Assembly (NCBI GenBank): GCA_041874755.1
Contig: CP102611.1
Span: 1,426,001-1,490,000, forward strand
Reading direction: 5' to 3'
Origin: Chitinibacter sp. SCUT-21
Lineage (GTDB): Bacteria; Pseudomonadota; Gammaproteobacteria; Burkholderiales; Chitinibacteraceae
DNA length: 64,000 nt
Made by a program: the position numbers and the translations under genes. Every line of letters begins with the position of its first letter. The stretch's first letter is position 1. This document shows, one piece after another, positions 1 to 64,000 of the stretch. Under the pieces are notes generated by a model, which saw only the letters and a program-made list of their open reading frames with translations, did not search any database and was not told the origin of the DNA.

Positions 1-318
1 AATGCGCCTGAAGCGCACCACGCCCCTGCCAGATTTCGCGTCGGCTTAGCCGTTGCCCTATCCAACCCAAAGGCAATTTTGTTCGCTGGGGCATTTTTGC
101 CGCAATTTATCGATTTGCACCGCCCACAGCATACGCAATGGCTGATTCTACTGCTGTCATTTTTTCTGATCGAGATCGCTTGGCAATTGGCATATGCCTG
201 GGGAGGAAATCGGCTGGCTAGCTGGTTATCTGGCGCAGGCCGAATACGATTTTTTAACCGCAGCTGCGCGCTGGCATTTTTTGTGGTGGGGATTGGCCTT
301 GCCCTAGCACCACAGTAG
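1..318 (+). CDS. LysE/RhtB-family amino-acid exporter, C-terminal fragment (5' end outside window)
   Basis: The frame is open from the first base to a TAG at 316-318, so only the last 105 residues are visible. The conserved family stretch LSNPKAILFAGAFLPQF lies near the visible start, followed by FID, and two hydrophobic segments follow (around WLILLLSFFLIEIAW and CALAFFVVGIGLALAP), as in the C-terminal half of LysE/RhtB inner-membrane exporters. Family members export amino acids or similar small metabolites; the substrate cannot be read from sequence. It converges on the FecR gene, whose stop is only a few bases away. The family assignment is firm, the substrate unknown. Confidence 0.85.
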   Translation, partial: NAPEAHHAPARFRVGLAVALSNPKAILFAGAFLPQFIDLHRPQHTQWLILLLSFFLIEIAWQLAYAWGGNRLASWLSGAGRIRFFNRSCALAFFVVGIGLALAPQ

Positions 319-325
319 GTGATGC

Positions 326-952
326 CTAATACCGACTTGGCCCTTTGCTAAAGGGTGGGATTCGTCCAACTAAGGCTTCCAGCATGGTTAATTCCGCATC
401 AGAATGGTTGCGCACACCCGCAGCTTGCACCTGTGAGCCTGCAACCCAATAGGGGGTTTCATGATGATGGGTTTGATAATTGATGCTGTGTGACCCGGCT
501 AACTTGGGGGTTAAGACCGCGTGCCCATAACATAAACAAACATATGTCCCATCTGGCTCAGCCTCTAGATAACAGCCCGTTCCCCGTATTCCCAATAAAA
601 CCGATTGTGTTTCTAACGTTTTTTCTCCAGGACCAAACACCGACAGCAGCTTTCCGGTTTGCAAACGAATAAAGCGGCTTGCAGCCTCGACACCCAAAAT
701 CACTTTGCTATTTTCTCTAAGTAAAAAGGCATCTTTGCCTAACACAAAAACCGCCCAAGAATTAGGCCCCGTTTCGACTTGATCGCCCCACTCCACCTGC
801 GAGCCAACCTGAGCCAGCACACCATTGATACGTAATTCACCTTGGATTTTTTGAACTCCGGCACGGGTAAAAATACTGCTCATGGCCCACACCAGGTGCA
901 ATGGCAGCACAGCCAGTAAAGCTAACAGGGTGCGACGCTTGATCAAGGGCAT
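326..952 (-). CDS. FecR-domain periplasmic protein
   Basis: 208 residues with an N-terminal hydrophobic segment (LLALLAVLPLHLVWAM, residues 9-24) that looks like a signal peptide or anchor, then a FecR domain: RAGVQKIQGELRING, a GDQVETGPNSWAVFVL core and GIRGTGCYLE near residue 125. ATG at 952 is supported by GGAG six bases upstream. It starts 18 bp after the stop of the CHASE2 cyclase, so the two form an operon. Proteins of this type beside CHASE2 cyclases usually lack a FecI partner, and none is seen here, so I read it as a periplasmic sensory or scaffold partner of the cyclase rather than an iron-uptake regulator. The role is inferred. Confidence 0.8.
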   Translation of the reverse strand: MPLIKRRTLLALLAVLPLHLVWAMSSIFTRAGVQKIQGELRINGVLAQVGSQVEWGDQVETGPNSWAVFVLGKDAFLLRENSKVILGVEAASRFIRLQTGKLLSVFGPGEKTLETQSVLLGIRGTGCYLEAEPDGTYVCLCYGHAVLTPKLAGSHSINYQTHHHETPYWVAGSQVQAAGVRNHSDAELTMLEALVGRIPPFSKGPSRY

Positions 953-970
953 GATTGACTCCGATTAAAC

Positions 971-3121
971 TTATTTTGCTTGCCAGCTCCACACGCCGTC
1001 CGATGGCCACTCGGGCAGGCGGGTCTGATAACTATGATATAGCCCATCTTCAAGGCCTAATGCACGACAAAGCGCCAATAAAGCTAGCGCCGCGTGGCCA
1101 TCTCCTCGGCGACAAGCCGCGCGCATTTGCAGCCAAGACTCACGCCATGCGGCGGTGTCATTCGCAGGCAAAATATAAATGCCAAATGCTTGCTGGCGCC
1201 CTTTCACCCGCACATAGTCAATTTCCAGCCAATCGTAGTTCGGCAACGCCGCTGCCACCTCCTCTGTGACGAGCATTGTTTGCTGATACACCCGTGTTAA
1301 CGATTCAGTTCGTGATGCGACATTTACCGCATCGCCCAAAACGGTATAAGCACGGCGGTAGCGTGAACCCATATTGCCCACCCGCATTTCGCCGGTATGA
1401 ATTGCCAGACCAATACCTAGTTGCGGCCAATTGCGCGTGGCAAATTGCAGATTCAATGCCGCCAAACTGGCTTGCATCGCCAGCCCAGTTTGCACCGCAT
1501 GCTCAATCTGCAATTCATCGGCGACGGGAGCGCCCCAAAAAGCCATAATTGCGTCACCAATATATTTATCAACAACGCCTTGCTGAGCGTGGATTTGCTC
1601 CGTCATCACGCTTAAGTATTGATTTAGCAAATCGGCTAAATCCGCTGGGTTTAATTGCTCTGCAATCGCAGTAAAGTCTTTGACATCGGTAAACAGCACC
1701 GTCATTTTTTTGAGTTCAGGACTCATGCCCTGCTGCAAGGTCGCAGTATCGAGCTTATCCACGATTTGTGGCGGAATGTATTCGCCAAACCGTTCCCGCA
1801 AGAGCCGATGCTGACGAAAAGCCACTAATCGAGCCGCCAATACCATCCATAGGTATAACCCCACCACCAATATGAATGGCCAAACTAATGGCAATACCCA
1901 GCGATAGACATGCCAAGCTAATACAGAGACAGCCAGCAAGAGCAGCAACGCGGTAAAAAACCAGAGATGGCAGCGTATAAAACCATCGCGATTAAAACGC
2001 CAAACTAAGAAGCCCCCGATGAAGATCATCACTGGCAAAATCATCACCGCAGCCCAAGGTGGCGACCAAGCTAGCTGATTACTCAGCACAGCCTGCAATA
2101 GCGAAGCCTGCGCTTCTAGTCCTGGATAAGTTGGGCTGATGGGCGTGGCACGAATATCGAGCAAGCCGGGCGCCGTAGCTCCCACAATCACCGCCCTCCC
2201 AGCTAGTTGCCTCACATCGATACGTCGCTGTAACACATCGATCGCAGAAAAACCTGCGATCGTCCCTGCGGGGCCAAACTGCGGCAGCAATACACGCCCA
2301 GCTTGATCAGTACGGCGTATCAAAATTCGACCCAGTACAATCGCATCCAGCTGCTGAAAACCCGATTCATCACTCAGCGTCATCACTTCAATCGTCGGAT
2401 TTTTCGGTTCACTCAGCTGCGCCGCCATCGCAGCCACAAGGCTTGGATAAAGCCGATCTTGATACTGAATGATGAGCGGCACTCTGCGCACCACCCCGTC
2501 AGAATCAACCATCGTATTTAAAAACCCCGACTTAGGTAGCGCATTGGCTAAGCCTTCCCAATTGCCGCCGTATCCTTGTGCGGCGGGAAATAAGGCCAAT
2601 TGGCGCGGATTTTGCACCGCAATCGGCTGCGGCAACACACCAGCTGCACCGCGTTCAGGTAAAAAATACATGCCACCCACTACCGGTAGCTGACTCACGA
2701 CTTGAGTAAAGCGTCGCTCTGGCTGAAGCAGCGGCTGTAATCGCGCTTGCCACACGGCACATGGCCCGCTTTGTGCCCCGCCTAAATCCTGGCACAGCTG
2801 TGGCCAAGCCGCTTGCAGGGCGTTGGTTTCAGGCTCAGCCATCACCATATCCAGCCCGATCAACGTCACCTGATAATAATCAGCCAAAGTGTGCAGTAAT
2901 TGCGCCTGCACATCGCGCGGCCACGGCCAGCGCCCCAGAGCTTTCAAACTGGCATCGTCAATTTTGATGATTGCTACATCGCCACTCGGTGCGTGCCCCG
3001 TTGCCGTTAGGCGCACCTGCATGTCGTAAGTCCAACGCGCTAAACCCGGCAGCCACGATTGAGTTTGGCCAATTAAAGCCAGCAGGATGATCCCTATCGC
3101 AACCCACAATCCATAGCGCAT
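971..3121 (-). CDS. CHASE2-domain adenylate/guanylate cyclase
   Basis: About 716 residues. An N-terminal membrane segment precedes a CHASE2 extracytoplasmic sensor domain (roughly residues 20-335, with DVAIIKIDDASLKALGRWPW at its start), then three membrane segments and a class III cyclase domain. The two metal-binding Asp are visible: D479 in LFTDVKDF and D523 in YIGDAIMAFWG; LGDAVNVASR supplies the transition-state Asn/Arg. The Lys before the second Asp motif (DKYIGD) and the later Asp suggest ATP as substrate, so cAMP is the likely product. I chose ATG 3121 because GGGGAG sits 5 bases upstream; an upstream TTG at 3187 extends the frame but lacks such a site. It leads an operon with the FecR protein. 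Confidence 0.9.
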   Translation of the reverse strand: MRYGLWVAIGIILLALIGQTQSWLPGLARWTYDMQVRLTATGHAPSGDVAIIKIDDASLKALGRWPWPRDVQAQLLHTLADYYQVTLIGLDMVMAEPETNALQAAWPQLCQDLGGAQSGPCAVWQARLQPLLQPERRFTQVVSQLPVVGGMYFLPERGAAGVLPQPIAVQNPRQLALFPAAQGYGGNWEGLANALPKSGFLNTMVDSDGVVRRVPLIIQYQDRLYPSLVAAMAAQLSEPKNPTIEVMTLSDESGFQQLDAIVLGRILIRRTDQAGRVLLPQFGPAGTIAGFSAIDVLQRRIDVRQLAGRAVIVGATAPGLLDIRATPISPTYPGLEAQASLLQAVLSNQLAWSPPWAAVMILPVMIFIGGFLVWRFNRDGFIRCHLWFFTALLLLLAVSVLAWHVYRWVLPLVWPFILVVGLYLWMVLAARLVAFRQHRLLRERFGEYIPPQIVDKLDTATLQQGMSPELKKMTVLFTDVKDFTAIAEQLNPADLADLLNQYLSVMTEQIHAQQGVVDKYIGDAIMAFWGAPVADELQIEHAVQTGLAMQASLAALNLQFATRNWPQLGIGLAIHTGEMRVGNMGSRYRRAYTVLGDAVNVASRTESLTRVYQQTMLVTEEVAAALPNYDWLEIDYVRVKGRQQAFGIYILPANDTAAWRESWLQMRAACRRGDGHAALALLALCRALGLEDGLYHSYQTRLPEWPSDGVWSWQAK

Positions 3122-3229
3122 CGCAACTCCCCAGCATATGGATTCAGTAAATGCAATTTGCGCTAAATTGCCAGTAGTTTTACGCAACTGGATTTTGTTG
3201 CAATTGTTACTCTACAAATTGGCGCATTT

Positions 3230-3244
3230 TGACTAGACTAGTCA
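3230..3244. promoter_or_regulatory. Perfect palindrome upstream of the PH-domain gene
   Basis: TGACTAG-A-CTAGTCA is a perfect 7-bp inverted repeat with a single central base, 26 bp before the ATG of the PH-domain gene and about 110 bp before the divergent cyclase start. Its size and symmetry fit a homodimeric regulator site. No matching second copy was noticed, and no strong -10 could be placed with it. Confidence 0.35.
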
Positions 3245-3270
3245 GGCTTTTTTCATTTTGAGGACGTGAT

Positions 3271-3885
3271 ATGTTTGGCAAACTCGCAGCAGATGCTTTA
3301 GGACTCAGTGATATTGGTTCGGTGGTGAAAGTCGAAGATTACGACAAGGTCGACGCCGATGATTATGTGTTTCACGAAGACGACGAAAAGATTTTCTTTT
3401 TGATCAAATCAAAAACTGATGAATACTGCTTTACCAATAAAGCACTGATTCATCTGGACGGCACCAGCGCAATGAGCAAAAAGCGCATGCTGTATCGCTA
3501 TAGCTACCACGCCCACCCGATCACCAATGTGCACCTCGAAACCGCTGGCACGGTGGATATGGATGTTGAAATCAAATTTACCTTTGGCCACAAAGAATTT
3601 TCAATCGACGTACATAAAAAGCATTTGGAAGAATTGAAAGATTTGTACAAATCACTGCTGCGCATTGCTGAAATCATGCATGAAAATGAAATCATGCACG
3701 ACAACGCCAAAGCGAGCCTGGAATTGGCGGCAACGACTTTAGGCCGCGGCCAAGTGGGCGGCACGCCGGTGGTGGAAGCATTTAAAGAATTGAATCAGGT
3801 GGCGTTTAGCTGGCTCTCAGCGGCACAGCAAAAATACGCGGTCAAAGACTTTGGCCATGTGTTCGAACGCTACATCAAAGGCTAA
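3271..3885 (+). CDS. PH-domain protein, YvbH/bacterial-PH type
   Basis: 204 residues, no signal peptide or membrane segment. The N-terminal ~130 residues resemble the bacterial pleckstrin-homology domain seen in YvbH-like proteins: alternating acidic and aromatic strands (EDDEKIFFLIKSKTDEYCF, then FTNKALIHLDGTSAMSKKR, YSYHAHPITNVHLETAG) and a closing helix (HLEELKDLYKSLLRIAEIM). The C-terminal ~70 residues are helical. AGGACG lies 7-8 bases upstream of the ATG. The molecular role of this family is not established. It stands alone between divergent and convergent neighbours. Confidence 0.7.
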   Translation: MFGKLAADALGLSDIGSVVKVEDYDKVDADDYVFHEDDEKIFFLIKSKTDEYCFTNKALIHLDGTSAMSKKRMLYRYSYHAHPITNVHLETAGTVDMDVEIKFTFGHKEFSIDVHKKHLEELKDLYKSLLRIAEIMHENEIMHDNAKASLELAATTLGRGQVGGTPVVEAFKELNQVAFSWLSAAQQKYAVKDFGHVFERYIKG

Positions 3886-3913
3886 CATACCCAAGGGTAT
3901 ATCAAGCTAAACA

Positions 3914-3953
3914 ATACATGCATTGGCCCAGATCTAGATACCAATGCATGTAT
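3914..3953. repeat. 13-bp inverted repeat between convergent genes
   Basis: ATACATGCATTGG and CCAATGCATGTAT are perfectly complementary arms around a 14-base loop, between the convergent ends of the PH-domain gene and the RND pump gene. There is no clear U-run on either strand, so it may act as a transcript-end-stabilising hairpin or a bidirectional terminator of unusual form. Confidence 0.6.
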
Positions 3954-3963
3954 CTTGATTCAG

Positions 3964-6900
3964 TTATGCCGTCTGTGTTTTGCCGCGTTTGCGCGCCCAC
4001 CATTGCACGAAATCATCGACAAAAGTAAACACCACAGGAATCACCAGCAAGCTCAAGAATGTTGACGTAATCAAGCCACCGATCACCGCAATGGCCATTG
4101 GCGAGCGAAAACTCGAATCCGCGCCCCAACCGAGCGCAATCGGCAACATACCCGCACCCATTGCAATCGTCGTCATTACAATCGGGCGCGCCCGTTTGTG
4201 ACACGCATCCATCAAGGCATCAAAGCGGTTTTTCCCTTCGCGGCGCGCGACAATCGCGTATTCCACCAGCAAGATTGAGTTTTTGGTCGCAATCCCCATC
4301 AACATAATCAAACCAATTAACGATGGCATCGCAAACGCGCTATTGGCAATCAGCAGCGCAACAAACGCGCCACCAATCGACAGCGGCAAAGCGGCCAGAA
4401 TCGTGATCGGCTGCATAAAATCACGGAACAGCAGCACCAGCACCATGTAAATACACAGCACACCAGTCAACATCGCCAAACCAAAGCTAGCGAAGAGTTT
4501 TTTCATCTCTTCAGCGTCGCCAAACTCAGCACGCGTCACACCGGCCGGCAGGTTTTTCAGCGCAGGTAGTTCATCCAACTCAGCGCTCACCTCGCCCAAA
4601 GAACGGCCATTAAGCTCAACGTCGAAAATCACATTGCGGGCGCGATCGTAGCGGCTAATCAAGCTCGGCCCGCTGGAGATTTCCACATTCGCCACTTGCC
4701 CCAACATCACTTCGCCTTGATTCGATGGCACGCGCAGGCGTTTAATTGCCTCCAAATCAGTGCGGAAGGCATCAGGCAAACGCACCACCACCGGTACTTG
4801 GCGTTCAGGCAAATTCAATTTGGCCAGCGCAGTATCAAAATCCCCCACCGTTGCCACGCGAATGGTATTGGCAATCGCTAAACCCGTGACCCCCATATCG
4901 GCGGCTTTGGCCATATCAGGGCGAATGATGACTTCGGGGCGCACCAAGCTAGCACTGGAAATAATCGCGCCCACGCCTTGCAGCGTACGCAAATCTTTTT
5001 CGATGTTTTTCGCCGCCAGCGCCAAGGCTTCGGGATCGTCCGACTTAATAATCATCTGCAGTTTTTCGCCCGATTGACCCAAGCCAATTTTGACACGCGC
5101 ACCGGGCAACACGGCGAGCGCTTCGCGCAGATTCTTTTCGATCTGCGTTTTCTTGATTGGACGCTCTTTGCGATCGGCCAAGGTCAAGGTAATGCTCGCT
5201 TTATTCACGCTACTCGAACCACCCGCAAATGGGTCAGCCCCAGCCTTACCACCACCAATCGCGGTATACATGCGTGTGATATACGGCTGTTTTTCGATAA
5301 TGTGGCGAGCTTGTTCGGTCACTTTAAAGGTGTCTTGCAAGGTCGCGCCCGGCGGCAATTCAATGCTGACTAAGGTTTGAGATCGATCATCGGCCGGCAC
5401 AAAGCCGGTTGGCAACAGCGGCACCAAGGCCAAAGAACCTACAAAAAACAGGATCGACAGCACGGCGGTTTTTTTCCGATTGCGCAAGCACCATTCTGCC
5501 CACCGCATATAAGTGGCCATGATGCGGCCTTCTTTGGGCTGATGCATAATCGGCTTGAGTAAATAGGCGGCCATCATCGGCGTGAGCAGACGCGCTACGA
5601 GCAAGGAGGCCATCACCGCCAGCGCCGCAGTCCAACCGAAGGAAATAAAGAATTTACCTGGAATACCGCCCATAAACGCGGTCGGCAAAAACACGGCGAC
5701 CAAGGCAAAAGTGGTCGCGATCACCGCCAGGCCAATCTCATCGGCCGCTTCCATCGCGGCCTGATACGGCGTTTTGCCCATGCGTAAATGGCGCACGATG
5801 TTTTCGATTTCGACAATCGCATCGTCGACCAAAATCCCGACCACCAAGGCCATCGACAGCAAAGTCACGGTATTGAGCGTAAAGCCCATATAGTGCATAC
5901 CGATAAAGGTTGGCAGCACCGATAAAGGCAGCGCCGCGGCCGACACCAAAGTCGCACGCCAGTCGCGCAAGAAGAACCACACCACCACAATCGCCAGCAG
6001 TGCGCCTTCGTACAGCAGCATCATCGAGCCATCAAACTCGTCCTGTACTGGCTGCGCCATATCGTAGGCTTGATTAATTTGCAGCGATGGATGTTCGGCC
6101 TTGAGTTGCGCCAATACTTTTTGCACCTGCTCGGCGACTTCCGTTTCACTTGCGCCACGAGCGCGGGTAATTTCAAACCCCACCACCGCTTTACCATCGA
6201 GCTGCGCAATCGTGCGGCGCTCGGCAATCGTGTCTTCAACCGTGGCGATTTGGTCTAAACGAATTCGGCGGCCATCGGCTAAAGACAATTCCATTTTGGC
6301 CAATTCAGCCGCGGTTTGTACCGTGGCAATGGTACGAAATGCCTGTTCAGCCCCGCCTAAATCAGCACGACCACCCGAGGCGTCTTTTTGTGTAATCGCC
6401 AGCTGGCGTGAGATATCGCTACTGGTCACACCCAAAGCGCTCATCCGCTCAGGATCAAGCTCGATGCGCACTTCACGGCTCACACCACCAACTCGCGACA
6501 CTTGCCCAACGCCCGATACCGAACGAATGGAGCGAGTAATTTTATTATCGACCAGCCATGACAACTGCTCCTCGTCGAGCTGAGCATCAGCCACGGTAAA
6601 GACCAAAAACGGCACGCCGGAAAACTCAACCTTGCCGACAATCGGGTCTTTCATATCGGACGGTAATTCTCCGCGCACATTGGAGATCGCGTCGCGAACA
6701 TCGTCCACCGCTTCATTGATCGGCTTTTCCAGCTCAAACTCAACCGTCATCCCAACGACGCCGTCGGTAATATTGCTATAAACGTGCTTAACGCCGCGTA
6801 GCGCCGAGACCGAATTTTCGATTTTGCGCGCCACTTCCGTTTCCAATTGCGCCGGTGCCGCGCCATCGAGCACCGCAGTCACCGTCACCATCGGCAATTC

Positions 6901-7023
6901 GATATCGGGAAAGTCTTGCACCTTCATCGCTTTAAACGACCACAGCCCTGCGATCGACAGCAAGATGAACAGCATGATGGCGGGAATTGGGTTTTTAATC
7001 GACCAAGCAGAGAAATTCATCAT
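3964..7023 (-). CDS. RND multidrug efflux pump, inner-membrane permease (AcrB/HAE1 type)
   Basis: 1019 residues, the usual length for AcrB-like RND pumps, with twelve membrane segments and two large periplasmic loops. The proton-relay residues are visible: D400 and D401 in GILVDDAIVEIENIV (TM4) and K914 in MGIATKNSILLVEYA (TM10). Start ATG 7023 follows AGGATGA. It is the last gene of the operon 10089-3964, 57 bp after the adaptor gene. It uses the proton gradient to drive export of drugs or other amphipathic compounds through the adaptor and the outer-membrane channel encoded upstream. Substrates cannot be predicted. Control by the divergent TetR protein is likely. Confidence 0.95.
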   Translation of the reverse strand: MMNFSAWSIKNPIPAIMLFILLSIAGLWSFKAMKVQDFPDIELPMVTVTAVLDGAAPAQLETEVARKIENSVSALRGVKHVYSNITDGVVGMTVEFELEKPINEAVDDVRDAISNVRGELPSDMKDPIVGKVEFSGVPFLVFTVADAQLDEEQLSWLVDNKITRSIRSVSGVGQVSRVGGVSREVRIELDPERMSALGVTSSDISRQLAITQKDASGGRADLGGAEQAFRTIATVQTAAELAKMELSLADGRRIRLDQIATVEDTIAERRTIAQLDGKAVVGFEITRARGASETEVAEQVQKVLAQLKAEHPSLQINQAYDMAQPVQDEFDGSMMLLYEGALLAIVVVWFFLRDWRATLVSAAALPLSVLPTFIGMHYMGFTLNTVTLLSMALVVGILVDDAIVEIENIVRHLRMGKTPYQAAMEAADEIGLAVIATTFALVAVFLPTAFMGGIPGKFFISFGWTAALAVMASLLVARLLTPMMAAYLLKPIMHQPKEGRIMATYMRWAEWCLRNRKKTAVLSILFFVGSLALVPLLPTGFVPADDRSQTLVSIELPPGATLQDTFKVTEQARHIIEKQPYITRMYTAIGGGKAGADPFAGGSSSVNKASITLTLADRKERPIKKTQIEKNLREALAVLPGARVKIGLGQSGEKLQMIIKSDDPEALALAAKNIEKDLRTLQGVGAIISSASLVRPEVIIRPDMAKAADMGVTGLAIANTIRVATVGDFDTALAKLNLPERQVPVVVRLPDAFRTDLEAIKRLRVPSNQGEVMLGQVANVEISSGPSLISRYDRARNVIFDVELNGRSLGEVSAELDELPALKNLPAGVTRAEFGDAEEMKKLFASFGLAMLTGVLCIYMVLVLLFRDFMQPITILAALPLSIGGAFVALLIANSAFAMPSLIGLIMLMGIATKNSILLVEYAIVARREGKNRFDALMDACHKRARPIVMTTIAMGAGMLPIALGWGADSSFRSPMAIAVIGGLITSTFLSLLVIPVVFTFVDDFVQWWARKRGKTQTA

Positions 7024-7080
7024 TCATCCTAGGTATTTCAATAGCACTCTTTATTGGATTAGATTACAGCGCTATACCCA

Positions 7081-8217
7081 TCATTTAACGACACGAACGG
7101 TATCACCATCGGCCAAGAAACCACCGCCTGAAGCCACCACTTTGGCATCCGGCGCAATGCCGCTGACTTCCATCAAGCCTTGCGATTGGCGACCAATTTG
7201 TACACGCACTTGTTTCACCTTATTGCCACCCGCCTTGCTATCGAGCACAAACACATTGGCAAAACCATCGCGCAGCAAAATTGCACTGCCGGGCAAGGTC
7301 AACGCTTTGCCTTGGCCCACGGCGATTTGCCCCTTGGCAAACATGCCCGGTTTAATGGTGGTTAAATTGGGATCGTCGTTTTTTACATCGACATAAACCA
7401 GCAAATTACGCGTGCGCACATCGACAGAAGGGGCGATTTGCCGCACTTTGCCGGTAAAGACTTTGCCGCTGGCCACCGTGAACGTGGCCGCTTGACCCAC
7501 TTTAATTCGCGTGCTTTCGCTGGCGGTCACTTCGGCCTGCCATTCCAAGCGGCCTTTCCGTACCATTTTGAATAACTCTTGCCCCGGTTGGCTCACCGCC
7601 CCGAGCGTGGCGCTGCGGGCCACGATCACACCATCGTCTGGCGCGACGATTTTGGTTTGGTTTAAACGTGCCTGCGCACTCACCAACTGCGCTTTGGCTG
7701 AGGCCACGCGCGCTTGCGCAGTGCGCTCTTGCGTCATCGCTTGCGTAATTTGCTGCGCACTGAGCGAACCGCTATTCCCCAGTTGGCGGACGCGATTAGC
7801 GTTTTCTTGCGCTTCATTGAGCGCGGCTTCAGCCTCGGCCACAGCAGCTTTCACCTGAGCTAATTCGGCTTGGATCGTTTCATCGTTATAGCGCGCGAGC
7901 ATTTGGCCTTTTTTAACCACGCTGCCAACTTCAGCATTGACTTCCACCAAGCGCAAACCGCCGATTTCAGTGCCAATTTGCAGCTCTTGCCACGCCAGCA
8001 CATTGCCATTCGCAGCGATGTTTTGTGCCCAATCCACTGTTTGCGGAGAAATCAATTTCACCGCCAATACCGCCTTCGCAGGCGCGGCGTCTGCGGTCTT
8101 TTTCTCACCTGTGGCCATGGCATAACCACCGATGCTGGCAACGGCAAAAGCGGCCAAAATACTGATCAGCACTCGGCGCTGGCGTAACTGAGGAAAACGT
8201 TCAAACCAATGATTCAT
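7081..8217 (-). CDS. RND efflux periplasmic adaptor (membrane fusion protein)
   Basis: 378 residues. An N-terminal anchor (LISILAAFAVASIGGYAMA) is followed by a lipoyl/barrel-sandwich part (EIGGLRLVEVNAEVGSVVKKG), a long alpha-hairpin (residues ~110-190, rich in Ala/Gln/Glu) that would dock on the outer-membrane channel, the second lipoyl half (IVAPDDGVIVARSATLGAVS) and beta-barrel/membrane-proximal domains. The ATG is preceded by AGGGTA. Its place between the outer-membrane factor and the pump fixes its partners. It lies 67 bp after the broken DUF4260 gene; that gap contains one copy of the dispersed word GGCAATACC. Confidence 0.93.
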   Translation of the reverse strand: MNHWFERFPQLRQRRVLISILAAFAVASIGGYAMATGEKKTADAAPAKAVLAVKLISPQTVDWAQNIAANGNVLAWQELQIGTEIGGLRLVEVNAEVGSVVKKGQMLARYNDETIQAELAQVKAAVAEAEAALNEAQENANRVRQLGNSGSLSAQQITQAMTQERTAQARVASAKAQLVSAQARLNQTKIVAPDDGVIVARSATLGAVSQPGQELFKMVRKGRLEWQAEVTASESTRIKVGQAATFTVASGKVFTGKVRQIAPSVDVRTRNLLVYVDVKNDDPNLTTIKPGMFAKGQIAVGQGKALTLPGSAILLRDGFANVFVLDSKAGGNKVKQVRVQIGRQSQGLMEVSGIAPDAKVVASGGGFLADGDTVRVVK

Positions 8218-8284
8218 TACCCTACTCCAGTATCTCTATCAATTCATTTTAAGCATTGCCATTGAAGGCAATACCCTTACTCAT

Positions 8285-8677
8285 TTACTGCGTCTTCACT
8301 CGCCCAATTGCGCCTAAGTGCGTTAAATGAAAACCAGCCGTATATTTCAAGCCATAACCTAAAGCACGATCAAAACCGATATGTGCGCACCAGATCAGCG
8401 CCAAACCCAAACAAAGGGGTAGCTTGAGCACAAATCCAGCCCCCAGCAGCGCCAATGCCCCGACATAAGAATGCGTGCTGTTATAGACCAGCGCACCGAT
8501 AGGCCGGCTGATTAAGTAGGCTAACAGGGCAAGATCCGGCAGCAAAAATCACGTTGCAAAGTGCCCCCAGCTTTGCCCCAATTGGCTATACCAATACGCC
8601 GCGGCGATGAAGACCGCCAGCCCTTCTAGCCTAAGTATTAATCGAACACCACCTTGCGCACCTTGGGGTGAGATCAT
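8285..8677 (-). pseudogene. DUF4260-like membrane protein gene interrupted by an in-frame TGA
   Basis: From the ATG at 8677 the frame reads VRLILRLEGLAVFIAAAYWY...SWGHFAT, meets TGA at 8551-8549 (codon 43), and continues in the same frame as FLLPDLALLAYL...HLTHLGAIGRVKTQ to the normal stop at 8285. Both halves match the layout of DUF4260 membrane proteins, where a residue such as Trp would fit the TGA position, so a single TGG to TGA change is the simplest reading. The ATG overlaps the stop of the outer-membrane factor as ATGA, typical translational coupling. A shorter product could start at TTG 8545. The DUF4260 role is unknown. A sequencing error or read-through is possible. Confidence 0.7.
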
Positions 8678-10089
8678 TGCTTAACCTCGGCTTCATCAAC
8701 GGGCCATTCACCGCCAACCGATTTATACAGCGCAATCCAATTGGCTAACTGCTCGCGTTGCAAGCTGATTAAGCGCGTTTGTGCCCCGAGTAAAAAGCGG
8801 CGCGAGACCTCCAAATCCAGCAAACTAGCCGCGCCGGCTTGCCACATGGCCTCACCTGAGTCGAGCTGCTTTTGATAGCCATTCACCGCGCGCTGCGTCG
8901 CTGCTACGCGTTTTTCCGAGCCTTGCAGCCGCACCATGCTTTCTTCAACTTCACGCACAGCGAGACGAACACGTTGCTGATACGCCGCCAGCGCCTGATC
9001 GTAGCGCGCTTGGGCGGCCTCTTGATCGGCTTTTAGCCGGCCTGCATTAAAAATCGGCAATTTAATAGTGGGGCCAAACGACCATGATTTGCCCGATAGC
9101 TCCAAACTACCGACGCGTTGTTCGCCAATATTGATCGCGCCAAACAAGCTCAGCGAAGGCAAACGGGCTACCTCGGCGACACCAACATCGGCCGCAGCCA
9201 TTTTCACCTGCTCGGCAGCCATGCGCACATCAGGTCGCTGCGCAATCACTTCGGCGGGCAGACTTGCCACTGAAAAGCCCACTGGCTTGGGCATACTGCC
9301 TTGTTCTTGCGACTGCAATTGCACACGCACTTCGTTTTCATCCAAGCCTGTTAACGCAACCAAAGCTTTAATCGCGATGGCCTGTCCTTCCTGCATTTCG
9401 GCCAACTGAGCCTGCGCGTCCCCACTACTAGCATCGAGCAAGGCAACATCGACGGGGCTTGCCAGGCCAACGCTTTCTTTTTCCTGCGTTAATTGCAGGC
9501 TGCGATCGCGCGAGGCCAAATCCTGCGCCACAATGCCGCCCATGGTTTGATACGCACGGAACGTAATATAGGCATTGGCCACTTCAGCGGCGATACTGGC
9601 GCGTGCATCGTGCCAGCCCGCAGTTTGCGCCGCTAAATTGGCCAGCAAGCCTTGTTCTGCCGCACGCACACCACCCCATAAATCAATTTCCCAACTGGCA
9701 TCTAATCCGATTGAGCTATTGTCAGTAACAAAGCTCGGGGCAATTAATTCATTGCGGCTGCGCGCACCAGTGGCGGTAGCACCAACCGTGGGCCAGAGAT
9801 AGGCTTTGGCGGAATATGCTTTCGCACGTGCCTCACGAATGCGTGCTTCGGCCAGCTGCAAGCTTGGATTTTCCTTCTGAGCCGCCGCCTGCAATTGGCT
9901 AAGGACTGGATCATTCCAAGCCGCCCACCACTGTGCCTGCTCAGCCAGCCGCTCTGCCAGCGGGGCACTGGCCTGCCATTCAGTGGCTTTGGGGTCGAGT
10001 TCTTGCGCAGTGGGTGCGGGTAAATTGACGGCACAAGCACTCAAGGCGCCAGCCAAGACCATCAGCGAGAGAATTAAACGAAGTTGCAT
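8674..10089 (-). CDS. Outer-membrane efflux factor (NodT/OprM family lipoprotein)
   Basis: 471 residues with a lipoprotein signal (LMVLAGALSACAVNLP; lipidated Cys about residue 19) and the two repeated OEP domains of TolC-like channels, including long Ala/Gln-rich helices and the NodT-type stretch LDASWEIDLWGGVRAAEQ. It forms the outer-membrane exit duct of the RND system. It is first in the operon, which is unusual only in order: many systems encode adaptor-pump-channel, here it is channel, DUF4260, adaptor, pump. AGGAA precedes the ATG. It is divergent from the TetR gene. Confidence 0.95.
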   Translation of the reverse strand: MQLRLILSLMVLAGALSACAVNLPAPTAQELDPKATEWQASAPLAERLAEQAQWWAAWNDPVLSQLQAAAQKENPSLQLAEARIREARAKAYSAKAYLWPTVGATATGARSRNELIAPSFVTDNSSIGLDASWEIDLWGGVRAAEQGLLANLAAQTAGWHDARASIAAEVANAYITFRAYQTMGGIVAQDLASRDRSLQLTQEKESVGLASPVDVALLDASSGDAQAQLAEMQEGQAIAIKALVALTGLDENEVRVQLQSQEQGSMPKPVGFSVASLPAEVIAQRPDVRMAAEQVKMAAADVGVAEVARLPSLSLFGAINIGEQRVGSLELSGKSWSFGPTIKLPIFNAGRLKADQEAAQARYDQALAAYQQRVRLAVREVEESMVRLQGSEKRVAATQRAVNGYQKQLDSGEAMWQAGAASLLDLEVSRRFLLGAQTRLISLQREQLANWIALYKSVGGEWPVDEAEVKQ

Positions 10090-10173
10090 CGAACTACGTT
10101 CCTATTGGGAGATCAGCATACTTTGATGCTGCAGCAAGCGGCCAACAAACAGACTGCGCGCCACAGCGCTAAA

Positions 10174-10220
10174 TTGGGCATTTCGGAGAATGATGCTATA
10201 CTGACTGAACGGTTCGGTCA
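10174..10220 (+). promoter_or_regulatory. Promoter and operator of the TetR regulator gene
   Basis: TTGGGC (10174-10179), a 17-base spacer and TATACT (10197-10202) make a good sigma-70 promoter reading toward the TetR gene. Directly overlapping the end of the -10 is the near-perfect palindrome TGACTGAAC-G-GTTCGGTCA (10202-10220; 8 of 9 pairs match), typical of TetR-family operators. Its position predicts autorepression, and the same site could block the divergent efflux operon whose start is 113 bp away. Confidence 0.75.
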
Positions 10221-10251
10221 ATATGCACTTTAGATTAATTTGGACGCAGCA

Positions 10252-10875
10252 ATGAATCCCCCGATAAGCAATAGTAAACTTAATGAAAGCAAACGAACGC
10301 AGATTTTAGTGGGCGCGCGGGCTGTTTTTTTGGAAACTGGCTACGCGGCAGCGAGCATGGAGCGGATTGCAAAAACGGCGGGCGTCTCAAAAGGCACGCT
10401 GTACAACTATTTTGTGAGCAAAGAAGAACTGTTTATCGCCCTGATCGAAGAGGAATGCAGTAAATCAAAGGCGCCATTTAATCCACCGACCGAATACAGC
10501 GATACACCACCCGAAGTCATTCTGAATCTGATCGGCAAGGAATGGTTAATGGGGTTGGCCGACGACAACCAGCGCGCTTTCTTCCGTATTGTTTTGGCCG
10601 AAGTAATGCAGTTTCCCGAGCTAGGCCGAGCCATCGAGAAAAGCGGCCCAGAACAGGCAATTGCCAATTTAAGCCGCTATCTGGCGCATTTACATGAACA
10701 ACAGCTCTTGGAGATTGCCAATCCACACCTAGCGGCTGAACAATTTTTTGCTCTGTGCGATTCAGGTATTGTCCGCAAAATGCAATTATCGGTTGCCGAA
10801 CCCACGCTCGACACCATCATCAGCCACACCGAGCAAGCTGTGCAGCTCTTTATCCGCGCCCACCGTCGAACCTAA
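10252..10875 (+). CDS. TetR/AcrR-family transcriptional repressor of the efflux operon
   Basis: About 207 residues from ATG 10252 (a TTG at 10240 would add four residues). The N-terminal TetR helix-turn-helix is clear: YAAASMERIAKTAGVSKGTL followed by YNYFVSKEELF. The C-terminal part resembles the AcrR-type ligand domain with QRAFFRIVLAEVMQFPELG. Divergent placement next to an RND operon and a palindromic site between the two make it the likely local repressor, released when a pump substrate binds. The ligand is unknown. Confidence 0.9.
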   Translation: MNPPISNSKLNESKRTQILVGARAVFLETGYAAASMERIAKTAGVSKGTLYNYFVSKEELFIALIEEECSKSKAPFNPPTEYSDTPPEVILNLIGKEWLMGLADDNQRAFFRIVLAEVMQFPELGRAIEKSGPEQAIANLSRYLAHLHEQQLLEIANPHLAAEQFFALCDSGIVRKMQLSVAEPTLDTIISHTEQAVQLFIRAHRRT

Positions 10876-10934
10876 CACCCCACCAGGTATATCGATCCAG
10901 CCATTTATTAGATTGGCATTAAAAAACATACCCG

Positions 10935-13900
10935 TCAGATCGAATAATCGTTGGGTAGAACACCATGACGCCAACGATTTAGCATCTCCTCCAGGGCACG
11001 GTTATTCAGCGGTTTGGATAAAAAATCATTCATGCCCACTTCCAAACAGGCCTGCCTATCCTCACTCATGGCGTTGGCGGTGAGTGCAATAATCGGGATT
11101 GCGGCAAAACGTTCATCTCGGCGGATGATGGCCGTTGCACTTAGGCCATCCATCACCGGCATTTGCATATCCATAAACACGAGGTCGTAATCGTCTTCCT
11201 GCAGTCGAGCAATGGCGGCCTCGCCATGATTGGCGGTATCGACTCGACACCCCAAGCCTTCCAGCATTTTTACCGCCACCAGCTGATTTACCTGATTGTC
11301 TTCAGCCAGTAGGATTTTCATCTGATAATGGCGCGCCTCACGCACAGTATGTCGCGTCACCAATTGCGTCGATTGACCATCGCGCAGCACGATTTGCAGC
11401 ATTTCATATAAATCACGCTGGTGCAGTGGCTTACTGAGAAAACCATTGCAGCCGGCTGCCTGGACACGGTTGGCATCGCCACGTTGCCCAACCGCCGTGA
11501 GCATAATCAAGGGCAGTTCGCGCCAGCGTGCATCGGCGCGAATAGCTCGCACCAAGCCTTCCCCCTCGCCGCCGGGCAATTGGAAATCGATTAAGGCAAT
11601 GGCAAAGTCATTACTATCCTGCAGAGCCTGCATGAATTCGGCGGCATTGGTCACAACGACGGGGATCATCTGTTTACGCATCAGCAGATCCGCGATATGT
11701 TCGCCGCCATTACGTAATTTTTCTGCCACTAATACCCGCTTACCAGCCAAATCAGGGTACGGTGCGGGCGTGGCTGCAGGATGCTTAACTCGCCCTAATT
11801 GCACAGTAAACCAAAATTCAGAGCCAAAATGAGGCTCACTAAACACACCGATTTGCCCGCGCATTAATCCCACCAGCTGCTTAGATATCGCCAAGCCCAG
11901 CCCGGTCCCTCCAAAACGTCGCGTAATACCCGCATCGACTTGGCTAAAACTTTGAAACAGCCGGTCAAGCTGCGCTTGCTCGATGCCAATACCCGTATCG
12001 CGAATGGTAAATTTCAGCTCAATCAACTCATCCTGTTGCGCCACGAGGCTCACTTGCACATCAACTTCACCTTGATCGGTAAATTTAATCGCGTTGCCGC
12101 TTAAATTAATCAATATTTGGCGAATACGCCCAGGATCGCCATACACCCAATGCGGTACATTGGCATCAATGCGGCAGAAAAACTCCACACCTTTTTGCTG
12201 CGGCTTAATAGCCATCATGTCGGCAAAATCGTCGAGCATGCTGTGCAAATCAAACTCGATTGGCGACAGATCAAGCTTGCCCGCTTCAATCTTAGAAAAA
12301 TCCAAAATATCATTAATCACACTCAGCAATGCATCCCCACTCGTCTGGATCGTTTCAATGTATTTACGCTGAGTATCATTGAGCGGCGTATCAAGCAGCA
12401 GCTGCGCCATGCCCAATACGCCATTGAGTGGGGTGCGAATTTCATGACTCATATTAGCGACAAACATGCTTTTCGCTTTGCTAGCCGCCTCGGCAGTTTG
12501 CCGCGCCTCGGTTAACTCAAGTTCAGAGAGCTTTCGCAAAGTCATATCGCTTTCCACTGCGATATAGCCTTGCAAATGCCCCAGCGAATCAAAAAATGGA
12601 TTGCATTGAATGCTGACCCAATAAGGCTGCCCGTTACGGTGATAATTAATAAGCTCAACATCAAAAGAGCGTCGATTTTTAATGCAGCGACTCATTTGGG
12701 CAATCACCGAAGGATCGCTTTGTGCGCCTTGCAATACCTCGGATGGCTTAAGCCCCACCAACTCGTTGAGTGTATAACCAGAGAGCCGCTCCATCCCTTC
12801 GTTCACCCATTCAATGCGGCCATTTTGATCTGTAATAATCACCCCATTACTAGTCTGGCTAGCGACGAGTGATAGGCGTTGCATCGCCAACTCCACCTGC
12901 TTGCGCTCGTTAATATCGATCAACAACCCCGTCCAACACAATTCACCCGTCTGTAATTTGCTCGGCTTAGCCTCAAAGCGGACCCATTTTTCTTGCTGAT
13001 CAATTAAAAGCCGCCCCTCCCAGATCAGCAGCGTAAAGTTGAAGTTGGCGGCCTCATTTTTTTCGGCAAAAATTGGACGATCATCTGGATGCAGCCGGCA
13101 CAAAATTCGCCCAGGGCTGTCCATCAACTCATCCCGACTCAGATTGAGAATTGAGCAAAAAGCTTGATTGATTAATTCAAACCGAAATGGCGCGCGATCC
13201 TCGCTCAGCCAGTCGCCTTGCTGCCAAGTATCAATCTGAGATACCCGCATCCTGAATACGCCAGCAGGTTGTGTTTTGATAATGTCGGATAACAGCTCTT
13301 GCTCGTATTTCAGCGCTTCTTGCGTTTGTTTGCGCTCGGTGATATCGGTAAAAACGGTGTACACCAGATTTTTGCTTGGGTCTTCAGCGTTAATACGTGG
13401 ATAAGCATCGACATTTATCCAGCGATACGCATCATCCTGTGGATTATAAATGCCCATCACATCATCACGAATGACTTGCCCAGTGCGGATTGCCACCATA
13501 GCGGGGTGTGTTTCCCCGGGATAAGGGCTGCCGTCTTCATGGATTGCATGCCAGCGTGGATCGAATGTGGTGCGGCCTAATAATTGATCCATCGTCAGAC
13601 CTAAAATCTGACAAGCGGCCGGATTGGCCTGTACCAATTGACCTTCGCCAGTTTGCATCACAAAGCCTTGTGAGATGTGGGCGAATAAATCTTGGAATAG
13701 CGAGCTGGTTTTTTCCAGCGCCATTTCACGCTTCTGCCTTTGCAATGCCGCACCTATCCAGCGCCCAAGCAACATAACAAAATCTTCATCGCTGCGATCA
13801 AATGGCTGCGCCCGCGCTATCGACGACGAAAAATTCACCGTTCCAAAGCGCTCACCATCGACCCACACCGGGCAACCGATATACGTTTCCAATGCAAATG

Positions 13901-14765
13901 ATTTGTAACAGGGGTGGCCTGCATATTGCGACTGCCCCATCTGCGTAATTTGCAGCACATCATCGCTTTGCAAAGTTAAGCTGCAATAGGTAGAGCCCAA
14001 CTCAAACACCATCCCGTCTTGCAATTCATCGGCGGGACACACCTGCGACAGAATGCGATATTCTTGATTTTGAATCTGGCTAATGATGCCAAACGGCAAA
14101 TCCAAATACGCTGCAGCCAATTTAAGTGCCTGTTGCAATTGCAGCTGTATCGATTCACTCGGCAGAGAGGCAATTTCATTCAGCGCGCGCAACGCTGCTT
14201 CTCGGCGCAACAGCTGCGCTTGCTGCTGCTCTTGCTCGTGCCGAGCCCAAAGTCCCATCAGCAACTGGCCAACCGTGGTGATTAATGGCGTTAGTTGTTC
14301 GCTTAATTGCTGATCATAGCCTTGCACGCGATTAGCCACGCCGACCAAGGCCACCATCTTCCCCGCATAAATACAGGGTATTGCCATAAACGAATTTAGC
14401 GGCGGATGCCCTGCAGGTATACCCCCAGCCCTAGAGTCAGTAGCGGGCGAATTGGCGATTACAACTTCACCCGAAAGCATGGCCACGCCGAACAGCGTTT
14501 TTAAATTATTAAACTGTAAGCCTTGGGGGGCGTTTTTTTCATAAAAATCACGGGTCGCCTCATCCCAAGCAATATTGGTAATGGCATGGGTGCGTAAATA
14601 GGGCTGCCCGTCTAAGTGATGCCTTACCTCGCCTATAAAGCCATACTCACTCTGGGTAATATCTAAAATGTCGACCAGCATGCCCTCAAACGCTTTGCGT
14701 TGGTTTGCCACATCAACAAAACCCATTTGCGCGCGGGTAATGGCCGACAGCATTTTGGCGAGCAT
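10935..14765 (-). CDS. Hybrid sensor histidine kinase: 2 GAF, 3 PAS, HisKA, HATPase, 2 REC
   Basis: 1276 residues, apparently cytoplasmic (no clear membrane segment). In order: GAF (about 10-170), GAF (about 190-345), PAS domains at roughly 355-480, 490-640 and 645-770, HisKA with phospho-acceptor His774 in MSHEIRTPLNG, HATPase with GRIRQILINLSGNAIKF, DTGIGI and GTGLGLAIS, then two receiver domains. REC1 keeps Asp1060 (ALIDFQLPG) but its N-terminal acidic pair is replaced (VLVAEKLRNGG), so it may be a poor phospho-acceptor; REC2 looks intact with Asp1199 (VFMDMQMPVMDG) and LLAEDN. No HPt domain or separate response regulator lies nearby, so its output is unknown. Confidence 0.93.
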   Translation of the reverse strand: MLAKMLSAITRAQMGFVDVANQRKAFEGMLVDILDITQSEYGFIGEVRHHLDGQPYLRTHAITNIAWDEATRDFYEKNAPQGLQFNNLKTLFGVAMLSGEVVIANSPATDSRAGGIPAGHPPLNSFMAIPCIYAGKMVALVGVANRVQGYDQQLSEQLTPLITTVGQLLMGLWARHEQEQQQAQLLRREAALRALNEIASLPSESIQLQLQQALKLAAAYLDLPFGIISQIQNQEYRILSQVCPADELQDGMVFELGSTYCSLTLQSDDVLQITQMGQSQYAGHPCYKSFALETYIGCPVWVDGERFGTVNFSSSIARAQPFDRSDEDFVMLLGRWIGAALQRQKREMALEKTSSLFQDLFAHISQGFVMQTGEGQLVQANPAACQILGLTMDQLLGRTTFDPRWHAIHEDGSPYPGETHPAMVAIRTGQVIRDDVMGIYNPQDDAYRWINVDAYPRINAEDPSKNLVYTVFTDITERKQTQEALKYEQELLSDIIKTQPAGVFRMRVSQIDTWQQGDWLSEDRAPFRFELINQAFCSILNLSRDELMDSPGRILCRLHPDDRPIFAEKNEAANFNFTLLIWEGRLLIDQQEKWVRFEAKPSKLQTGELCWTGLLIDINERKQVELAMQRLSLVASQTSNGVIITDQNGRIEWVNEGMERLSGYTLNELVGLKPSEVLQGAQSDPSVIAQMSRCIKNRRSFDVELINYHRNGQPYWVSIQCNPFFDSLGHLQGYIAVESDMTLRKLSELELTEARQTAEAASKAKSMFVANMSHEIRTPLNGVLGMAQLLLDTPLNDTQRKYIETIQTSGDALLSVINDILDFSKIEAGKLDLSPIEFDLHSMLDDFADMMAIKPQQKGVEFFCRIDANVPHWVYGDPGRIRQILINLSGNAIKFTDQGEVDVQVSLVAQQDELIELKFTIRDTGIGIEQAQLDRLFQSFSQVDAGITRRFGGTGLGLAISKQLVGLMRGQIGVFSEPHFGSEFWFTVQLGRVKHPAATPAPYPDLAGKRVLVAEKLRNGGEHIADLLMRKQMIPVVVTNAAEFMQALQDSNDFAIALIDFQLPGGEGEGLVRAIRADARWRELPLIMLTAVGQRGDANRVQAAGCNGFLSKPLHQRDLYEMLQIVLRDGQSTQLVTRHTVREARHYQMKILLAEDNQVNQLVAVKMLEGLGCRVDTANHGEAAIARLQEDDYDLVFMDMQMPVMDGLSATAIIRRDERFAAIPIIALTANAMSEDRQACLEVGMNDFLSKPLNNRALEEMLNRWRHGVLPNDYSI

Positions 14766-14857
14766 GCAAAACCCCTATTCTTGTCGTTCTAAAAACAAGA
14801 TAGTGCCTCGCTTACTATTACGCAAAAGCGCAATCCTATAAAAGATCGATTTTGGGT

Positions 14858-15145
14858 TTATTGTTGATTGAGGCTATGCGTCAGCAGCGTTTCGTTGACA
14901 AACGTTGCTGTAATTTTGATTTTACCGTTCTCCCAAACCGCCGCCTCGCCCGCCACACCGAGCAAACTAGAGCGCTGTGTTGAAGTGGGCTCACCCAACA
15001 CGTCAACCACCGCTTCCCGAGACATGCCTGTGGACACTTTCTGGTAATTTTCTGCAGTTACTTTGCTACACGCCGCCAACAGGCCAAGCACACCGATTAG
15101 CGCCGCACGGCGCAGAGCCGACAGGCATTTTGCTCGATTTAACAT
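14858..15145 (-). CDS. Small lipoprotein with an SmpA/BamE-like DUF3862 domain
   Basis: 95 residues from ATG 15145, chosen because GAGG lies about 9 bases upstream; ATG 15154 has no room for a ribosome binding site. A short basic start and hydrophobic run end in the lipobox LLAAC (Cys about residue 26). The mature part carries the pattern YQKVSTGMSREAVVDVLGEP, typical of SmpA/BamE/DUF3862 folds, and AVWENGKIKITATFVNETLL. It is probably anchored to a membrane in the envelope; the partner is unknown. Single-gene unit divergent from tRNA-Pro. Confidence 0.75.
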   Translation of the reverse strand: MLNRAKCLSALRRAALIGVLGLLAACSKVTAENYQKVSTGMSREAVVDVLGEPTSTQRSSLLGVAGEAAVWENGKIKITATFVNETLLTHSLNQQ

Positions 15146-15293
15146 TGCTACCATCCTCGTTAAAAATGGAAATCATTGTAGCAACGCGCATTCATTTCGT
15201 AAGCACTCGCGCACACAGGTCGTGCGGATAAAAAATAATTTTCTTACAATCAAATATTTAGCGAAAAAGATCCTTTTTTCACCCGAAAAGCAG

Positions 15294-15322
15294 TTGACGT
15301 TTCAAGACCTCATCGGTATAGT
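15294..15322 (+). promoter_or_regulatory. Sigma-70 promoter of tRNA-Pro
   Basis: TTGACG (15294-15299), 17-base spacer, TATAGT (15317-15322), followed 14 bases later by the mature tRNA 5' end. Near-consensus spacing and hexamers. Confidence 0.8.
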
Positions 15323-15336
15323 TCGCAACCTCTAGT

Positions 15337-15413
15337 CGGGGCGTAGCGCAGCCCGGTAGCGCACCTGGTTTGGGACCAGGTGGTCGTGAGTTCGAATCCC
15401 ACCGCCCCGACCA
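15337..15413 (+). tRNA. tRNA-Pro (anticodon TGG)
   Basis: 77 nt with encoded CCA. Acceptor CGGGGCG pairs with CGCCCCG, discriminator A; anticodon stem CCTGG/CCAGG encloses TTTGGGA with anticodon TGG, reading CCA and probably other CCN codons. T-loop TTCGAAT is canonical. It has its own promoter upstream and terminator downstream. Confidence 0.97.
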
Positions 15414-15439
15414 TTCTTTCGTAAGAAAGATAGAAAACA

Positions 15440-15460
15440 AACGCCGAAAGGCGTTTTTTT
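15440..15460 (+). terminator. Rho-independent terminator of tRNA-Pro
   Basis: AACGCC-GAAA-GGCGTT followed by seven consecutive T residues (counting those ending the stem), 27 bp after the tRNA. Confidence 0.88.
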
Positions 15461-15543
15461 CGTCCATAACAAAGCAACATTAGCTTGCCGCCCTCCTTGA
15501 GCGCAGGTATAAACGGCGTTTTATACCGCAACTTGCACGCAAA

Positions 15544-16989
15544 ATGTCTCTAACTTTTCTCTGGCACGATTACGAAACCTTTGGCGTTAGCCCGAAAAAC
15601 GATAGACCCGCGCAATTTGCCGCCGTACGTACCGATGCCGAACTGAACGAGATCGGGACGGCAATCAACCTGCACTGCCAGCCGGCCAACGATTACTTGC
15701 CCGCACCCGAAGCCTGTTTACTGACCGGCATTACGCCGCAGCATTGCTTAGAGGTCGGCATTCCCGAATATCAATTTGCCGCCGCGATCGAGCGCGAGCT
15801 GGCAACACCGGAAACCATCGGAGTCGGTTACAACACGATTCGGTTTGACGATGAAGTAACGCGCTACTTGTTGTGGCGCAATTTGACCGACCCGTACGCG
15901 CGCGAATGGCAAAATGGCTGTGGCCGCTGGGATTTGCTCGACGTTGTGCGCACCGTTTACGCGCTGCGTCCTGACGGGATTAACTGGCCCCAGCACGAAG
16001 ACGGTCGCATCAGTTTTAAACTTGAACACCTCACCGTCGCCAACGGCTTAACCCACGAAGCCGCGCACGATGCACTATCGGACGTGCGCGCCACAATTGC
16101 GCTGGCGCGGCTGATTCGCGACAAGCAACCTAAACTTTTCGATTTCTGCTTGGCGCTACGAAAAAAAGACCGCGTCTTTGACGAAATCAACCTCGCGCAA
16201 CCCAAACCCTTTGTGCATATTTCCGGCATGTACGGCGTTGAGCGTGGCAATCTCGCCATCGTCTGGCCACTGGGCATGCACCCGACTAATAAAAACGAAA
16301 TCATCGTATGGGATTTGGCGTTCGATCCGAGCGAGTTGTTTGGTCTGGACGCAGCCGAAATTCGCCGTCGCATGTTTAGCAAACAAGACGAGCTGGGTGA
16401 CACGCCACGCTTGCCAATCAAAACCATCCACGCCAATAAATCACCGATAGTCGTCAGCAACATCAAAGTACTGCGCGAGCAAGACCTTGCGCGCTGGCAA
16501 ATCGATTTGGCGCAAATCAACTCGCACGCAGCCAAACTGAGCGAAGCGCCGCTTTTGCCGTGGGGCGAAGTGTTTGTGCGCGAACGCGATAGCGGCGACA
16601 AGCCCGACGTTGACGGCAATTTGTATGGCGGTTTTGTTTCCAGCACCGATAGGCGCACGCTAACGCGTTTGCGCGGCTTGAACGGCGATAAATTGGCGAG
16701 CGAAATCGTGCATTTTGAAGATCGCCAGCTGGAAGAATTATTCTTTCGCTATCGGGCGCGCAATTTCCCCCACACGCTCAGCGAAGAAGAAACGATGCGC
16801 TGGGAACAATGGCGCAGCGCACGCTTGTTTGACGGAGCTGCCGGGGCGCTCACGCTGGAAGCCTACAGCGAAGAAATCGATCGCTTGGCCGAAAGCATCG
16901 GCGACGAGGGCAACGAGGACAGTGCGCGAAGCGAAGCCATTTTGGCCGCGCTGTACGATTACGCCGAAATGATCGCCCCCGAGTTTTAA
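15544..16989 (+). CDS. sbcB: Exodeoxyribonuclease I
   Basis: 481 residues, close to the usual ~475 for ExoI. The DEDDh exonuclease motif I is visible at WHDYETFGVSPKNDRPAQFA, motif II around GVGYNTIRFDDEVTRYLLWR, and motif III at AAHDALSDVRATIALARL; the SH3-like and C-terminal helical ExoI domains follow. The enzyme degrades single-stranded DNA 3' to 5' and works with RecJ and the mismatch-repair and recombination pathways. It stands alone, with a weak ribosome binding site before ATG 15544, between tRNA-Pro and a small gene on the other strand that ends 5 bp after it. Confidence 0.95.
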   Translation: MSLTFLWHDYETFGVSPKNDRPAQFAAVRTDAELNEIGTAINLHCQPANDYLPAPEACLLTGITPQHCLEVGIPEYQFAAAIERELATPETIGVGYNTIRFDDEVTRYLLWRNLTDPYAREWQNGCGRWDLLDVVRTVYALRPDGINWPQHEDGRISFKLEHLTVANGLTHEAAHDALSDVRATIALARLIRDKQPKLFDFCLALRKKDRVFDEINLAQPKPFVHISGMYGVERGNLAIVWPLGMHPTNKNEIIVWDLAFDPSELFGLDAAEIRRRMFSKQDELGDTPRLPIKTIHANKSPIVVSNIKVLREQDLARWQIDLAQINSHAAKLSEAPLLPWGEVFVRERDSGDKPDVDGNLYGGFVSSTDRRTLTRLRGLNGDKLASEIVHFEDRQLEELFFRYRARNFPHTLSEEETMRWEQWRSARLFDGAAGALTLEAYSEEIDRLAESIGDEGNEDSARSEAILAALYDYAEMIAPEF

Positions 16990-16993
16990 GACT

Positions 16994-17173
16994 TTAATCG
17001 TCCCAGCGCGCCGAAGGGCCGCGCTTGGGCGAATACAAATAAATACTAAAATCCACGCCATCATCAAAACCATCGCGCTGCACCACCCCATCGCGACGAT
17101 CGACAAACCAGCACCACAGCAAATACAGCAGCACCAGCGCCAATAAACCCCAAGCCAACCATTCAGCCTTCAT
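16994..17173 (-). CDS. Unrecognised 59-residue single-pass membrane protein
   Basis: Open frame from ATG 17173 to TAA 16994-16996: MKAEWLAWGLLALVLLYLLW begins with one strong hydrophobic helix, followed by a charged tail (FVDRRDGVVQRDGFDDGVDF, then YSPKRGPSARWDD). GGGAGGAGGGTGAG just before the ATG is a strong ribosome binding site, which is the main reason to accept a gene this short. It converges on sbcB with a 4-bp gap. No family is recognised; the topology suggests an inner-membrane small protein with an acidic/basic soluble tail. Confidence 0.65.
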   Translation of the reverse strand: MKAEWLAWGLLALVLLYLLWCWFVDRRDGVVQRDGFDDGVDFSIYLYSPKRGPSARWDD

Positions 17174-17302
17174 CTCACCCTCCTCCCCTCAAGCAGTCAG
17201 GCTAGACCACAGCAGCGCACAGCGAAATTCGACCAACGGTTAATTTTTTATTAAAACTCGCCCGCTTCAAAGGCCGCCCTTCAAGACAGTTTTGCAATTT
17301 AT

Positions 17303-17355
17303 GTGGGTATACCGTGCAAACCATTATTAGAAATAGCTTGTATCGCCATACCCAC
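17303..17355. repeat. Separated inverted repeat in the intergenic region before the fructose operon
   Basis: GTGGGTAT (17303-17310) and ATACCCAC (17348-17355) are perfect 8-bp arms separated by 37 bases. It lies about 260 bp before the operon start in the 444-bp region 17174-17617, which otherwise holds only the AT-rich promoter section nearer the gene. Arms contain the GGGTAT word common in this window. Confidence 0.35.
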
Positions 17356-17540
17356 TAAAACCAATCAAACCTCGTTCAGCGTTTCTCGCACCAAACAAAC
17401 GCAATACGCCACGACTTCTCGCCTTCCGCGCCCTTAAACAGCACTTTTTCGCGCTCAAAACACGCTAATTGGCTGTTTACCAAGGGTTTTTATATAGATC
17501 AATGCACTTGATTTATTAATTCTAGCGGCATAATCTTTTC

Positions 17541-17559
17541 ATAAATCAAATTGATTTAT
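17541..17559. promoter_or_regulatory. Operator-like palindrome upstream of the fructose ABC operon
   Basis: ATAAATCAA-A-TTGATTTAT is a perfect 9-bp inverted repeat, 58 bp before the binding-protein ATG. A related element lies at 17498-17512 (ATCAA-N5-TTGAT, continuing as TTGATTTATT). AT-rich palindromes of this form are typical for ROK/NagC-type repressors, and a ROK regulator is encoded in the same operon. CATAAT at 17529-17534 could be the -10, with TTGATT (17508) as a -35 at a short 15-base spacing, so the two elements would bracket the promoter. Confidence 0.6.
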
Positions 17560-17617
17560 TTATAACAACAAGCAATTTGATCGCAAACACACAGACCACT
17601 GCATTTAGGAGAAAGTC

Positions 17618-18619
17618 ATGCTGCATACCCGCACTCACCTCGCCGTTGCTACTTTACTTGGCGCAATCGCCGCCCCTAGCTTTGCCGCCGAACCGGTGAT
17701 TGGCTTGATCACCAAAACCGAAACCAACCCCTTTTTCGTCAAAATGAAAGAAGGTGCCACCGCCGAGGCCAAAGCCAAAGGCGCCAAACTAATTTCTGCC
17801 GCCGGTAAAACCGATGGCGACAACGCAGGCCAAGTCACCGCGATTGAAAACATGATCGCCGCTGGCGCTAAGACGATTTTGATCACGCCGAGCGATTCGA
17901 AAGCCATCGTGCCATCGATCAAAAAAGCGCGCGAAAAAGGCGTTTTGGTGATTGCGCTTGATAGCCCCACCGATCCGGTTGACGCCACCGATGCGCTGTT
18001 TGCCACCGACAACTTCAAAGCCGGTGTGCTAATTGGTGAATACGCCAAAGCCAGCCTCGGCGGCAAACCGGCCAAAATCGCAACGCTGGATTTATTCCCC
18101 GGCCACCCCGTTGGCGCGCAGCGCCACAATGGCTTCTTGCAAGGCTTTGGCCTGAAATCGCTGGACGCAAAAAGCAATGAGCTAGCAAAACCGGCAGAAG
18201 TCGTCTGTATGGCCGACAGCTTTGGCGATCAAGCCAAAGGCCAAACGGCGATGGAAAACTGCCTGCAGAAAAATCCTGACATCAACTTGGTTTACACCAT
18301 TAACGAGCCCGCCGCCGCTGGCGCATTTAATGCGCTGAAAAAAGCCGGCAAGCAAAAAGGCGTCATGATTGTGTCGGTCGATGGCGGCTGCCAGGGTATT
18401 AAAGACGTCGCCGCGGGCAAAATCGCCGCAACCTCACAACAATACCCACTCAAAATGGCAGCAATGGGCGTCGCCGCCGGGGTTGAATACGCCAAAACCG
18501 GCAAAAAACCAACCGGCTACACCGATACTGGCGTCACGCTGATCGCCGCCAAAGCCGTCGCTGGCGTGAACAGCAAAGACACCAAAACGGGCATGGATTT
18601 GTGCTGGGGTAATAAATGA
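17618..18619 (+). CDS. frcB: Sugar (probably fructose) ABC transporter, periplasmic binding protein
   Basis: 333 residues with a cleavable signal peptide (LAVATLLGAIAAPSFA, then AEP). The mature part is a Peripla_BP_4 ribose/fructose-type binding protein: IGLITKTETNPFFVKMKEG, the IENMIAAGAKTILITPSDS strand-helix, ALDSPTDP and the late SVDGGCQGIKDVAAGKI ligand-loop region. AGGAGA precedes the ATG. Gene order binding protein-permease-ATPase with a ROK regulator and PfkB kinase matches FrcBCA-type fructose systems, so fructose is the best guess; ribose, mannose or another hexose is not excluded. Expression is probably controlled at the palindrome 58 bp upstream. Confidence 0.85.
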   Translation: MLHTRTHLAVATLLGAIAAPSFAAEPVIGLITKTETNPFFVKMKEGATAEAKAKGAKLISAAGKTDGDNAGQVTAIENMIAAGAKTILITPSDSKAIVPSIKKAREKGVLVIALDSPTDPVDATDALFATDNFKAGVLIGEYAKASLGGKPAKIATLDLFPGHPVGAQRHNGFLQGFGLKSLDAKSNELAKPAEVVCMADSFGDQAKGQTAMENCLQKNPDINLVYTINEPAAAGAFNALKKAGKQKGVMIVSVDGGCQGIKDVAAGKIAATSQQYPLKMAAMGVAAGVEYAKTGKKPTGYTDTGVTLIAAKAVAGVNSKDTKTGMDLCWGNK

Positions 18620-19677
18620 AACTGACTCAACAAGGTTCAGGTGCCGCAGAAGCGGCGGCACTTGAGCCAATTAACCCAGCCATCGGCGCTTCATCAAAAA
18701 TCACGAGGAGTCTGGCCATGCCCAACTGGAAAGACCATCTACCGTCTATCGGTACGCTCGGCCCATTTTTAGCTTTGCTGATGGCTTGCACGTTTTTCTC
18801 GTGGCAAAGCGAGCAATTTCTAACCGGCGCGAATTTCTCGCTGATTTTGCAGCAAGTGATGGTCGTCGGGCTAATCGCGATTGGCCAAACGCTGATTATC
18901 CTTACCGCGGGGATCGATCTTTCCTGCGGCATGGTGATGGCGCTCGGTGGCGTGGTGATGACCAAAGTCTCGCACGATTATGGCGTACCGCCGATTGTCG
19001 CGATTTTTGCTGGCTTTGCTGTAACCGCGCTCTTTGGCCTGATTAATGGCCTGCTGGTTACGCGCATCAAACTGCCGTCGTTTATTGTCACGCTCGGAAC
19101 GATGAATATCGCCTTTGCCATTACGCAGCTGTATTCACAATCGCAAACGATTACCGACCTGCCTGCGGGCATGACCTTCCTCGGCAACACCTTTAGCATC
19201 GGCCAAACCGAAGTCGCCTACGGCACGGTGTTGATGCTGGCGATGTATGCCATCAGTTGGCTGTGGCTGCGTGAAACCGCGCAAGGCCGCCATATTTACG
19301 CGGTGGGCAATAACCCCGAAGCAACACGCTTGACCGGTATTGCCACCCACCGCGTGTTGCTGATGGTGTATGTGCTGGCAGGCCTGTGTTACGGCGTCGC
19401 CGCCTTGCTCTCGGTGGCACGCACTGGCGTTGGTGATCCAAATGCGGGGCAAACCGAAAACTTGGACGCGATTACCGCGGTGGTACTCGGAGGCACCAGC
19501 TTATTCGGTGGTCGCGGGATTGTGATTGGCTCCTTAATCGGCGCATTGATTGTGGGGGTATTTCGCAATGGCCTAACACTGATGGGGGTTTCATCGGTAT
19601 ACCAGATATTAATCACCGGCATCTTGGTTATTTTGGCCGTTGCCACCGATCAGTTGTCTCGCAAAGGAGGCCGTTAA
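18616..19677 (+). CDS. frcC: Sugar ABC transporter permease (FrcC/RbsC type)
   Basis: 353 residues from an ATG that overlaps the frcB stop as ATGA; an internal ATG at 18718 with GAGGAG upstream would give a 319-residue protein nearer RbsC length. About eight to ten membrane helices, with the family signatures LTAGIDLSCGMVMALGGVVM and AVVLGGTSLFGGRGIVIGSL, and the coupling-helix region QGRHIYAVGNNPEATRLTGI. It forms the inner-membrane channel with FrcA. The N-terminal 34-residue tail is polar and Ala-rich and may or may not be translated. Confidence 0.88.
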   Translation: MKLTQQGSGAAEAAALEPINPAIGASSKITRSLAMPNWKDHLPSIGTLGPFLALLMACTFFSWQSEQFLTGANFSLILQQVMVVGLIAIGQTLIILTAGIDLSCGMVMALGGVVMTKVSHDYGVPPIVAIFAGFAVTALFGLINGLLVTRIKLPSFIVTLGTMNIAFAITQLYSQSQTITDLPAGMTFLGNTFSIGQTEVAYGTVLMLAMYAISWLWLRETAQGRHIYAVGNNPEATRLTGIATHRVLLMVYVLAGLCYGVAALLSVARTGVGDPNAGQTENLDAITAVVLGGTSLFGGRGIVIGSLIGALIVGVFRNGLTLMGVSSVYQILITGILVILAVATDQLSRKGGR

Positions 19678-19678
19678 G

Positions 19679-20509
19679 ATGAGCCTAGCTACCGAACTTG
19701 AACGCCCTCATGCAACGAGCAGCAACAACCGGCTGGTGCTGCAAGCCAAAGGGCTGGTGAAACGCTATGGGCAGGTGACTGCACTCGATGGCGCTGATTT
19801 TGAATTGCGCGCCGGCGAAATCATGGCGGTGATTGGCGACAATGGCGCGGGCAAATCTTCGTTAATCAAAGCGCTGTCGGGTGCAACAATCCCCGACAGC
19901 GGCGAGATTTTGCTCGATGGTCAGCGCGTAGAATTTAACAGCCCGATCGACGCACGCCGCGCTGGCATTGAAACGGTGTACCAAGACCTTGCCGTTGCAC
20001 CTGCAATGACGATTGCCGAGAACTTGTTTTTAGGCCGCGAAATACGGCGCGATAATCTATTGGGCCGCTGGTTTGGCGCGTTGGATAAAAAGCGCATGCT
20101 CAACGACAGCATCGCCTATATGCAAGAGCTAAAAATCGGTATTCGTTCGATGAGCCAAGCGGTTGAAACGCTATCGGGTGGCCAGCGCCAAGGCGTGGCT
20201 GTGGCGCGTGCCGCAGCGTTTGCCCGCCACGTGGTGATCATGGACGAACCCACCGCAGCGCTGGGCGTGAAGGAAGGCAATATGGTGCTTGAGCTGATCC
20301 GCAATGTGCGCGATCGCGGCCTGCCGGTGGTGCTGATCAGCCACAATATGCCGCATGTGTTTGAGATCGCCGATCGCATTCACGTCGCCCGCCTTGGTCG
20401 CCGCGCAGCAATTTTGAACCCGAAAGCCATCACGATGAGCGACGCTGTTGCCGTCATGACTGGCGCCATGAAGCCAGAAGACATTCCGGCCGAATGGCTC
20501 GCCCATTAA
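19679..20509 (+). CDS. frcA: Sugar ABC transporter ATP-binding protein, single-domain type
   Basis: 276 residues from ATG 19679, which has GGAGG eight bases upstream and nearly abuts the permease stop. Walker A GDNGAGKSS, signature LSGGQRQGVAV and Walker B VVIMDEPTAALG are all intact. A single ATPase domain (as in FrcA) rather than the tandem domains of RbsA/MglA supports the fructose-type assignment. It energises uptake as a homodimer on the FrcC permease. Confidence 0.9.
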   Translation: MSLATELERPHATSSNNRLVLQAKGLVKRYGQVTALDGADFELRAGEIMAVIGDNGAGKSSLIKALSGATIPDSGEILLDGQRVEFNSPIDARRAGIETVYQDLAVAPAMTIAENLFLGREIRRDNLLGRWFGALDKKRMLNDSIAYMQELKIGIRSMSQAVETLSGGQRQGVAVARAAAFARHVVIMDEPTAALGVKEGNMVLELIRNVRDRGLPVVLISHNMPHVFEIADRIHVARLGRRAAILNPKAITMSDAVAVMTGAMKPEDIPAEWLAH

Positions 20510-20523
20510 GCAAGGACATCGCC

Positions 20524-20979
20524 ATGCTAAAAGGAATTGATCCACTATTAACGCCTGATTTACTCAAAGTGCTGGCTGAAATGGGGCATGGCGATGAAAT
20601 CGTGATTGCCGACGCCAACTTCACCGCAGCCTCGTTGGCGGGTAGTAAACCCCTGCTGCATTTGGCAGGCGTTGGCGTAGCGCGCACCGTTGAGGCTGTA
20701 ATGAGCTTGCTGCCGCTCGATCAGGATGTCGCGCAACCGGTTGGCTATATGCAAGTAAGCCACCAACCCGATGGTTGGCGTAGCGCACTGCAACGTCATG
20801 TGATTCAGCAATTGAGCGATGCTGGGCATGCGCTGGAAACGCAATGCGAAGCGATCGAGCGATTTGCTTTCTACGAGCGGGTCAAGCAAGCTTACGCGAT
20901 TGTATTAACCACCGAATTGCAACCCTACGGCAATTTCATTCTAAAAAAAGGGGTGATCTGTGAACCGCTCGCCGGATAG
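20524..20979 (+). CDS. RbsD/FucU-family sugar mutarotase
   Basis: 151 residues from ATG 20524 (AAGGA upstream; a further ATG at 20494 lies inside frcA). The family fingerprint is clear: MLKGIDPLLTPDLLKVLAEM, GHGDEIVIADANF with the conserved His, and a C-terminal FILKKGVI. It is closer to FucU than RbsD by length and motif. Such enzymes interconvert anomers or ring forms of a sugar; here it would speed conversion of the imported sugar to the form used by the kinase. Its stop overlaps the regulator start by 20 bp. Confidence 0.85.
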   Translation: MLKGIDPLLTPDLLKVLAEMGHGDEIVIADANFTAASLAGSKPLLHLAGVGVARTVEAVMSLLPLDQDVAQPVGYMQVSHQPDGWRSALQRHVIQQLSDAGHALETQCEAIERFAFYERVKQAYAIVLTTELQPYGNFILKKGVICEPLAG

Positions 20980-22201
20980 TACGCTGGCCGAACCCAGCCC
21001 CAAAGCGGCCAAGCTTAAACCACGTGGCTCGTCGCAAGGCGGTATGCGCCAATATAACGAGCGCGTCGTGCTGCAAGCGATCCGCTTAAATGGCCGGCTG
21101 CCAGGCGCCGAAATCGCCCGCTTAACGCATTTAACCGCGCAATCGATCTCGCTGATTACCAAGCGTTTACTCGACGATGAATTGCTAATCAAAGAGCAGC
21201 CACAGCGCGGCAAAGTCGGCCAGCCTTCGGTGCCGCTGGCGCTGAACCCCGATGGCGCGTTTGCGATTGGCGTTAAAGTGGGTCGCCGCAGCTTGGATGT
21301 GTTGCTGGTCGATTTTACTGGCGTGGTGCGCGAGCGCTGGGATTTGCAATACGACTTTGCCGAGCCGGAAATCGTGCTGGCCCACATCAGCGACTGCCTC
21401 GACAAAATTAAAGCTGTACTCCCCGCCGCGTGGTGGGAACGTATTCAAGGCATCGGCGTCGCCGCGCCATTAAATATGGGCGGCTGGCAACAGCTATTGG
21501 GCCTCGATCAGCGCATCGTTGCGCGTTGGGCCAGCTTTGCACTGGAAGATGAAATCGGTGCACTGTCAGGCTTGCCTGTGCAATCGATCAAAGACACCTC
21601 GGCCGCTTGCGTCGCCGAATTAGTCGCCGGTCGCGGGCGCGATATTCGCAACTTTGTGTATATCTTTGTCGATACCTTTATCGGTGGTGGTCTGGTACTC
21701 GATAGCCATTTGCACATCGGCCAACACGGCAACGCCGGAGCCTTGGGCTCACTCCCCCTTGGCATGGGCAGTCGCGGCAATGGCGCGCAACTACTCAACG
21801 TCGCCTCGCTGTATCAGCTAGAAAATCGCTATGTCGCCGCAGGGCTGGATGGCAAGGCCACCAGCGACGAGCGCAGCGTAAACCAAACGTACTGGCCGCA
21901 CACGCAAGCGTGGTTAGCCGAAGCCGCGCCCGCGCTGGCCTTGGCGCTGCTCAACACCGCCTGCTTATTGGATTTGGAAGGCGTCATCCTCGATGGCTGC
22001 TTCTGCCGCGAGCTGCAAACTCGGCTGATTCAATCCACTCGCGTGGCGATGGGTGAATTTAATTGGGAAGGCGTTAGCCAACCGCAATTGATTGCAGGCG
22101 CCATCGGCTCTGACGCCCGCGCCCTCGGTGGAGCGCTCTTGCCGCTATACGCCAATTTCGCGCCCGATCGGGACTTATTTTTAAAACTCGACGCTGAATA
22201 A
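20960..22201 (+). CDS. ROK-family transcriptional regulator of the sugar operon
   Basis: 413 residues from GTG 20960 with AGGGGTGAT upstream. A MarR-like winged helix-turn-helix (NGRLPGAEIARLTHLTAQSI, about residues 44-63, then SLITKRLLDDELL) precedes a ROK sugar-binding fold. The usual ROK zinc motif (CxCGxxGC) is absent: the aligned stretch reads HIGQHGNAGALGSLPLGMG without cysteines, so it differs structurally from NagC/Mlc. It probably represses the operon at the palindrome 17541-17559 and is released by the imported sugar or its phosphate. The ligand is inferred from context only. Confidence 0.85.
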   Translation: MNRSPDSTLAEPSPKAAKLKPRGSSQGGMRQYNERVVLQAIRLNGRLPGAEIARLTHLTAQSISLITKRLLDDELLIKEQPQRGKVGQPSVPLALNPDGAFAIGVKVGRRSLDVLLVDFTGVVRERWDLQYDFAEPEIVLAHISDCLDKIKAVLPAAWWERIQGIGVAAPLNMGGWQQLLGLDQRIVARWASFALEDEIGALSGLPVQSIKDTSAACVAELVAGRGRDIRNFVYIFVDTFIGGGLVLDSHLHIGQHGNAGALGSLPLGMGSRGNGAQLLNVASLYQLENRYVAAGLDGKATSDERSVNQTYWPHTQAWLAEAAPALALALLNTACLLDLEGVILDGCFCRELQTRLIQSTRVAMGEFNWEGVSQPQLIAGAIGSDARALGGALLPLYANFAPDRDLFLKLDAE

Positions 22202-22209
22202 GGTGAACC

Positions 22210-23142
22210 ATGCAAGCGCCCACCCCTGCCCTGCCCGTTTTCGTTTCAGCCGGCGAAGCCCTTACTGACCTTATTCGCACTGATGCGCAACACTGGGTCA
22301 GCAAAGTCGGCGGCTCAACTTGGAACGTCGCCCGCGTCGTTGCCAAACTTGGGCTCGCCAGCGCGTTTGCCGGAGCCATCAGTCGCGACTGCTTTGGGCA
22401 AGACTTATGGCAAGCCAGCCAAGCGGCACAATTAGATTTACGCTTTTTGCAGCAGCTCAATTACTCGCCGCTACTGGCCATCGTGCCCGCCAGCCATCCG
22501 CCGCAATATTTCTTTGTGGGTGATAATGCCGCTGATCTGCACTTTACCCCATCCAAACTCCCCGCAGGCTGGCAAAGCGCCGTGCAGTGGGTGCACTTTG
22601 GCGGCATCAGCCTCGCGCGCCAACCGCTCGCCGGCCAATTGCTGCAACTGGCGCGTGAACTAAAACGCGATTATCCACACGTTAAAATCAGCTACGACCC
22701 CAATTTTCGCATCTTGATGGACGAACACTACGACGCCACGCTACGCGAAATGAGCGCGCTCGCCGACGTAATCAAAGTCTCTGATGAAGATTTAGCCGGC
22801 CTATTTCGCACCCCAGACATAGATGCCGCCTTTGCCACGCTACGCAGCTATAACCGCAGCGCCAGCTATCTGTACACCCGTGGCGAACACGGCGCGAGTT
22901 TGTATATCAACGATGAAATGATTGATGCTGTTGCAATCTCCGTTCCGGTCGCCGATACCGTCGGCGCAGGCGATGCAACCATCGGTGGCTTTGCATACAG
23001 CCAGCTCAAGCATCCTGAACGCAGCAATCGCGAGCATTTAAACTTCGCCATCGCCAGTGGCGCCGCAGCCTGCCTCGAACACGGCGCAACACCGCCAACG
23101 CTAGAGAAAATTAGCGCCCTATATATGAGTTCTTCGGCCTGA
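22210..23142 (+). CDS. PfkB-family carbohydrate kinase (probable fructokinase)
   Basis: 310 residues with the ribokinase/PfkB fold: N-terminal VFVSAGEALTDLI, GGSTWNVARVVAKLG and the C-terminal ATP/anion-hole motif DTVGAGDATIGGF, whose Asp is the catalytic base. It sits 8 bp after the ROK regulator and ends the operon. It would phosphorylate the imported sugar, matching FrcK in fructose operons. Its stop codon directly abuts the stop of the opposing gene with no intergenic base. Confidence 0.85.
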   Translation: MQAPTPALPVFVSAGEALTDLIRTDAQHWVSKVGGSTWNVARVVAKLGLASAFAGAISRDCFGQDLWQASQAAQLDLRFLQQLNYSPLLAIVPASHPPQYFFVGDNAADLHFTPSKLPAGWQSAVQWVHFGGISLARQPLAGQLLQLARELKRDYPHVKISYDPNFRILMDEHYDATLREMSALADVIKVSDEDLAGLFRTPDIDAAFATLRSYNRSASYLYTRGEHGASLYINDEMIDAVAISVPVADTVGAGDATIGGFAYSQLKHPERSNREHLNFAIASGAAACLEHGATPPTLEKISALYMSSSA

Positions 23143-24096
23143 TTATTTGCCAGGGCGGTTGGCATCCCACGCGTGAAACGTTGCCGCGTTGTCTTTGTTA
23201 ACCAAGGTGGTACTGAGCAGCACCAGCTCAGTATCGGCTTTTTCGCCTTGATGCAAGGCCACGCCCAAATCGATGCCTTTTCGCCCCATGCTCTCTGGCG
23301 ATTGGCTTGCCGACACAATAATTTGCGAACCCGCCAAAATCGCGTTGACCACGGCTTGCGAGCCATCAACCGAGCCAATTTTGGTTTTGCCATGCCCCGC
23401 TTTTTTTAGCGCTTCTAAGGTTCCCAAAGCCTGCCTATCATTAATCGCAAACACCGCGTCCACCGCGCCGTAGGAGCCCAAAGCAGCTTTCATCGCCGTA
23501 TGCCCGCCCCACACCGAACCTTCGCCATTTTCTTTATCAGAGACGAGCTCAATACCGGGGTATTGCGCCCACGCCGCTTTACAGCCGGCAACACGATCGA
23601 GCACCGATGAAACTTGCGGCCCGTTTTGGATTAGCACACGACCCTTGCCTTGAATACTACGCGCCAAGAAATCGCACACCAACTGCCCCGCTTGCAGATT
23701 ATTAGTCAGCACCGTCTGCATCGCGCCATCCGCGCGCACGTCAACGCCAACGACGATTACACCTTGCTGCCTAGCACGCGCCAGCACTTGCGCGAATTTA
23801 TGCTCATCAGATGCCGCGATCAGCAATAAATCGATTTTCATCTCCAGCAATTGATAAATCTGCTTGGTTTGTAAATCAACGGAATAGTCGGAAGAACGAA
23901 CGATTAACTTTGCCGCCGGGTTGATTTGCTTTACGCGCTCCTGCGCGCCACGCGTTAAGGCAACAAAGTATGGGTTTTCTACGCTAGAAACACTCACCCC
24001 AACGCGCGCAGGCCAATCCGCCGCCATAGCCTGCATAGGCCACGCACAAATAAGGCTGAATAAAAATAAGCGAAATAAACGCTGCGCGAGGAGCAT
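23143..24096 (-). CDS. Orphan ribose/fructose-type periplasmic sugar-binding protein
   Basis: 317 residues with a signal peptide (LFLFSLICAWPMQAMA, then AD). A Peripla_BP_4 fold: VGVSVSSVENPYFVALTRGA, IDLLLIAASDEHKF, VVGVDVRADGAMQTVLTNN and KIGSVDGSQAVVNAILAG. It has no permease or ATPase of its own and faces the fructose operon tail to tail, so it either supplies the FrcC/FrcA machinery with a second sugar or serves a sensor elsewhere. AGGAA precedes the ATG. Divergence from FrcB is substantial, so it is not a recent tandem duplicate. Confidence 0.85.
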   Translation of the reverse strand: MLLAQRLFRLFLFSLICAWPMQAMAADWPARVGVSVSSVENPYFVALTRGAQERVKQINPAAKLIVRSSDYSVDLQTKQIYQLLEMKIDLLLIAASDEHKFAQVLARARQQGVIVVGVDVRADGAMQTVLTNNLQAGQLVCDFLARSIQGKGRVLIQNGPQVSSVLDRVAGCKAAWAQYPGIELVSDKENGEGSVWGGHTAMKAALGSYGAVDAVFAINDRQALGTLEALKKAGHGKTKIGSVDGSQAVVNAILAGSQIIVSASQSPESMGRKGIDLGVALHQGEKADTELVLLSTTLVNKDNAATFHAWDANRPGK

Positions 24097-24206
24097 GACT
24101 GAATTCCTGCTAAGGGTGAGTTTCTACTCCACCTTACAGTTTTGCCGCCCAGCTTGCAGCGGGCAATCGACATTGAGCAGACAAAAGGCATCTGCTCGGA
24201 CGCCGT

Positions 24207-24225
24207 TTCGAGTCCCGTCATAGCC
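24207..24225 (+). repeat. Inverted copy of the tRNA-Met 3' end
   Basis: TTCGAGTCCCGTCATAGCC matches 19 of 19 bases of the T-loop/acceptor 3' part of the tRNA-Met gene encoded on the other strand at 24307-24325. The rest of a tRNA is not recognisable upstream. The two copies form a perfect 19-bp inverted repeat around the intervening terminator. A tRNA-end remnant of this kind is what past integration or recombination at a tRNA gene can leave. Confidence 0.75.
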
Positions 24226-24263
24226 CCAAAAGCTGGCAAAGCAAAAAAGCGCGCAAAAACGCA

Positions 24264-24295
24264 AAAACCCCGCTAATTTGCATTAGCGGGGTTTT
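24264..24295. terminator. Strong bidirectional terminator after tRNA-Met
   Basis: AAAACCCCGCTAAT-TTGC-ATTAGCGGGGTTTT: 14-bp perfect stem, 4-base loop, T-run on each strand. It ends tRNA-Met transcription on the minus strand, 8 bp after the CCA. Confidence 0.93.
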
Positions 24296-24302
24296 ACTTA
24301 AC

Positions 24303-24379
24303 TGGTGGCTATGACGGGACTCGAACCTGTGACCCCAGCATTATGAGTGCTGTGCTCTAACCAACTGAGCTACATAGCC
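24303..24379 (-). tRNA. tRNA-Met (anticodon CAT, elongator type)
   Basis: 77 nt with encoded CCA. Acceptor GGCTATG/CATAGCC, discriminator A; anticodon stem CAGCA/TGCTG encloses CTCATAA. A fully paired first acceptor base pair (G-C) and the AGCTCAGTTGGTTAGAGC D-arm indicate the elongator rather than the initiator form. An Ile2 tRNA (lysidine-modified CAT) is less likely given close resemblance to elongator metT. Confidence 0.95.
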
Positions 24380-24391
24380 AAGAGAGCCCGC

Positions 24392-24420
24392 ATATTAGTC
24401 TTGGTTCTGAGGGCTGTCAA
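24392..24420 (-). promoter_or_regulatory. Promoter of tRNA-Met
   Basis: On the minus strand TTGACA (24420-24415), 17-base spacer and TAATAT (24397-24392), 12 bases before the mature 5' end. Perfect -35 consensus. Confidence 0.85.
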
Positions 24421-24493
24421 CCCCCTTTGCGTTTTTTCTTTCAATTATGTGCGCCTCTTGTTACCATTAGCCCTTCTCACAGGAGCCCAACGT

Positions 24494-24850
24494 ATGCGCA
24501 AGTTGCTGTTTTTGTTGCTTCTTACCGTTTCAAGCCTTAGTTTTGCTGGCCGTATTTTGCCAGCAGGAAATTTAGCCGAACTTGAAGCCTATCAACCGCC
24601 GCAAATTAAATTAAGCGGCAAAGTGTATAACACGGCACCTGCGATTCAGTTTCGCGGCCTGAATAATACCTTGTTGATGCCGGGCCAAATCGCCCAGTTA
24701 CCGCGCGATGCGCAAGTGTGGTTCCAAACCGAACCCAATACTGGTTTTGTTTGGCGTGTCTGGCTGGTTGGCGGCGAAGAAGCCAAGCAACTGGCAATCC
24801 GTGAGAAAGAAGCAGCGGCGGCTTTAAAAGAAGCTCAGCAGCAGTATTAA
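24494..24850 (+). CDS. Unrecognised small exported protein
   Basis: 118 residues from ATG 24494 with AGGAG eight bases upstream. A signal peptide (MRKLLFLLLLTVSSLSFAG) is followed by GRILPAGNLAELEAYQPPQI, a compact domain with VWFQTEPNTGFVWRVWLVGG, and a charged Ala/Glu/Gln-rich C-terminal helix (EEAKQLAIREKEAAAALKEA). No cysteine or lipobox, so it should be a soluble periplasmic protein or attached by its helix. No family recognised. It precedes miaB by 142 bp, a gap that holds one GGCAATACC word. Confidence 0.7.
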   Translation: MRKLLFLLLLTVSSLSFAGRILPAGNLAELEAYQPPQIKLSGKVYNTAPAIQFRGLNNTLLMPGQIAQLPRDAQVWFQTEPNTGFVWRVWLVGGEEAKQLAIREKEAAAALKEAQQQY

Positions 24851-24992
24851 TCGCTAGCGCTTTGTATATAAGCGCTACACGGCAATACCCCATAGCTCGC
24901 CTTGGTGAGCACGATTGTGTAAGTCCTTTCGCCAGCGCAACACCGCGCAGCCAAGGCAGCCCATTTAGCATTTCATTGAAAGACGTAAATTT

Positions 24993-26327
24993 ATGAGCAA
25001 GAAAGTATTTATCAAGACCTTTGGCTGCCAAATGAACGAGTACGACTCGGACAAAATGGTCGATGTATTGCACGCATCGGAAGGCTTGAGCCGCACCGAC
25101 AATGTTGAAGAAGCCGATGTGATTTTGTTCAACACCTGTAGTGTGCGTGAAAAAGCACAGGAAAAAGTATTTTCTGACTTAGGCCGTATCAAGGAATTGA
25201 AAAACGCCAACCCGAATATCGTCATCGGCGTCGGCGGTTGTGTTGCTTCGCAAGAAGGCGACACGATTGTGAAACGTGCACCGTACGTCGATATTGTATT
25301 TGGCCCGCAAACCTTGCACCGCCTACCTGAATTAATTGCTGAAAAACGCAAAACCGGCGTGTCGCAAGTCGATATTTCTTTCCCAGAAATCGAAAAATTC
25401 GACCATATGCCACCGGCGCGCGTCGAAGGCGGCTCGGCGTTTGTGTCAATTATGGAAGGCTGCTCGAAATACTGTTCATTCTGCGTCGTGCCGTACACGC
25501 GCGGCGAAGAAGTTTCGCGTCCGTTTGACGACGTACTGGTTGAAGTGGCGAACTTGGCGCAGCAAGGCATCAAGGAAATCCATTTGCTCGGTCAAAACGT
25601 CAATGCGTATCGCGGTAAGATGGAAGATGGCGAAATTGCCGATTTTGCAACGCTGCTTGAATACGTGCACGAAATTCCGGGCATCGAGCGCATGCGTTTT
25701 ACGACCAGCCATCCAAAAGAAATGACGCAGCGCATTATCGATTGCTACAAAAACCTGCCAAAACTGGTGTCGCACTTGCACCTACCAGTGCAAGCCGGTT
25801 CAGACCGCGTGCTGGTGAATATGAAGCGCGGCTACACCACGCTGGAATACAAATCGCTGATCCGCAAATTACGCGAAGCGCGCCCTGATATTTGCATGTC
25901 GAGCGACTTTATCGTCGGCTTCCCCGGCGAAACCGAGGACGATTTCGAGCGCACAATGAAACTGATCGAAGACGTGCGCTTTGACGCCAGCTTCAGCTTT
26001 GTCTACAGCCGCCGCCCGGGCACGCCAGCCGCCGATTTGGGCGATGATGTGCCAGAAGAAGTGAAATTGGCGCGCCTGAAACGCTTGCAAGCGCGAATTG
26101 AAGAATTCGCCAGCGAGATCAATCAGGAAATGCTCGGCACTGTACAGCGTGTCATCGTCGAGAAAATCTCGAAAAAAGACAGCAACGAGCTGGCCGGCCG
26201 CACTGATAACAACCGCATCGTCAACTTCCCCGGCAACCCGCGCCTGATCAATCAAATGGTCAATGTGCGGATCACCAAAGTGTTCCCGCATACGCTAGGC
26301 GGTGAGCTGGTGATTCTGGAAGACTAA
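24993..26327 (+). CDS. miaB: tRNA-2-methylthio-N6-isopentenyladenosine(37) synthase
   Basis: 444 residues, the usual MiaB length. N-terminal MTTase domain with [15 protein letters not shown] and two further cluster Cys ([18 protein letters not shown]), radical-SAM motif Cys157, Cys161, Cys164 ([15 protein letters not shown]), and a C-terminal TRAM domain. It methylthiolates i6A37 in tRNAs reading UNN codons. It leads the conserved block miaB-phoH-ybeY-corC-lnt, which is typical of beta- and gammaproteobacteria. Confidence 0.97.
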
Positions 26328-26333
26328 GATTAA

Positions 26334-26354
26334 ATGGCGGGTATATCCCGCCAT
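26334..26354. repeat. Hairpin between miaB and phoH
   Basis: ATGGCGGG-TATAT-CCCGCCAT, a perfect 8-bp stem, 6 bp after the miaB stop and 17 bp before the phoH start. No T-run follows, so it is more likely a processing or stability element than a terminator. Confidence 0.55.
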
Positions 26355-26371
26355 AATTTATGGAATAAGCC

Positions 26372-27400
26372 TTGCACACTGATACCCTATCTTTTACTCC
26401 CATCGACAACGCCCGTCTTGCCAATCTGTGCGGGCCGCTGGACGAAAACCTCAAGCAAATTGAAAACGCGCTCGACGTGACGATTTCACGCCGTAACGAG
26501 CATTTCAAAGTTGCTGGCCGCACCAAGGTCGTCAATCAGGCGCTTGATGCGCTGGAATATTTTTACAACGAAGCGGTGCGCAAAGAGCTGGAAGTTGATG
26601 ATATTCAGCTTGGCCTGATCGAAATCATCCGCGGCCCGGAAGAAGCACAATCCGATGTCGATACGCCAGTGCTGCGCACGCGTCGCGCCGATTTGCGCGG
26701 CCGCACGCCGGGGCAGAATGTTTATTTGAAGCAAATTCAGGATAACGACATTACTTTCGGCATCGGCCCAGCAGGTACAGGCAAGACGTATCTGGCTGTA
26801 GCCAGCGCAGTAGATGCGCTAGAGCGCGATACCGTCAAACGTTTGATCTTGGTACGCCCTGCGGTGGAAGCGGGTGAGAAGCTGGGCTTCTTGCCCGGCG
26901 ATTTAACGCAAAAGGTCGATCCTTACCTGCGCCCGCTGTACGACGCGCTGTACGACTTGCTCGGCTTTGATCATGTCACCCGGCTATTCGAAAAAGGCAT
27001 TATCGAAATCGCACCGCTGGCCTTTATGCGCGGCCGTACGCTCAACCATAGCTTTATCATCTTGGACGAAGCGCAAAACAGCACACCCGAACAGATGAAG
27101 ATGTTTTTGACGCGGATTGGTTTTGGCAGCAAGGCGGTGATTACCGGCGACCCAACGCAGGTCGACTTACCGAAACACATGAAGTCGGGTCTGGTTGACG
27201 CGCAAGAAGTATTGCAAGGCGTGCGCGGGATTGGCATTCATCACTTCACCAGCGACGACGTTGTGCGTCACCCGCTGGTGCAAAAGATTGTGAACGCCTA
27301 CGAAAAAGCAACCAAAAAACGCGACGAAGAAGCCGCTGCGCGCAAAGCCAAACAAGAGGCCGAGCGAGAAGCCTTTAACAAGGCTGGCAGCACAAACTGA
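26372..27400 (+). CDS. ybeZ: PhoH-family ATPase (YbeZ)
   Basis: 342 residues from a TTG start at 26372, taken because the conserved region (IDNARLANLCGPLDENLKQI) begins within about ten residues and no nearer ATG or GTG lies in frame before it; GGAATAAG is a possible ribosome binding site. Walker A is GPAGTGKTYLA and Walker B is FIILDEAQNSTPEQM. A KH-like N-terminal part precedes the P-loop domain, and the C-terminal tail is very rich in Lys/Glu/Ala. YbeZ works with YbeY in ribosome/rRNA quality control. It is 7 bp upstream of ybeY. Confidence 0.92.
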   Translation: MHTDTLSFTPIDNARLANLCGPLDENLKQIENALDVTISRRNEHFKVAGRTKVVNQALDALEYFYNEAVRKELEVDDIQLGLIEIIRGPEEAQSDVDTPVLRTRRADLRGRTPGQNVYLKQIQDNDITFGIGPAGTGKTYLAVASAVDALERDTVKRLILVRPAVEAGEKLGFLPGDLTQKVDPYLRPLYDALYDLLGFDHVTRLFEKGIIEIAPLAFMRGRTLNHSFIILDEAQNSTPEQMKMFLTRIGFGSKAVITGDPTQVDLPKHMKSGLVDAQEVLQGVRGIGIHHFTSDDVVRHPLVQKIVNAYEKATKKRDEEAAARKAKQEAEREAFNKAGSTN

Positions 27401-27407
27401 GAACACC

Positions 27408-27887
27408 ATGAGTAAGAACATCGAAATCAATATCCAAAACGAAAGCACTTTAAGCCCAATTCCACGCAAAAAATTGCTGAAAGAATGGGTGCGTGCGGCG
27501 CTGGGCGCGCAAGTGGAAATGGCGCAAATTACGCTGCGCTTTGTTGACGCCGAGGAAGGCCAGACGCTGAATCGCGAGTATCGCCAGAAAGACTACGCGA
27601 CCAATGTGCTGACGTTTACATTTAACGACGATTTGCCGCAAATCGACGGAATGCCGCTGTTGGGCGATTTGGTTTTCTGTGGCTCTGTGATCGAGCGCGA
27701 AGCGCAAGAGCAAAACAAGCCACTGCTGGCGCATTACTGCCATATGGTCGTTCACGGCACCTTGCATCTGCAGGGATTCGACCATATTGAAGATGACGAA
27801 GCTGAGACAATGGAAACGCTGGAAACGCAAATTGTCATGAGCTTGGGTTATGATGACCCGTATCTCAGTGAGAAAGCACCAGCTTAA
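27408..27887 (+). CDS. ybeY: Endoribonuclease YbeY (rRNA maturation factor)
   Basis: 159 residues with the zinc-binding motif HGTLHLQGFDH (His116, His120, His126), which defines YbeY, and the upstream RQKDYATNVLTF motif. It acts in 16S rRNA 3'-end maturation and 70S ribosome quality control. It is translated right after ybeZ and is followed by a terminator-like hairpin before corC. Confidence 0.96.
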   Translation: MSKNIEINIQNESTLSPIPRKKLLKEWVRAALGAQVEMAQITLRFVDAEEGQTLNREYRQKDYATNVLTFTFNDDLPQIDGMPLLGDLVFCGSVIEREAQEQNKPLLAHYCHMVVHGTLHLQGFDHIEDDEAETMETLETQIVMSLGYDDPYLSEKAPA

Positions 27888-27892
27888 TCACC

Positions 27893-27921
27893 GCGCCGAG
27901 CCGTTTTGACCGGCGCTTTTT
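27893..27921 (+). terminator. Terminator-like hairpin between ybeY and corC
   Basis: GCGCCG-AGCCGTTTTGAC-CGGCGC followed by five T residues, 6 bp after the ybeY stop and 35 bp before corC. Because corC is normally co-transcribed with ybeY, it may attenuate rather than end transcription. Confidence 0.6.
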
Positions 27922-27955
27922 CTACCCTAACTGAACCAAAGGAAATTAACCCACT

Positions 27956-28810
27956 ATGGACGACGTACCGTCCCCGAGTCCGAAACAAAACTGGTTGGAA
28001 CGACTCACACACTTCCTGTTACGGGAGCCGGAAAACCGCGGCGAACTGGTTGAAATTATGCATTCGGCCTTCGAGCGCCACCTACTCGACGCCGATGCGC
28101 TCGGCATGATCGAGGGCGTACTGAACGTTGGCGATATGCAAGTGCGCGACGTGATGGTGCCGCGCTCGCAAATGGACGTGATCGACATCAACGACACCCC
28201 CGCCGAATTTATCCCCCGCGTGATCGAAACCGCGCACTCTCGCTTTCCGGTGATTGATGGTAGCAAAGACAATGTGGTGGGCATTTTGCTCGCCAAAGAC
28301 TTGCTGCGTTACTACGCCGAAGACGTTGAATTTAATATCCGCGACATGCTGCGCCCCGTCGTGTATATCCCCGAAGCCAAACGCCTGAACGTGTTGCTGA
28401 AAGACTTTCGCAATAATCGCAACCATATGGCGATTGTGGTCGACGAATACGGCGGCGTAGCGGGCTTGGTGACGATTGAAGATGTGATCGAGCAAATCGT
28501 TGGCGATATCGAAGATGAATTTGACGAAGACGACGATGAAGACCACATCATCCCTGATCGACGCGGCAATTGGCGCGTCAAGGGCGAAACTGAAATTGCG
28601 GACCTAAACGGAACCATCGGTAGCCAGTTTAGCGATAAAGAAGTCGACACCGTGGCCGGCCTGGTGACCTTGGCCTTTGGTTGCGTACCCAAGCGCGGCG
28701 AAGAAATCGTGATCGACGGTTATCACTTCTTGGTACTGCGCGCCGATAGCCGCCGCGTGCATTCGATTCAAATCGATAAACATCTCGAACGACACGAAAA
28801 TACCGAATAG
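27956..28810 (+). CDS. corC: CorC/HlyC-type CBS-domain protein (YbeX)
   Basis: 284 residues, soluble: two CBS domains (about 60-180, with VRDVMVPRSQMDVIDINDTP and VVDEYGGVAGLVTIEDVIEQ) and a C-terminal CorC_HlyC domain (DTVAGLVTLAFGCVPKRGEE). No membrane DUF21 domain, so it is the short YbeX form implicated in Mg/Co resistance and ribosome homeostasis. Its position between ybeY and lnt is conserved. Confidence 0.92.
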   Translation: MDDVPSPSPKQNWLERLTHFLLREPENRGELVEIMHSAFERHLLDADALGMIEGVLNVGDMQVRDVMVPRSQMDVIDINDTPAEFIPRVIETAHSRFPVIDGSKDNVVGILLAKDLLRYYAEDVEFNIRDMLRPVVYIPEAKRLNVLLKDFRNNRNHMAIVVDEYGGVAGLVTIEDVIEQIVGDIEDEFDEDDDEDHIIPDRRGNWRVKGETEIADLNGTIGSQFSDKEVDTVAGLVTLAFGCVPKRGEEIVIDGYHFLVLRADSRRVHSIQIDKHLERHENTE

Positions 28811-28844
28811 ACACGCCGCCTTCATGCTGGCGCGGTACACTACG

Positions 28845-28889
28845 GGCTGCATCGACTTTGCCTTGAGCAAAGTTGCTTGCAGCCTTTTT
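28845..28889 (+). terminator. Terminator-like hairpin between corC and lnt
   Basis: GGCTGCA-TCG-ACTTTGC-CTTGA-GCAAAGT-TGCT-TGCAGCC followed by five T residues. Two 7-bp stem sections with a small internal loop make this a strong structure. The T-run ends 19 bp before the lnt ATG, leaving little room for a separate lnt promoter downstream of it. Confidence 0.75.
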
Positions 28890-28908
28890 GATTTCTAACA
28901 GTCTGCCC

Positions 28909-30408
28909 ATGCAACTCAATCGCATCCAACAACTCGCGCTGCAAGCCCTATTTGGCACCCTTAGCGTTTTGGCCTTTGCGCCAGCATCGCAATTTTGGCT
29001 GATGCCCATTTGCTTGTGGGTATTTCTGCTCGGCATACAGCAAGCCAAAAGCGCGCGTTGGGCTGCGCTGAACGGATTCACCTGGGGCCTAGGGTATTTC
29101 TGCGCAAACGCCAGCTGGGTTTATATTAGCCTGCATACCCATGGTGGTATGCCAATATGGATGGCGGCAGGCAGCACGCTGGGTTTTGCAATTTTTCTGG
29201 CGCTGTTTCCAATGCTGGCGGCCTTCTTCACCCGCAAACTGATTCGCAATGCTTCACGCCGCCTTGAAGCGCTGCGCTACGCGCTACTGGCGCCAACGCT
29301 GTTTGTGATTTTTGAATGGGTGCGCGGCTGGATTTTCACTGGATTTCCGTGGGGCTCAGTTGGCGGATCGCAGCTCGCAACGATGAGTGGCTTTTACCCC
29401 ATCATCGGCAGCTACGGCGTCGGCTTTTTGCTGTGTCTAGCCGTAGGTGTGTTTGTTTACGAAAAACGCCTCGGCCTCGGCGTGGTACTGGCGTTGATCA
29501 GCACCGGCTCGCTACTGAATCAAATCGACTGGACTAAGCCACAGGGCGAGCCCGTTAAAGTAAGCCTATTGCAAGGCAACATCCCGCAATCGATCAAATG
29601 GAACCCCGACGTTTTTGTCGACAGCCTAGGCAACTATATGGAGCTTGCGCAGCGCGCGCAGGGGCAATTGGTCGTTTTTCCCGAAACTGCCATTCCATCG
29701 ACGCTGGATAATATCCCCGACTGGTATCTCGACGATTTGCGCCAAGTGATGCGCGATAAAAAAGCCGAGGCGATTTTGGGCGTGGCAGTTGGCGACGCGC
29801 AAAACCGCCTTTTTAACGCCGCAATCAACCTCGCACAGCCCACGCAAACACCGTACGCCAAATATCATTTGGTGCCATTTGGCGAATATATTCCGGCACC
29901 GCAAATTTTTGGCGGCATTTACCGCTTTTTAAATATGCCGCTCATGGGGCTCTCTCGCGGCGAAGAGGTACAGCCGCCGTTTAGCATGGCGGGCGGCAAA
30001 GTGGCGGCCAATATTTGCTATGAAGACGCCTTCGGCAACGAAATTCGCCGCAATGCGGTGAATGCCACACTGCTGGTCAATTTAACCAATATGGGCTGGT
30101 TTGATGGCTCATGGGCAGCCGAGCAACACGCCGAAATGGCGCGCGCCCGTGCACTGGAAAATGGCCGCTATTTAATCCGCGCCACCAATACCGGCAAAAC
30201 CGCCATCATCAACCACAAAGGCCAACTAATCGCCGCCTTGCCGCCCGAGCAACGCGGTGTGCTCGAAGGCGAAATCACCCATCGCACCGGCACAACACCG
30301 TACCAAATTTGGGGCGACACGCCGATTGTGGCACTGTGGTTTGCAGTGCTGATCGCGCTTTTCGCCGCAAATTACCGCACCCGCTTGGTGAGCAATAGAG
30401 CTGATTAA
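28909..30408 (+). CDS. lnt: Apolipoprotein N-acyltransferase
   Basis: 499 residues from ATG 28909 (the frame extends to TTG 28873, which lies inside the terminator-like hairpin). N-terminal membrane helices followed by a periplasmic nitrilase-fold domain with the catalytic triad Glu259 (VFPETAIPS), Lys318 (AKYHLVPFGEYIP) and Cys370 (NICYEDAFG). It adds the third acyl chain to lipoproteins, so they can be sorted to the outer membrane. Its stop overlaps the stop of the opposing TraB/GumN gene by 3 bp. Confidence 0.95.
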   Translation: MQLNRIQQLALQALFGTLSVLAFAPASQFWLMPICLWVFLLGIQQAKSARWAALNGFTWGLGYFCANASWVYISLHTHGGMPIWMAAGSTLGFAIFLALFPMLAAFFTRKLIRNASRRLEALRYALLAPTLFVIFEWVRGWIFTGFPWGSVGGSQLATMSGFYPIIGSYGVGFLLCLAVGVFVYEKRLGLGVVLALISTGSLLNQIDWTKPQGEPVKVSLLQGNIPQSIKWNPDVFVDSLGNYMELAQRAQGQLVVFPETAIPSTLDNIPDWYLDDLRQVMRDKKAEAILGVAVGDAQNRLFNAAINLAQPTQTPYAKYHLVPFGEYIPAPQIFGGIYRFLNMPLMGLSRGEEVQPPFSMAGGKVAANICYEDAFGNEIRRNAVNATLLVNLTNMGWFDGSWAAEQHAEMARARALENGRYLIRATNTGKTAIINHKGQLIAALPPEQRGVLEGEITHRTGTTPYQIWGDTPIVALWFAVLIALFAANYRTRLVSNRAD

Positions 30409-31325
30409 TACAGCGGCGTTAAGGTATAGCCCTGCCCGCGCAATAAATTGACCACGCCTTGCGGCCCGGTCAAATGCATAAAGCCAACAGCAATAAAGCA
30501 ACCACCTTGCGGAAGATGCGCGGCAAGGCTATTGAGGTAGATTTGATTACGCTTATCCAACATGCGCACATCAAATTGTTGCATTGCGGCCTTTAACTCG
30601 GGCGACATCGTGTTGGGATAGAGCTGATCGTTAAACCGCGCAGGAATGGTACGCGCATAGTAGTGTTCAACGCCTTGTTGAAACGTTTGCTCGATTTTTT
30701 CACGCCCTGTGATCATCATCTGCAGCGCTTGCAACTGATGCGCTGGTGCCATCTCGGTAAATACCTTCACTTTGTCTTGCATGCGCTCCAAACCCGCATA
30801 CGGCTTGTTGTGCAATAGCGCATAGCTCGCGACTTGCTCATCAAGCGAAGCCGCTCCTTTATCCGCAAAGGGAATCCCAATATACATCGTCAGCCATGCT
30901 TGCGGCACATCCATGGTGTCGACAATTTGCGCCCGAATATGCCGTTTTTCCATTTCGGAGAGCAAAGCCGGATACAAATCGCCCAACGCGCTGCGCACAC
31001 CACCTTTACCCCCCAAGATAAAATCAGTGAGCACCTGATCCTCGGCACTTAGATATTTATGCTCGGTAAAAATAATCCGCGCTTGCTGCAAATACGGTTC
31101 AAAGCGTGGCAGTAATAGCGCAGAGCGACGATCGGCCGCATGCATGGTTCCCAACAGCCAAGAATCAGGAATGCCAGCTTTGCTCACTTTCCAGAAAATT
31201 GGCGTTGCCACTTCGGAGACGGGTTTGACTGGGGTGAAGTAAAAAACCAGCTCTTTATAAAAGAAGGCCGAAAGAGCCAAAACCAGCGCTAGCACTACTC
31301 CAAACACCGCAGCGATTTTTTTCAT
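30405..31325 (-). CDS. TraB/GumN-family protein
   Basis: 306 residues from the ATG at 31325, preferred because GGAT lies at a suitable distance and a typical signal/anchor (MKKIAAVFGVVLALVLALSA) starts there; ATGs at 31331 and 31337 are also in frame. Family motifs: WLLGTMHAADRRSALLLPRF at the start of the domain, IIFTEHKYLS, and a C-terminal FIAVGFMHLTGPQGVVNLLR. Proposed to be metalloprotease-like, with no firm substrate known. A terminator-like hairpin sits immediately upstream of the start, so it may depend on read-through from the RDD gene. Confidence 0.85.
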   Translation of the reverse strand: MKKIAAVFGVVLALVLALSAFFYKELVFYFTPVKPVSEVATPIFWKVSKAGIPDSWLLGTMHAADRRSALLLPRFEPYLQQARIIFTEHKYLSAEDQVLTDFILGGKGGVRSALGDLYPALLSEMEKRHIRAQIVDTMDVPQAWLTMYIGIPFADKGAASLDEQVASYALLHNKPYAGLERMQDKVKVFTEMAPAHQLQALQMMITGREKIEQTFQQGVEHYYARTIPARFNDQLYPNTMSPELKAAMQQFDVRMLDKRNQIYLNSLAAHLPQGGCFIAVGFMHLTGPQGVVNLLRGQGYTLTPLY

Positions 31326-31336
31326 TTGCATATCCA

Positions 31337-31368
31337 TAAAAAAAGCCGCGCTATATTAACGCGGCTTT
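31337..31368 (-). terminator. Terminator of the RDD gene, abutting the next gene start
   Basis: On the minus strand AAAGCCGCG-TTAATATAG-CGCGGCTTT runs on into a T stretch ending at the possible first ATG of the TraB/GumN gene. Stem 9 bp. Confidence 0.85.
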
Positions 31369-31388
31369 ACTTGGAAATGACATAAGAA

Positions 31389-31976
31389 TTATTTTTTCGG
31401 TTTGCTATTCACAATCCGTGTTTTGGCAAAGCGATCATGCAACAGCTGCTGATCTTGATCGAAGCGCGCATAAATCCACGGCGCAAAAAACCATGCGGTT
31501 CCGATCCATGCCAATGCTTTTAGATTGGGGTGATAAATCGCCAAAATCCACAGCGGTAGCAAGGGCGCGTAAAACACACTGGCCAGCGCAAAACGTATCG
31601 CGGCGGCGCGCCAGCTCAGCTGCCCTTGCAGCGGCGCAATGCGCATACGCCACGTCATCATCGCCAGCGTTTGGCCGCGTGTCCAGCACCAGCCAAAATA
31701 GCCGTAACACACCAGCAGCACCCATACCCCATTCAGTATACGCGCAGAGGTCATTTTAGATAATTGCTCTGGCGTTATACCCGTTAGCAATTGCGCCACA
31801 CCTTGAAACACGCCAACGGTAATCAGCAAGACCGCAACCAACAATAAGGCTTCGTACATCAAAGCGACAAAGCGCCGCCCTAAACCGGCATTGCCTAAGT
31901 GCGCCTCGAGCTCGCTCGCGTTATTTACTGCTGCTGCACCACCTTGAGACGACTTCTTTCCTGCTTTATTCAACAC
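31389..31976 (-). CDS. RDD-family membrane protein
   Basis: 195 residues. The RDD domain begins after ~30 polar residues with LGRRFVALMYEALLLVAVLL and contains three to four membrane helices, plus the conserved WTRGQTLAMMTWRMRI. GTG 31976 is very close to AGGAG; the next codon, TTG 31973, has better spacing and may be the real start. Family function is not established (some members transport Na+/H+). In betaproteobacteria this gene often follows an ECF sigma factor and DUF3619, as here. Confidence 0.85.
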   Translation of the reverse strand: MLNKAGKKSSQGGAAAVNNASELEAHLGNAGLGRRFVALMYEALLLVAVLLITVGVFQGVAQLLTGITPEQLSKMTSARILNGVWVLLVCYGYFGWCWTRGQTLAMMTWRMRIAPLQGQLSWRAAAIRFALASVFYAPLLPLWILAIYHPNLKALAWIGTAWFFAPWIYARFDQDQQLLHDRFAKTRIVNSKPKK

Positions 31977-32026
31977 CGACTCCTAAACCATTTAACTGTC
32001 CCCTGCGCCACTGTTGTGGCGCGGAG

Positions 32027-32356
32027 CTATTCATCCAAACTGTCGTACAAAACCTCATCGACCACTTGCGCGGTAACGTCGTTTGCAGCGTATTGCTCCA
32101 ATCGCACTTCGGGCTTAGGCCATACAGCCACCACTCCTAGCACCAGAGCACAGGTGCTGATGATTGCGCCCCAGCGATGCGCACCGAGCCAAGCAATCAC
32201 CGGCGCATATTCACGAGATTGCGGCTTGGCGGCACTGAGCGCAGCATGTCGCCGCGCAGCCAGTTGCGAGCGCACGTCCGAATTGGCCTGCGCGGCACCT
32301 AGCGCCGTTTTGATTTGCTGCGCCCATTGATCTTGATTGCTGTCATTGACTGGCAT
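32027..32356 (-). CDS. DUF3619-family membrane protein, possible anti-sigma partner
   Basis: 109 residues: a soluble N-terminal half (QIKTALGAAQANSDVRSQLA), one membrane helix (GAIISTCALVLGVVAVWP) and a short acidic C-terminal part. GGAGG lies eight bases before the ATG, which is directly after the sigma-factor stop. Single-pass topology and co-transcription with an ECF sigma factor suggest an anti-sigma role, but no recognised anti-sigma fold is visible, so this is inference. Confidence 0.8.
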   Translation of the reverse strand: MPVNDSNQDQWAQQIKTALGAAQANSDVRSQLAARRHAALSAAKPQSREYAPVIAWLGAHRWGAIISTCALVLGVVAVWPKPEVRLEQYAANDVTAQVVDEVLYDSLDE

Positions 32357-32358
32357 TT

Positions 32359-32916
32359 TTATACCTCCACCCCGCGCTCAGTCAGCCACTTCGCTAAAGC
32401 ATGACATGCCCGCGAGCAATGCGTTTTGACTGAACCGGCCGAACATCCCATCACTTGCGCCGTTTGCGCCACGTCCATCTCTTCCCAATAACGCAGCAGA
32501 AAGGCTTCGCGTTGACGTGCAGGCAATTGCGCTAAGCCTTCTTCAATCAGCGCAATATGTTGCTGGCTATTGAGCACCAGCGCGGCGTCCGCCCCCGACC
32601 AGCTTTCATCGGCAATATATTCCAGTGGATCGTCAGCGCCACCGTCGTCATTGTCGCGCGAGGAAAATAAACTCACCCAAAAATTGCGAACTTTGCTGCG
32701 CCGCTGGTAATCACGAATCGTGTTTTGCAAAATGCGCTGAAACAGCAGCGGCCATTCGGCGATTGGCTTATCTGCATAGTGCGTAGTCAGCTTAAGCATC
32801 GCATCTTGCACCACATCAAGCGCCGCTTCGCGTTCGCGCAAAGCAATCCATGCTTGCCGCCAAGCACGTGGCTCAACCTCGGCTAAAAATTGCGCTAATT
32901 GTGCTTGAGTGCCCAA
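32359..32916 (-). CDS. ECF-type RNA polymerase sigma factor
   Basis: 185 residues from a TTG start with AAGGG upstream. Region 2 around REREAALDVVQDAMLKLTTH and LLFQRILQNTIRDYQRRSKV; region 4 LPARQREAFLLRYWEEMDVA followed by QTAQVMGCSAGSVKTHCSRA. It begins an operon with DUF3619 and RDD genes and is divergent from ilvB. The regulon is unknown. Confidence 0.92.
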   Translation of the reverse strand: MGTQAQLAQFLAEVEPRAWRQAWIALREREAALDVVQDAMLKLTTHYADKPIAEWPLLFQRILQNTIRDYQRRSKVRNFWVSLFSSRDNDDGGADDPLEYIADESWSGADAALVLNSQQHIALIEEGLAQLPARQREAFLLRYWEEMDVAQTAQVMGCSAGSVKTHCSRACHALAKWLTERGVEV

Positions 32917-33277
32917 TACAATCGCCCTTGCGAGAAATGAGATGAAATATCACTGCAAAAACAGGGGATTGATACTAGCAAACGAGGTGAAAAACAGCCA
33001 GAAGAACTTGCCAATTAACTCGCCTTCGGGTAACTTTACAGCCCTACACCAAGTCACACCTAGCTGTGCGTTGACATTATTCGTCTCGTCCAGCGCCGTT
33101 ACGCTTGCGCCAATGCATCATCTCTCGTATCAATACCGACCAAAAGTTGGTAAATGGCGTTCAAGCTCGGTACAAAATTTGGGTTGATACAAACCCACCC
33201 TCACATTGCCGTGTGAGGAGATTCCATAGCCCTCAGGGTTATGGTTTGCCGATCAACAGACTTCAGGATCTAAACCG
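32917..33277 (+). promoter_or_regulatory. ilvB upstream region with structured leader
   Basis: 361 bp between the sigma-factor gene and ilvB. TTGACA at 33071-33076 is a perfect -35 for ilvB, although no good -10 follows at 16-18 bp. Downstream are four successive hairpins: ACCAA-AAG-TTGGT (33139-33151), TGGGTT-GATACA-AACCCA (33180-33197), CCTCACA-TTGCCG-TGTGAGG (33199-33218) and CCATAGCCC-TCA-GGGTTATGG (33224-33244), the last ending 33 bp before the ilvB ATG. No T-run follows, so control, if any, would more likely act on translation. No convincing Ile/Leu/Val-rich leader peptide was found. Confidence 0.5.
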
Positions 33278-35038
33278 ATGGAAATTTCGGGCGCAGAAAT
33301 TCTGGCGCGATGCCTGGCCGAAGAAAACGTAGAGTTCGTTTTCGGCTACCCGGGCGGCGCTGTTTTGGAAATCTATGATGCGATTTTCAAACAAAACAAC
33401 TTCAAACACGTTCTCGTTCGCCATGAACAAGCCGCAATTCACGCTGCTGATGCTTACTCACGCTCGTCACAAAAAATTGGCGTTGCGCTGGTAACTTCAG
33501 GCCCAGGCGCGACCAATGCCATTACCGGCATTGCAACGGCGTTTATGGATTCGATCCCGATGGTGGTAATTTCCGGCCAAGTCGGCACGCCAATGATCGG
33601 TTCGGACGCGTTCCAAGAAGTCGACATGGTCGGCTGTTCACGCCCAGTCGTGAAACACAACTTCTTGGTCAAAGACGTGAAAGATCTGGCTACCACGATC
33701 AAAAAGGCTTTCCATATTGCAACGACTGGCCGCCCAGGCCCGGTTGTAGTTGACGTGCCTAAAGACGTGACGCAAGCCAAAACCGTTTTCGAATACCCAA
33801 AATCAGTATCGATTCGTAGCTACAATCCGCCGGTGAAAGGTCACCCAGGCCAGATTAAAAAAGCCGCGCAATTGATCGCCGAAGCGAAACGCCCGTATAT
33901 CTATGTCGGTGGTGGCGCGGTATTGGGCAATGCAGCGGAAGAAGTCACCGAACTGGTTCGCATGCTGAACGTGCCTTGTACCAACACGCTGATGGGTTTG
34001 GGCGCATATCCAGGCTCGGACGAGAAATTCGTCGGCATGCTCGGTATGCACGGTACCTACGAAGCCAATATGGCGATGCAATACGCCGACACGATCATTG
34101 CGATCGGCGCGCGTTTTGACGACCGCGTGATTTCGAACCCGACTCAGTTCTTGTCGCAAGCGAAAAAAATCGTTCAGATCGACATCGATCCATCGTCAAT
34201 CGCCAAGCGCGTTAAAGTTGACGTGCCTATCGTGGGCGACGTGAAAGACGTTCTGAAAGACCTGATCGCGATCTTGAAAGAAACCAATACTCGCCCGAGC
34301 GAAAAAGCCTTGAGCGCGTGGTGGGATCAGATCAACGATTGGCGCAAGCCAAACAGCCTGTGGTACGCGCAAGATGATGAAATCATCCAGCCACAGTTTG
34401 TAATGCAAAAACTGTACGAAGTAACAGGCGGCAACGCGATCATTACGTCTGACGTGGGTCAGCACCAAATGTACACCGCGCAGTTCTACAAGTTTGATCG
34501 TCCACGCCAATGGATTAACTCAGGTGGCTTGGGCACAATGGGCTTTGGTCTGCCAGCCGCGATGGGCGCGCAATTGGCCAACCCATACGCTGATGTTGCT
34601 TGTATTACCGGTGACGGCTCAATTCAGATGAACATCCAAGAATTGTCGACGTGCAAGCAATACCACACGCCAGTGAAAATCATTAACTTGAATAATGGTT
34701 ACCTCGGCATGGTGCGTCAGTGGCAAGAATTCTTCTACGGCACGCGTTATTCCGAGTCGTACGTAGATGCGCTGCCCGACTTCGTGAAACTCGCCGAAGC
34801 CTATGGCCACGTGGGTATGCAGATCAGCAAACCTGCTGATGTAGAGCCTGCACTGCGCGAAGCATTTGCGATGAAAGAGCGCCTGGTATTTATGGATTTC
34901 CTAACCAATCCAAAAGCCAACGTGTTCCCAATGGTGCAAAACGGCAAAGGCCTGAACCAAATGGACTTGCCACCGCATATGCAAAACATGCAGCTCACGC
35001 CATTCGAAAACAACCGTGACTACGGCAATCTTTGCTAA
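33278..35038 (+). CDS. ilvB: Acetolactate synthase large (catalytic) subunit
   Basis: 586 residues. Catalytic Glu50 in RHEQAAIHAADAYSR, the N-terminal FGYPGGAVLEIYDA, and the thiamine-diphosphate motif GDGSIQMNIQELSTCKQYHT ending in LNN are visible. It condenses pyruvate to acetolactate (Val/Leu) or with 2-oxobutyrate to acetohydroxybutyrate (Ile). It begins the operon ilvB-ilvN-ilvC; ilvA lies 23 kb away in the same window. It is more like the IlvI/IlvB type fed by a valine-sensitive small subunit. Confidence 0.97.
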   Translation: MEISGAEILARCLAEENVEFVFGYPGGAVLEIYDAIFKQNNFKHVLVRHEQAAIHAADAYSRSSQKIGVALVTSGPGATNAITGIATAFMDSIPMVVISGQVGTPMIGSDAFQEVDMVGCSRPVVKHNFLVKDVKDLATTIKKAFHIATTGRPGPVVVDVPKDVTQAKTVFEYPKSVSIRSYNPPVKGHPGQIKKAAQLIAEAKRPYIYVGGGAVLGNAAEEVTELVRMLNVPCTNTLMGLGAYPGSDEKFVGMLGMHGTYEANMAMQYADTIIAIGARFDDRVISNPTQFLSQAKKIVQIDIDPSSIAKRVKVDVPIVGDVKDVLKDLIAILKETNTRPSEKALSAWWDQINDWRKPNSLWYAQDDEIIQPQFVMQKLYEVTGGNAIITSDVGQHQMYTAQFYKFDRPRQWINSGGLGTMGFGLPAAMGAQLANPYADVACITGDGSIQMNIQELSTCKQYHTPVKIINLNNGYLGMVRQWQEFFYGTRYSESYVDALPDFVKLAEAYGHVGMQISKPADVEPALREAFAMKERLVFMDFLTNPKANVFPMVQNGKGLNQMDLPPHMQNMQLTPFENNRDYGNLC

Positions 35039-35051
35039 GGAGAGATGAATC

Positions 35052-35543
35052 ATGCGTCATATTTTGTCTGTCCTGATTGAAAACGAAGCCGGCGCGCTGA
35101 GCCGCGTAACGGGTCTATTTTCTGCCCGTGGTTACAATATTGATTCATTGACGGTGCAAACCACCGAAGATCCTACGATGAGCCGCATGACAATCGTCAC
35201 GCATGGCTCGGAAGATGTGATCGAACAAATCACTAAGCAGCTCAACAAGCTGATTGAAGTGGTTAAAGTGATCGACCTGAACGAGGCCGACCACATTGAG
35301 CGCGAACTAATGCTAATCAAAGTACGCGCCACCGGTAAAGATCGCGACGAAATGAAACGGATGGCGGATATTTTCCGTGGCCGCATCATCGACGTGACCG
35401 AAAAGAGCTACACCATCGAATTGACAGGCCCAGGTGAAAAACTCGACGCCTTTATCAAGGCGCTGGATCAAGCCGTCATTCTGGAAACCGTCCGCACCGG
35501 CGCCTCTGGCATCGGCCGTGGCGAACGAATCTTGAAACTATAA
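35052..35543 (+). CDS. ilvN: Acetolactate synthase small (regulatory) subunit
   Basis: 163 residues, IlvH/IlvN length. N-terminal ACT domain: MRHILSVLIENEAGALSRVT, GLFSARGYNIDSLTVQTTED; second ACT-like C-terminal domain after LMLIKVRATGKDRDEMKRMA. It binds valine and sets feedback inhibition. 13 bp after ilvB with GGAGAG before the ATG. Confidence 0.96.
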   Translation: MRHILSVLIENEAGALSRVTGLFSARGYNIDSLTVQTTEDPTMSRMTIVTHGSEDVIEQITKQLNKLIEVVKVIDLNEADHIERELMLIKVRATGKDRDEMKRMADIFRGRIIDVTEKSYTIELTGPGEKLDAFIKALDQAVILETVRTGASGIGRGERILKL

Positions 35544-36656
<1,113 letters not shown>

Positions 36657-36668
36657 TTTCGTCGCTGC

Positions 36669-36746
36669 AATACGCTAGGGCTTTGTCGCTGCGGCGCTCG
36701 TGTACTTTGCGTACACGTCGCACCTAGCTTCGCGCCCCAGCGTATT
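36669..36746. repeat. Nested inverted repeat after ilvC
   Basis: Outer arms AATACGCT (36669-36676)/AGCGTATT (36739-36746), next arms GCTAGG (36674)/CCTAGC (36723), and a central CGTGTAC-TTTGC-GTACACG (36699-36717). The nested arms make a 78-bp imperfect cruciform-like element, reminiscent of dispersed palindromic repeats. It lies in the untranslated region after ilvC. Confidence 0.55.
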
Positions 36747-36757
36747 TCCCAGACGAA

Positions 36758-36786
36758 TGTTTAGCGGCCGTTTCGCTCGCTAAACA
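36758..36786. repeat. Second stem-loop after ilvC
   Basis: TGTTTAGCG (36758-36766) and CGCTAAACA (36778-36786) form a perfect 9-bp stem with an 11-base loop, between the nested repeat and the terminator. Confidence 0.55.
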
Positions 36787-36797
36787 ATAGTTAAAAG

Positions 36798-36823
36798 AAA
36801 ACCGGCTTTATGCCGGTTTTTTT
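36798..36823 (+). terminator. Rho-independent terminator of ilvBNC
   Basis: AAAACCGGC-TTTAT-GCCGGTTTT with seven T in a row at the end. Confidence 0.9.
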
Positions 36824-36856
36824 ATAAGTACCGCAACATCATCGAAAGTGACATTC

Positions 36857-37813
36857 ATGGATCAAATCGACATTGTCTATTTATGGGTCAACGGCGCAGA
36901 TCCTATCTGGCAACGCAAACGCGCGCAGGCGCAGCAGCGTTTGAATCCGGATTCGCTGGCGCAATACGGCAATGTGGCTGGGCGGTATCGGGATAATGGC
37001 GAGCTACGATATAACTTGCGCGCACTCGAACGCTTTTTTCCTGATCATGGGCAGATTTTCATCGTCACCGACGGTCAGCGGCCGGAGTGGCTAGCTGAGC
37101 ATGAGAAAGTCACGCTAATTGATCACGCCGATTTGATTCCAGCAGCTGCACGCCCGGTGTTTGACGCCGGCCACATCGAATCGTATTTGCACCACATTCC
37201 CAACCTGTCTGAACGCTTTATCTATCTGAACGACGATATTTTCTTTGGCGCGCCCGTCAAACTTGCCGATTGGTTTGCGGCTGATGGTCTTGCGGTACAT
37301 TTCGAGCCCACAGCCAGCCCGACAAGCGATGAGATTCAGAAAAATGAAACCGCCCTCGTAAACGCAGCGGTTATTTCGCGCCGCTGGCTGGGGCAACAAT
37401 TTGCTACGTATCAGCACATCCCGCAGCTATGCGCTCATGCGCCGCGTGCGATGCTAAAAAGCGCCCTGTGGCACTTGGAAGAACAGGCACAAACGCTATT
37501 TCATGCGGTGCGCAGCACGACCTTTCGCAGTTGGTCGATTCCACCGATTATGTCGGATTTGGCGCTACGCTGGATGATTCAGCACGACTTGGCCCGCCCA
37601 CAATTTAGCCCCGCGCTCTATATCAGCAGTTGTGAGCCCAATGCCGGCGAACAGTTTCATGCGCTGCGCCAGCATTTTGGTCAGTTGCCGTATTTTTGCA
37701 TCAATGATACTTGTGATGATTGTGCTGGCGATGATCCGCGTTTAGGCCTAGTGGCCGAAGTGTTGGCGCATTTACTGCCAACCCCATCTCGCTATGAAGT
37801 TAGCGTGGCTTAA
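36857..37813 (+). CDS. Stealth-family sugar-phosphate transferase
   Basis: 318 residues from ATG 36857 (GTG 36848 also possible). The four Stealth conserved regions are visible: DIVYLWVNGADPIWQRKR (CR1), RDNGELRYNLRALERFFP with IFIVTDGQRPEWL (CR2), SERFIYLNDDIFFGAPV (CR3) and YFCINDTCDDC (CR4). Such enzymes transfer hexose- or hexosamine-1-phosphate to capsule or exopolysaccharide chains. No other glycan genes lie nearby, so the acceptor is unknown. Its stop overlaps the opposing gene by 4 bp. Confidence 0.88.
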   Translation: MDQIDIVYLWVNGADPIWQRKRAQAQQRLNPDSLAQYGNVAGRYRDNGELRYNLRALERFFPDHGQIFIVTDGQRPEWLAEHEKVTLIDHADLIPAAARPVFDAGHIESYLHHIPNLSERFIYLNDDIFFGAPVKLADWFAADGLAVHFEPTASPTSDEIQKNETALVNAAVISRRWLGQQFATYQHIPQLCAHAPRAMLKSALWHLEEQAQTLFHAVRSTTFRSWSIPPIMSDLALRWMIQHDLARPQFSPALYISSCEPNAGEQFHALRQHFGQLPYFCINDTCDDCAGDDPRLGLVAEVLAHLLPTPSRYEVSVA

Positions 37814-38565
37814 TCGCCCAAATGTTTAATTTGTATTTTCTTCGCAGTACCATCGCGCTTGATGGCAGCGATGCCGTCATTGATCAAGCGGCGTAATTCT
37901 TCGGCCTGCGGGTGTTTTTTTGTCACGAGAATATGGAAATTCTTAACGGGCTGCACTGGTTCGGCAATATAGGCCATTTGCTCTAAAGAGAGCTCCTTGC
38001 GTGCTTTCATCATTTGGATTACTTCTAACTGCTCAATGGCAAAGTCGTAGCGCCCAGCGATCAACATGCGAAACAAGACTTCACGATTTTTGGCGGTTGT
38101 ATCCAACTTCAACTGCCCAGCATATTGGTCGTAATTAAACCCCAAAATCCCGCCAAAGCTATACGGCTTCATCTCGTCGAGCTGACGAATCACTGGGGCT
38201 TGGGCAAAGCGTTTGGTGTGATAAAACAGCACCAAATGGGTTGTGTATAAAGGTTCGGTGTATAAGGCATACTGGGCACGCTCGTCCCGATATGAGGAAT
38301 TGGGCACTACATCCACTTCGCCGGTTTCCACTTCGGCCAAGCAGCGCTTCCAAGGGCGAATCAAGTGTTTGGGGCTAAGCTGGCGGCGCTTGAAGATTTC
38401 ATTCACCATATCCACAGCAATGCCAGCTACTTGTCCCTGTGAATCCAAGCTTAAATAGGGTGGTTTTAAGCCCTCTTCCCAGCACACACTGACTTCGCTC
38501 GGCAAGGTTTGCGCCGCAGTGAGCACGGGTAAGAATAATGCAGCACCTAAAAAACGCCACTTCAC
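37810..38565 (-). CDS. Periplasmic solute-binding protein, amino-acid type (SBP_bac_3)
   Basis: 251 residues from GTG 38565, chosen because GGGGG lies seven bases upstream and a signal peptide then starts at once (MKWRFLGAALFLPVLTAAQ). Family-3 features: PPYLSLDSQGQVAGIAVDMV, YRDERAQYALYTEPLYTTHL, and GRYDFAIEQLEVIQMM. No transporter genes adjoin it, so it may be an orphan binding protein or belong to a distant ABC system. It converges on the Stealth gene. Confidence 0.85.
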   Translation of the reverse strand: MKWRFLGAALFLPVLTAAQTLPSEVSVCWEEGLKPPYLSLDSQGQVAGIAVDMVNEIFKRRQLSPKHLIRPWKRCLAEVETGEVDVVPNSSYRDERAQYALYTEPLYTTHLVLFYHTKRFAQAPVIRQLDEMKPYSFGGILGFNYDQYAGQLKLDTTAKNREVLFRMLIAGRYDFAIEQLEVIQMMKARKELSLEQMAYIAEPVQPVKNFHILVTKKHPQAEELRRLINDGIAAIKRDGTAKKIQIKHLGD

Positions 38566-38693
38566 TGCTTCACCCCCACGATGCAAATGCTCTTTTTCAG
38601 CCTAGCGCGCTTGCGCTGACACGCAAGGCGTTTTGCTTCATAGGTCAAAAAATCACTTCGTGCGAGCCAATGACTAGGCTCTAGCGGCAGGCC

Positions 38694-38722
38694 AGCTGAA
38701 TACATACACCATGTATTCAGCT
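38694..38722. repeat. Perfect 12-bp inverted repeat downstream of psd
   Basis: AGCTGAATACAT-ACACC-ATGTATTCAGCT, in the 196-bp gap between the binding-protein gene start and the psd stop. No T-run on either strand. It may be the psd transcript end or an operator for the binding-protein gene, 128 bp upstream of its start. Confidence 0.55.
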
Positions 38723-38761
38723 AGAAGAAAATAAAACCGATGCGTAAAGAAACATACCCGA

Positions 38762-39601
38762 TTAAGAGCTCATTGCCTCGCCCAAGCGAACGCCCTTGGC
38801 AGGTTGCCAAGCTGGATTAAACGCGGGAGCGCCTTTTGGATACAACAAGACCACGGTTGAGCCCAGCAAAAAGCGCCCCATCTCCGCGCCCTTGGCAATA
38901 CGAATATCCTGATCGCGGTAATCTTTGCGCCACACCGACTTGCTACGCGGTGGATTGACCACGCCGTGCCACACGGTTGCCATACTGCCAACGATCGTTG
39001 CCCCGACCAGCACCAGCGAGAAATTGCCAAACTCCGATTCAAACATGCACACCACGCGCTCATTGCGCGCAAACAGCGCATCGACGCCACGCGCGGTGGC
39101 TGGGTTCACCGAAAACAATTCGCCCGGCACATAAATCATCTCGGTTAAACGGCCGTCACACGGCATATGGATGCGGTGGTAGTCTTTCGGGCTTAGATAA
39201 ATCGTTGCAAACTGGCCGTTTTCAAACTGCTGCGCCAGCGCCGCATCGCCGCCGAGCAAAGCCGTCGTCGTGAAATGCTTGCCTTTGGCTTGGAAAATCT
39301 GGTCTTTTTCAATCGCGCCAAACTGGCTGATCGCGCCATCAACGGGGCACACCAGCTTGGCATTAGCCAATGGGCGCGCACCGGCTTTGAGCTCGCGCGT
39401 GAAAAACTCATTGAATGTCGGATACGCCGCCGGATCTGGGTTGGCGGCCTCATTCATATTGACTTGGTATTTATTAATAAACCAACGAATCACCGACGTC
39501 GTGATCGAGCCCGCTTGCTTACCAGCAAAATGGCCAAAGAGTTGCGTCAGTGCCTGCTTGGGCAAGATGTGTTGCAGCATTACAAACAGTCGATCAGACA
39601 C
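38762..39601 (-). CDS. psd: Phosphatidylserine decarboxylase proenzyme
   Basis: 279 residues from GTG 39601, chosen since TGGGG lies seven bases upstream and the resulting N-terminus lines up in length with known Psd proteins (LQHILPKQALTQLFGHFAG); ATG 39580 is the alternative. The self-cleavage motif FLLGSTVVLLYPKG supplies the pyruvoyl Ser; Asp in VCPVDGAISQ and His in DYHRIHMPCDG complete the processing triad. It makes phosphatidylethanolamine from phosphatidylserine made by PssA, encoded divergently. A good -10 (TATAAT at 39636-39631, minus strand) lies about 30 bp upstream. Confidence 0.96.
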   Translation of the reverse strand: MSDRLFVMLQHILPKQALTQLFGHFAGKQAGSITTSVIRWFINKYQVNMNEAANPDPAAYPTFNEFFTRELKAGARPLANAKLVCPVDGAISQFGAIEKDQIFQAKGKHFTTTALLGGDAALAQQFENGQFATIYLSPKDYHRIHMPCDGRLTEMIYVPGELFSVNPATARGVDALFARNERVVCMFESEFGNFSLVLVGATIVGSMATVWHGVVNPPRSKSVWRKDYRDQDIRIAKGAEMGRFLLGSTVVLLYPKGAPAFNPAWQPAKGVRLGEAMSS

Positions 39602-39753
39602 AGCCAACCCCAATAACAATCAAAGCGCGGATTATAACGCATCGTATTCGCTTCTTTATACAGGCAATTGCTCGACGATTTATGGTGCAACACTGTCGAG
39701 CCGAGCAAGCCTCAGTTACAATCGAGGCTTCCTATCTAGCCGTTGACGAGATT

Positions 39754-40518
39754 ATGCCGCTCAATACCAAACCGTCGATGAATCTACGCCGCCAAGGCAT
39801 CTATTTATTACCGAATTTATTTACCCTAGCCGCGCTATTTGGTGGCTTTTACGCGATTGTGCAAGCAATGAATGGCCATTTCGAGCAAGCCGCTCTGGCG
39901 ATTTTTGCTGCGATGATTTTGGATGGCCTCGATGGCCGTGTAGCGCGTTTAACGCACACCCAATCAGAATTTGGCGCGCAATTTGATAGTTTGTCCGATA
40001 TGGTGTCGTTTGGTGTCGCTCCCGCCTTGGTGATGTATTCATGGGCACTCTCGAGCTTTGGCAAACTCGGTTGGGCTGCCGCATTTATTTACTGCGCAGG
40101 TGCCGCGCTACGTTTGGCGCGCTTTAACACCAATATTGCCGTCGTGGATAAACGCTTTTTCCAAGGACTACCCAGCCCCGCTGCTGCGGCTTTGGTAGCA
40201 GGCTTGGTGTGGATCAATATCGAATATCGCGAAGATTTGGCGATGTTTGCTGAGCTGCTACCGTATACCGCGCTATTTTTCACCCTATTTGCCGGGCTAA
40301 CAATGGTGTCAAACGTGCCGTTCTGGAGCTTTAAAGAGCTGCACATGCGCAAAACAGTGCCATTTGTATCATTACTGATTGCAACGCTGGTTTTGGTGAT
40401 CGGCGCATCGCGCCCTGCCCTTGTGCTGTTTAGCTTCTTTATTTGTTACGCGGCGTCCGGCTACCTGTATTGGCTGTGGCGTTTTATCAAAAAACCACAC
40501 AAAGCAGCCCAAAATTAG
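39754..40518 (+). CDS. pssA: CDP-diacylglycerol-serine O-phosphatidyltransferase
   Basis: 254 residues from ATG 39754 (the frame extends upstream with no good start). The CDP-alcohol phosphotransferase motif is intact: DGLDGRVARLTHTQSEFGAQ followed by FDSLSD, with all four Asp. Six to eight membrane helices. It makes phosphatidylserine for Psd. TACAAT at 39717-39722 is a possible -10. Its stop lies inside the first of three inverted repeats that precede leuA. Confidence 0.95.
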   Translation: MPLNTKPSMNLRRQGIYLLPNLFTLAALFGGFYAIVQAMNGHFEQAALAIFAAMILDGLDGRVARLTHTQSEFGAQFDSLSDMVSFGVAPALVMYSWALSSFGKLGWAAAFIYCAGAALRLARFNTNIAVVDKRFFQGLPSPAAAALVAGLVWINIEYREDLAMFAELLPYTALFFTLFAGLTMVSNVPFWSFKELHMRKTVPFVSLLIATLVLVIGASRPALVLFSFFICYAASGYLYWLWRFIKKPHKAAQN

Positions 40519-40531
40519 ACAAAAAGTCCAA
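40515..40531. promoter_or_regulatory. Inverted repeat 1 upstream of leuA
   Basis: TTAGAC-AAAAA-GTCCAA: 5 of 6 arm positions pair. It overlaps the pssA stop codon, 140 bp before the long leuA start. Same pattern as the sites at 40598 and 40661. Confidence 0.5.
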
Positions 40532-40551
40532 TATTTCTAGTTTCGACAAAC

Positions 40552-40586
40552 AATAGCGACTAAATTTGCCCTGGTCGCTATTTTTT
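40552..40586 (+). terminator. Terminator of pssA
   Basis: AATAGCGAC (40552-40560), 13-base loop, GTCGCTATT (40574-40582), then four more T residues. Separates pssA from leuA transcription. Confidence 0.8.
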
Positions 40587-40597
40587 CGTCAAAAACA

Positions 40598-40614
40598 TTT
40601 GACACTAAGTCTAA
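40598..40614. promoter_or_regulatory. Inverted repeat 2 over the leuA -35 hexamer
   Basis: TTTGAC-ACTAA-GTCTAA: 5 of 6 arm positions pair. The left arm contains the consensus -35 TTGACA (40599-40604). Binding here would exclude RNA polymerase. Confidence 0.6.
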
Positions 40615-40627
40615 AAATATCTAATCT
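40599..40627 (+). promoter_or_regulatory. leuA: Probable leuA promoter
   Basis: TTGACA (40599-40604) with either TCTAAT (40620-40625, spacing 15) or TAATCT (40622-40627, spacing 17) as -10. It is the only consensus -35 between the pssA terminator and the leuA start, giving a short untranslated leader of about 20-25 bases. Confidence 0.6.
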
Positions 40628-40654
40628 AAACTCATCAACGCAAAGGAGCACACT

Positions 40655-42445
40655 GTGTCATTAGACATTGATCGTCTAATTGCTGATTTTGGTGGACCAA
40701 GTAATCTGGCCGAACAACTCAATAGCTTGTTTCCAGAAGACCCAGTATCCCGCGCAGCGATTTATAAATGGCGTGAACGCGGCAGTTTGCCACTCACCCA
40801 AGTGGACAAACTGGCCAAATTGGCCACAAGCCAAGGCCGCAGTTTCAACATCCAAAACTATATGGCGGGCGCGCAAACCGCCCCGACACAGGAGCACACC
40901 ATGAGCACGAACAACCGTCTGGTCATTTTTGATACCACGCTGCGCGATGGCGAACAATCGCCTGGCGCGTCAATGACCAAAGAAGAAAAAATCCGCATCG
41001 CGCGCCAATTGGAAAAACTCGGCGTTGATGTAATTGAAGCGGGCTTTGCCGCTGCCAGCCCGGGCGACTTTGACGCAATCAAAACCATCGCCGGCATTAT
41101 CGAAAACAGCACCGTCTGTTCGCTCGCTCGTGCCAACGAGCGTGATGTGCGCGCTGCTGGTGAAGCGATTAAAGACGCCAAACGCGGCCGTATTCACACC
41201 TTTATCGCCACCAGCCCAATCCATATGGAACACAAGCTGCGCATGAGCCCCGACCAAGTGGTTGAGGCAGCAGTCAAAGCGGTGAAAATTGCAGGCGAAT
41301 ACACCAAAGACATCGAATTCTCAGCCGAAGACGCACTGCGCTCGGATATTGATTTCCTCGCTCGTATTTTTGGTGCCGTAATTGAAGCAGGTGCAACAAC
41401 ACTGAACGTACCTGACACAGTGGGCTACGCCGTACCACAAAAAACCGAAGCGTTTTTCCGCGAACTGATCGCGAAAACACCGGGCGGCGACAAAGTGATC
41501 TGGTCTGCGCATTGCCACAATGATCTGGGCATGGCGGTGGCCAACTCACTCGCCGCCGTGTTGGGCGGGGCGCGCCAAGTTGAATGTACGATCAATGGCT
41601 TGGGCGAACGTGCAGGCAATGCCGCGATGGAAGAAATCGTAATGGCAACGCGTACCCGCCGCGATATTTTCGGCGTGGAATGCAATGTCGACGCGACGCA
41701 AATCGTGCCAACCAGCAAATTGGTTTCAACGATCACCGGCTACCCAGTACAACCGAATAAAGCGATTGTTGGCGCAAATGCGTTTGCGCATGAATCTGGC
41801 ATTCACCAAGACGGCATTTTGAAACACCGTGAAACCTACGAAATTATGAGCGCAGAATCAGTCGGTTGGAGCACCAACCGCCTGACGCTGGGCAAACTAT
41901 CTGGCCGCAATGCCTTCAAAACCAAATTGCTGGAATTGGGCATTGAAATTGGCAGTGAAGAAGGCCTGAACGCTGCTTTTGCGCGCTTTAAAGAATTGGC
42001 CGATAAAAAACGCGAGATTTTCGACGAAGACCTGCACGCACTGGTATCAGATGAGCTGATCTCGATTGAACAAGAACACTACAAACTGGTATCGCTCAAA
42101 GTAGTTTCGGAAACAGGCGAGACGCCACAAGCCGAGCTGGTGATTACCGAAGCCGGAGTTGAACGCCGCGCTACTGCGAACGGCGATGGTACGGTTGATG
42201 CGACGTTTAAAGCGATTGAATCTTTGTTTAACAGCGGCGCAGAGCTGCAACTGTATTCAGTGAATGCCATTACCGCGGGCACAGATAGCCAAGGTGAAGT
42301 GACGGTTCGTCTGGCTAAAGCAGGCCGTATTGTGAATGGCCAAGGCGCTGATACCGATATTATCGTGGCAAGTGCAAAAGCTTATATTTCTGCGCTGAAT
42401 AAAATTAACAATAACGAGCAACGCGTTCACCCACAACCCGTTTAA
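40655..42445 (+). CDS. leuA: 2-isopropylmalate synthase with an N-terminal helix-turn-helix domain
   Basis: 596 residues from GTG 40655 (AGGAG six bases upstream), 82 residues longer than a usual LeuA. Residues 1-60 form a Cro/YdaS-like helix-turn-helix: [14 protein letters not shown], then the recognition region [16 protein letters not shown] (32-47) and QVDKLAKLA; residues 62-82 are a linker. Residue 83 is Met at ATG 40901, preceded by the same AGGAGCACAC as the GTG, and starts a normal LeuA of 514 residues: [14 protein letters not shown] with metal Asp93, HCHND with His286 and His288, and a complete C-terminal leucine-binding dimer domain. Two products are therefore likely. I infer leucine-responsive autoregulation via the inverted repeats upstream. 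The catalytic role, first step of leucine synthesis, is certain; the DNA-binding role is inference. Confidence 0.95.
40661..40679. promoter_or_regulatory. Inverted repeat 3 inside the leuA 5' coding end
   Basis: TTAGAC-ATTGATC-GTCTAA: perfect 6-bp arms, 7-base spacer, covering codons 3-9 of the long leuA form. Spacer is two bases longer than in sites 1 and 2. Centres of sites 1-2 and 2-3 are 83 and 64 bp apart, near whole helical turns. Confidence 0.5.
40890..40903 (+). promoter_or_regulatory. leuA: Internal ribosome binding site and ATG for a short LeuA
   Basis: AGGAGCACAC-C-ATG repeats exactly the 10 bases AGGAGCACAC found before the GTG start (40644-40653). Spacing to the start codon is six bases after AGGAG in both. 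It would yield a LeuA of standard length without the helix-turn-helix. Confidence 0.7.
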
Positions 42446-42595
42446 TGCTCCTGGTTTTGCTACATTTGGAACGGCTCGTTCTACCCCGACTTGCCGCAAA
42501 GCAAGGGATGATCTCCCGTTGGCCACAAGCCTGAAGCTTCAAACTTAATGCCGCTTTTACAATAAGCTGCCGCTTAGGTGCCGACCGCAAAAATT

Positions 42596-42623
42596 AAAGC
42601 CCCGCTCAGTAGCGGGGCTTTTT
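42596..42623 (+). terminator. Rho-independent terminator of leuA
   Basis: AAAGCCCCGCT-CAGT-AGCGGGGCTTTTT: 11-bp stem, T-run. Confidence 0.92.
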
Positions 42624-42725
42624 ACATTGCATGATGTACACAGGCATATCAGTATCTAGCACGCAGATTAGGCCAATTGGTTAAGACCTCCTTAGACCTA
42701 CAAACCTCACTAAACCATTGAAATC

Positions 42726-42742
42726 TTTACATACAATGTAAA
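42726..42742. promoter_or_regulatory. Palindrome upstream of the YiiX-like gene
   Basis: TTTACAT-ACA-ATGTAAA: perfect 7-bp arms, 32 bp before the ATG. TACAAT inside it could be a -10, in which case a bound regulator would cover the promoter; no matching -35 was found. Confidence 0.4.
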
Positions 42743-42774
42743 TGGACTCATCATGCATAGCATAAGGAGAAACC

Positions 42775-44283
42775 ATGATACGACTATTGCTGTCCTTGGC
42801 TTTATTGTGCCCACTCTGGTTATACGCCAAAGAGTTCAATAAGCAATTCCACGAAGATGTTGCAGCTTTAGTTGCACTGCGCCAGCAAGCATATCAATTT
42901 GCGATAAACAATAAATTTACCGAGCAACGCACCCCAAAACTCAGTCGCGCGCAAAGCAACCAAATGCGCGAGATGGCTCTGCACTACATTGAACTTCGCT
43001 CCCAAATTTTGCCCTACGCTACCAAAGTGGCTCCGCTATTTCAAACCAATCTAAAGCTGGTATTGAGCACGGAAAAACCAACCAATGCTCATCAAGTTTT
43101 ACTGCAAGCGCCGCCGCAATTGAATAAGGGTATTCTCAATGCCTATATCAATCCTACTGATGCAAGCGGTACACCATTAATCTATGAGATTCAGCAAGGT
43201 TTAGCTGCCGCACTGGTCTTAATGGACAGCTTTCAAATCGCCATCGAACCCTATGATGACAACCCTACGATTGGCTATTTACTCACTTACGATGTCAATA
43301 GCAAAACAAAACTCAGCCAATTATCGAATAATTATTACTCGGCCGAGTACCGTGCTCGTTTAGCAAAAGCAACTCGTTTTGTTGATCAAGTAATGGCTTG
43401 GCGTCGAGCACAAGGCCGCGACACCAGCCGTGCTGAAAATGATTTATATGCGTTAAGCCAAAGCACCGTTTGGTACGTCAGCCTACGCCAAGCCAATCCA
43501 AATTCAATTACAGGTTCACTGCGGCATCTATTTGGCAATATTGGCCAACAAGAGCAACGACAGCAAAACACCTTGAGCTACGGCGTAAGTATGGGATTTG
43601 GCAATATGATTGGATTGGTCAAAACCCGTAATGGCAAATTGAGTACGCTCTCGAGTGCCGAGCAACAAAATTTAGCCAGACAATTGAAACCATTGGATAT
43701 TTTGCTCGAGAAAACGCCATTTCGCCTGAGTGACAAAATGATTCCAGGCCATTATGGCCATGTTGCAGTGTGGCTTGGCAGTGAAGATGAGCTCAAAGCG
43801 ATCGGTGCCTGGGAACAAATCCCTGCTCAATACCAGCAAAAAATTCGCAATGGTGGGCGGATTGTTGAAGCATTACGCAGTGGCGTAACCATCAGCACGC
43901 TCGATCACTTTTTGGATATCGATGACTTATTGGTATTAAGGCAAAACAAAGAAACCCCAATACCCTATAAAAAATCGGCAGCACTCACCGCAATTGAACA
44001 AGTTGGCAAAGAATACGATTTTAACTTTGATGTACTCACACATGAACGAATTGTTTGCTCAGAATTGGCCTACGTAGTATTCCCCGATTTACCTTGGCCC
44101 TTAGCCAAAACACTCGGCCGTTATACGATTAGCCCCGATAATGTTGCTCAATTAGCAATTCAACAACAGCCTATTTTGGATCCTGTCGTCATTTATCGTG
44201 ACGGGCATTTACTAAAAGATGACTTACGCGCAGAATTGACTAAATTGATTAGTAATCAAAGCACAATCGTTGCGAGCAAATAG
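42775..44283 (+). CDS. YiiX/YaeF-like permuted papain-fold hydrolase, exported
   Basis: 502 residues with a signal peptide (LLLSLALLCPLWLYA). An N-terminal helical region of ~270 residues of unknown family precedes a C-terminal C92-type permuted NlpC/P60 domain: the catalytic His is in GHYGHVAVWLG (His329) and the Cys in ERIVCSELAY (Cys428), with order His before Cys as expected for the permuted fold. Such proteins are predicted amidases or lipid/peptide hydrolases. AGGAGA precedes the ATG. Its stop is immediately followed by the ATG of a diguanylate cyclase, so the two are co-translated. Substrate unknown. Confidence 0.82.
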   Translation: MIRLLLSLALLCPLWLYAKEFNKQFHEDVAALVALRQQAYQFAINNKFTEQRTPKLSRAQSNQMREMALHYIELRSQILPYATKVAPLFQTNLKLVLSTEKPTNAHQVLLQAPPQLNKGILNAYINPTDASGTPLIYEIQQGLAAALVLMDSFQIAIEPYDDNPTIGYLLTYDVNSKTKLSQLSNNYYSAEYRARLAKATRFVDQVMAWRRAQGRDTSRAENDLYALSQSTVWYVSLRQANPNSITGSLRHLFGNIGQQEQRQQNTLSYGVSMGFGNMIGLVKTRNGKLSTLSSAEQQNLARQLKPLDILLEKTPFRLSDKMIPGHYGHVAVWLGSEDELKAIGAWEQIPAQYQQKIRNGGRIVEALRSGVTISTLDHFLDIDDLLVLRQNKETPIPYKKSAALTAIEQVGKEYDFNFDVLTHERIVCSELAYVVFPDLPWPLAKTLGRYTISPDNVAQLAIQQQPILDPVVIYRDGHLLKDDLRAELTKLISNQSTIVASK

Positions 44284-45357
44284 ATGTTGCAACGATTAAC
44301 TCAAACCATTGCTAAATGCAGGCCCTCCATGGATGTAGGCCATTTGATTTCGACAGAAATCTTAGGTGCTCTATTCGACATTTGTCCGTCGGGGATTGCT
44401 GTTGCTGACGAAAATGGCCGCTACCTACAAGTCAATGACGCTTATTGCGCTTTATTTGGTTATTCGCGAGCCGAACTAATCGGCCAAACTTTTGGCATTA
44501 TTTTATGCGACGATGACAAATCCTTTGAGCCAAATATTCTACAAATGGCGCTGACTCAAGATGAATCAGCGCCCAGTGAGTGGCGCGTACAACATCGAGA
44601 TGGTCGATCCTTATTAGTTCATTCGGCATTTAAAACCTTTTTAGCGCCTGATGGCAGCGCCAGAATACTCACCATTTTAAGCGATGTAACCACCCTACTA
44701 GTCTCATTGCACTCATTGCAAAATCACCAGCACCAACTCAAACAAAGCAATACCGATTTAGAAGCCTTAGTCCAAAAACGCACCCTCTTACTCGAAGATG
44801 CCAATCGTGAACTTGTACGTTTAGCGACGCAAGACTCCTTAACGGGGCTCTACAATCGGCGGGCATTTGAAGTAGAAGCGGAAAAAGCAATTTACACGGC
44901 AGATCGCCATCATCGTCCCATGTCTATCCTGTTTCTAGACATTGATCATTTCAAACTAATCAACGATCAATATGGCCATGCTGTTGGGGATGAAGTACTA
45001 CGCAATGTTGCACGCCAAATTGTGGAGTTATTACGCAGCAGTGATTTAATGGCACGCTGGGGGGGCGAAGAGTTTGTGCTCATCCTGCCTGACACAGGCT
45101 TAGAACAAGCCGTGGTGGTGGGTGAAAAAATCTTAAGTGCAGTACGTCAGATGCGTTTTATGCAGCAGAATAGCACCTTTGCAATTACGATCAGCGGCGG
45201 GCTGATCGAGCGCCATTTGCATCGGCCACTCGAAGAGTCTCTACAAGAAGCCGATCACCTACTTTACCAAGCCAAGCAAGCTGGCCGCAACCGCTTGGAA
45301 TGGATTAAATTACTCCCCCGCCCAGTCGAAATCGAGCAACTTCAGGCTGCGTATTGA
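44284..45357 (+). CDS. PAS-GGDEF diguanylate cyclase
   Basis: 357 residues, cytoplasmic. PAS domain (about 25-150: ALFDICPSGIAVADENGRYL, VNDAYCALFGYSRAELIGQT), a coiled-coil linker (QHQLKQSNTDLEALVQKRTL), then a GGDEF domain with active-site GGEEF at 260-264 and an inhibitory I-site RSSD five residues before it. It makes c-di-GMP and is probably product-inhibited. It starts on the base after the stop of the papain-fold hydrolase gene. Its 3' end overlaps the end of the opposing small membrane gene by 16 bp. Confidence 0.93.
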   Translation: MLQRLTQTIAKCRPSMDVGHLISTEILGALFDICPSGIAVADENGRYLQVNDAYCALFGYSRAELIGQTFGIILCDDDKSFEPNILQMALTQDESAPSEWRVQHRDGRSLLVHSAFKTFLAPDGSARILTILSDVTTLLVSLHSLQNHQHQLKQSNTDLEALVQKRTLLLEDANRELVRLATQDSLTGLYNRRAFEVEAEKAIYTADRHHRPMSILFLDIDHFKLINDQYGHAVGDEVLRNVARQIVELLRSSDLMARWGGEEFVLILPDTGLEQAVVVGEKILSAVRQMRFMQQNSTFAITISGGLIERHLHRPLEESLQEADHLLYQAKQAGRNRLEWIKLLPRPVEIEQLQAAY

Positions 45358-45725
45358 AGCGACCAATACGCCAAAGTCAGCAGCACAAATTGCCCAACTA
45401 AGCGCCGCGCCCCCTGCAGTCGTACAAGCATCATTTGATTTGATCGCTCAGGTCGCTTAAATAACCATACCAGCATTTGATCCAAACTCTGTTCATCTGT
45501 TCTACCTGTGGCCAGTTGCTCAAACAAATAACCATCAAATATGCAGCGCCAGCCCCAGAACAGCTGAAGTAGCGCTAAAACCGATGAAATATGCCCCAAC
45601 CAGCCAATAGGTCTGCCACCCAAGATCAAATGCAATAAGGTCGGCAAGATGAGCCAGACCATACTCTTGAGGAGTGCAGCCATCACCGCAGCGTGGCGTT
45701 GATCGGCAGTAAAATCCACCATCAT
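45342..45725 (-). CDS. Unrecognised small membrane protein at the end of the ynb-like operon
   Basis: 127 residues from ATG 45725, which overlaps the stop of the PAP2/phosphatase gene (TAATG) and has AGGAG five bases upstream. Three likely membrane helices (SMVWLILPTLLHLILGG, WLGHISSVLALLQLFWGW, LVGQFVLLTLAYWSLQY). No family recognised. Tight coupling suggests it acts with the phosphatase or in the same phospholipid pathway. Confidence 0.72.
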   Translation of the reverse strand: MMVDFTADQRHAAVMAALLKSMVWLILPTLLHLILGGRPIGWLGHISSVLALLQLFWGWRCIFDGYLFEQLATGRTDEQSLDQMLVWLFKRPERSNQMMLVRLQGARRLVGQFVLLTLAYWSLQYAA

Positions 45726-47065
45726 TACGCTCCTTGCTGTTGCAGCAGCAATTCGATGTGCTCTGGCTGCAGATGAATAGGCCGATGCCGACGAATCAAC
45801 GCCACCGCCTCGCCCAGCGATTGCGCCCGCCCTGTTTGCACCAACCATGCCGCAATCATCGTCGCGCTGCGCGAAAAGCCCAACGCACAATGCACTAAAA
45901 CTGGCCCAGCGCTTTGCTGGCGCAGTTGCTCAATGGCGGCAACGCCTTGCTCAACCTCATGCGCATTCGGTGGCAGCAAATCGAGCAGCGGCAGATTGAT
46001 ATAGCTCACTTGTTCCGCAGCTTGACGTGGGTATTCGGCGCATAAATCGAGCACAGCCACAAAGCATGTATCACTCGCCGCATCGATAGCACCCAACCAA
46101 ACGCCATCAGCAATTTCGACCGCCTGCTCGGTGTGGCGTAAAAAGTAGCGGCGGCTCAGCATCGCACCCAGTTGATACGGCGCCAGCAGCCAGCGCGCAG
46201 CCAAGCTGATGCTCCCGCCCTGCTTTTGCAAGGTGACAGGGCCCAAATAGCCATAAGCCAGTGCGACAATGCCCAAGGCGACCGCTGGCCAAGCCAGCAG
46301 CCACGCCCAGCCTTGAATCAAAAATGCCGCAGTCAAACAAAGCACCGCGCCAAACCCATAGCGCAGCGCCAACGCACGGCGGCGCGTGTTTTGCGCTGCG
46401 CTCAAATGAGCGCGCCACTGTTGAGCATGTCGCCAACTAGCCTCAGGCATCGGCAGCAAATAGCACACCAATAAGCCCATCGCAAAACCGGTGGGTATAT
46501 CGATGAAGTGATGCTGCCATGTGGTCAGCACCGATATACCTATTAAGACACACCAGCTATGCAGCACGACTCTCGCAACGGATTGCTTGATAAACGCAGC
46601 AAAACGCAGCCAGATAATCAGTAACAGGCTGATATGCAAAGACGGCGCTTGATTGAATGGCTGATCGACCTGCCCCAGCGCGGCAAACATCGCGCCAAAC
46701 ACCCCGTCGACCACTGGTTTATCCCAGCCAAAGCGCAGCGGCCACAACACAAAGCAGATCGACGACAGCAACGTCGCCAGCATTAAGCGCAGCGCTTGCG
46801 TGCGCACTTCGTCTTTATTGGCGCACAGCAGCAGTGAAAAACCGAACATCAGGTCGATCGACCAATATGGCACGATGCTCCACGCCCAAAATGGAATCCA
46901 GTCGCGCTCCCACGCGAAGACGATATTGCCAACTTGATCGGGCGGCAGGCTGGCCGCGTATTGATTGGCGTTGCCATAAAAAAGGAAAAAGGCTGGGCCC
47001 GCGAGTAAGAGCCAAGCGATGGCAGAACGCCAAGGTAGTGCTTTGAATTTCGCCAATGTCTGCAT
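45725..47065 (-). CDS. ynbD: PAP2 and dual-specificity phosphatase fusion (YnbD-like)
   Basis: 446 residues. The N-terminal ~300 residues carry several membrane helices with a PAP2-like layout (QAPSLHISLLLIIW, TTWQHHFIDIPTGFAMGLLV), then a cytoplasmic dual-specificity phosphatase domain with HCALGFSRSATMIAAW, catalytic Cys393 and Arg399. It matches E. coli YnbD, a predicted phosphatase of the ynbABCD phospholipid cluster. It could dephosphorylate a phospholipid or head-group phosphate. It follows an unrelated 161-residue gene by 101 bp rather than ynbC directly. Confidence 0.88.
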   Translation of the reverse strand: MQTLAKFKALPWRSAIAWLLLAGPAFFLFYGNANQYAASLPPDQVGNIVFAWERDWIPFWAWSIVPYWSIDLMFGFSLLLCANKDEVRTQALRLMLATLLSSICFVLWPLRFGWDKPVVDGVFGAMFAALGQVDQPFNQAPSLHISLLLIIWLRFAAFIKQSVARVVLHSWCVLIGISVLTTWQHHFIDIPTGFAMGLLVCYLLPMPEASWRHAQQWRAHLSAAQNTRRRALALRYGFGAVLCLTAAFLIQGWAWLLAWPAVALGIVALAYGYLGPVTLQKQGGSISLAARWLLAPYQLGAMLSRRYFLRHTEQAVEIADGVWLGAIDAASDTCFVAVLDLCAEYPRQAAEQVSYINLPLLDLLPPNAHEVEQGVAAIEQLRQQSAGPVLVHCALGFSRSATMIAAWLVQTGRAQSLGEAVALIRRHRPIHLQPEHIELLLQQQGA

Positions 47066-47128
47066 TTCACCTACTCAAAAATTGAAGAGGGGTATAGCAC
47101 CAGCAACAATATTGATATTGAATCAGCA

Positions 47129-47152
47129 GCCAATACCATAACGGGTATTGGC
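47129..47152. repeat. Inverted repeat between the 161-residue gene and ynbD
   Basis: GCCAATACC-ATAACG-GGTATTGGC: perfect 9-bp arms, 15 bp after the upstream stop. No T-run. The arms resemble the dispersed word GGTATWGCC. Confidence 0.55.
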
Positions 47153-47166
47153 CACCAAATCTGCGA

Positions 47167-47652
47167 TTACACGCTCGCTTGCGCTTTGATGCCTAATTCG
47201 GCACACAGCTCAAAGAAACGCTCGAGCTTGGCGCTGCGCACCAGCACCAGCTGTTTTTCAGCCGCCACCGACACGCTGAAATCGACCAGCGTATAAGTTG
47301 GCGCCAGCTCGTCTTGCACCTTGGCCAACGCAGCCGCGTCGTCCAAACCCGCCAAATCAGCGACCGTCAGATCAAGCTCATCGTCGCCAAACGCGTCGAC
47401 GATTTGCGCGTACAGCGCGTCAACTTGGCTGGCGTGAAACAGCAAATCGCCTTCCAATTGCTCGAGCAAAACCCATTCCCACAATGGGATTGGGTAGCCG
47501 GCTTGGTATTTTGATTCGCTATCGGCTTGCAAATACGCCGCCGCATCGGCGTGCGCCTTGCTCACCTCCAAGCTCATCGCGCTGATGTCTTCAGCGTCCA
47601 AGCTGCCGTCGACGATGATGTCGAGTAATTCGTTCAGGTGTTTTTGATTCAT
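47167..47652 (-). CDS. Unrecognised 161-residue acidic soluble protein
   Basis: No signal peptide or membrane segment. Acidic N-terminal half (LLDIIVDGSLDAEDISAMSL, WEWVLLEQLEGDLLFHASQV) and a beta-rich C-terminal half (YTLVDFSVSVAAEKQLVLVR). AAGGA precedes the ATG. It lies between ynbC and ynbD, in the same direction, 40 bp after ynbC, an insertion compared with the enterobacterial ynbABCD order. No family recognised; possibly an operon-specific regulator or carrier. Confidence 0.7.
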   Translation of the reverse strand: MNQKHLNELLDIIVDGSLDAEDISAMSLEVSKAHADAAAYLQADSESKYQAGYPIPLWEWVLLEQLEGDLLFHASQVDALYAQIVDAFGDDELDLTVADLAGLDDAAALAKVQDELAPTYTLVDFSVSVAAEKQLVLVRSAKLERFFELCAELGIKAQASV

Positions 47653-47692
47653 GAAAATCCTTCGCTTGGCTCGCCTGGGCGAGCCGAAATAA

Positions 47693-49489
47693 TTAGGCTG
47701 AAATCGTGTCGTGAGTCGCTAAACTCGCAACCGTTGCCGCGATTTTACGCTGTGCAATCGAAACGGTAAAAATTCCCCACTCGTCGATGCGCTGCTCGAT
47801 CTTTTCAAACCCCGCTGCTGCGACCAATTGATCCATTTCGGCTTGCGTGCGGCGGCGCATCACCCACGCTTTGCCGTCCTTGTGGCTGGTTAACGTGCGG
47901 GCAATCATTTCGAGCTGCGGATGCCAAGGCTGATTGGTGTAAACCAGATAGCCGCCTTCCGGTACGGCCGCCGCCAAGCCGGCGAGCGAATCGCGGATGC
48001 CTTGGTTTTCTGGGAATAACTCGTAAAGGCCCGACACCACGGCCAAGGTTGGTTTCGGGTCCAAACTTGCCAAACTATCACGATCGAAGGCGTTGCCCTG
48101 CGCAAAGCGCGCTTTATCACTCAAGCCGCGCTGCAAAATCATCTCTTGCCCCGCTTTAACGTTAATGTCGCTGTAATCGCGCAGCAGCACCGATTCAAAC
48201 GGCAGACCGTCAATCGCATCGAGAATATAGCGCCCGTGCCCTGCGGCAATATCGACAATCCGCACCGGTTTACCCGCCGCGTGCAGGCTGCGCACCGCGT
48301 CGCCAATCAGCTCTTGTAAATGAATTTTGCGCTGGCGAATCCCGCGCCAGCCGACTGAATCGAGATATGCCCGATCGCCCAATTTACCCAATGGCGTAAT
48401 GCCCTGCGCTTGATTGCGATACACGTAATCGAGCGTCGAACCCGAATCAAAGCCGGTTTTCCAGCCTAATTGAATCCCGCTCGATAATTTACCCAAGCTC
48501 GCCAACGTGCGGCGGGTGATGCCGAATTCCCAGCGTTTAGGGTTCAGCAAACTTAAAGGCTGCTGCAAAGCGCGATACTCGTTATAGGTATAGCCCTGCT
48601 GATCAGCGCTGATTAGGTCGGCAGGCAATACCCCTGCATCGACTTTGGCGATAAAGCTGCGAATCAGCGCAAACGCTTTTTCACGCTCCAGCTCACCCAA
48701 GGTATCGTGGTAAAAACCATCGAGAATGTGCTTTTCTTTGACGCTAGAGCCCAAACGATCAAAAAACTCGTGCTGTGGGCCGTGATGCACAACAAAATCC
48801 GCGCCCGAAATCAGCACTTGTGTCGGTACGGTAATCGCGCCCGCGTCGTCAATAATGCGCTCTGCAGTTTCGTATAATGACAATAAGATGTGCGAGGCAA
48901 TTGGGCGAGTAATCAGCGGATCGTTGTTATAGCTGGCGATGCGTTCGGGATCGTGACTCAAAAACTTGGCTTTCACATAGGAATTAACAAAAAACTGGCC
49001 GCGCAGTTTTTGCATTAGCGCGATGCCGGTGCGCGCTGCAGGCACGTACAACTTCACTTTAAACGCGGGCGCCGCCAGCACCAGCGCGCGAATATTCGGC
49101 GCGTAATCGTGCACCCACGTACTGGCCAGCACAGCACCGACGCTTTGCGCGATGACGATAATCTCGTTAATCGCGTAACCATACGTGTGGCTGATGTGTT
49201 TCACAAAGCAATCCAAATCACGCACTGTGCTGGCTAAACTCGGTGAATAGCCGCGTTGCCCCTCATTGCGGCCATGACCGCGCGCGTCCCAAGCAAAAAA
49301 AGCCGCGTCGTTCAAACCCAATTCGTCAACGATATGCTGCACACGGCCAGAGTGTTCGTGCCCGCGGTGCAGCAGCACAATCGCCCGCCGCGCCGCGCCC
49401 TCGCCGACTGGCTGCCAGTGGCGGTAGAAAATCGACTGTTGATCAAAAGATGAAAACTGACTTTCTTGGCATTCACGGATTTGACGCAT
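47693..49489 (-). CDS. ynbC: Bifunctional alpha/beta hydrolase and SAM methyltransferase (YnbC-like)
   Basis: 598 residues. N-terminal serine hydrolase (about 20-290) with AIVLLHRGHEHSGRVQHIVD, AWDARGHGRNEGQRGYSP and nucleophile in IIVIAQSVGAVLAST; C-terminal class I methyltransferase with VRIVDIAAGHGRYILDAI and AQGNAFDRDSLASL. This rare fusion is diagnostic of YnbC. It probably acts on a lysophospholipid or phospholipid head-group made by YnbA; the reaction is not established. 6 bp after the acyltransferase stop. Confidence 0.9.
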   Translation of the reverse strand: MRQIRECQESQFSSFDQQSIFYRHWQPVGEGAARRAIVLLHRGHEHSGRVQHIVDELGLNDAAFFAWDARGHGRNEGQRGYSPSLASTVRDLDCFVKHISHTYGYAINEIIVIAQSVGAVLASTWVHDYAPNIRALVLAAPAFKVKLYVPAARTGIALMQKLRGQFFVNSYVKAKFLSHDPERIASYNNDPLITRPIASHILLSLYETAERIIDDAGAITVPTQVLISGADFVVHHGPQHEFFDRLGSSVKEKHILDGFYHDTLGELEREKAFALIRSFIAKVDAGVLPADLISADQQGYTYNEYRALQQPLSLLNPKRWEFGITRRTLASLGKLSSGIQLGWKTGFDSGSTLDYVYRNQAQGITPLGKLGDRAYLDSVGWRGIRQRKIHLQELIGDAVRSLHAAGKPVRIVDIAAGHGRYILDAIDGLPFESVLLRDYSDINVKAGQEMILQRGLSDKARFAQGNAFDRDSLASLDPKPTLAVVSGLYELFPENQGIRDSLAGLAAAVPEGGYLVYTNQPWHPQLEMIARTLTSHKDGKAWVMRRRTQAEMDQLVAAAGFEKIEQRIDEWGIFTVSIAQRKIAATVASLATHDTISA

Positions 49490-49495
49490 TAAACA

Positions 49496-50131
49496 TTACT
49501 CCTGTGTGGGCATGACTTTCTTGCGTAAATATTGAAACTGCTCGGTAATTTCTGCCTTAAACAAAGGGCGCTCTGGCCGCCAAGGCAACACGCGGCCAAT
49601 TGCGACATCAACAAAAAACGGAATTGGTAACCACTGCCCGCGCCCCATCGCGCGACCTAGCCCATGCATATACACCGGTACGATCGGTGCATCAGGAAAT
49701 TCCTGCGCCAGATACCAGAGGCCTGATTTGATTTCGGACAATTGCTCAGGCTCGCCACGTGTGCCCTCGGGAAACAAAATCAGCACCTTGCCTTGCTGCA
49801 GCGCTTCGCGGCATCCCGCCAGTGGATCGCTGCCTTTTTTCGCGCCACCGCGCTGCACCGGAATAATCCCAACCACCTTGGTCGCAAACCACGCCATCGC
49901 CTTGTTGCGCAAGAAGTAATCCGCCGCCGCCGCAGGGCGCACATTCGGAATGTCTTTCAGATCAAACAGCGAATACAAAGTCAGAATATCGAGGTGGCTA
50001 TTGTGGTTCGCGATGATGATTGCTGGCCCCGTGTGCGGCAAACGATCGCCATTGCGCACCGTTAAACCCAGCCAAAGCCTGACCACGGGACGCGCGATCA
50101 GCAGGACAAATAAGGTTCGGAGATTGAACAT
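49496..50131 (-). CDS. Lysophospholipid (1-acylglycerol-3-phosphate) acyltransferase
   Basis: 211 residues from ATG 50131 (GAGG six bases upstream; ATG 50149 lacks a site). One N-terminal hydrophobic segment, then the PlsC motifs: IANHNSHLDILTLYSLF (HX4D) and LILFPEGTRGEPEQLSEIKS. It acylates lysophosphatidate or a similar lipid. Its place inside the ynbABCD-like cluster, between ynbB and ynbC, is an addition to the E. coli layout and supports a dedicated lipid pathway. Confidence 0.9.
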   Translation of the reverse strand: MFNLRTLFVLLIARPVVRLWLGLTVRNGDRLPHTGPAIIIANHNSHLDILTLYSLFDLKDIPNVRPAAAADYFLRNKAMAWFATKVVGIIPVQRGGAKKGSDPLAGCREALQQGKVLILFPEGTRGEPEQLSEIKSGLWYLAQEFPDAPIVPVYMHGLGRAMGRGQWLPIPFFVDVAIGRVLPWRPERPLFKAEITEQFQYLRKKVMPTQE

Positions 50132-50152
50132 GCTCTGCCTCAAATTCATTAA

Positions 50153-51091
50153 TTAGAAATAGAGGTAGCGGATGAAGTGGTAAAACAGCGGCGCGGTATA
50201 GGTCAGCGAATCGAGCCGATCCAAAATCCCGCCATGTCCTGGCAGCAGCGTACCCGAATCTTTAACGCCTAAATCGCGCTTCACTGCTGAAATGACAATA
50301 TCGCCAATAAAGCCCATCGTTCCGATCAGCAAACCGGCGCACGCGGCGTACAGTGGCGAGAGTGGCGTTAAGTGCGGTGCAATTAACCAAGCTAGTAGAG
50401 TCGTAGTCGCAATACCACCCAGCAAACCACCCAAGGTTTTATTCGGGCTGACCGTCGGGCTGGCTTTGCGGCGACCGATGGATTTGCCCCATAAATACTG
50501 CGCCACATCGTTGGCCTGAGTTAAAGCGACCAAGAAAAACACCAACTTAGCACCCTCTGCCGGCGAGCCGGGTAAAGTCAGCAAGGCGGCCAGATGCGAC
50601 AGGCTAAACACGCAAATCATCAAGCCCCAGTGCAGTGATGAGGCCGAATTTAAGAAGCCTTTGGTTTCACCAATCAACACCATCCGCATCGGCAGCAAGA
50701 GCAACATATACACCGGAATAAACAACACAAACATGCCGTACCACGAAATGCCAATCCAGAAGTATTGCAGCGGAATCGCCAGATAAGCCCAGAACAGCAC
50801 CACATGATCGGCTTGGCGGGTACTTGATAATGTGAGGTATTCTTTAAACGCCAGAAAACTAATCAGGCCAAACACTGCCAACGCCAATTGCAATTGGCCG
50901 ATCAGCGTGAGCGAAAACACCAGTACGATCCACCACCAAGTGTTAATCCGCGCTTTAAGCTCGCGCCAATCTTTACTTGGATAACGCGCGCCCAACACCG
51001 CCATTGTGCTACTCGCAATCAGCAACAAACCGAAAACGGCCAGTAAAGCCCAGCGCAATTGCGGCGCCATATTACTGATCAACTCAGGCAT
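50153..51091 (-). CDS. ynbB: Phosphatidate cytidylyltransferase (CdsA family, YnbB-like)
   Basis: 312 residues with seven to eight membrane helices and the CTP-transferase signature: SPNKTLGGLLGGIATTTLLA, then GDIVISAVKRDLGVKDSGTL and PGHGGILDRLDSL with the metal-binding Asp residues. It would make CDP-diacylglycerol or a close analogue for YnbA. Its ATG overlaps the ynbA stop by 8 bp. It is probably a second, dedicated CdsA rather than the housekeeping copy. Confidence 0.92.
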   Translation of the reverse strand: MPELISNMAPQLRWALLAVFGLLLIASSTMAVLGARYPSKDWRELKARINTWWWIVLVFSLTLIGQLQLALAVFGLISFLAFKEYLTLSSTRQADHVVLFWAYLAIPLQYFWIGISWYGMFVLFIPVYMLLLLPMRMVLIGETKGFLNSASSLHWGLMICVFSLSHLAALLTLPGSPAEGAKLVFFLVALTQANDVAQYLWGKSIGRRKASPTVSPNKTLGGLLGGIATTTLLAWLIAPHLTPLSPLYAACAGLLIGTMGFIGDIVISAVKRDLGVKDSGTLLPGHGGILDRLDSLTYTAPLFYHFIRYLYF

Positions 51092-51734
51092 GTTTCACCT
51101 CGTTCAAAATGGATTTGACGCGCTTTACACAAGTGACCAGTAATAAAACGGTACAAAGGCCAAACACCCCACTTAACACAAAAGTGCCAGTTGGAATCCA
51201 GCCTAAGCCGTAGGCCAAGCCCAGCGCGCCAAAAACAAAAGCGCGATCACTTTTCCCCAGCGGGCCATCATAACGGCGACTTGCACCTAGCATCGGGCCT
51301 AGTACGCCGATGTACTCGGTGATGATTGCCAAAATGAGCACCGCAAAGATCAGCGGCACAGCGATCGCATCGTCGACATGCCAAGCCAAGATGAAGAAGG
51401 GAATTATCAGAGCGACATCCGAAATTACATCGCCCGTTTCATTCAGAATCGCGCCAAGATTGGATTTCTGACCATGCTCACGCGCTAACATGCCATCAAT
51501 GGCATTGAGCGCCATCCGAACAAACAGCCAAACAGGCAGCAGCAACCACAAACGATAGCCGCCGTCTTCTGGCCGCCATAGCGCGGCATAGGCAAACAAC
51601 AAGATGCCCAAACTCACCGAGATCAACATCGCAGTGACGGTAACGGCATTCGCTGTAATCCCCCATGAGGCTAGCCTCCTCACGATGGGGCGCAATAAGT
51701 TTTGAAACGATGCTTTAAGTTGATAGATCGACAC
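51084..51734 (-). CDS. ynbA: CDP-alcohol phosphatidyltransferase (YnbA-like)
   Basis: About 216 residues from GTG 51734, where the conserved sequence begins (SIYQLKASFQNLLRPIVRRL); the frame extends to ATG 51800, with no better ribosome binding site. The CDP-alcohol motif is altered: NAIDGMLAREHGQKSNLGAI followed by LNETGDVISD, so the first and third Asp of the usual DxxDG...GxxxDxxxD are Asn. Six membrane helices. It would join a CDP-lipid to an unknown alcohol. First gene of the cluster. Confidence 0.88.
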   Translation of the reverse strand: MSIYQLKASFQNLLRPIVRRLASWGITANAVTVTAMLISVSLGILLFAYAALWRPEDGGYRLWLLLPVWLFVRMALNAIDGMLAREHGQKSNLGAILNETGDVISDVALIIPFFILAWHVDDAIAVPLIFAVLILAIITEYIGVLGPMLGASRRYDGPLGKSDRAFVFGALGLAYGLGWIPTGTFVLSGVFGLCTVLLLVTCVKRVKSILNEVKHA

Positions 51735-51803
51735 AGTTAACCGCGCTTCAATTTGAATGTCATTATTATTACCAACATTCCAAAGTAATGAAAACAACAT
51801 CAA

Positions 51804-52305
51804 TTCGTAAGCCAGCCAAGCTAACCATTATGGCCTCGATGATGAATCATGAAACAACCACAACCAGGCGACGAAGAAAATAACAAATAATTATTTATAA
51901 ACATGCAATTAACAAAATTAAGTACAAACCCTAATTTCATTTTTATGGTTTTACATAAACACGAAACAGTCCAAACAATGTGAATTTGCCAAGCCATGAA
52001 AATGTAAAAATACACACTCGCACTCAAAAAAATTACAAAAAAAAACCGACCCAAGGGCCGGTTCGTAAAATCAAGAGCCGAAGCCCCTGATGTGCGCAAA
52101 TATCAGTCAGATTACTCCGACTTCAGTTCGGTGGTTTACTACAAAAACAGTGGCTTGGTTTAATTGTGCAAGCCCAACAAAACCAAGCAGTTAATCTGGA
52201 CGCGATCATAGCAGAAGCCAAGCAATTGCTAGTAGCAAAGCGGATCACAGCAGTGATACAAAACACATCCACGTCAAAACCGTAGCTACTCTAGCCACGC
52301 GACAT
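51804..52305. other. AT-rich region between the ynb-like cluster and cca
   Basis: About 500 bp. 51821-52035 is strongly AT-rich compared with flanking genes and should hold the promoter for the ynb-like cluster; on the minus strand TATAAA-like hexamers occur near 51900 but no -35/-10 pair is convincing. 52036-52064 is the cca terminator. 52100-52305 shows nothing recognisable. An open frame 51821-52099 is not accepted as a gene. Confidence 0.55.
52036..52064 (-). terminator. Terminator of cca
   Basis: On the minus strand AACCGGCC-CTTG-GGTCGGTT followed by a T-run of about nine. It lies about 240 bp after the cca stop, so the cca transcript has a long 3' untranslated region, unless it serves an unseen small RNA. 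Confidence 0.8.
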
Positions 52306-53514
52306 TCATGTTAACTCAGCCGCTATCGCGGCAATTCTGGCCTGCTCTACCGCTTGCGGTATCAGCTTTTTATCCGCGCATTGCTGAGCGATTTCCCCCG
52401 CATTTACCGCATTGGCAGCGGCTAGCAAGCGCAATAAATAGCTCGCTTGTGGATATTCGCAATGTTCAAACTGATAACGACCTCTGGCATCTGCCACACA
52501 GGCATCAAGCATTTGGCTAAAACGCTCGGGGCGGCGGAAGGCATCGCAGCGGATAAACAGTTTTAATACTGTTTCTGGGCGTAATTGCTGCGCAGTGTGC
52601 ACCAAAGTGTGGTCGCGGCAGGTCATCACCGCCAAATCACGGCATTCGGCTGGCACACGCAAACGCTGACACAGCGCCTCCACCAAAGGCACGCCGCGTT
52701 GTTCGTGCATAATATGGCGCGGTAATACATCGGCCGGCGTCAACGCTTTGCCCAAATCGTGACACAGCGCGGCAAAACGCGTCGCCAAAGGCCAGCCTTG
52801 CGCTGCGGCATAGTCCAGCACCAGCATTGTATGCAAGCCGGTATCGACTTCTGGGTGGTAATCCGCGCGTTGCGGCACACCCCATAGCGCGTCGATCTCG
52901 GGCGCGATGCGCGCCAAAGCGCCGGATTCGCGCAGCGCGGCAAACATCAGGCTGGGCTGGTCTTCCATTAAGCCCTTGGCCATTTCTTGCCACACTCGCT
53001 CGGGCACTAAATGATCAACTTCGCCATCGGCGACCATCTGGTGCATCAGTGCCATCGTATCGGGTGCTGTGCTAAAGCCAAACCGCGCGGCAAAGCGCGC
53101 CAATCGTAGAATCCGCACCGGGTCTTCGCTAAAGGCGGGCGACACATGCCGCAGCACTTTGGCGGCCAAATCGGCTTGGCCGTGGTAGGGGTCGATAATC
53201 GTGCCGTCATCGTCCTGCGCCATCGCGTTAATCGTTAAATCGCGGCGCAGTAAATCTTCTTCTAGCGTCACTTCAGGGCTAGCATGAACAACAAAGCCAG
53301 TATAGCCATGACCGTCTTTACGCTCGGTGCGTGCCAGTGCATACTCTTGATGGGTATTTGGATGCAAAAACACCGGAAAATCTTTGCCAACCGCCTGATA
53401 ACCCAGCGCGAGCATTTGTTCTGGCGTTGCGCCGACGACGACCCAGTCGATGTCTTTTACCGGTAAACCGAGCAAACGGTCGCGCACAGCGCCGCCAACG
53501 CGATAGATCTGCAT
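52306..53514 (-). CDS. cca: Multifunctional CCA-adding tRNA nucleotidyltransferase with HD domain
   Basis: 402 residues, E. coli-like class II Cca. N-terminal nucleotidyltransferase motif [20 protein letters not shown], catalytic [20 protein letters not shown], and a C-terminal HD phosphohydrolase domain with [20 protein letters not shown]. It builds or repairs the tRNA 3' CCA; the HD domain adds phosphatase and phosphodiesterase activities. Single gene, divergent from cysK. Confidence 0.96.
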
Positions 53515-53612
53515 TCCATATCCTTAGTTTTAAGAGTTACTTCAAGTCTGCGTCAAAAACGTTCTACAATCGAGCTACGTTATTATCCCTCATTTAACCT
53601 GCAGGATGAGTT

Positions 53613-54542
53613 ATGAAAATCGCAAACAATGTCACGGAACTGATCGGTAAAACCCCGCTAGTGCGTTTAAATCGCCTCAATAGCGGCGGCGCGACCATCG
53701 TTGCCAAGCTTGAATACATGAATCCATCGCATTCGGTCAAAGACCGTATCGCCGTGAGCATGATCGACGCCGCTGAAGCGGCGGGCAAAATCGGCCCAGA
53801 TACGGTGATTGTTGAACCGACTTCTGGCAACACTGGCATTGGCTTGGCAATGGTATGTGCGGCACGCGGCTACAAACTGGTTTTAACCATGCCAGAAACC
53901 ATGTCGAAAGAACGTCGCGCGCTGTTACGTGGCTACGGTGCCGAGCTGATTTTGACGCCTGGCCCTGAAGGCATGGGCGGCGCGATTGCGAAGGCCAAAG
54001 CGCTAACTGAAGAACACGCCAACTACTTTATGCCACAGCAGTTTGAAAACCCAGCCAACCCAGAAATTCACCGCAACACGACGGCGGTTGAATTATGGGA
54101 AGACACTGACGGGCAAATTGATATTTTGGTTGCGGGCGTTGGTACCGGTGGCACGATTACTGGCGTGGCGGAAGTGTTGAAGGCAAAAAAACCATCATTT
54201 AAAGCGATTGCGATCGAACCCGATGCCAGCCCTGTGCTGAGCGGCGGCGCCAAAGGCCCACATCCGATCCAAGGGATTGGCGCTGGTTTTGTACCAGGCG
54301 TACTCAATACGGCGATTTACGACGAAGTAATCCGCGTGAGCAACGACGATGCCTTTGCGACTGCACGCGCGATGGCAACGCAAGAAGGTATTTTGTGCGG
54401 CATTTCAGCGGGCGCAGCCACTTGGGCGGCGATTGAAGTGGCAAAACGTCCAGAAAACGCCGGCAAACTGATCGCGGTGATTATCCCATCATTTGGCGAG
54501 CGCTATTTGTCGACCAAGTTGTTTGAAGGTTTGGCCGATTAA
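53613..54542 (+). CDS. cysK: Cysteine synthase A (O-acetylserine sulfhydrylase)
   Basis: 309 residues. PLP Lys in [19 protein letters not shown], the [13 protein letters not shown] asparagine loop and GTGGTITGV phosphate loop are intact. It forms cysteine from O-acetylserine and sulfide. AGGATGAG precedes the ATG. TACAAT at 53565-53570 may be its -10. The length (309) and lack of a CBS-like tail fit CysK rather than CysM. Confidence 0.96.
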
Positions 54543-54547
54543 TATCA

Positions 54548-54595
54548 GGTATAGCCCGCCAGCCCTTATGTAAAATAAATTGGTGGGCTATACCC
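54548..54595. repeat. Strong inverted repeat between cysK and the PAS sensor
   Basis: GGTATAGCCCGCCA (54548-54561) pairs with TGGTGGGCTATACC (54581-54594) over 14 positions, with one G-T wobble, around a 19-base loop. Each arm contains one copy of GGTATWGCC. No T-run, but it lies 5 bp after the cysK stop and abuts the convergent stop, so it may act as a shared transcript end. Confidence 0.7.
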
Positions 54596-56802
54596 TATAT
54601 TTCAAAATCCACGCGTTCATCAACCTCGCGCCAATTGCTAATATCGCGAAAGACCAAAACGGCACCAATCGTGCGCATCTGTTCATCTCGTATTCGCGCG
54701 GCACACTCTTCAACCTGAAAATTCAAGCCAAATTTATTGAGTAAGACACTACGGCGCGCGCCGTGGTATTGCCCGCCATCGCTAAGCACCTCCGCCACTA
54801 TATCCGGCAACGGCAAGCGGGTGTAACGATCTACCGATTGATAAATTGCAATTAAACTTTGCCCCTTTGCCGCAGCCAGATCCCAGCCTATCAGCGATGA
54901 GGCTACTGGATTTACATACTCGACACGCCCAAATAGATCCGTCGTAATGACACCATCTGCGATGGATTCAAGCGTGGCTTGAGCTCTTTGCTGTTCGGAA
55001 ATAAGTGCCTTTTGTGCCAAGCGAATACCGGTAATATCGCGACCAATACCGCGATAACCCATAAACTCGCCATCTTCGCTGTAGAAAGGAACACCCGAAA
55101 CACTAAGAATGACCGCTTCGCGCCCCAATTGCGCGGTGTATTCAAAATCCCGATAAGCTTGCCTTGCTGCCAATACGGCACGATGGGCATCCCACTCCTC
55201 AGGGCTTAAGCCACCCGAACCAAGATCCCAGCGATGTTTGCCAATAAAATAACTCGGCGTAATATCGAAGCGCGAAAAGAAACCACCGGTCACCACAGTA
55301 AACCGAGCCTCGACGTCTTGCTCCCAAAACCAGTCACTGGATAAATCAACCATTTCTTCTAAGCGGCGATTGCTTTCCACTAACAGGGCTTTTTCAGTGC
55401 TAAGAAGCGAAATATCGCGCACTTGCATCGCCAAGGCGATGGTTTGTAACAACTCATTACGCAAGGGATGGAGCAACACTTCAAATTGCTGTGCCACCCC
55501 AGAGGGGGCAGAATAGCGCGTTGCAAAATTGAGAGAATGGGCAAGATTGCCTATTTCGGCAGAGCTGAGCAACACGTCAAAGCGACCCACCAAATTGGCG
55601 TCTTCTGGGGCAAACCATTGCTGTGCCGTTTGATTGGCATAAATGATCTTGCCATCGGGTTGGCGAATCACCAGTGCATCATGGCTTTCTTGCATGAGTT
55701 GGGCGAGTAACTGGACCTGATCATTGCGTTCACTTTCATCACCTTTTGCCTGTAACAGCATTTCTAGCGCCCACTGGCGGGAGTGGTAAAGAAACTGGAT
55801 CAAAGCCGCCAGCAACAGCAAGCCCAACATGGCCATACCAAAAGCAAGCGAGAGCCATTCTTGATACTGTACGGACAGCACTTCGTCATAACTTTGAAAC
55901 TCGATCCGCCATTGTCGACCGGGCAAGTGAACTAAAGTAGAAAACCGATGATTGATAGTGCCAGCTTGTACAGAGGAAGATTGAATCACCTTGCTAGCAT
56001 GATTCGCACTCCCACTAGCCTGTGAGTAGTCTTGATCATAAAGTTGCCAGCCTAAATGTTCATGATCGTGCATCCGATTCATCGGACGGACTATGTCATC
56101 AAGGCGTACATAGGCCACGATGGTGCCCACATGATGAGTACGCCGCTCATCAATCGTCGGCTCAACCGGTAAATCATGATAAATCGGGGCATAGAGGCAA
56201 AAAATGCGAGGCGTTTGCACTTCCAAATTAAATATTGGACCGACCAATAAACGCCCGCTATCACGTGCCGCATTAAGGCCTTCTTTGAGCAAATCGGATT
56301 CGGCTAGATTGTTGCCAAGCAATGGTTCGGTAAGCCGATTAATCGGGTAAAGATGCTCAAGTAACAAGGGCTGCGCCGTTTTGATAGGGCCTGGCGTATA
56401 ATTTTGAAATGCCAGCGGCGCAACTCGCTTATCTGCTCGGACTTGATTGATATGCTGTGACAAATCCGCCAATTGAACGGGGCGCGCCAAACCAACCGCC
56501 AAGAGGCTGGGTTGACGGTACATCACATTGCTTTGCAATAATAAATTATAAAACTCAGCGCGATCTAACTGCGGGTGGAGCGTTAGCGCGGCCTGCAGTC
56601 CCAACACCACTTCTTGCAATTGCACCAAACGGTCTTCTAATTGCCCTGCTTTGCTTTGCGTAATGACGCGCAGGTGCTCAGCCGAAGCCGTTCGCATTTG
56701 TTGCTGAATTAGCAACAAACCCGCACAAATCACAGCCATACCAACCAAGCTAACCGTCAGGAAAACAAAATAGCGGCGCAAAAAAGTCCAAAATACTTGC
56801 AA
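54595..56802 (-). CDS. CHASE-type sensor with PAS domains and no output domain
   Basis: About 735 residues from TTG 56802, preferred because GGAG lies six bases upstream (TTG 56814 has none). A membrane helix (residues ~15-35), a periplasmic CHASE-like domain (about 40-310: LQEVVLGLQAALTLHPQLDR), a second helix (WLSLAFGMAMLGLLLLAALI), then three PAS/PAC units (LMQESHDALVIRQPDGKIIY; DWFWEQDVEARFTVVTGGFF; TLESIADGVITTDLFGRVEY). The protein stops just after the last PAC (FRDISNWREVDERVDFEI), where a GGDEF, EAL or kinase domain normally follows. Only 52 bp separate it from cysK, so no output domain remains. It may be a truncated protein or work through a partner. Confidence 0.85.
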   Translation of the reverse strand: MQVFWTFLRRYFVFLTVSLVGMAVICAGLLLIQQQMRTASAEHLRVITQSKAGQLEDRLVQLQEVVLGLQAALTLHPQLDRAEFYNLLLQSNVMYRQPSLLAVGLARPVQLADLSQHINQVRADKRVAPLAFQNYTPGPIKTAQPLLLEHLYPINRLTEPLLGNNLAESDLLKEGLNAARDSGRLLVGPIFNLEVQTPRIFCLYAPIYHDLPVEPTIDERRTHHVGTIVAYVRLDDIVRPMNRMHDHEHLGWQLYDQDYSQASGSANHASKVIQSSSVQAGTINHRFSTLVHLPGRQWRIEFQSYDEVLSVQYQEWLSLAFGMAMLGLLLLAALIQFLYHSRQWALEMLLQAKGDESERNDQVQLLAQLMQESHDALVIRQPDGKIIYANQTAQQWFAPEDANLVGRFDVLLSSAEIGNLAHSLNFATRYSAPSGVAQQFEVLLHPLRNELLQTIALAMQVRDISLLSTEKALLVESNRRLEEMVDLSSDWFWEQDVEARFTVVTGGFFSRFDITPSYFIGKHRWDLGSGGLSPEEWDAHRAVLAARQAYRDFEYTAQLGREAVILSVSGVPFYSEDGEFMGYRGIGRDITGIRLAQKALISEQQRAQATLESIADGVITTDLFGRVEYVNPVASSLIGWDLAAAKGQSLIAIYQSVDRYTRLPLPDIVAEVLSDGGQYHGARRSVLLNKFGLNFQVEECAARIRDEQMRTIGAVLVFRDISNWREVDERVDFEI

Positions 56803-56812
56803 TGCCCACTCC

Positions 56813-56840
56813 AAAAAAACAGGGTTGATGACTCAACCCT
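56813..56840 (-). terminator. Terminator of ilvA, merging into the next ribosome binding site
   Basis: On the minus strand AGGGTTGA-GTCA-TCAACCCT-G, followed by seven T and then GGAGTGGG, the presumed ribosome binding site of the PAS sensor. Confidence 0.85.
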
Positions 56841-56898
56841 ATTTTTCATACTCTCGCCGCGAATGAAACTAAAAGTGAATGCGCAGTGCTGAAGTGTC

Positions 56899-58416
56899 TC
56901 AATTTGACCCTAAGAATAACTGGTAGGCTTGGTTTTCCGTTTCGATCCAGTATGGATAACCTAGGCGCGACAGGAAATCTTGGAATTGCACATCATCGCT
57001 TGGTGGCACCTGAATACCAACCAAAACACGACCATAGTCTGCGCCATGATTGCGGTAGTGAAAAAGCGAAATATTCCAGTTATCGCTCATGCCGTTCAAG
57101 AAATTCAGCAAGGCCCCCGGACGCTCTGGAAATTCAAACCGAATCACGCGCTCATGCAAAGCTTGTGGCGCTTGGCCCCCAACCAAATGGCGAATGTGTA
57201 ATTTTGCCATCTCGTTGTCTGTCAAATCGAGCGCAGCCAAACCTTCATCAGCCAACTTGCCAATTAGATCGACCACTTCGCTGCGCTGTTGAATCGATAA
57301 GCCCACAAATACATGCGCTTTTTCGCTCGATCCATAACGATAGTTAAACTCAGTCACCGCCCGAGCGCCGATCAGACTGCAGAACTTGCGGAAACTACCC
57401 GGTTTTTCTGGCACCGTCACCGCCATAATCGCTTCGCGCTGCTCACCCATTTCGGCTTGTTCAGCTACATAACGCAAACGATCAAAGTTCATATTCGCGC
57501 CCGAAGCAATCGCGATCAGCGTTTGATCTTGCACCCCTTCACGCGCAGCCCAAGCCTTCATCCCCGCAATCGCCAACGCACCGGCCGGTTCGAGAATCGA
57601 GCGATTATCTTCAAACACGTCTTTAATCGCAGCACACATTGCATCGGTGTCGACCAAAATCACGTCATCGACAAATTCTTTAGATAAACGGAAGGTCTCT
57701 TCCCCGACTTGTTTGACCGCCACGCCATCGGCAAAAATTCCGACTTGTGGCAAGGTGATGCGCTCGCCTAATTTCAACGACAAATACATGGCATTGGCAT
57801 CAGTCGGCTCAACGCCAATCACTTTCACATCTGGGCGCAAGCGCTTGATATACGCCGCCATACCCGCCAATAAGCCACCGCCGCCAACGGGAATAAACAC
57901 CGCATGCAGCGGATCGGGATGCTGACGCAAAATCTCCATCGCAACCGTACCTTGGCCAGCAATAACATCGGGATCGTCGTACGGGTGGACAAAAGTTGCG
58001 CCCGTTTCGGCCGCCAACTTCACCGCATGCTCATAACAGTCGGAGTATGACTCGCCAACCAGCACCACTTCTGCGCCACGGCGAGATACAGCCTCTACTT
58101 TAATGCGCGGCGCGGTGGCCGGCATTACGATAGTCGCGCGGCATTTCAGGTGTTGCGCCGCCAAGGCCACGCCTTGCGCATGATTCCCAGCTGACGCCGC
58201 GACAACGCCCCGCTCTAATTCGGCACGGCTTAACTGCACCATGCGGTTATAAGCACCACGGATCTTGAACGAAAATACGGGCTGCATATCTTCGCGCTTG
58301 AAATAGACATTATTGCCAATTCGACGCGATAGATTCGGCGCAAATTCCAACGGAGATTCAACCGCCACGTCATAAACACGGGCAGATAGCGTACGTTCAA
58401 GATAATCTTTTGTCAT
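56899..58416 (-). CDS. ilvA: Threonine dehydratase (biosynthetic), two ACT domains
   Basis: 505 residues, IlvA length. PLP Lys in PVFSFKIRGAYNRMVQLS, the SAGNHAQGVALAAQHL loop and VGGGGLLAGMAAYIK glycine loop; two C-terminal ACT-like domains (MAVTVPEKPGSFRKFC and VIRFEFPERPGALLNFLNGM) sense isoleucine and valine. It supplies 2-oxobutyrate for isoleucine synthesis by IlvBN encoded elsewhere in the window. ATG 58416. Confidence 0.97.
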   Translation of the reverse strand: MTKDYLERTLSARVYDVAVESPLEFAPNLSRRIGNNVYFKREDMQPVFSFKIRGAYNRMVQLSRAELERGVVAASAGNHAQGVALAAQHLKCRATIVMPATAPRIKVEAVSRRGAEVVLVGESYSDCYEHAVKLAAETGATFVHPYDDPDVIAGQGTVAMEILRQHPDPLHAVFIPVGGGGLLAGMAAYIKRLRPDVKVIGVEPTDANAMYLSLKLGERITLPQVGIFADGVAVKQVGEETFRLSKEFVDDVILVDTDAMCAAIKDVFEDNRSILEPAGALAIAGMKAWAAREGVQDQTLIAIASGANMNFDRLRYVAEQAEMGEQREAIMAVTVPEKPGSFRKFCSLIGARAVTEFNYRYGSSEKAHVFVGLSIQQRSEVVDLIGKLADEGLAALDLTDNEMAKLHIRHLVGGQAPQALHERVIRFEFPERPGALLNFLNGMSDNWNISLFHYRNHGADYGRVLVGIQVPPSDDVQFQDFLSRLGYPYWIETENQAYQLFLGSN

Positions 58417-58437
58417 AGTGTTTGGCCAAAATAGAAA

Positions 58438-58465
58438 TGGGCGAATTACCGCCGTAATTCACCCA
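58438..58465 (-). terminator. Terminator of the HD-GYP regulator gene
   Basis: TGGG-C-GAATTAC-CGCC-GTAATTC-A-CCCA: 7-bp inner and 4-bp outer stems with one mismatch; on the minus strand it is followed by TTTCTATTTT, just before ilvA. Confidence 0.65.
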
Positions 58466-58494
58466 TTTTAACCTTAAATACCGCGCAAATTGTT

Positions 58495-60063
58495 TCAATG
58501 ATCGGTTAATGATTGCCTTATTTCTTCGATCTTTGGCAAACAGCGGAAAAAAGCGTCGACAACTGCGGGGTCAAAATGCTTCCCTGATTGTTCACGAATA
58601 GTCTCCAATACCCGATCACGCGGCCACGGGTCTTTGTAGCAGCGCGCATGGGTTAAAGCGTCATACACATCGGCCAAGGCAATAATTCGCCCAGCAATAT
58701 GAATTTCATCGCCCTTCAATTTACGCGGATAACCCGAGCCATCCCATTTTTCGTGGTGTTCATATGCAATAATCGACGCCATTTTTAAGATGCGGGGCTT
58801 GGACTCACGCAGCATGTCATAACCTAACTGCGCATGTGTATCCATCACCGCACGCTCTGCAACATCCAACGGGCCCGGTTTATTTAACACCATGTCTGGA
58901 ATACCAACCTTGCCGATATCGTGCAAAGGGCTAGCCGCACGAATAATTTGCGCCTCTTCATCACCCAAACCCAGCTCGAGCGCAAGCACGTAGGAAAACT
59001 CGGCCATCCGATGAATGTGTTTGCCCGTGTCTTTGGAGCGATTTTCTATGACTTCCGACAGCTGGTAGATAATACTGCGCTGCGTATCTTCGATCTCTTT
59101 ATTGAGCATTAAATTTTCATACGCAATCGACACATTTTTACAGAAAAGATCGACTAGATTGGCATCAGGATGCGACAGCTCGACCGGACCATCGATAATC
59201 AATAAATTAATGGGGCCATGCGGTGAAATAAAAAAACCAACAAAGTGATCGCTCGCAAAAACACTATGTTGCTTTGCAATCGCTTCATCGATTGAAGGCT
59301 GTAGCCGAGTCAATTCAGTTTGCCCCAATGCACGTCCACAATACTGCTGATACCCTCCAGTAGCATACATCACAACCACTTCATTATCATGGCTTAGAGC
59401 CGCCATACCCCCATTAACAACCAAATACAGTGCATCTTGCTCAAAAAATAGTAGCGATTGCAACTGCTCCAGTACGCCTTGCGCAAACTGGTGAATCGAT
59501 TGCATCCGAAAGATCGTCGTTGAGGCATCCACCACTTTGATTAAGCCACGGCGATTGGCCTCGAGCTGGCGGCGTTGATGCTCGATCAGCATGATGTCGT
59601 TATACGAGCGCAGCGTACCAAGGACAGAGGTATAGAGTTTATCCCGTGTGAGCTCGGTTTTCGCTTTGTAATCGTTGATATCGTAGTTCTCGATCACGTG
59701 GCGTTCTGGCGCAACGCCAGGCTGCCCTGTACGTAAAATAATTCGGATATGGTGGTTGTCCAAGGTTTCACGTATTTCACGCGCCACGAGCAAACCCGCA
59801 TCTTCTGTTTCCATTACGACATCGAGTAAAACTAAGGCGATATCTTGGCGAGTACTTAAAAGCTCAAGTGCCTCTTTACCCGAAAAGCACGACATAATAT
59901 TCAGCGGACGCTTTAAAAAATCGATATTCGACAAGGCGAGCTTGGTTACGTGATGAATATCTGGCTCATCATCCACAACTAGCACATTCCAAGGCTCGAT
60001 CTTGCTGGCTTGATCATCCAGCGTATCATCTTCTAACCAGTTATCGTCGTCGAGCATACTCAT
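58495..60063 (-). CDS. Response regulator with DUF3369 and HD-GYP c-di-GMP phosphodiesterase
   Basis: 522 residues. Receiver domain (about 25-155: WNVLVVDDEPDIHHVTKLAL; phospho-Asp in LVLLDVVMETEDAG), a DUF3369 GAF-like middle domain (about 165-330), and an HD-GYP domain with His381-Asp382 in LHDIGKVGIPD and GYP at 444-446 (WDGSGYPRKLKGDEIHIAG). All HD-GYP metal ligands in view look intact, so it should hydrolyse c-di-GMP. Its ATG is one base after the stop of the sensor kinase, which is the obvious partner. Confidence 0.94.
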   Translation of the reverse strand: MSMLDDDNWLEDDTLDDQASKIEPWNVLVVDDEPDIHHVTKLALSNIDFLKRPLNIMSCFSGKEALELLSTRQDIALVLLDVVMETEDAGLLVAREIRETLDNHHIRIILRTGQPGVAPERHVIENYDINDYKAKTELTRDKLYTSVLGTLRSYNDIMLIEHQRRQLEANRRGLIKVVDASTTIFRMQSIHQFAQGVLEQLQSLLFFEQDALYLVVNGGMAALSHDNEVVVMYATGGYQQYCGRALGQTELTRLQPSIDEAIAKQHSVFASDHFVGFFISPHGPINLLIIDGPVELSHPDANLVDLFCKNVSIAYENLMLNKEIEDTQRSIIYQLSEVIENRSKDTGKHIHRMAEFSYVLALELGLGDEEAQIIRAASPLHDIGKVGIPDMVLNKPGPLDVAERAVMDTHAQLGYDMLRESKPRILKMASIIAYEHHEKWDGSGYPRKLKGDEIHIAGRIIALADVYDALTHARCYKDPWPRDRVLETIREQSGKHFDPAVVDAFFRCLPKIEEIRQSLTDH

Positions 60064-60064
60064 C

Positions 60065-61723
60065 CTATCTTTCTCCCTTTAAGACGCGGGGAAATACCAA
60101 AACAAAACAGGCCCCGCCTCCCGGCGTATCCTCAATACTGATCCGTCCTTTGAGCTGGGCGGCAACAATATTGTGAACAATGCTCATGCCTAAACCACTG
60201 CCACCCTGCCCACGTTTTGTAGTGTAGAACGGCTCAAACACTTTTGCTCGTACACTTGGATCGATGCCGATGCCGTTATCCATAAAACGCAACTCGATTT
60301 CGGATTCATCCAACAACTTCACTTCGATGAGAATGTGCCCCTTTTCGATTCCGGCAAAGGCATGCAACAGCGCATTATTGAGTAAATTATTGATAATTTG
60401 CGTAAACGCACTGGGATAGGTATGCACCAAAACACCATCAGGGCAATGAACCTCAATCGTATGGCAAGTGTGCTTTAAACTAGGCTTGAGTGATTGCAGA
60501 ATTTCATCTAAATACAAACCCAAGTCAAAGTCGCGGACCACTTCTGCAGTCTGGTCTACCGAGATGTTTTTAAAGCTGCGAATCAGGGCGGCGGCATTAT
60601 TACAGTGGCGTAAAATAAGCTGACTGGCCTCACTTGCCACCGCCAAATAATGCTGCAAATCGGTTTTCTTTAGCGCACCACTATCCATCTGCGCTAACAC
60701 ACTGTGCGTGTCTTCGCTTAATGTGGATGCTGCAGTCAAGGCAATACCCAAGGGGGTGTTGACCTCATGTGCAACGCCAGCAACTAAGGCGCCGAGTGCC
60801 GCCAATTTTTCCGATTCAATCATTTGCAACTGGGTGCCACGTAGCTGGGCCACTGCTTTTTCAGCGGCTTCTTTGGCCTGAGACAACTCAATCATCGCTT
60901 TTCGTTGGGCCGTGATATCCGTTTGCGCCCCAACAACACTCAGAATCGCCCCCTCGGGATCACGATCGGCTACCGCTCGCGACAAAACAATAATCCAATG
61001 TCCATCTTTATGCCGCATTCTAAATTCTGCTTCAAATATCAGTTCAGCAACAAGCTCACGGGACTGAGTAAATTGAGCAAAGCCTTGCCTAACACGTTCG
61101 ACATCGTCAGGATGAATAAAGCCATCAAAAGTTGCGGCACTGTTTGGTAATTCCGCATCGCCATAGCCCAAGATGGCTTTCCAGCGGCTGGAAAAATACC
61201 AAATATCTTTATCAGCTTTCCATTCCCAAATGCCATCTCCTGTCGCGCTTAATGCTAGCAACCACCGCCGCTCAGAGCGGCGCAATTGCAGACCGATTTC
61301 ATTGATTTCATCCAGTGCATCCGCGAATAAATCATTTTTATCGTTCAATTCGCGAATCACGGTTTCTTGCTGCCGCATAATTGGCTGCAACGAAGTCAGT
61401 AGAGGAAGAAAATTCGGGCTCAAAAGCTGAAGTTTGTCGGATGGTAGGTGGACTAAATCGGGCAAGATTGCGATTGCGGCTTGCTGCTGCTTATGAAATT
61501 GCAGCAAAAAATAGAGAAAAGGGATCAGTGTGCTGAGCAAAAAGAACAACCCTAAAAAGAACACACCCAACAGATCTAATTGCAAGGTTAATAAAATATG
61601 CGCACGATGCCCGCCCATGCTGGTATTGCTCACCATCAGCAAGAACAGGCCAAAGATCAACAAGGCCAGCAATGGCAACGCCAACAGATATAGCCATCGA
61701 CGTGAAGTTAAAAATCCGATCAC
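60065..61723 (-). CDS. Membrane PAS sensor histidine kinase, partner of the HD-GYP regulator
   Basis: 552 residues from GTG 61723. Two membrane helices in the first 75 residues (YLLALPLLALLIFGLFLLMV, LLGVFFLGLFFLLSTLIPFL), a PAS/PAC unit (about 150-285: ALSATGDGIWEWKADKDIWY), a coiled coil, a kinase core with GVAHEVNTPLGIALTAAST (phospho-His), INNLLNNALLHAFAG, DNGIGI and GGSGLGMSIVHNI. It has no large periplasmic domain, so it may sense membrane or cytoplasmic signals. It is co-translated with the HD-GYP regulator, giving a two-component c-di-GMP system. Confidence 0.93.
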   Translation of the reverse strand: MIGFLTSRRWLYLLALPLLALLIFGLFLLMVSNTSMGGHRAHILLTLQLDLLGVFFLGLFFLLSTLIPFLYFLLQFHKQQQAAIAILPDLVHLPSDKLQLLSPNFLPLLTSLQPIMRQQETVIRELNDKNDLFADALDEINEIGLQLRRSERRWLLALSATGDGIWEWKADKDIWYFSSRWKAILGYGDAELPNSAATFDGFIHPDDVERVRQGFAQFTQSRELVAELIFEAEFRMRHKDGHWIIVLSRAVADRDPEGAILSVVGAQTDITAQRKAMIELSQAKEAAEKAVAQLRGTQLQMIESEKLAALGALVAGVAHEVNTPLGIALTAASTLSEDTHSVLAQMDSGALKKTDLQHYLAVASEASQLILRHCNNAAALIRSFKNISVDQTAEVVRDFDLGLYLDEILQSLKPSLKHTCHTIEVHCPDGVLVHTYPSAFTQIINNLLNNALLHAFAGIEKGHILIEVKLLDESEIELRFMDNGIGIDPSVRAKVFEPFYTTKRGQGGSGLGMSIVHNIVAAQLKGRISIEDTPGGGACFVLVFPRVLKGER

Positions 61724-61794
61724 ACGACTCTCAGAATGGTTAGGTCACTCAATTACTATAGACAAGGATTGTTCTACCTTGCAGCAGTCGTGAT

Positions 61795-61822
61795 CTTTAA
61801 ATTTCACCACCAGCCCCGATCT
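61795..61822 (+). promoter_or_regulatory. Sigma-32-like heat-shock promoter of hslU
   Basis: CTTTAAA (61795-61801), 12-base spacer, CCCCGATCT (61814-61822). This is one base from the sigma-32 -35 consensus CTTGAAA and close to the -10 consensus CCCCATNT. The predicted start lies about 24 bases before the ATG, with AAAGGAAG between. Heat-shock control of HslU is well known. Confidence 0.6.
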
Positions 61823-61851
61823 AATTGCTATCAATTTGAAAGGAAGTTGCC

Positions 61852-63180
61852 ATGACGCAAATGACGCCACAAGAAATCGTCCATGAATTGGATAAACATA
61901 TCGTTGGGCAATCTGCAGCCAAAAAAGCCGTTGCCATTGCCCTTCGTAACCGTTGGCGTCGCCAGCAAGTGGCCGAGCCGCTTCGTAACGAAATTACCCC
62001 AAAAAATATTTTGATGATCGGACCCACCGGCGTCGGGAAAACTGAAATTGCCCGGCGTTTGGCCAAGCTAGCTGATGCACCATTTATTAAAGTCGAAGCG
62101 ACCAAATTTACTGAAGTTGGCTATGTCGGCAAGGATGTCGATAGCATCATTCGCGATTTAATGGAGATTGCCATTAAACAAGTACGTGATATTGCGATTA
62201 GCCGCAATCGCGTTCGCGCTGAAGACGCCGCAGAAAACCGCATTTTAGATGTACTGTTGCCACCACCCGCAGGCAACAATAACTATGGCAGCGTCAATGG
62301 CGAAGACCCAATGGCCGAAACGCGCCAGAAATTCCGCAAGATGCTTCGGGAAGGCAAATTCGATGACAAAGAAATCGACATTGAAGTAGCTGCGGCAGCA
62401 CCAACAATGGAGGTGTTTAGCCCCCCTGGGATGGAAGACTTCTCCAGCCAAATTCAGCAAATGTTTAAGGGGGCAATGGGCGGAAAAACTAAATCGCAAA
62501 AAATGAAAGTGGTCGATGCGATGAAGCATCTGATCGATGAAGAGGCAGCCAAACTCGTTAACGAAGAAGATGCCAAAGCAGAAGCAGTCAGAGCTGTTGA
62601 ACAACACGGTATCGTATTCATTGATGAAATCGATAAAGTAACCACTCGCTCCGAAGGCAGTGGAGGCGAGGTTTCTCGGCAAGGTGTGCAGCGCGATCTG
62701 TTGCCGCTGGTTGAGGGAACAACCGTCACTACAAAATACGGCATGGTAAAAACTGACCATATTTTATTCATCGCGAGCGGTGCGTTCCATCTCGCCAAAC
62801 CATCGGATTTAATTCCTGAGTTACAAGGCCGGTTTCCAATTCGCGTTGAACTAAACTCATTAACCGTCGAAGATTTCGCCACCATTTTGACCGGTACTGA
62901 TGCTTGTTTAGCCAAACAATATCAAGCTTTACTAGCCACAGAAGAAATTGACGTTGAATTCACCGCGGAAGGCATCAAGGAAATGGCGCAAATGGCATGG
63001 TCGGTGAATGAAAGTACCGAAAATATCGGGGCACGTCGCTTATATACCATCATGGAACGCTTGCTTGAGGACGTGTCATTTGACGCCAAACGCGGCAAAG
63101 TTTCAGTGAATGCACAATTTGTACGAGAAAAGTTAGGCTCCGTGGCCGGCAACGAAGATCTTGCCCGCTACATGTTGTAA
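61852..63180 (+). CDS. hslU: HslUV protease ATPase subunit
   Basis: 442 residues. Walker [16 protein letters not shown] (about 57-71), Walker [19 protein letters not shown], sensor 2 and the C-terminal LARYML tail that docks into HslV. The I-domain insertion (about 110-240) distinguishes it from ClpX. It unfolds substrates for HslV. No hslV lies upstream: the gap to the divergent kinase gene is 128 bp and holds only the promoter. Confidence 0.96.
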
Positions 63181-63191
63181 TACATGAACGA

Positions 63192-63236
63192 GTATTGCCC
63201 TGAAAGGCTTTTGAATACTAACCTTCAGGGCAATAC
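63192..63236. repeat. Inverted repeat at the hslU 3' end
   Basis: GTATTGCCCTGAA(A)GG pairs with CCTTCAGGGCAATAC: 15 paired positions with one bulged base, 14-base loop. It lies 11 bp after the hslU stop between convergent genes, with no T-run. The arms contain a variant of the dispersed word (GTATTGCC). Confidence 0.7.
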
Positions 63237-63238
63237 AT

Positions 63239-64000
63239 CTAAAAACTACAAGCAATACTCAGTCCTGCACCTTCAACCCCAGGACCAAACATATAGCGCG
63301 CAACAAAGCGAGTGCGCGTAATCATCGGAATTAAATCTGTCGAATCAACCTCAACCCCAGCCCCCAGGGTAGATAGATAATCAAACCCCAACTGCCCCGC
63401 CTGATCCCCATAATATCTCGAATGAGAAGCCTCTAGCACATAACGCAAGGGGCGAGCGAACAAATTCAAACCCGTTGGGGCTCGATAACGCGCGTAGATA
63501 TTTGCCGTTTGTGAGTCTGCATTCGCATCAATGCTTTGGCCATTCGAAAACCCTTCTAAATGCATCGCCGAATAGCGTATTTCAAGATCAATCTCATGCT
63601 CAGGGCGAACAAGTTCATAATCAAGCATCAAAGCCCCCCCATAGCCTAGTGCATTCATGCTTCCGCCATGCGAAAAGTTATAATCCGTACCTAGTTTCTC
63701 GTTCAAAAACCAGTTGATCAGCTTTAAATCGCTCTGGACTGTCCCTAAAGAAAAATTCGCAATCGGGCGTAGCACTAAATCTTCACGCAAGGGGATATCC
63801 CAACCCACTCCGCCCATTACCGAAAGCGTCGTCCACTTCATAGGGATAGTACGACTCTCCTGGCCATTACTAGCAACAAAAGTGGGATCATAACGGCTGT
63901 ACGCTATCGCCCCTTCTAAATATACGGGCACGGTATCACTGATAGTTGCACCACCGCCAAGCTGACTCATAACAAGGGTTTCACCATCGCTTTGCGTATT
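63239..64000 (-). CDS. Outer-membrane beta-barrel protein (5' end outside window)
   Basis: The frame stays open to the window edge, so the N-terminus is missing; 253 residues are visible. Alternating short amphipathic strands with turns (VYLEGAIAYSRYDP, WDIPLREDLVLRPIANFSLG, LMLDYELVRPEHEIDLEIRY, SRYYGDQAGQLGFDYLSTLG) and a C-terminal terminal-strand pattern ending in Phe (GAGLSIACSF) indicate an outer-membrane barrel assembled by BamA. No family was recognised with confidence; autotransporter-like or porin-like barrels are both possible. Confidence 0.75.
   Translation of the reverse strand, partial: NTQSDGETLVMSQLGGGATISDTVPVYLEGAIAYSRYDPTFVASNGQESRTIPMKWTTLSVMGGVGWDIPLREDLVLRPIANFSLGTVQSDLKLINWFLNEKLGTDYNFSHGGSMNALGYGGALMLDYELVRPEHEIDLEIRYSAMHLEGFSNGQSIDANADSQTANIYARYRAPTGLNLFARPLRYVLEASHSRYYGDQAGQLGFDYLSTLGAGVEVDSTDLIPMITRTRFVARYMFGPGVEGAGLSIACSF

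Follow-up and report, generated by a model that had tools for sequence, protein, structure and literature searches.

Introduction

Among the genes of the window, the stretch of 64,000 nucleotides from Chitinibacter sp. SCUT-21 analysed here, the leuA frame poses the question of whether a biosynthetic enzyme can be the regulator of its own gene. It encodes 2-isopropylmalate synthase (LeuA) with a helix-turn-helix (HTH) domain at the N-terminus, and a sequence-only reading had proposed that such an enzyme may control its own expression. We compared the protein, its translation starts and its upstream DNA with those of relatives, of unfused leuA genes and of other enzymes that carry a similar head.

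Results and discussion

The fused LeuA protein

The frame is open throughout, begins with GTG and joins an HTH domain, a linker and a complete LeuA in one chain (Table 1). When the whole protein is searched against NCBIfam, the HTH region matches NF046037 (carph-isopro) over its full length (67.9 bits, cut-off 38, profile 1-54 of 54), which is the NCBI name given in the sequence-only reading. The domain search of residues 1-82 which that reading had recommended gives 72.4 bits for the same profile (cut-off 38). The enzyme part, residues 84-594, is assigned to the LeuA equivalog NF002087 (896.9 bits; cut-off, 729; profile positions 2-512 of 516), and the HMGL-like, HCS_D2 and LeuA_dimer domains are all complete in the profile search. 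The uninterrupted HTH-linker-LeuA frame and the intact leucine-binding C-terminal domain described earlier are therefore real. Catalysis and inhibition by leucine are predicted for the fused protein. It is the sole LeuA seen in the window's own genome, since the two other HMGL-like matches do not look like LeuA: one, a 540-residue frame with an aldolase-like first half (L002 1495-3099, C1:1044634 region), lies far below every LeuA cut-off, and the remaining one reads as pyruvate carboxylase, judged by eye.

A Cro-like fold of the head is suggested by its model. The nearest solved folds to the modelled head are the prophage Cro proteins of Xfaso 1 (3bd1) and N15 (2hin and 6on0, the latter being N15 Cro bound to operator DNA), with 18-27% identity and modest scores, but the 82-residue piece stays below the Pfam gathering scores of both P22_Cro (PF14549, 16.2 bits, cut-off 30.2) and YdaS_toxin (PF15943, 15.7 bits, cut-off 30). 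The fold matches also include HppE epoxidase (PDB 1zz6 and kin), another enzyme with an HTH-like N-terminal domain. Among 98 homologues, the recognition-helix region (residues 31-46) is the most conserved stretch measured, with a mean top-residue frequency of 0.957, and the presumed DNA contacts thus appear to be under strong selection. The corresponding values are 0.894 for the catalytic part (residues 88-450), 0.813 for the LeuA_dimer domain and 0.438 for the unconserved linker residues 67-82.

Table 1. Features of the leuA locus and of the related galU fusion. Positions refer to the window unless stated otherwise.
Feature	Position	Strand	Basis or remark
Candidate operator O1, TTAGACAAAAAGTCCAA	40515..40531		11/12 to consensus TTAGAC-N5-GTCTAA
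Candidate operator O2, TTTGACACTAAGTCTAA	40598..40614		11/12; covers −35 box and start of promoter spacer
−35 box TTGACA (inferred)	40599..40604	+	TTGAC in 75/76 loci, TTGAT in one
−10 box TAATCT (inferred), 17-bp spacer	40622..40627	+	T 51, A 53, last T 54 of 76
Shine-Dalgarno AAAGGAG of long form	40642..40648	+	duplex −7.9 kcal/mol
leuA long form: Cro-like HTH, linker, 2-isopropylmalate synthase	40655..42445	+	596 aa; open frame and profile matches
Candidate operator O3, TTAGAC-N7-GTCTAA, inside codons 3-9	40661..40679		tentative
HTH domain (residues 5-65)	40667..40849	+	profile; modelled helices 5-11, 15-25, 33-42, 47-59
Flexible linker (residues 72-85)	40868..40909	+	pLDDT under 50 in predicted structure
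Internal Shine-Dalgarno CAGGAG	40889..40894	+	−6.6 kcal/mol
leuA short form from Met83, plain 2-isopropylmalate synthase (predicted)	40901..42445	+	Met83 and internal Shine-Dalgarno
LeuA_dimer leucine-binding regulatory domain (residues 454-584)	42014..42406	+	PF08502, 128.9 bits, cut-off 24.9, profile 1-130 of 131
Own-genome GalU with Cro-like head	L290 1395-2530 = G000:C1 about 3,414,894-3,416,029		

Distribution of the fusion

The fusion is a trait common to Chitinibacter, Chromobacterium and their kin, not an oddity. In 81 genomes searched, the head was found in a LeuA-sized frame (599-674 amino acids) in 43 of 43 genomes of the window's family and in three (G054, G068 and G073) of 38 genomes that stand for the other families of the order, one genome per family. 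The collection of LeuA proteins with this extension, as proposed from the sequence alone, comprises 98 protein clusters. One family genome (G016) has two frames of 599 and 605 amino acids with equal head scores, at C1:824966 and C1:2418818, and thus perhaps two LeuA-HTH fusions.

The loci compared below are the window and 75 named loci that were fetched, 76 in all, including Chitinibacter, Deefgea, Chromobacterium, Vogesella, Aquitalea, Iodobacter, Leeia, Aquaspirillum and others. The closest of the aligned relatives is Chitinibacter sp. GC72 (L034), with 97% over the head. The complete fusion is open in 74 of the 76 loci; of the other two, L039 is cut by the end of its contig and L103 is frameshifted within the head. 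In the latter, from Paludibacterium denitrificans, the frame is broken within 6001-6300 of the locus, by an assembly error or in reality.

Two probable translation starts

The sequence-only reading had treated the GTG at 40655 and the ATG at 40901 as alternatives, which is probably wrong since both starts look used by the Shine-Dalgarno evidence. Pairing of −6 kcal/mol or better precedes the outer start in 64 of 75 loci and the internal ATG in 56 of 75, compared with 6% of the other Met codons of the same genes (n=577). Met83 is invariant in 38 of 38 aligned sequences. Codon usage just before this Met is unusual as well: the linker Arg codons are AGA in 38 of 50 cases as against 7 of 2,189 in the rest of the genes, and the linker Gly codon is GGA or GGG in 70 of 75. 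These rare codons indicate that the internal Shine-Dalgarno sequence is kept. It is weaker than −6 in 19 of 75 loci, and weaker than −3 in six of them (L063, L093 and L052, L054, L058 and L070, the last four of which look like Iodobacter). With good pairing at both starts in most loci, the gene should yield a long and a short LeuA, and most of these species probably make both the HTH-enzyme and the plain enzyme. The good internal Shine-Dalgarno sequences would also suit a decaying head, left as a relic while only the short form is produced, but this is very improbable, as the head is open in all but two loci, contains, around its recognition helix, the most conserved stretch measured and has a start of its own that pairs well in the 64 loci mentioned.

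Palindromes in the leuA promoter

Side-by-side reading of the 76 upstream regions first revealed TTAGAC/GTCTAA repeats. Fused leuA is preceded by two 17-bp palindromes of the form TTAGAC-N5-GTCTAA, here called O1 and O2, and in 73 of 76 loci the core of both is matched in at least five of six positions. A count of all gapped palindromes with four-base arms, made with no preset motif, is topped by GACA-N3-TGTC (35 of 76 loci) and AGAC-N5-GTCT (23 of 76); Markov shuffles would give 0.2 for each. O1 lies mostly at −128 to −141 and O2 at −55 to −61. In the window, O1 overlaps the stop codon of the upstream pssA-like frame, which ends at 40518. The gene order at 33278-42445 is ilvB, ilvH, ilvC, two inserted frames, a psd-like gene (minus strand), the pssA-like gene and leuA, the names other than leuA being assigned from the translations.

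The core GAC-N5-GTC is complete in O1 in 56 of 76 loci (at least 5/6 in 75), in O2 in 69 and in both in 50. By even-base arithmetic, chance would place a complete core within the O1 search range of about 1.5% of loci and a 5/6 core within that of about a quarter, so that the complete cores carry the weight. When 22 loci were picked from 21 genera, both cores reached at least 5/6 in 20; Andreprevotia and Jeongeupia fail, and Leeia is counted as a pass with a poor O1, a better but half-conserved O1 being located at −124. The left part of O2 coincides with the −35 box and so carries no weight alone. The right arm falls within the promoter spacer, where G, T and C are kept in 72, 74 and 70 of 76 promoters, and the ten spacer columns that follow carry less than 0.45 bit each. 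We know of no sigma factor that needs GTC at this position.

A simple promoter scan of 40450-40950 reported no promoter, in our opinion because the −10 box is weak. Control by an attenuator or RNA leader was considered and rejected: Rfam gave no match in 40400-41000, and the inferred 5′ leader is about 20 nt as estimated from the −10 box.

The distances between O1 and O2 are 41, 53, 62, 64-66, 71-75 and 82-84 bp. With the cluster values taken as 41, 53, 62, 65, 73 and 83 bp, these correspond to 3.9, 5.05, 5.9, 6.2, 6.95 and 7.9 turns of 10.5 bp, and for these six values an in-phase test gives p of about 0.0015 and a plain test 0.014. The test is post hoc; L086, L087 and L091 (changed O2 spacing) were left out, L085, L092 and L093 were set by hand and two distances of 53 bp (L179, L190) were added. 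Off-phase distances are 66 bp (by 0.29 turn) and 71 bp (by 0.24 turn). The spacing is thus a hint of DNA looping.

A third site, O3, may lie within the coding region. The rare Leu codon CTA stands at codon 8 in 23 of 76 loci, where the remainder of these genes would predict 0.9. The frequency of CTA at Leu codons 18, 22 and 25 (1/65, 2/73 and 0/31) shows that this is not a general effect of early codons. Both arms (TTRGAC and GTC) are present in 28 of 76 loci, the centres of O2 and O3 are 63-68 bp apart, and the DNA sequence at O3 seems to be under selection. Its spacer has 7 bp and not 5, for which reason O3 is listed as a candidate only.

Specificity of the leuA palindrome

The controls were stretches of 250 bp (88 bp for one gene) upstream of unfused leuA genes in other families of the order. 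From 33 matches over the cut-off, 30 loci were used, three of which proved fused and were moved to the fused set, leaving 27. None of these scores above 9/12: a single one reaches 9, six reach 8 and the other twenty stay at 6 or 7. Fused upstream regions (n=79) score 8-12, with at least 10 in 60 and values of 8 or 9, overlapping the unfused range, in 19. Only 8 of 1,580 shuffled sequences reached 10/12. The suggestion that the enzyme may regulate its own gene is therefore supported by conserved, nearly private palindromes inside 40500-40690 that the 27 unfused leuA upstream regions lack.

The own genome (3.45 Mb) holds six matches to TTAGAC-N5-GTCTAA when one mismatch is allowed. O1 and O2 account for two of them; the remaining four are all inside coding frames and thus add no further target, on which ground a regulon reading (ilv, leuCDB) was rejected. 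A stricter pattern, TTDGACNNNWDGTCYAA, chosen after the sites were seen, gave 45 places in the 81 genomes by hand count. In the 43 family genomes, 29 of 35 places are directly upstream of fused leuA. In G054 and G073 this applies to two of three places, and G068, also fused, has none; the 35 fusion-free genomes have seven places, none of them at leuA. The pattern is missing from 21 of the 43 family genomes, whose sites presumably depart from it. Exact TAGAC-N5-GTCTAA sites with the spacers CAGTC, GACTG, GACCG and similar were set aside as they probably belong to another system: two such sites, TAGACCAGTCGTCTA, flank a TetR-like gene in the own genome (L286 1975-1989 and 2787-2801; 2,238,474 and 2,239,286). 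Many relatives have sites with a fixed spacer of this kind.

Sister fusions of GalU and an aminotransferase

Weak matches to the head profile led to two further enzyme fusions, GalU and a class V aminotransferase. The former, whose head is Cro-like, is present in 40 of the 43 family genomes including the window's own (G000, 3,414,968 onward; Table 1), and the other three have no close GalU match. Here the upstream DNA holds another palindrome, TGTTYA-N6-TRAACA, which occurs twice at 10/12 or better, the copies 48-51 bp apart, in all 30 GalU-fusion loci examined of the 40. The best scores are 11-12 of 12 in 30/30 fused loci. Headless galU, for which 24 of 27 loci were scored, gave 7-9/12 over 400 bp, and 20 of these gave 6-9 over 150 bp; for the 400-bp controls whole frames were inspected to exclude unseen heads. 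In the own genome this 18-bp palindrome is found exactly twice, both times at galU, and the reversed pattern is not found; it is less private elsewhere, with 1-8 matches in other family genomes and 0-5 in 38 genomes of other families. One of the two palindromes is located between the −35 box and the ATG of the GalU fusions. At the own galU (L290) the proximal palindrome extends into what looks like a −10 box only a few bases ahead of the ATG, and the galU mRNA may accordingly be nearly leaderless.

The aminotransferase with such a head was found in 16 of 120 genomes of the order, and the fusion is represented by 420 protein clusters (120 among the matches listed). The proteins (L225-L240, L109-L113) are class V aminotransferases of the alanine/serine-glyoxylate type from Burkholderiales with a YdaS/Cro-like head and an upstream palindrome of their own. 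This palindrome, CTTGTCAAA-N5-TTTGACAAG, is matched at 15-17 of 18 positions upstream of all 16 fusions as against 8-11 of 18 for headless relatives (n=13, one left out). Neither sister enzyme has a leucine domain. Their outer starts mostly have no Shine-Dalgarno sequence, with 0 of 30 GalU loci and 1 of 16 aminotransferase loci at −6 or better, three of the 16 outer starts being placed doubtfully. Most internal starts do have such a sequence, with averages of −5.5 in GalU (7 of 30 at −6 or better) and −6.6 in the aminotransferase (11 of 16).

A wider hunt for enzyme fusions in 274 genomes of the class, the own genome included, gave matches in 30 genomes, mostly in short frames. Five frames read among 12 matched loci (L262, L266, L273, L281 and L284) revealed no such head on a metabolic enzyme; in L284 an HTH is joined to a methylase. 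Since the head model scores the GalU type weakly, further enzyme fusions may be missed.

The strongest case for the head as reader of the palindrome is that it comes with a different palindrome in each of three unrelated enzymes. A motif does not name its protein, and a different regulator could bind the sites while the fused head serves another role. Such a regulator would need to have almost one target alone and to accompany the fusion on every occasion, which, with palindromes nearly confined to fused leuA, absent from the 27 unfused upstream regions and paired with the head in two other enzymes at other sequences, makes this explanation highly unlikely.

Autogenous repression as the proposed mechanism

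The fusion, the near-private palindromes and their absence at unfused leuA, the conserved internal Shine-Dalgarno sequence and the weakly in-phase spacing are read directly from the sequence. From these we infer the fused head as the binder, repression as the effect, looping, and production of both protein forms. We consider it probable (roughly 0.8) that leuA is autogenously repressed by its own long product. The long HTH-LeuA would bind O1 and O2 in its own promoter, where occupation of O2 over the −35 box would exclude RNA polymerase. LeuA forms dimers at least. A second pair of heads could reach O1, which stands upstream at a distance of about 4 to 8 helical turns and close to in phase, through looping. 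The second start with its own ribosome binding site would make the plain catalytic enzyme, and the long form would be the fraction that acts as enzyme-repressor and signals how much LeuA is present; mixed assemblies of long and short subunits may form.

Repression is the simplest reading of the position of O2 over the −35 box. The long form might instead activate leuA, or activate from O1 and repress from O2, as the location of O1 upstream of the promoter and the weak −10 box would allow. We regard this as unlikely, because O2 over the −35 box and spacer is in a blocking position and the GalU fusions have one site between the −35 box and the ATG.

The central idea of the sequence-only reading, that leucine governs repression as well as activity, is less clear-cut. 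LeuA is inhibited by its end product leucine, and leucine could also act on repression as the LeuA_dimer domain is in the same chain; the chances that leucine strengthens DNA binding by the fused protein are about even. In the leucine-free form of the same autorepressor, which comes close to an even chance, the head counts LeuA and steadies the enzyme level and its noise, and leucine acts on catalysis only. The absence of a leucine domain in two of the three enzymes that share the design and the floppy, unconserved linker, a poor path for an allosteric signal, favour plain dosage control as the shared core. On the other hand, the LeuA_dimer domain is kept intact, and a leucine-induced change in dimer geometry could still shift the placing of two tethered heads. 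Both are readings within autorepression, and their odds are not additive. More broadly, and with somewhat less than an even chance, Betaproteobacteria may have repeatedly made phage-type Cro heads into dosage controls for LeuA, GalU and the aminotransferase, with dual starts and own operators, and leucine may tune both catalysis and repression in LeuA.

The system should be testable with one protein, one promoter and one amino acid. Its recurrence in three unrelated enzymes, each with an operator of its own, would point to a general and simple route to a single-gene regulatory loop. The annotated LeuA and GalU starts matter in these genera, since the regulator would be lost if the head were dropped in annotation.

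Comparison with known systems

No paper on an HTH-LeuA fusion as regulator was recognized by title or start of abstract among the matches listed, most subscription papers being outside the scope of the search. The carph-isopro name of NF046037, of which the HTH-LeuA head is a member, seems to refer to isopropylmalate synthase; the operators, the dual start and the sister fusions come from the present analysis. Prophage Cro proteins such as those of Xfaso 1 and N15 differ from the head in being small proteins with no enzyme fused.

Metabolic enzymes that also regulate are called trigger enzymes, of which PutA, BirA and NadR are named examples; BirA and NadR are grouped as multi-target regulators and PutA of Escherichia coli is described as a proline dehydrogenase and repressor of putA/putP (PMC8249747). 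PutA resembles HTH-LeuA as a metabolic enzyme with a DNA-binding domain and as a single-target regulator of its own gene, as classified there (PMC8249747), the binding by HTH-LeuA being predicted. The two proteins have no common domain. PutA is catabolic, binds DNA through another type of domain, a ribbon-helix-helix, and represses when proline is absent. HTH-LeuA is a biosynthetic enzyme of the kind inhibited by its end product; its head is of the phage Cro-like type and is left out when translation begins at the second start.

In BirA and NadR, too, a single chain both acts as an enzyme and binds DNA. The operon repressed by BirA is biosynthetic, and no second start that drops the head is known to us in either protein. 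Of the features of trigger enzymes, an enzyme and a DNA-binding domain in one chain are found in fused LeuA by profiles and model, and as to sites in the own promoter, conserved near-private palindromes are present before fused leuA as candidate binding sites. In our reading, fused LeuA is an enzyme that represses its own gene, as a variant form of trigger enzyme. For amino acid operons it was proposed long ago that the first enzyme of a pathway, the one under feedback inhibition, exerts autogenous control, and nature seems to have built it here by fusion.
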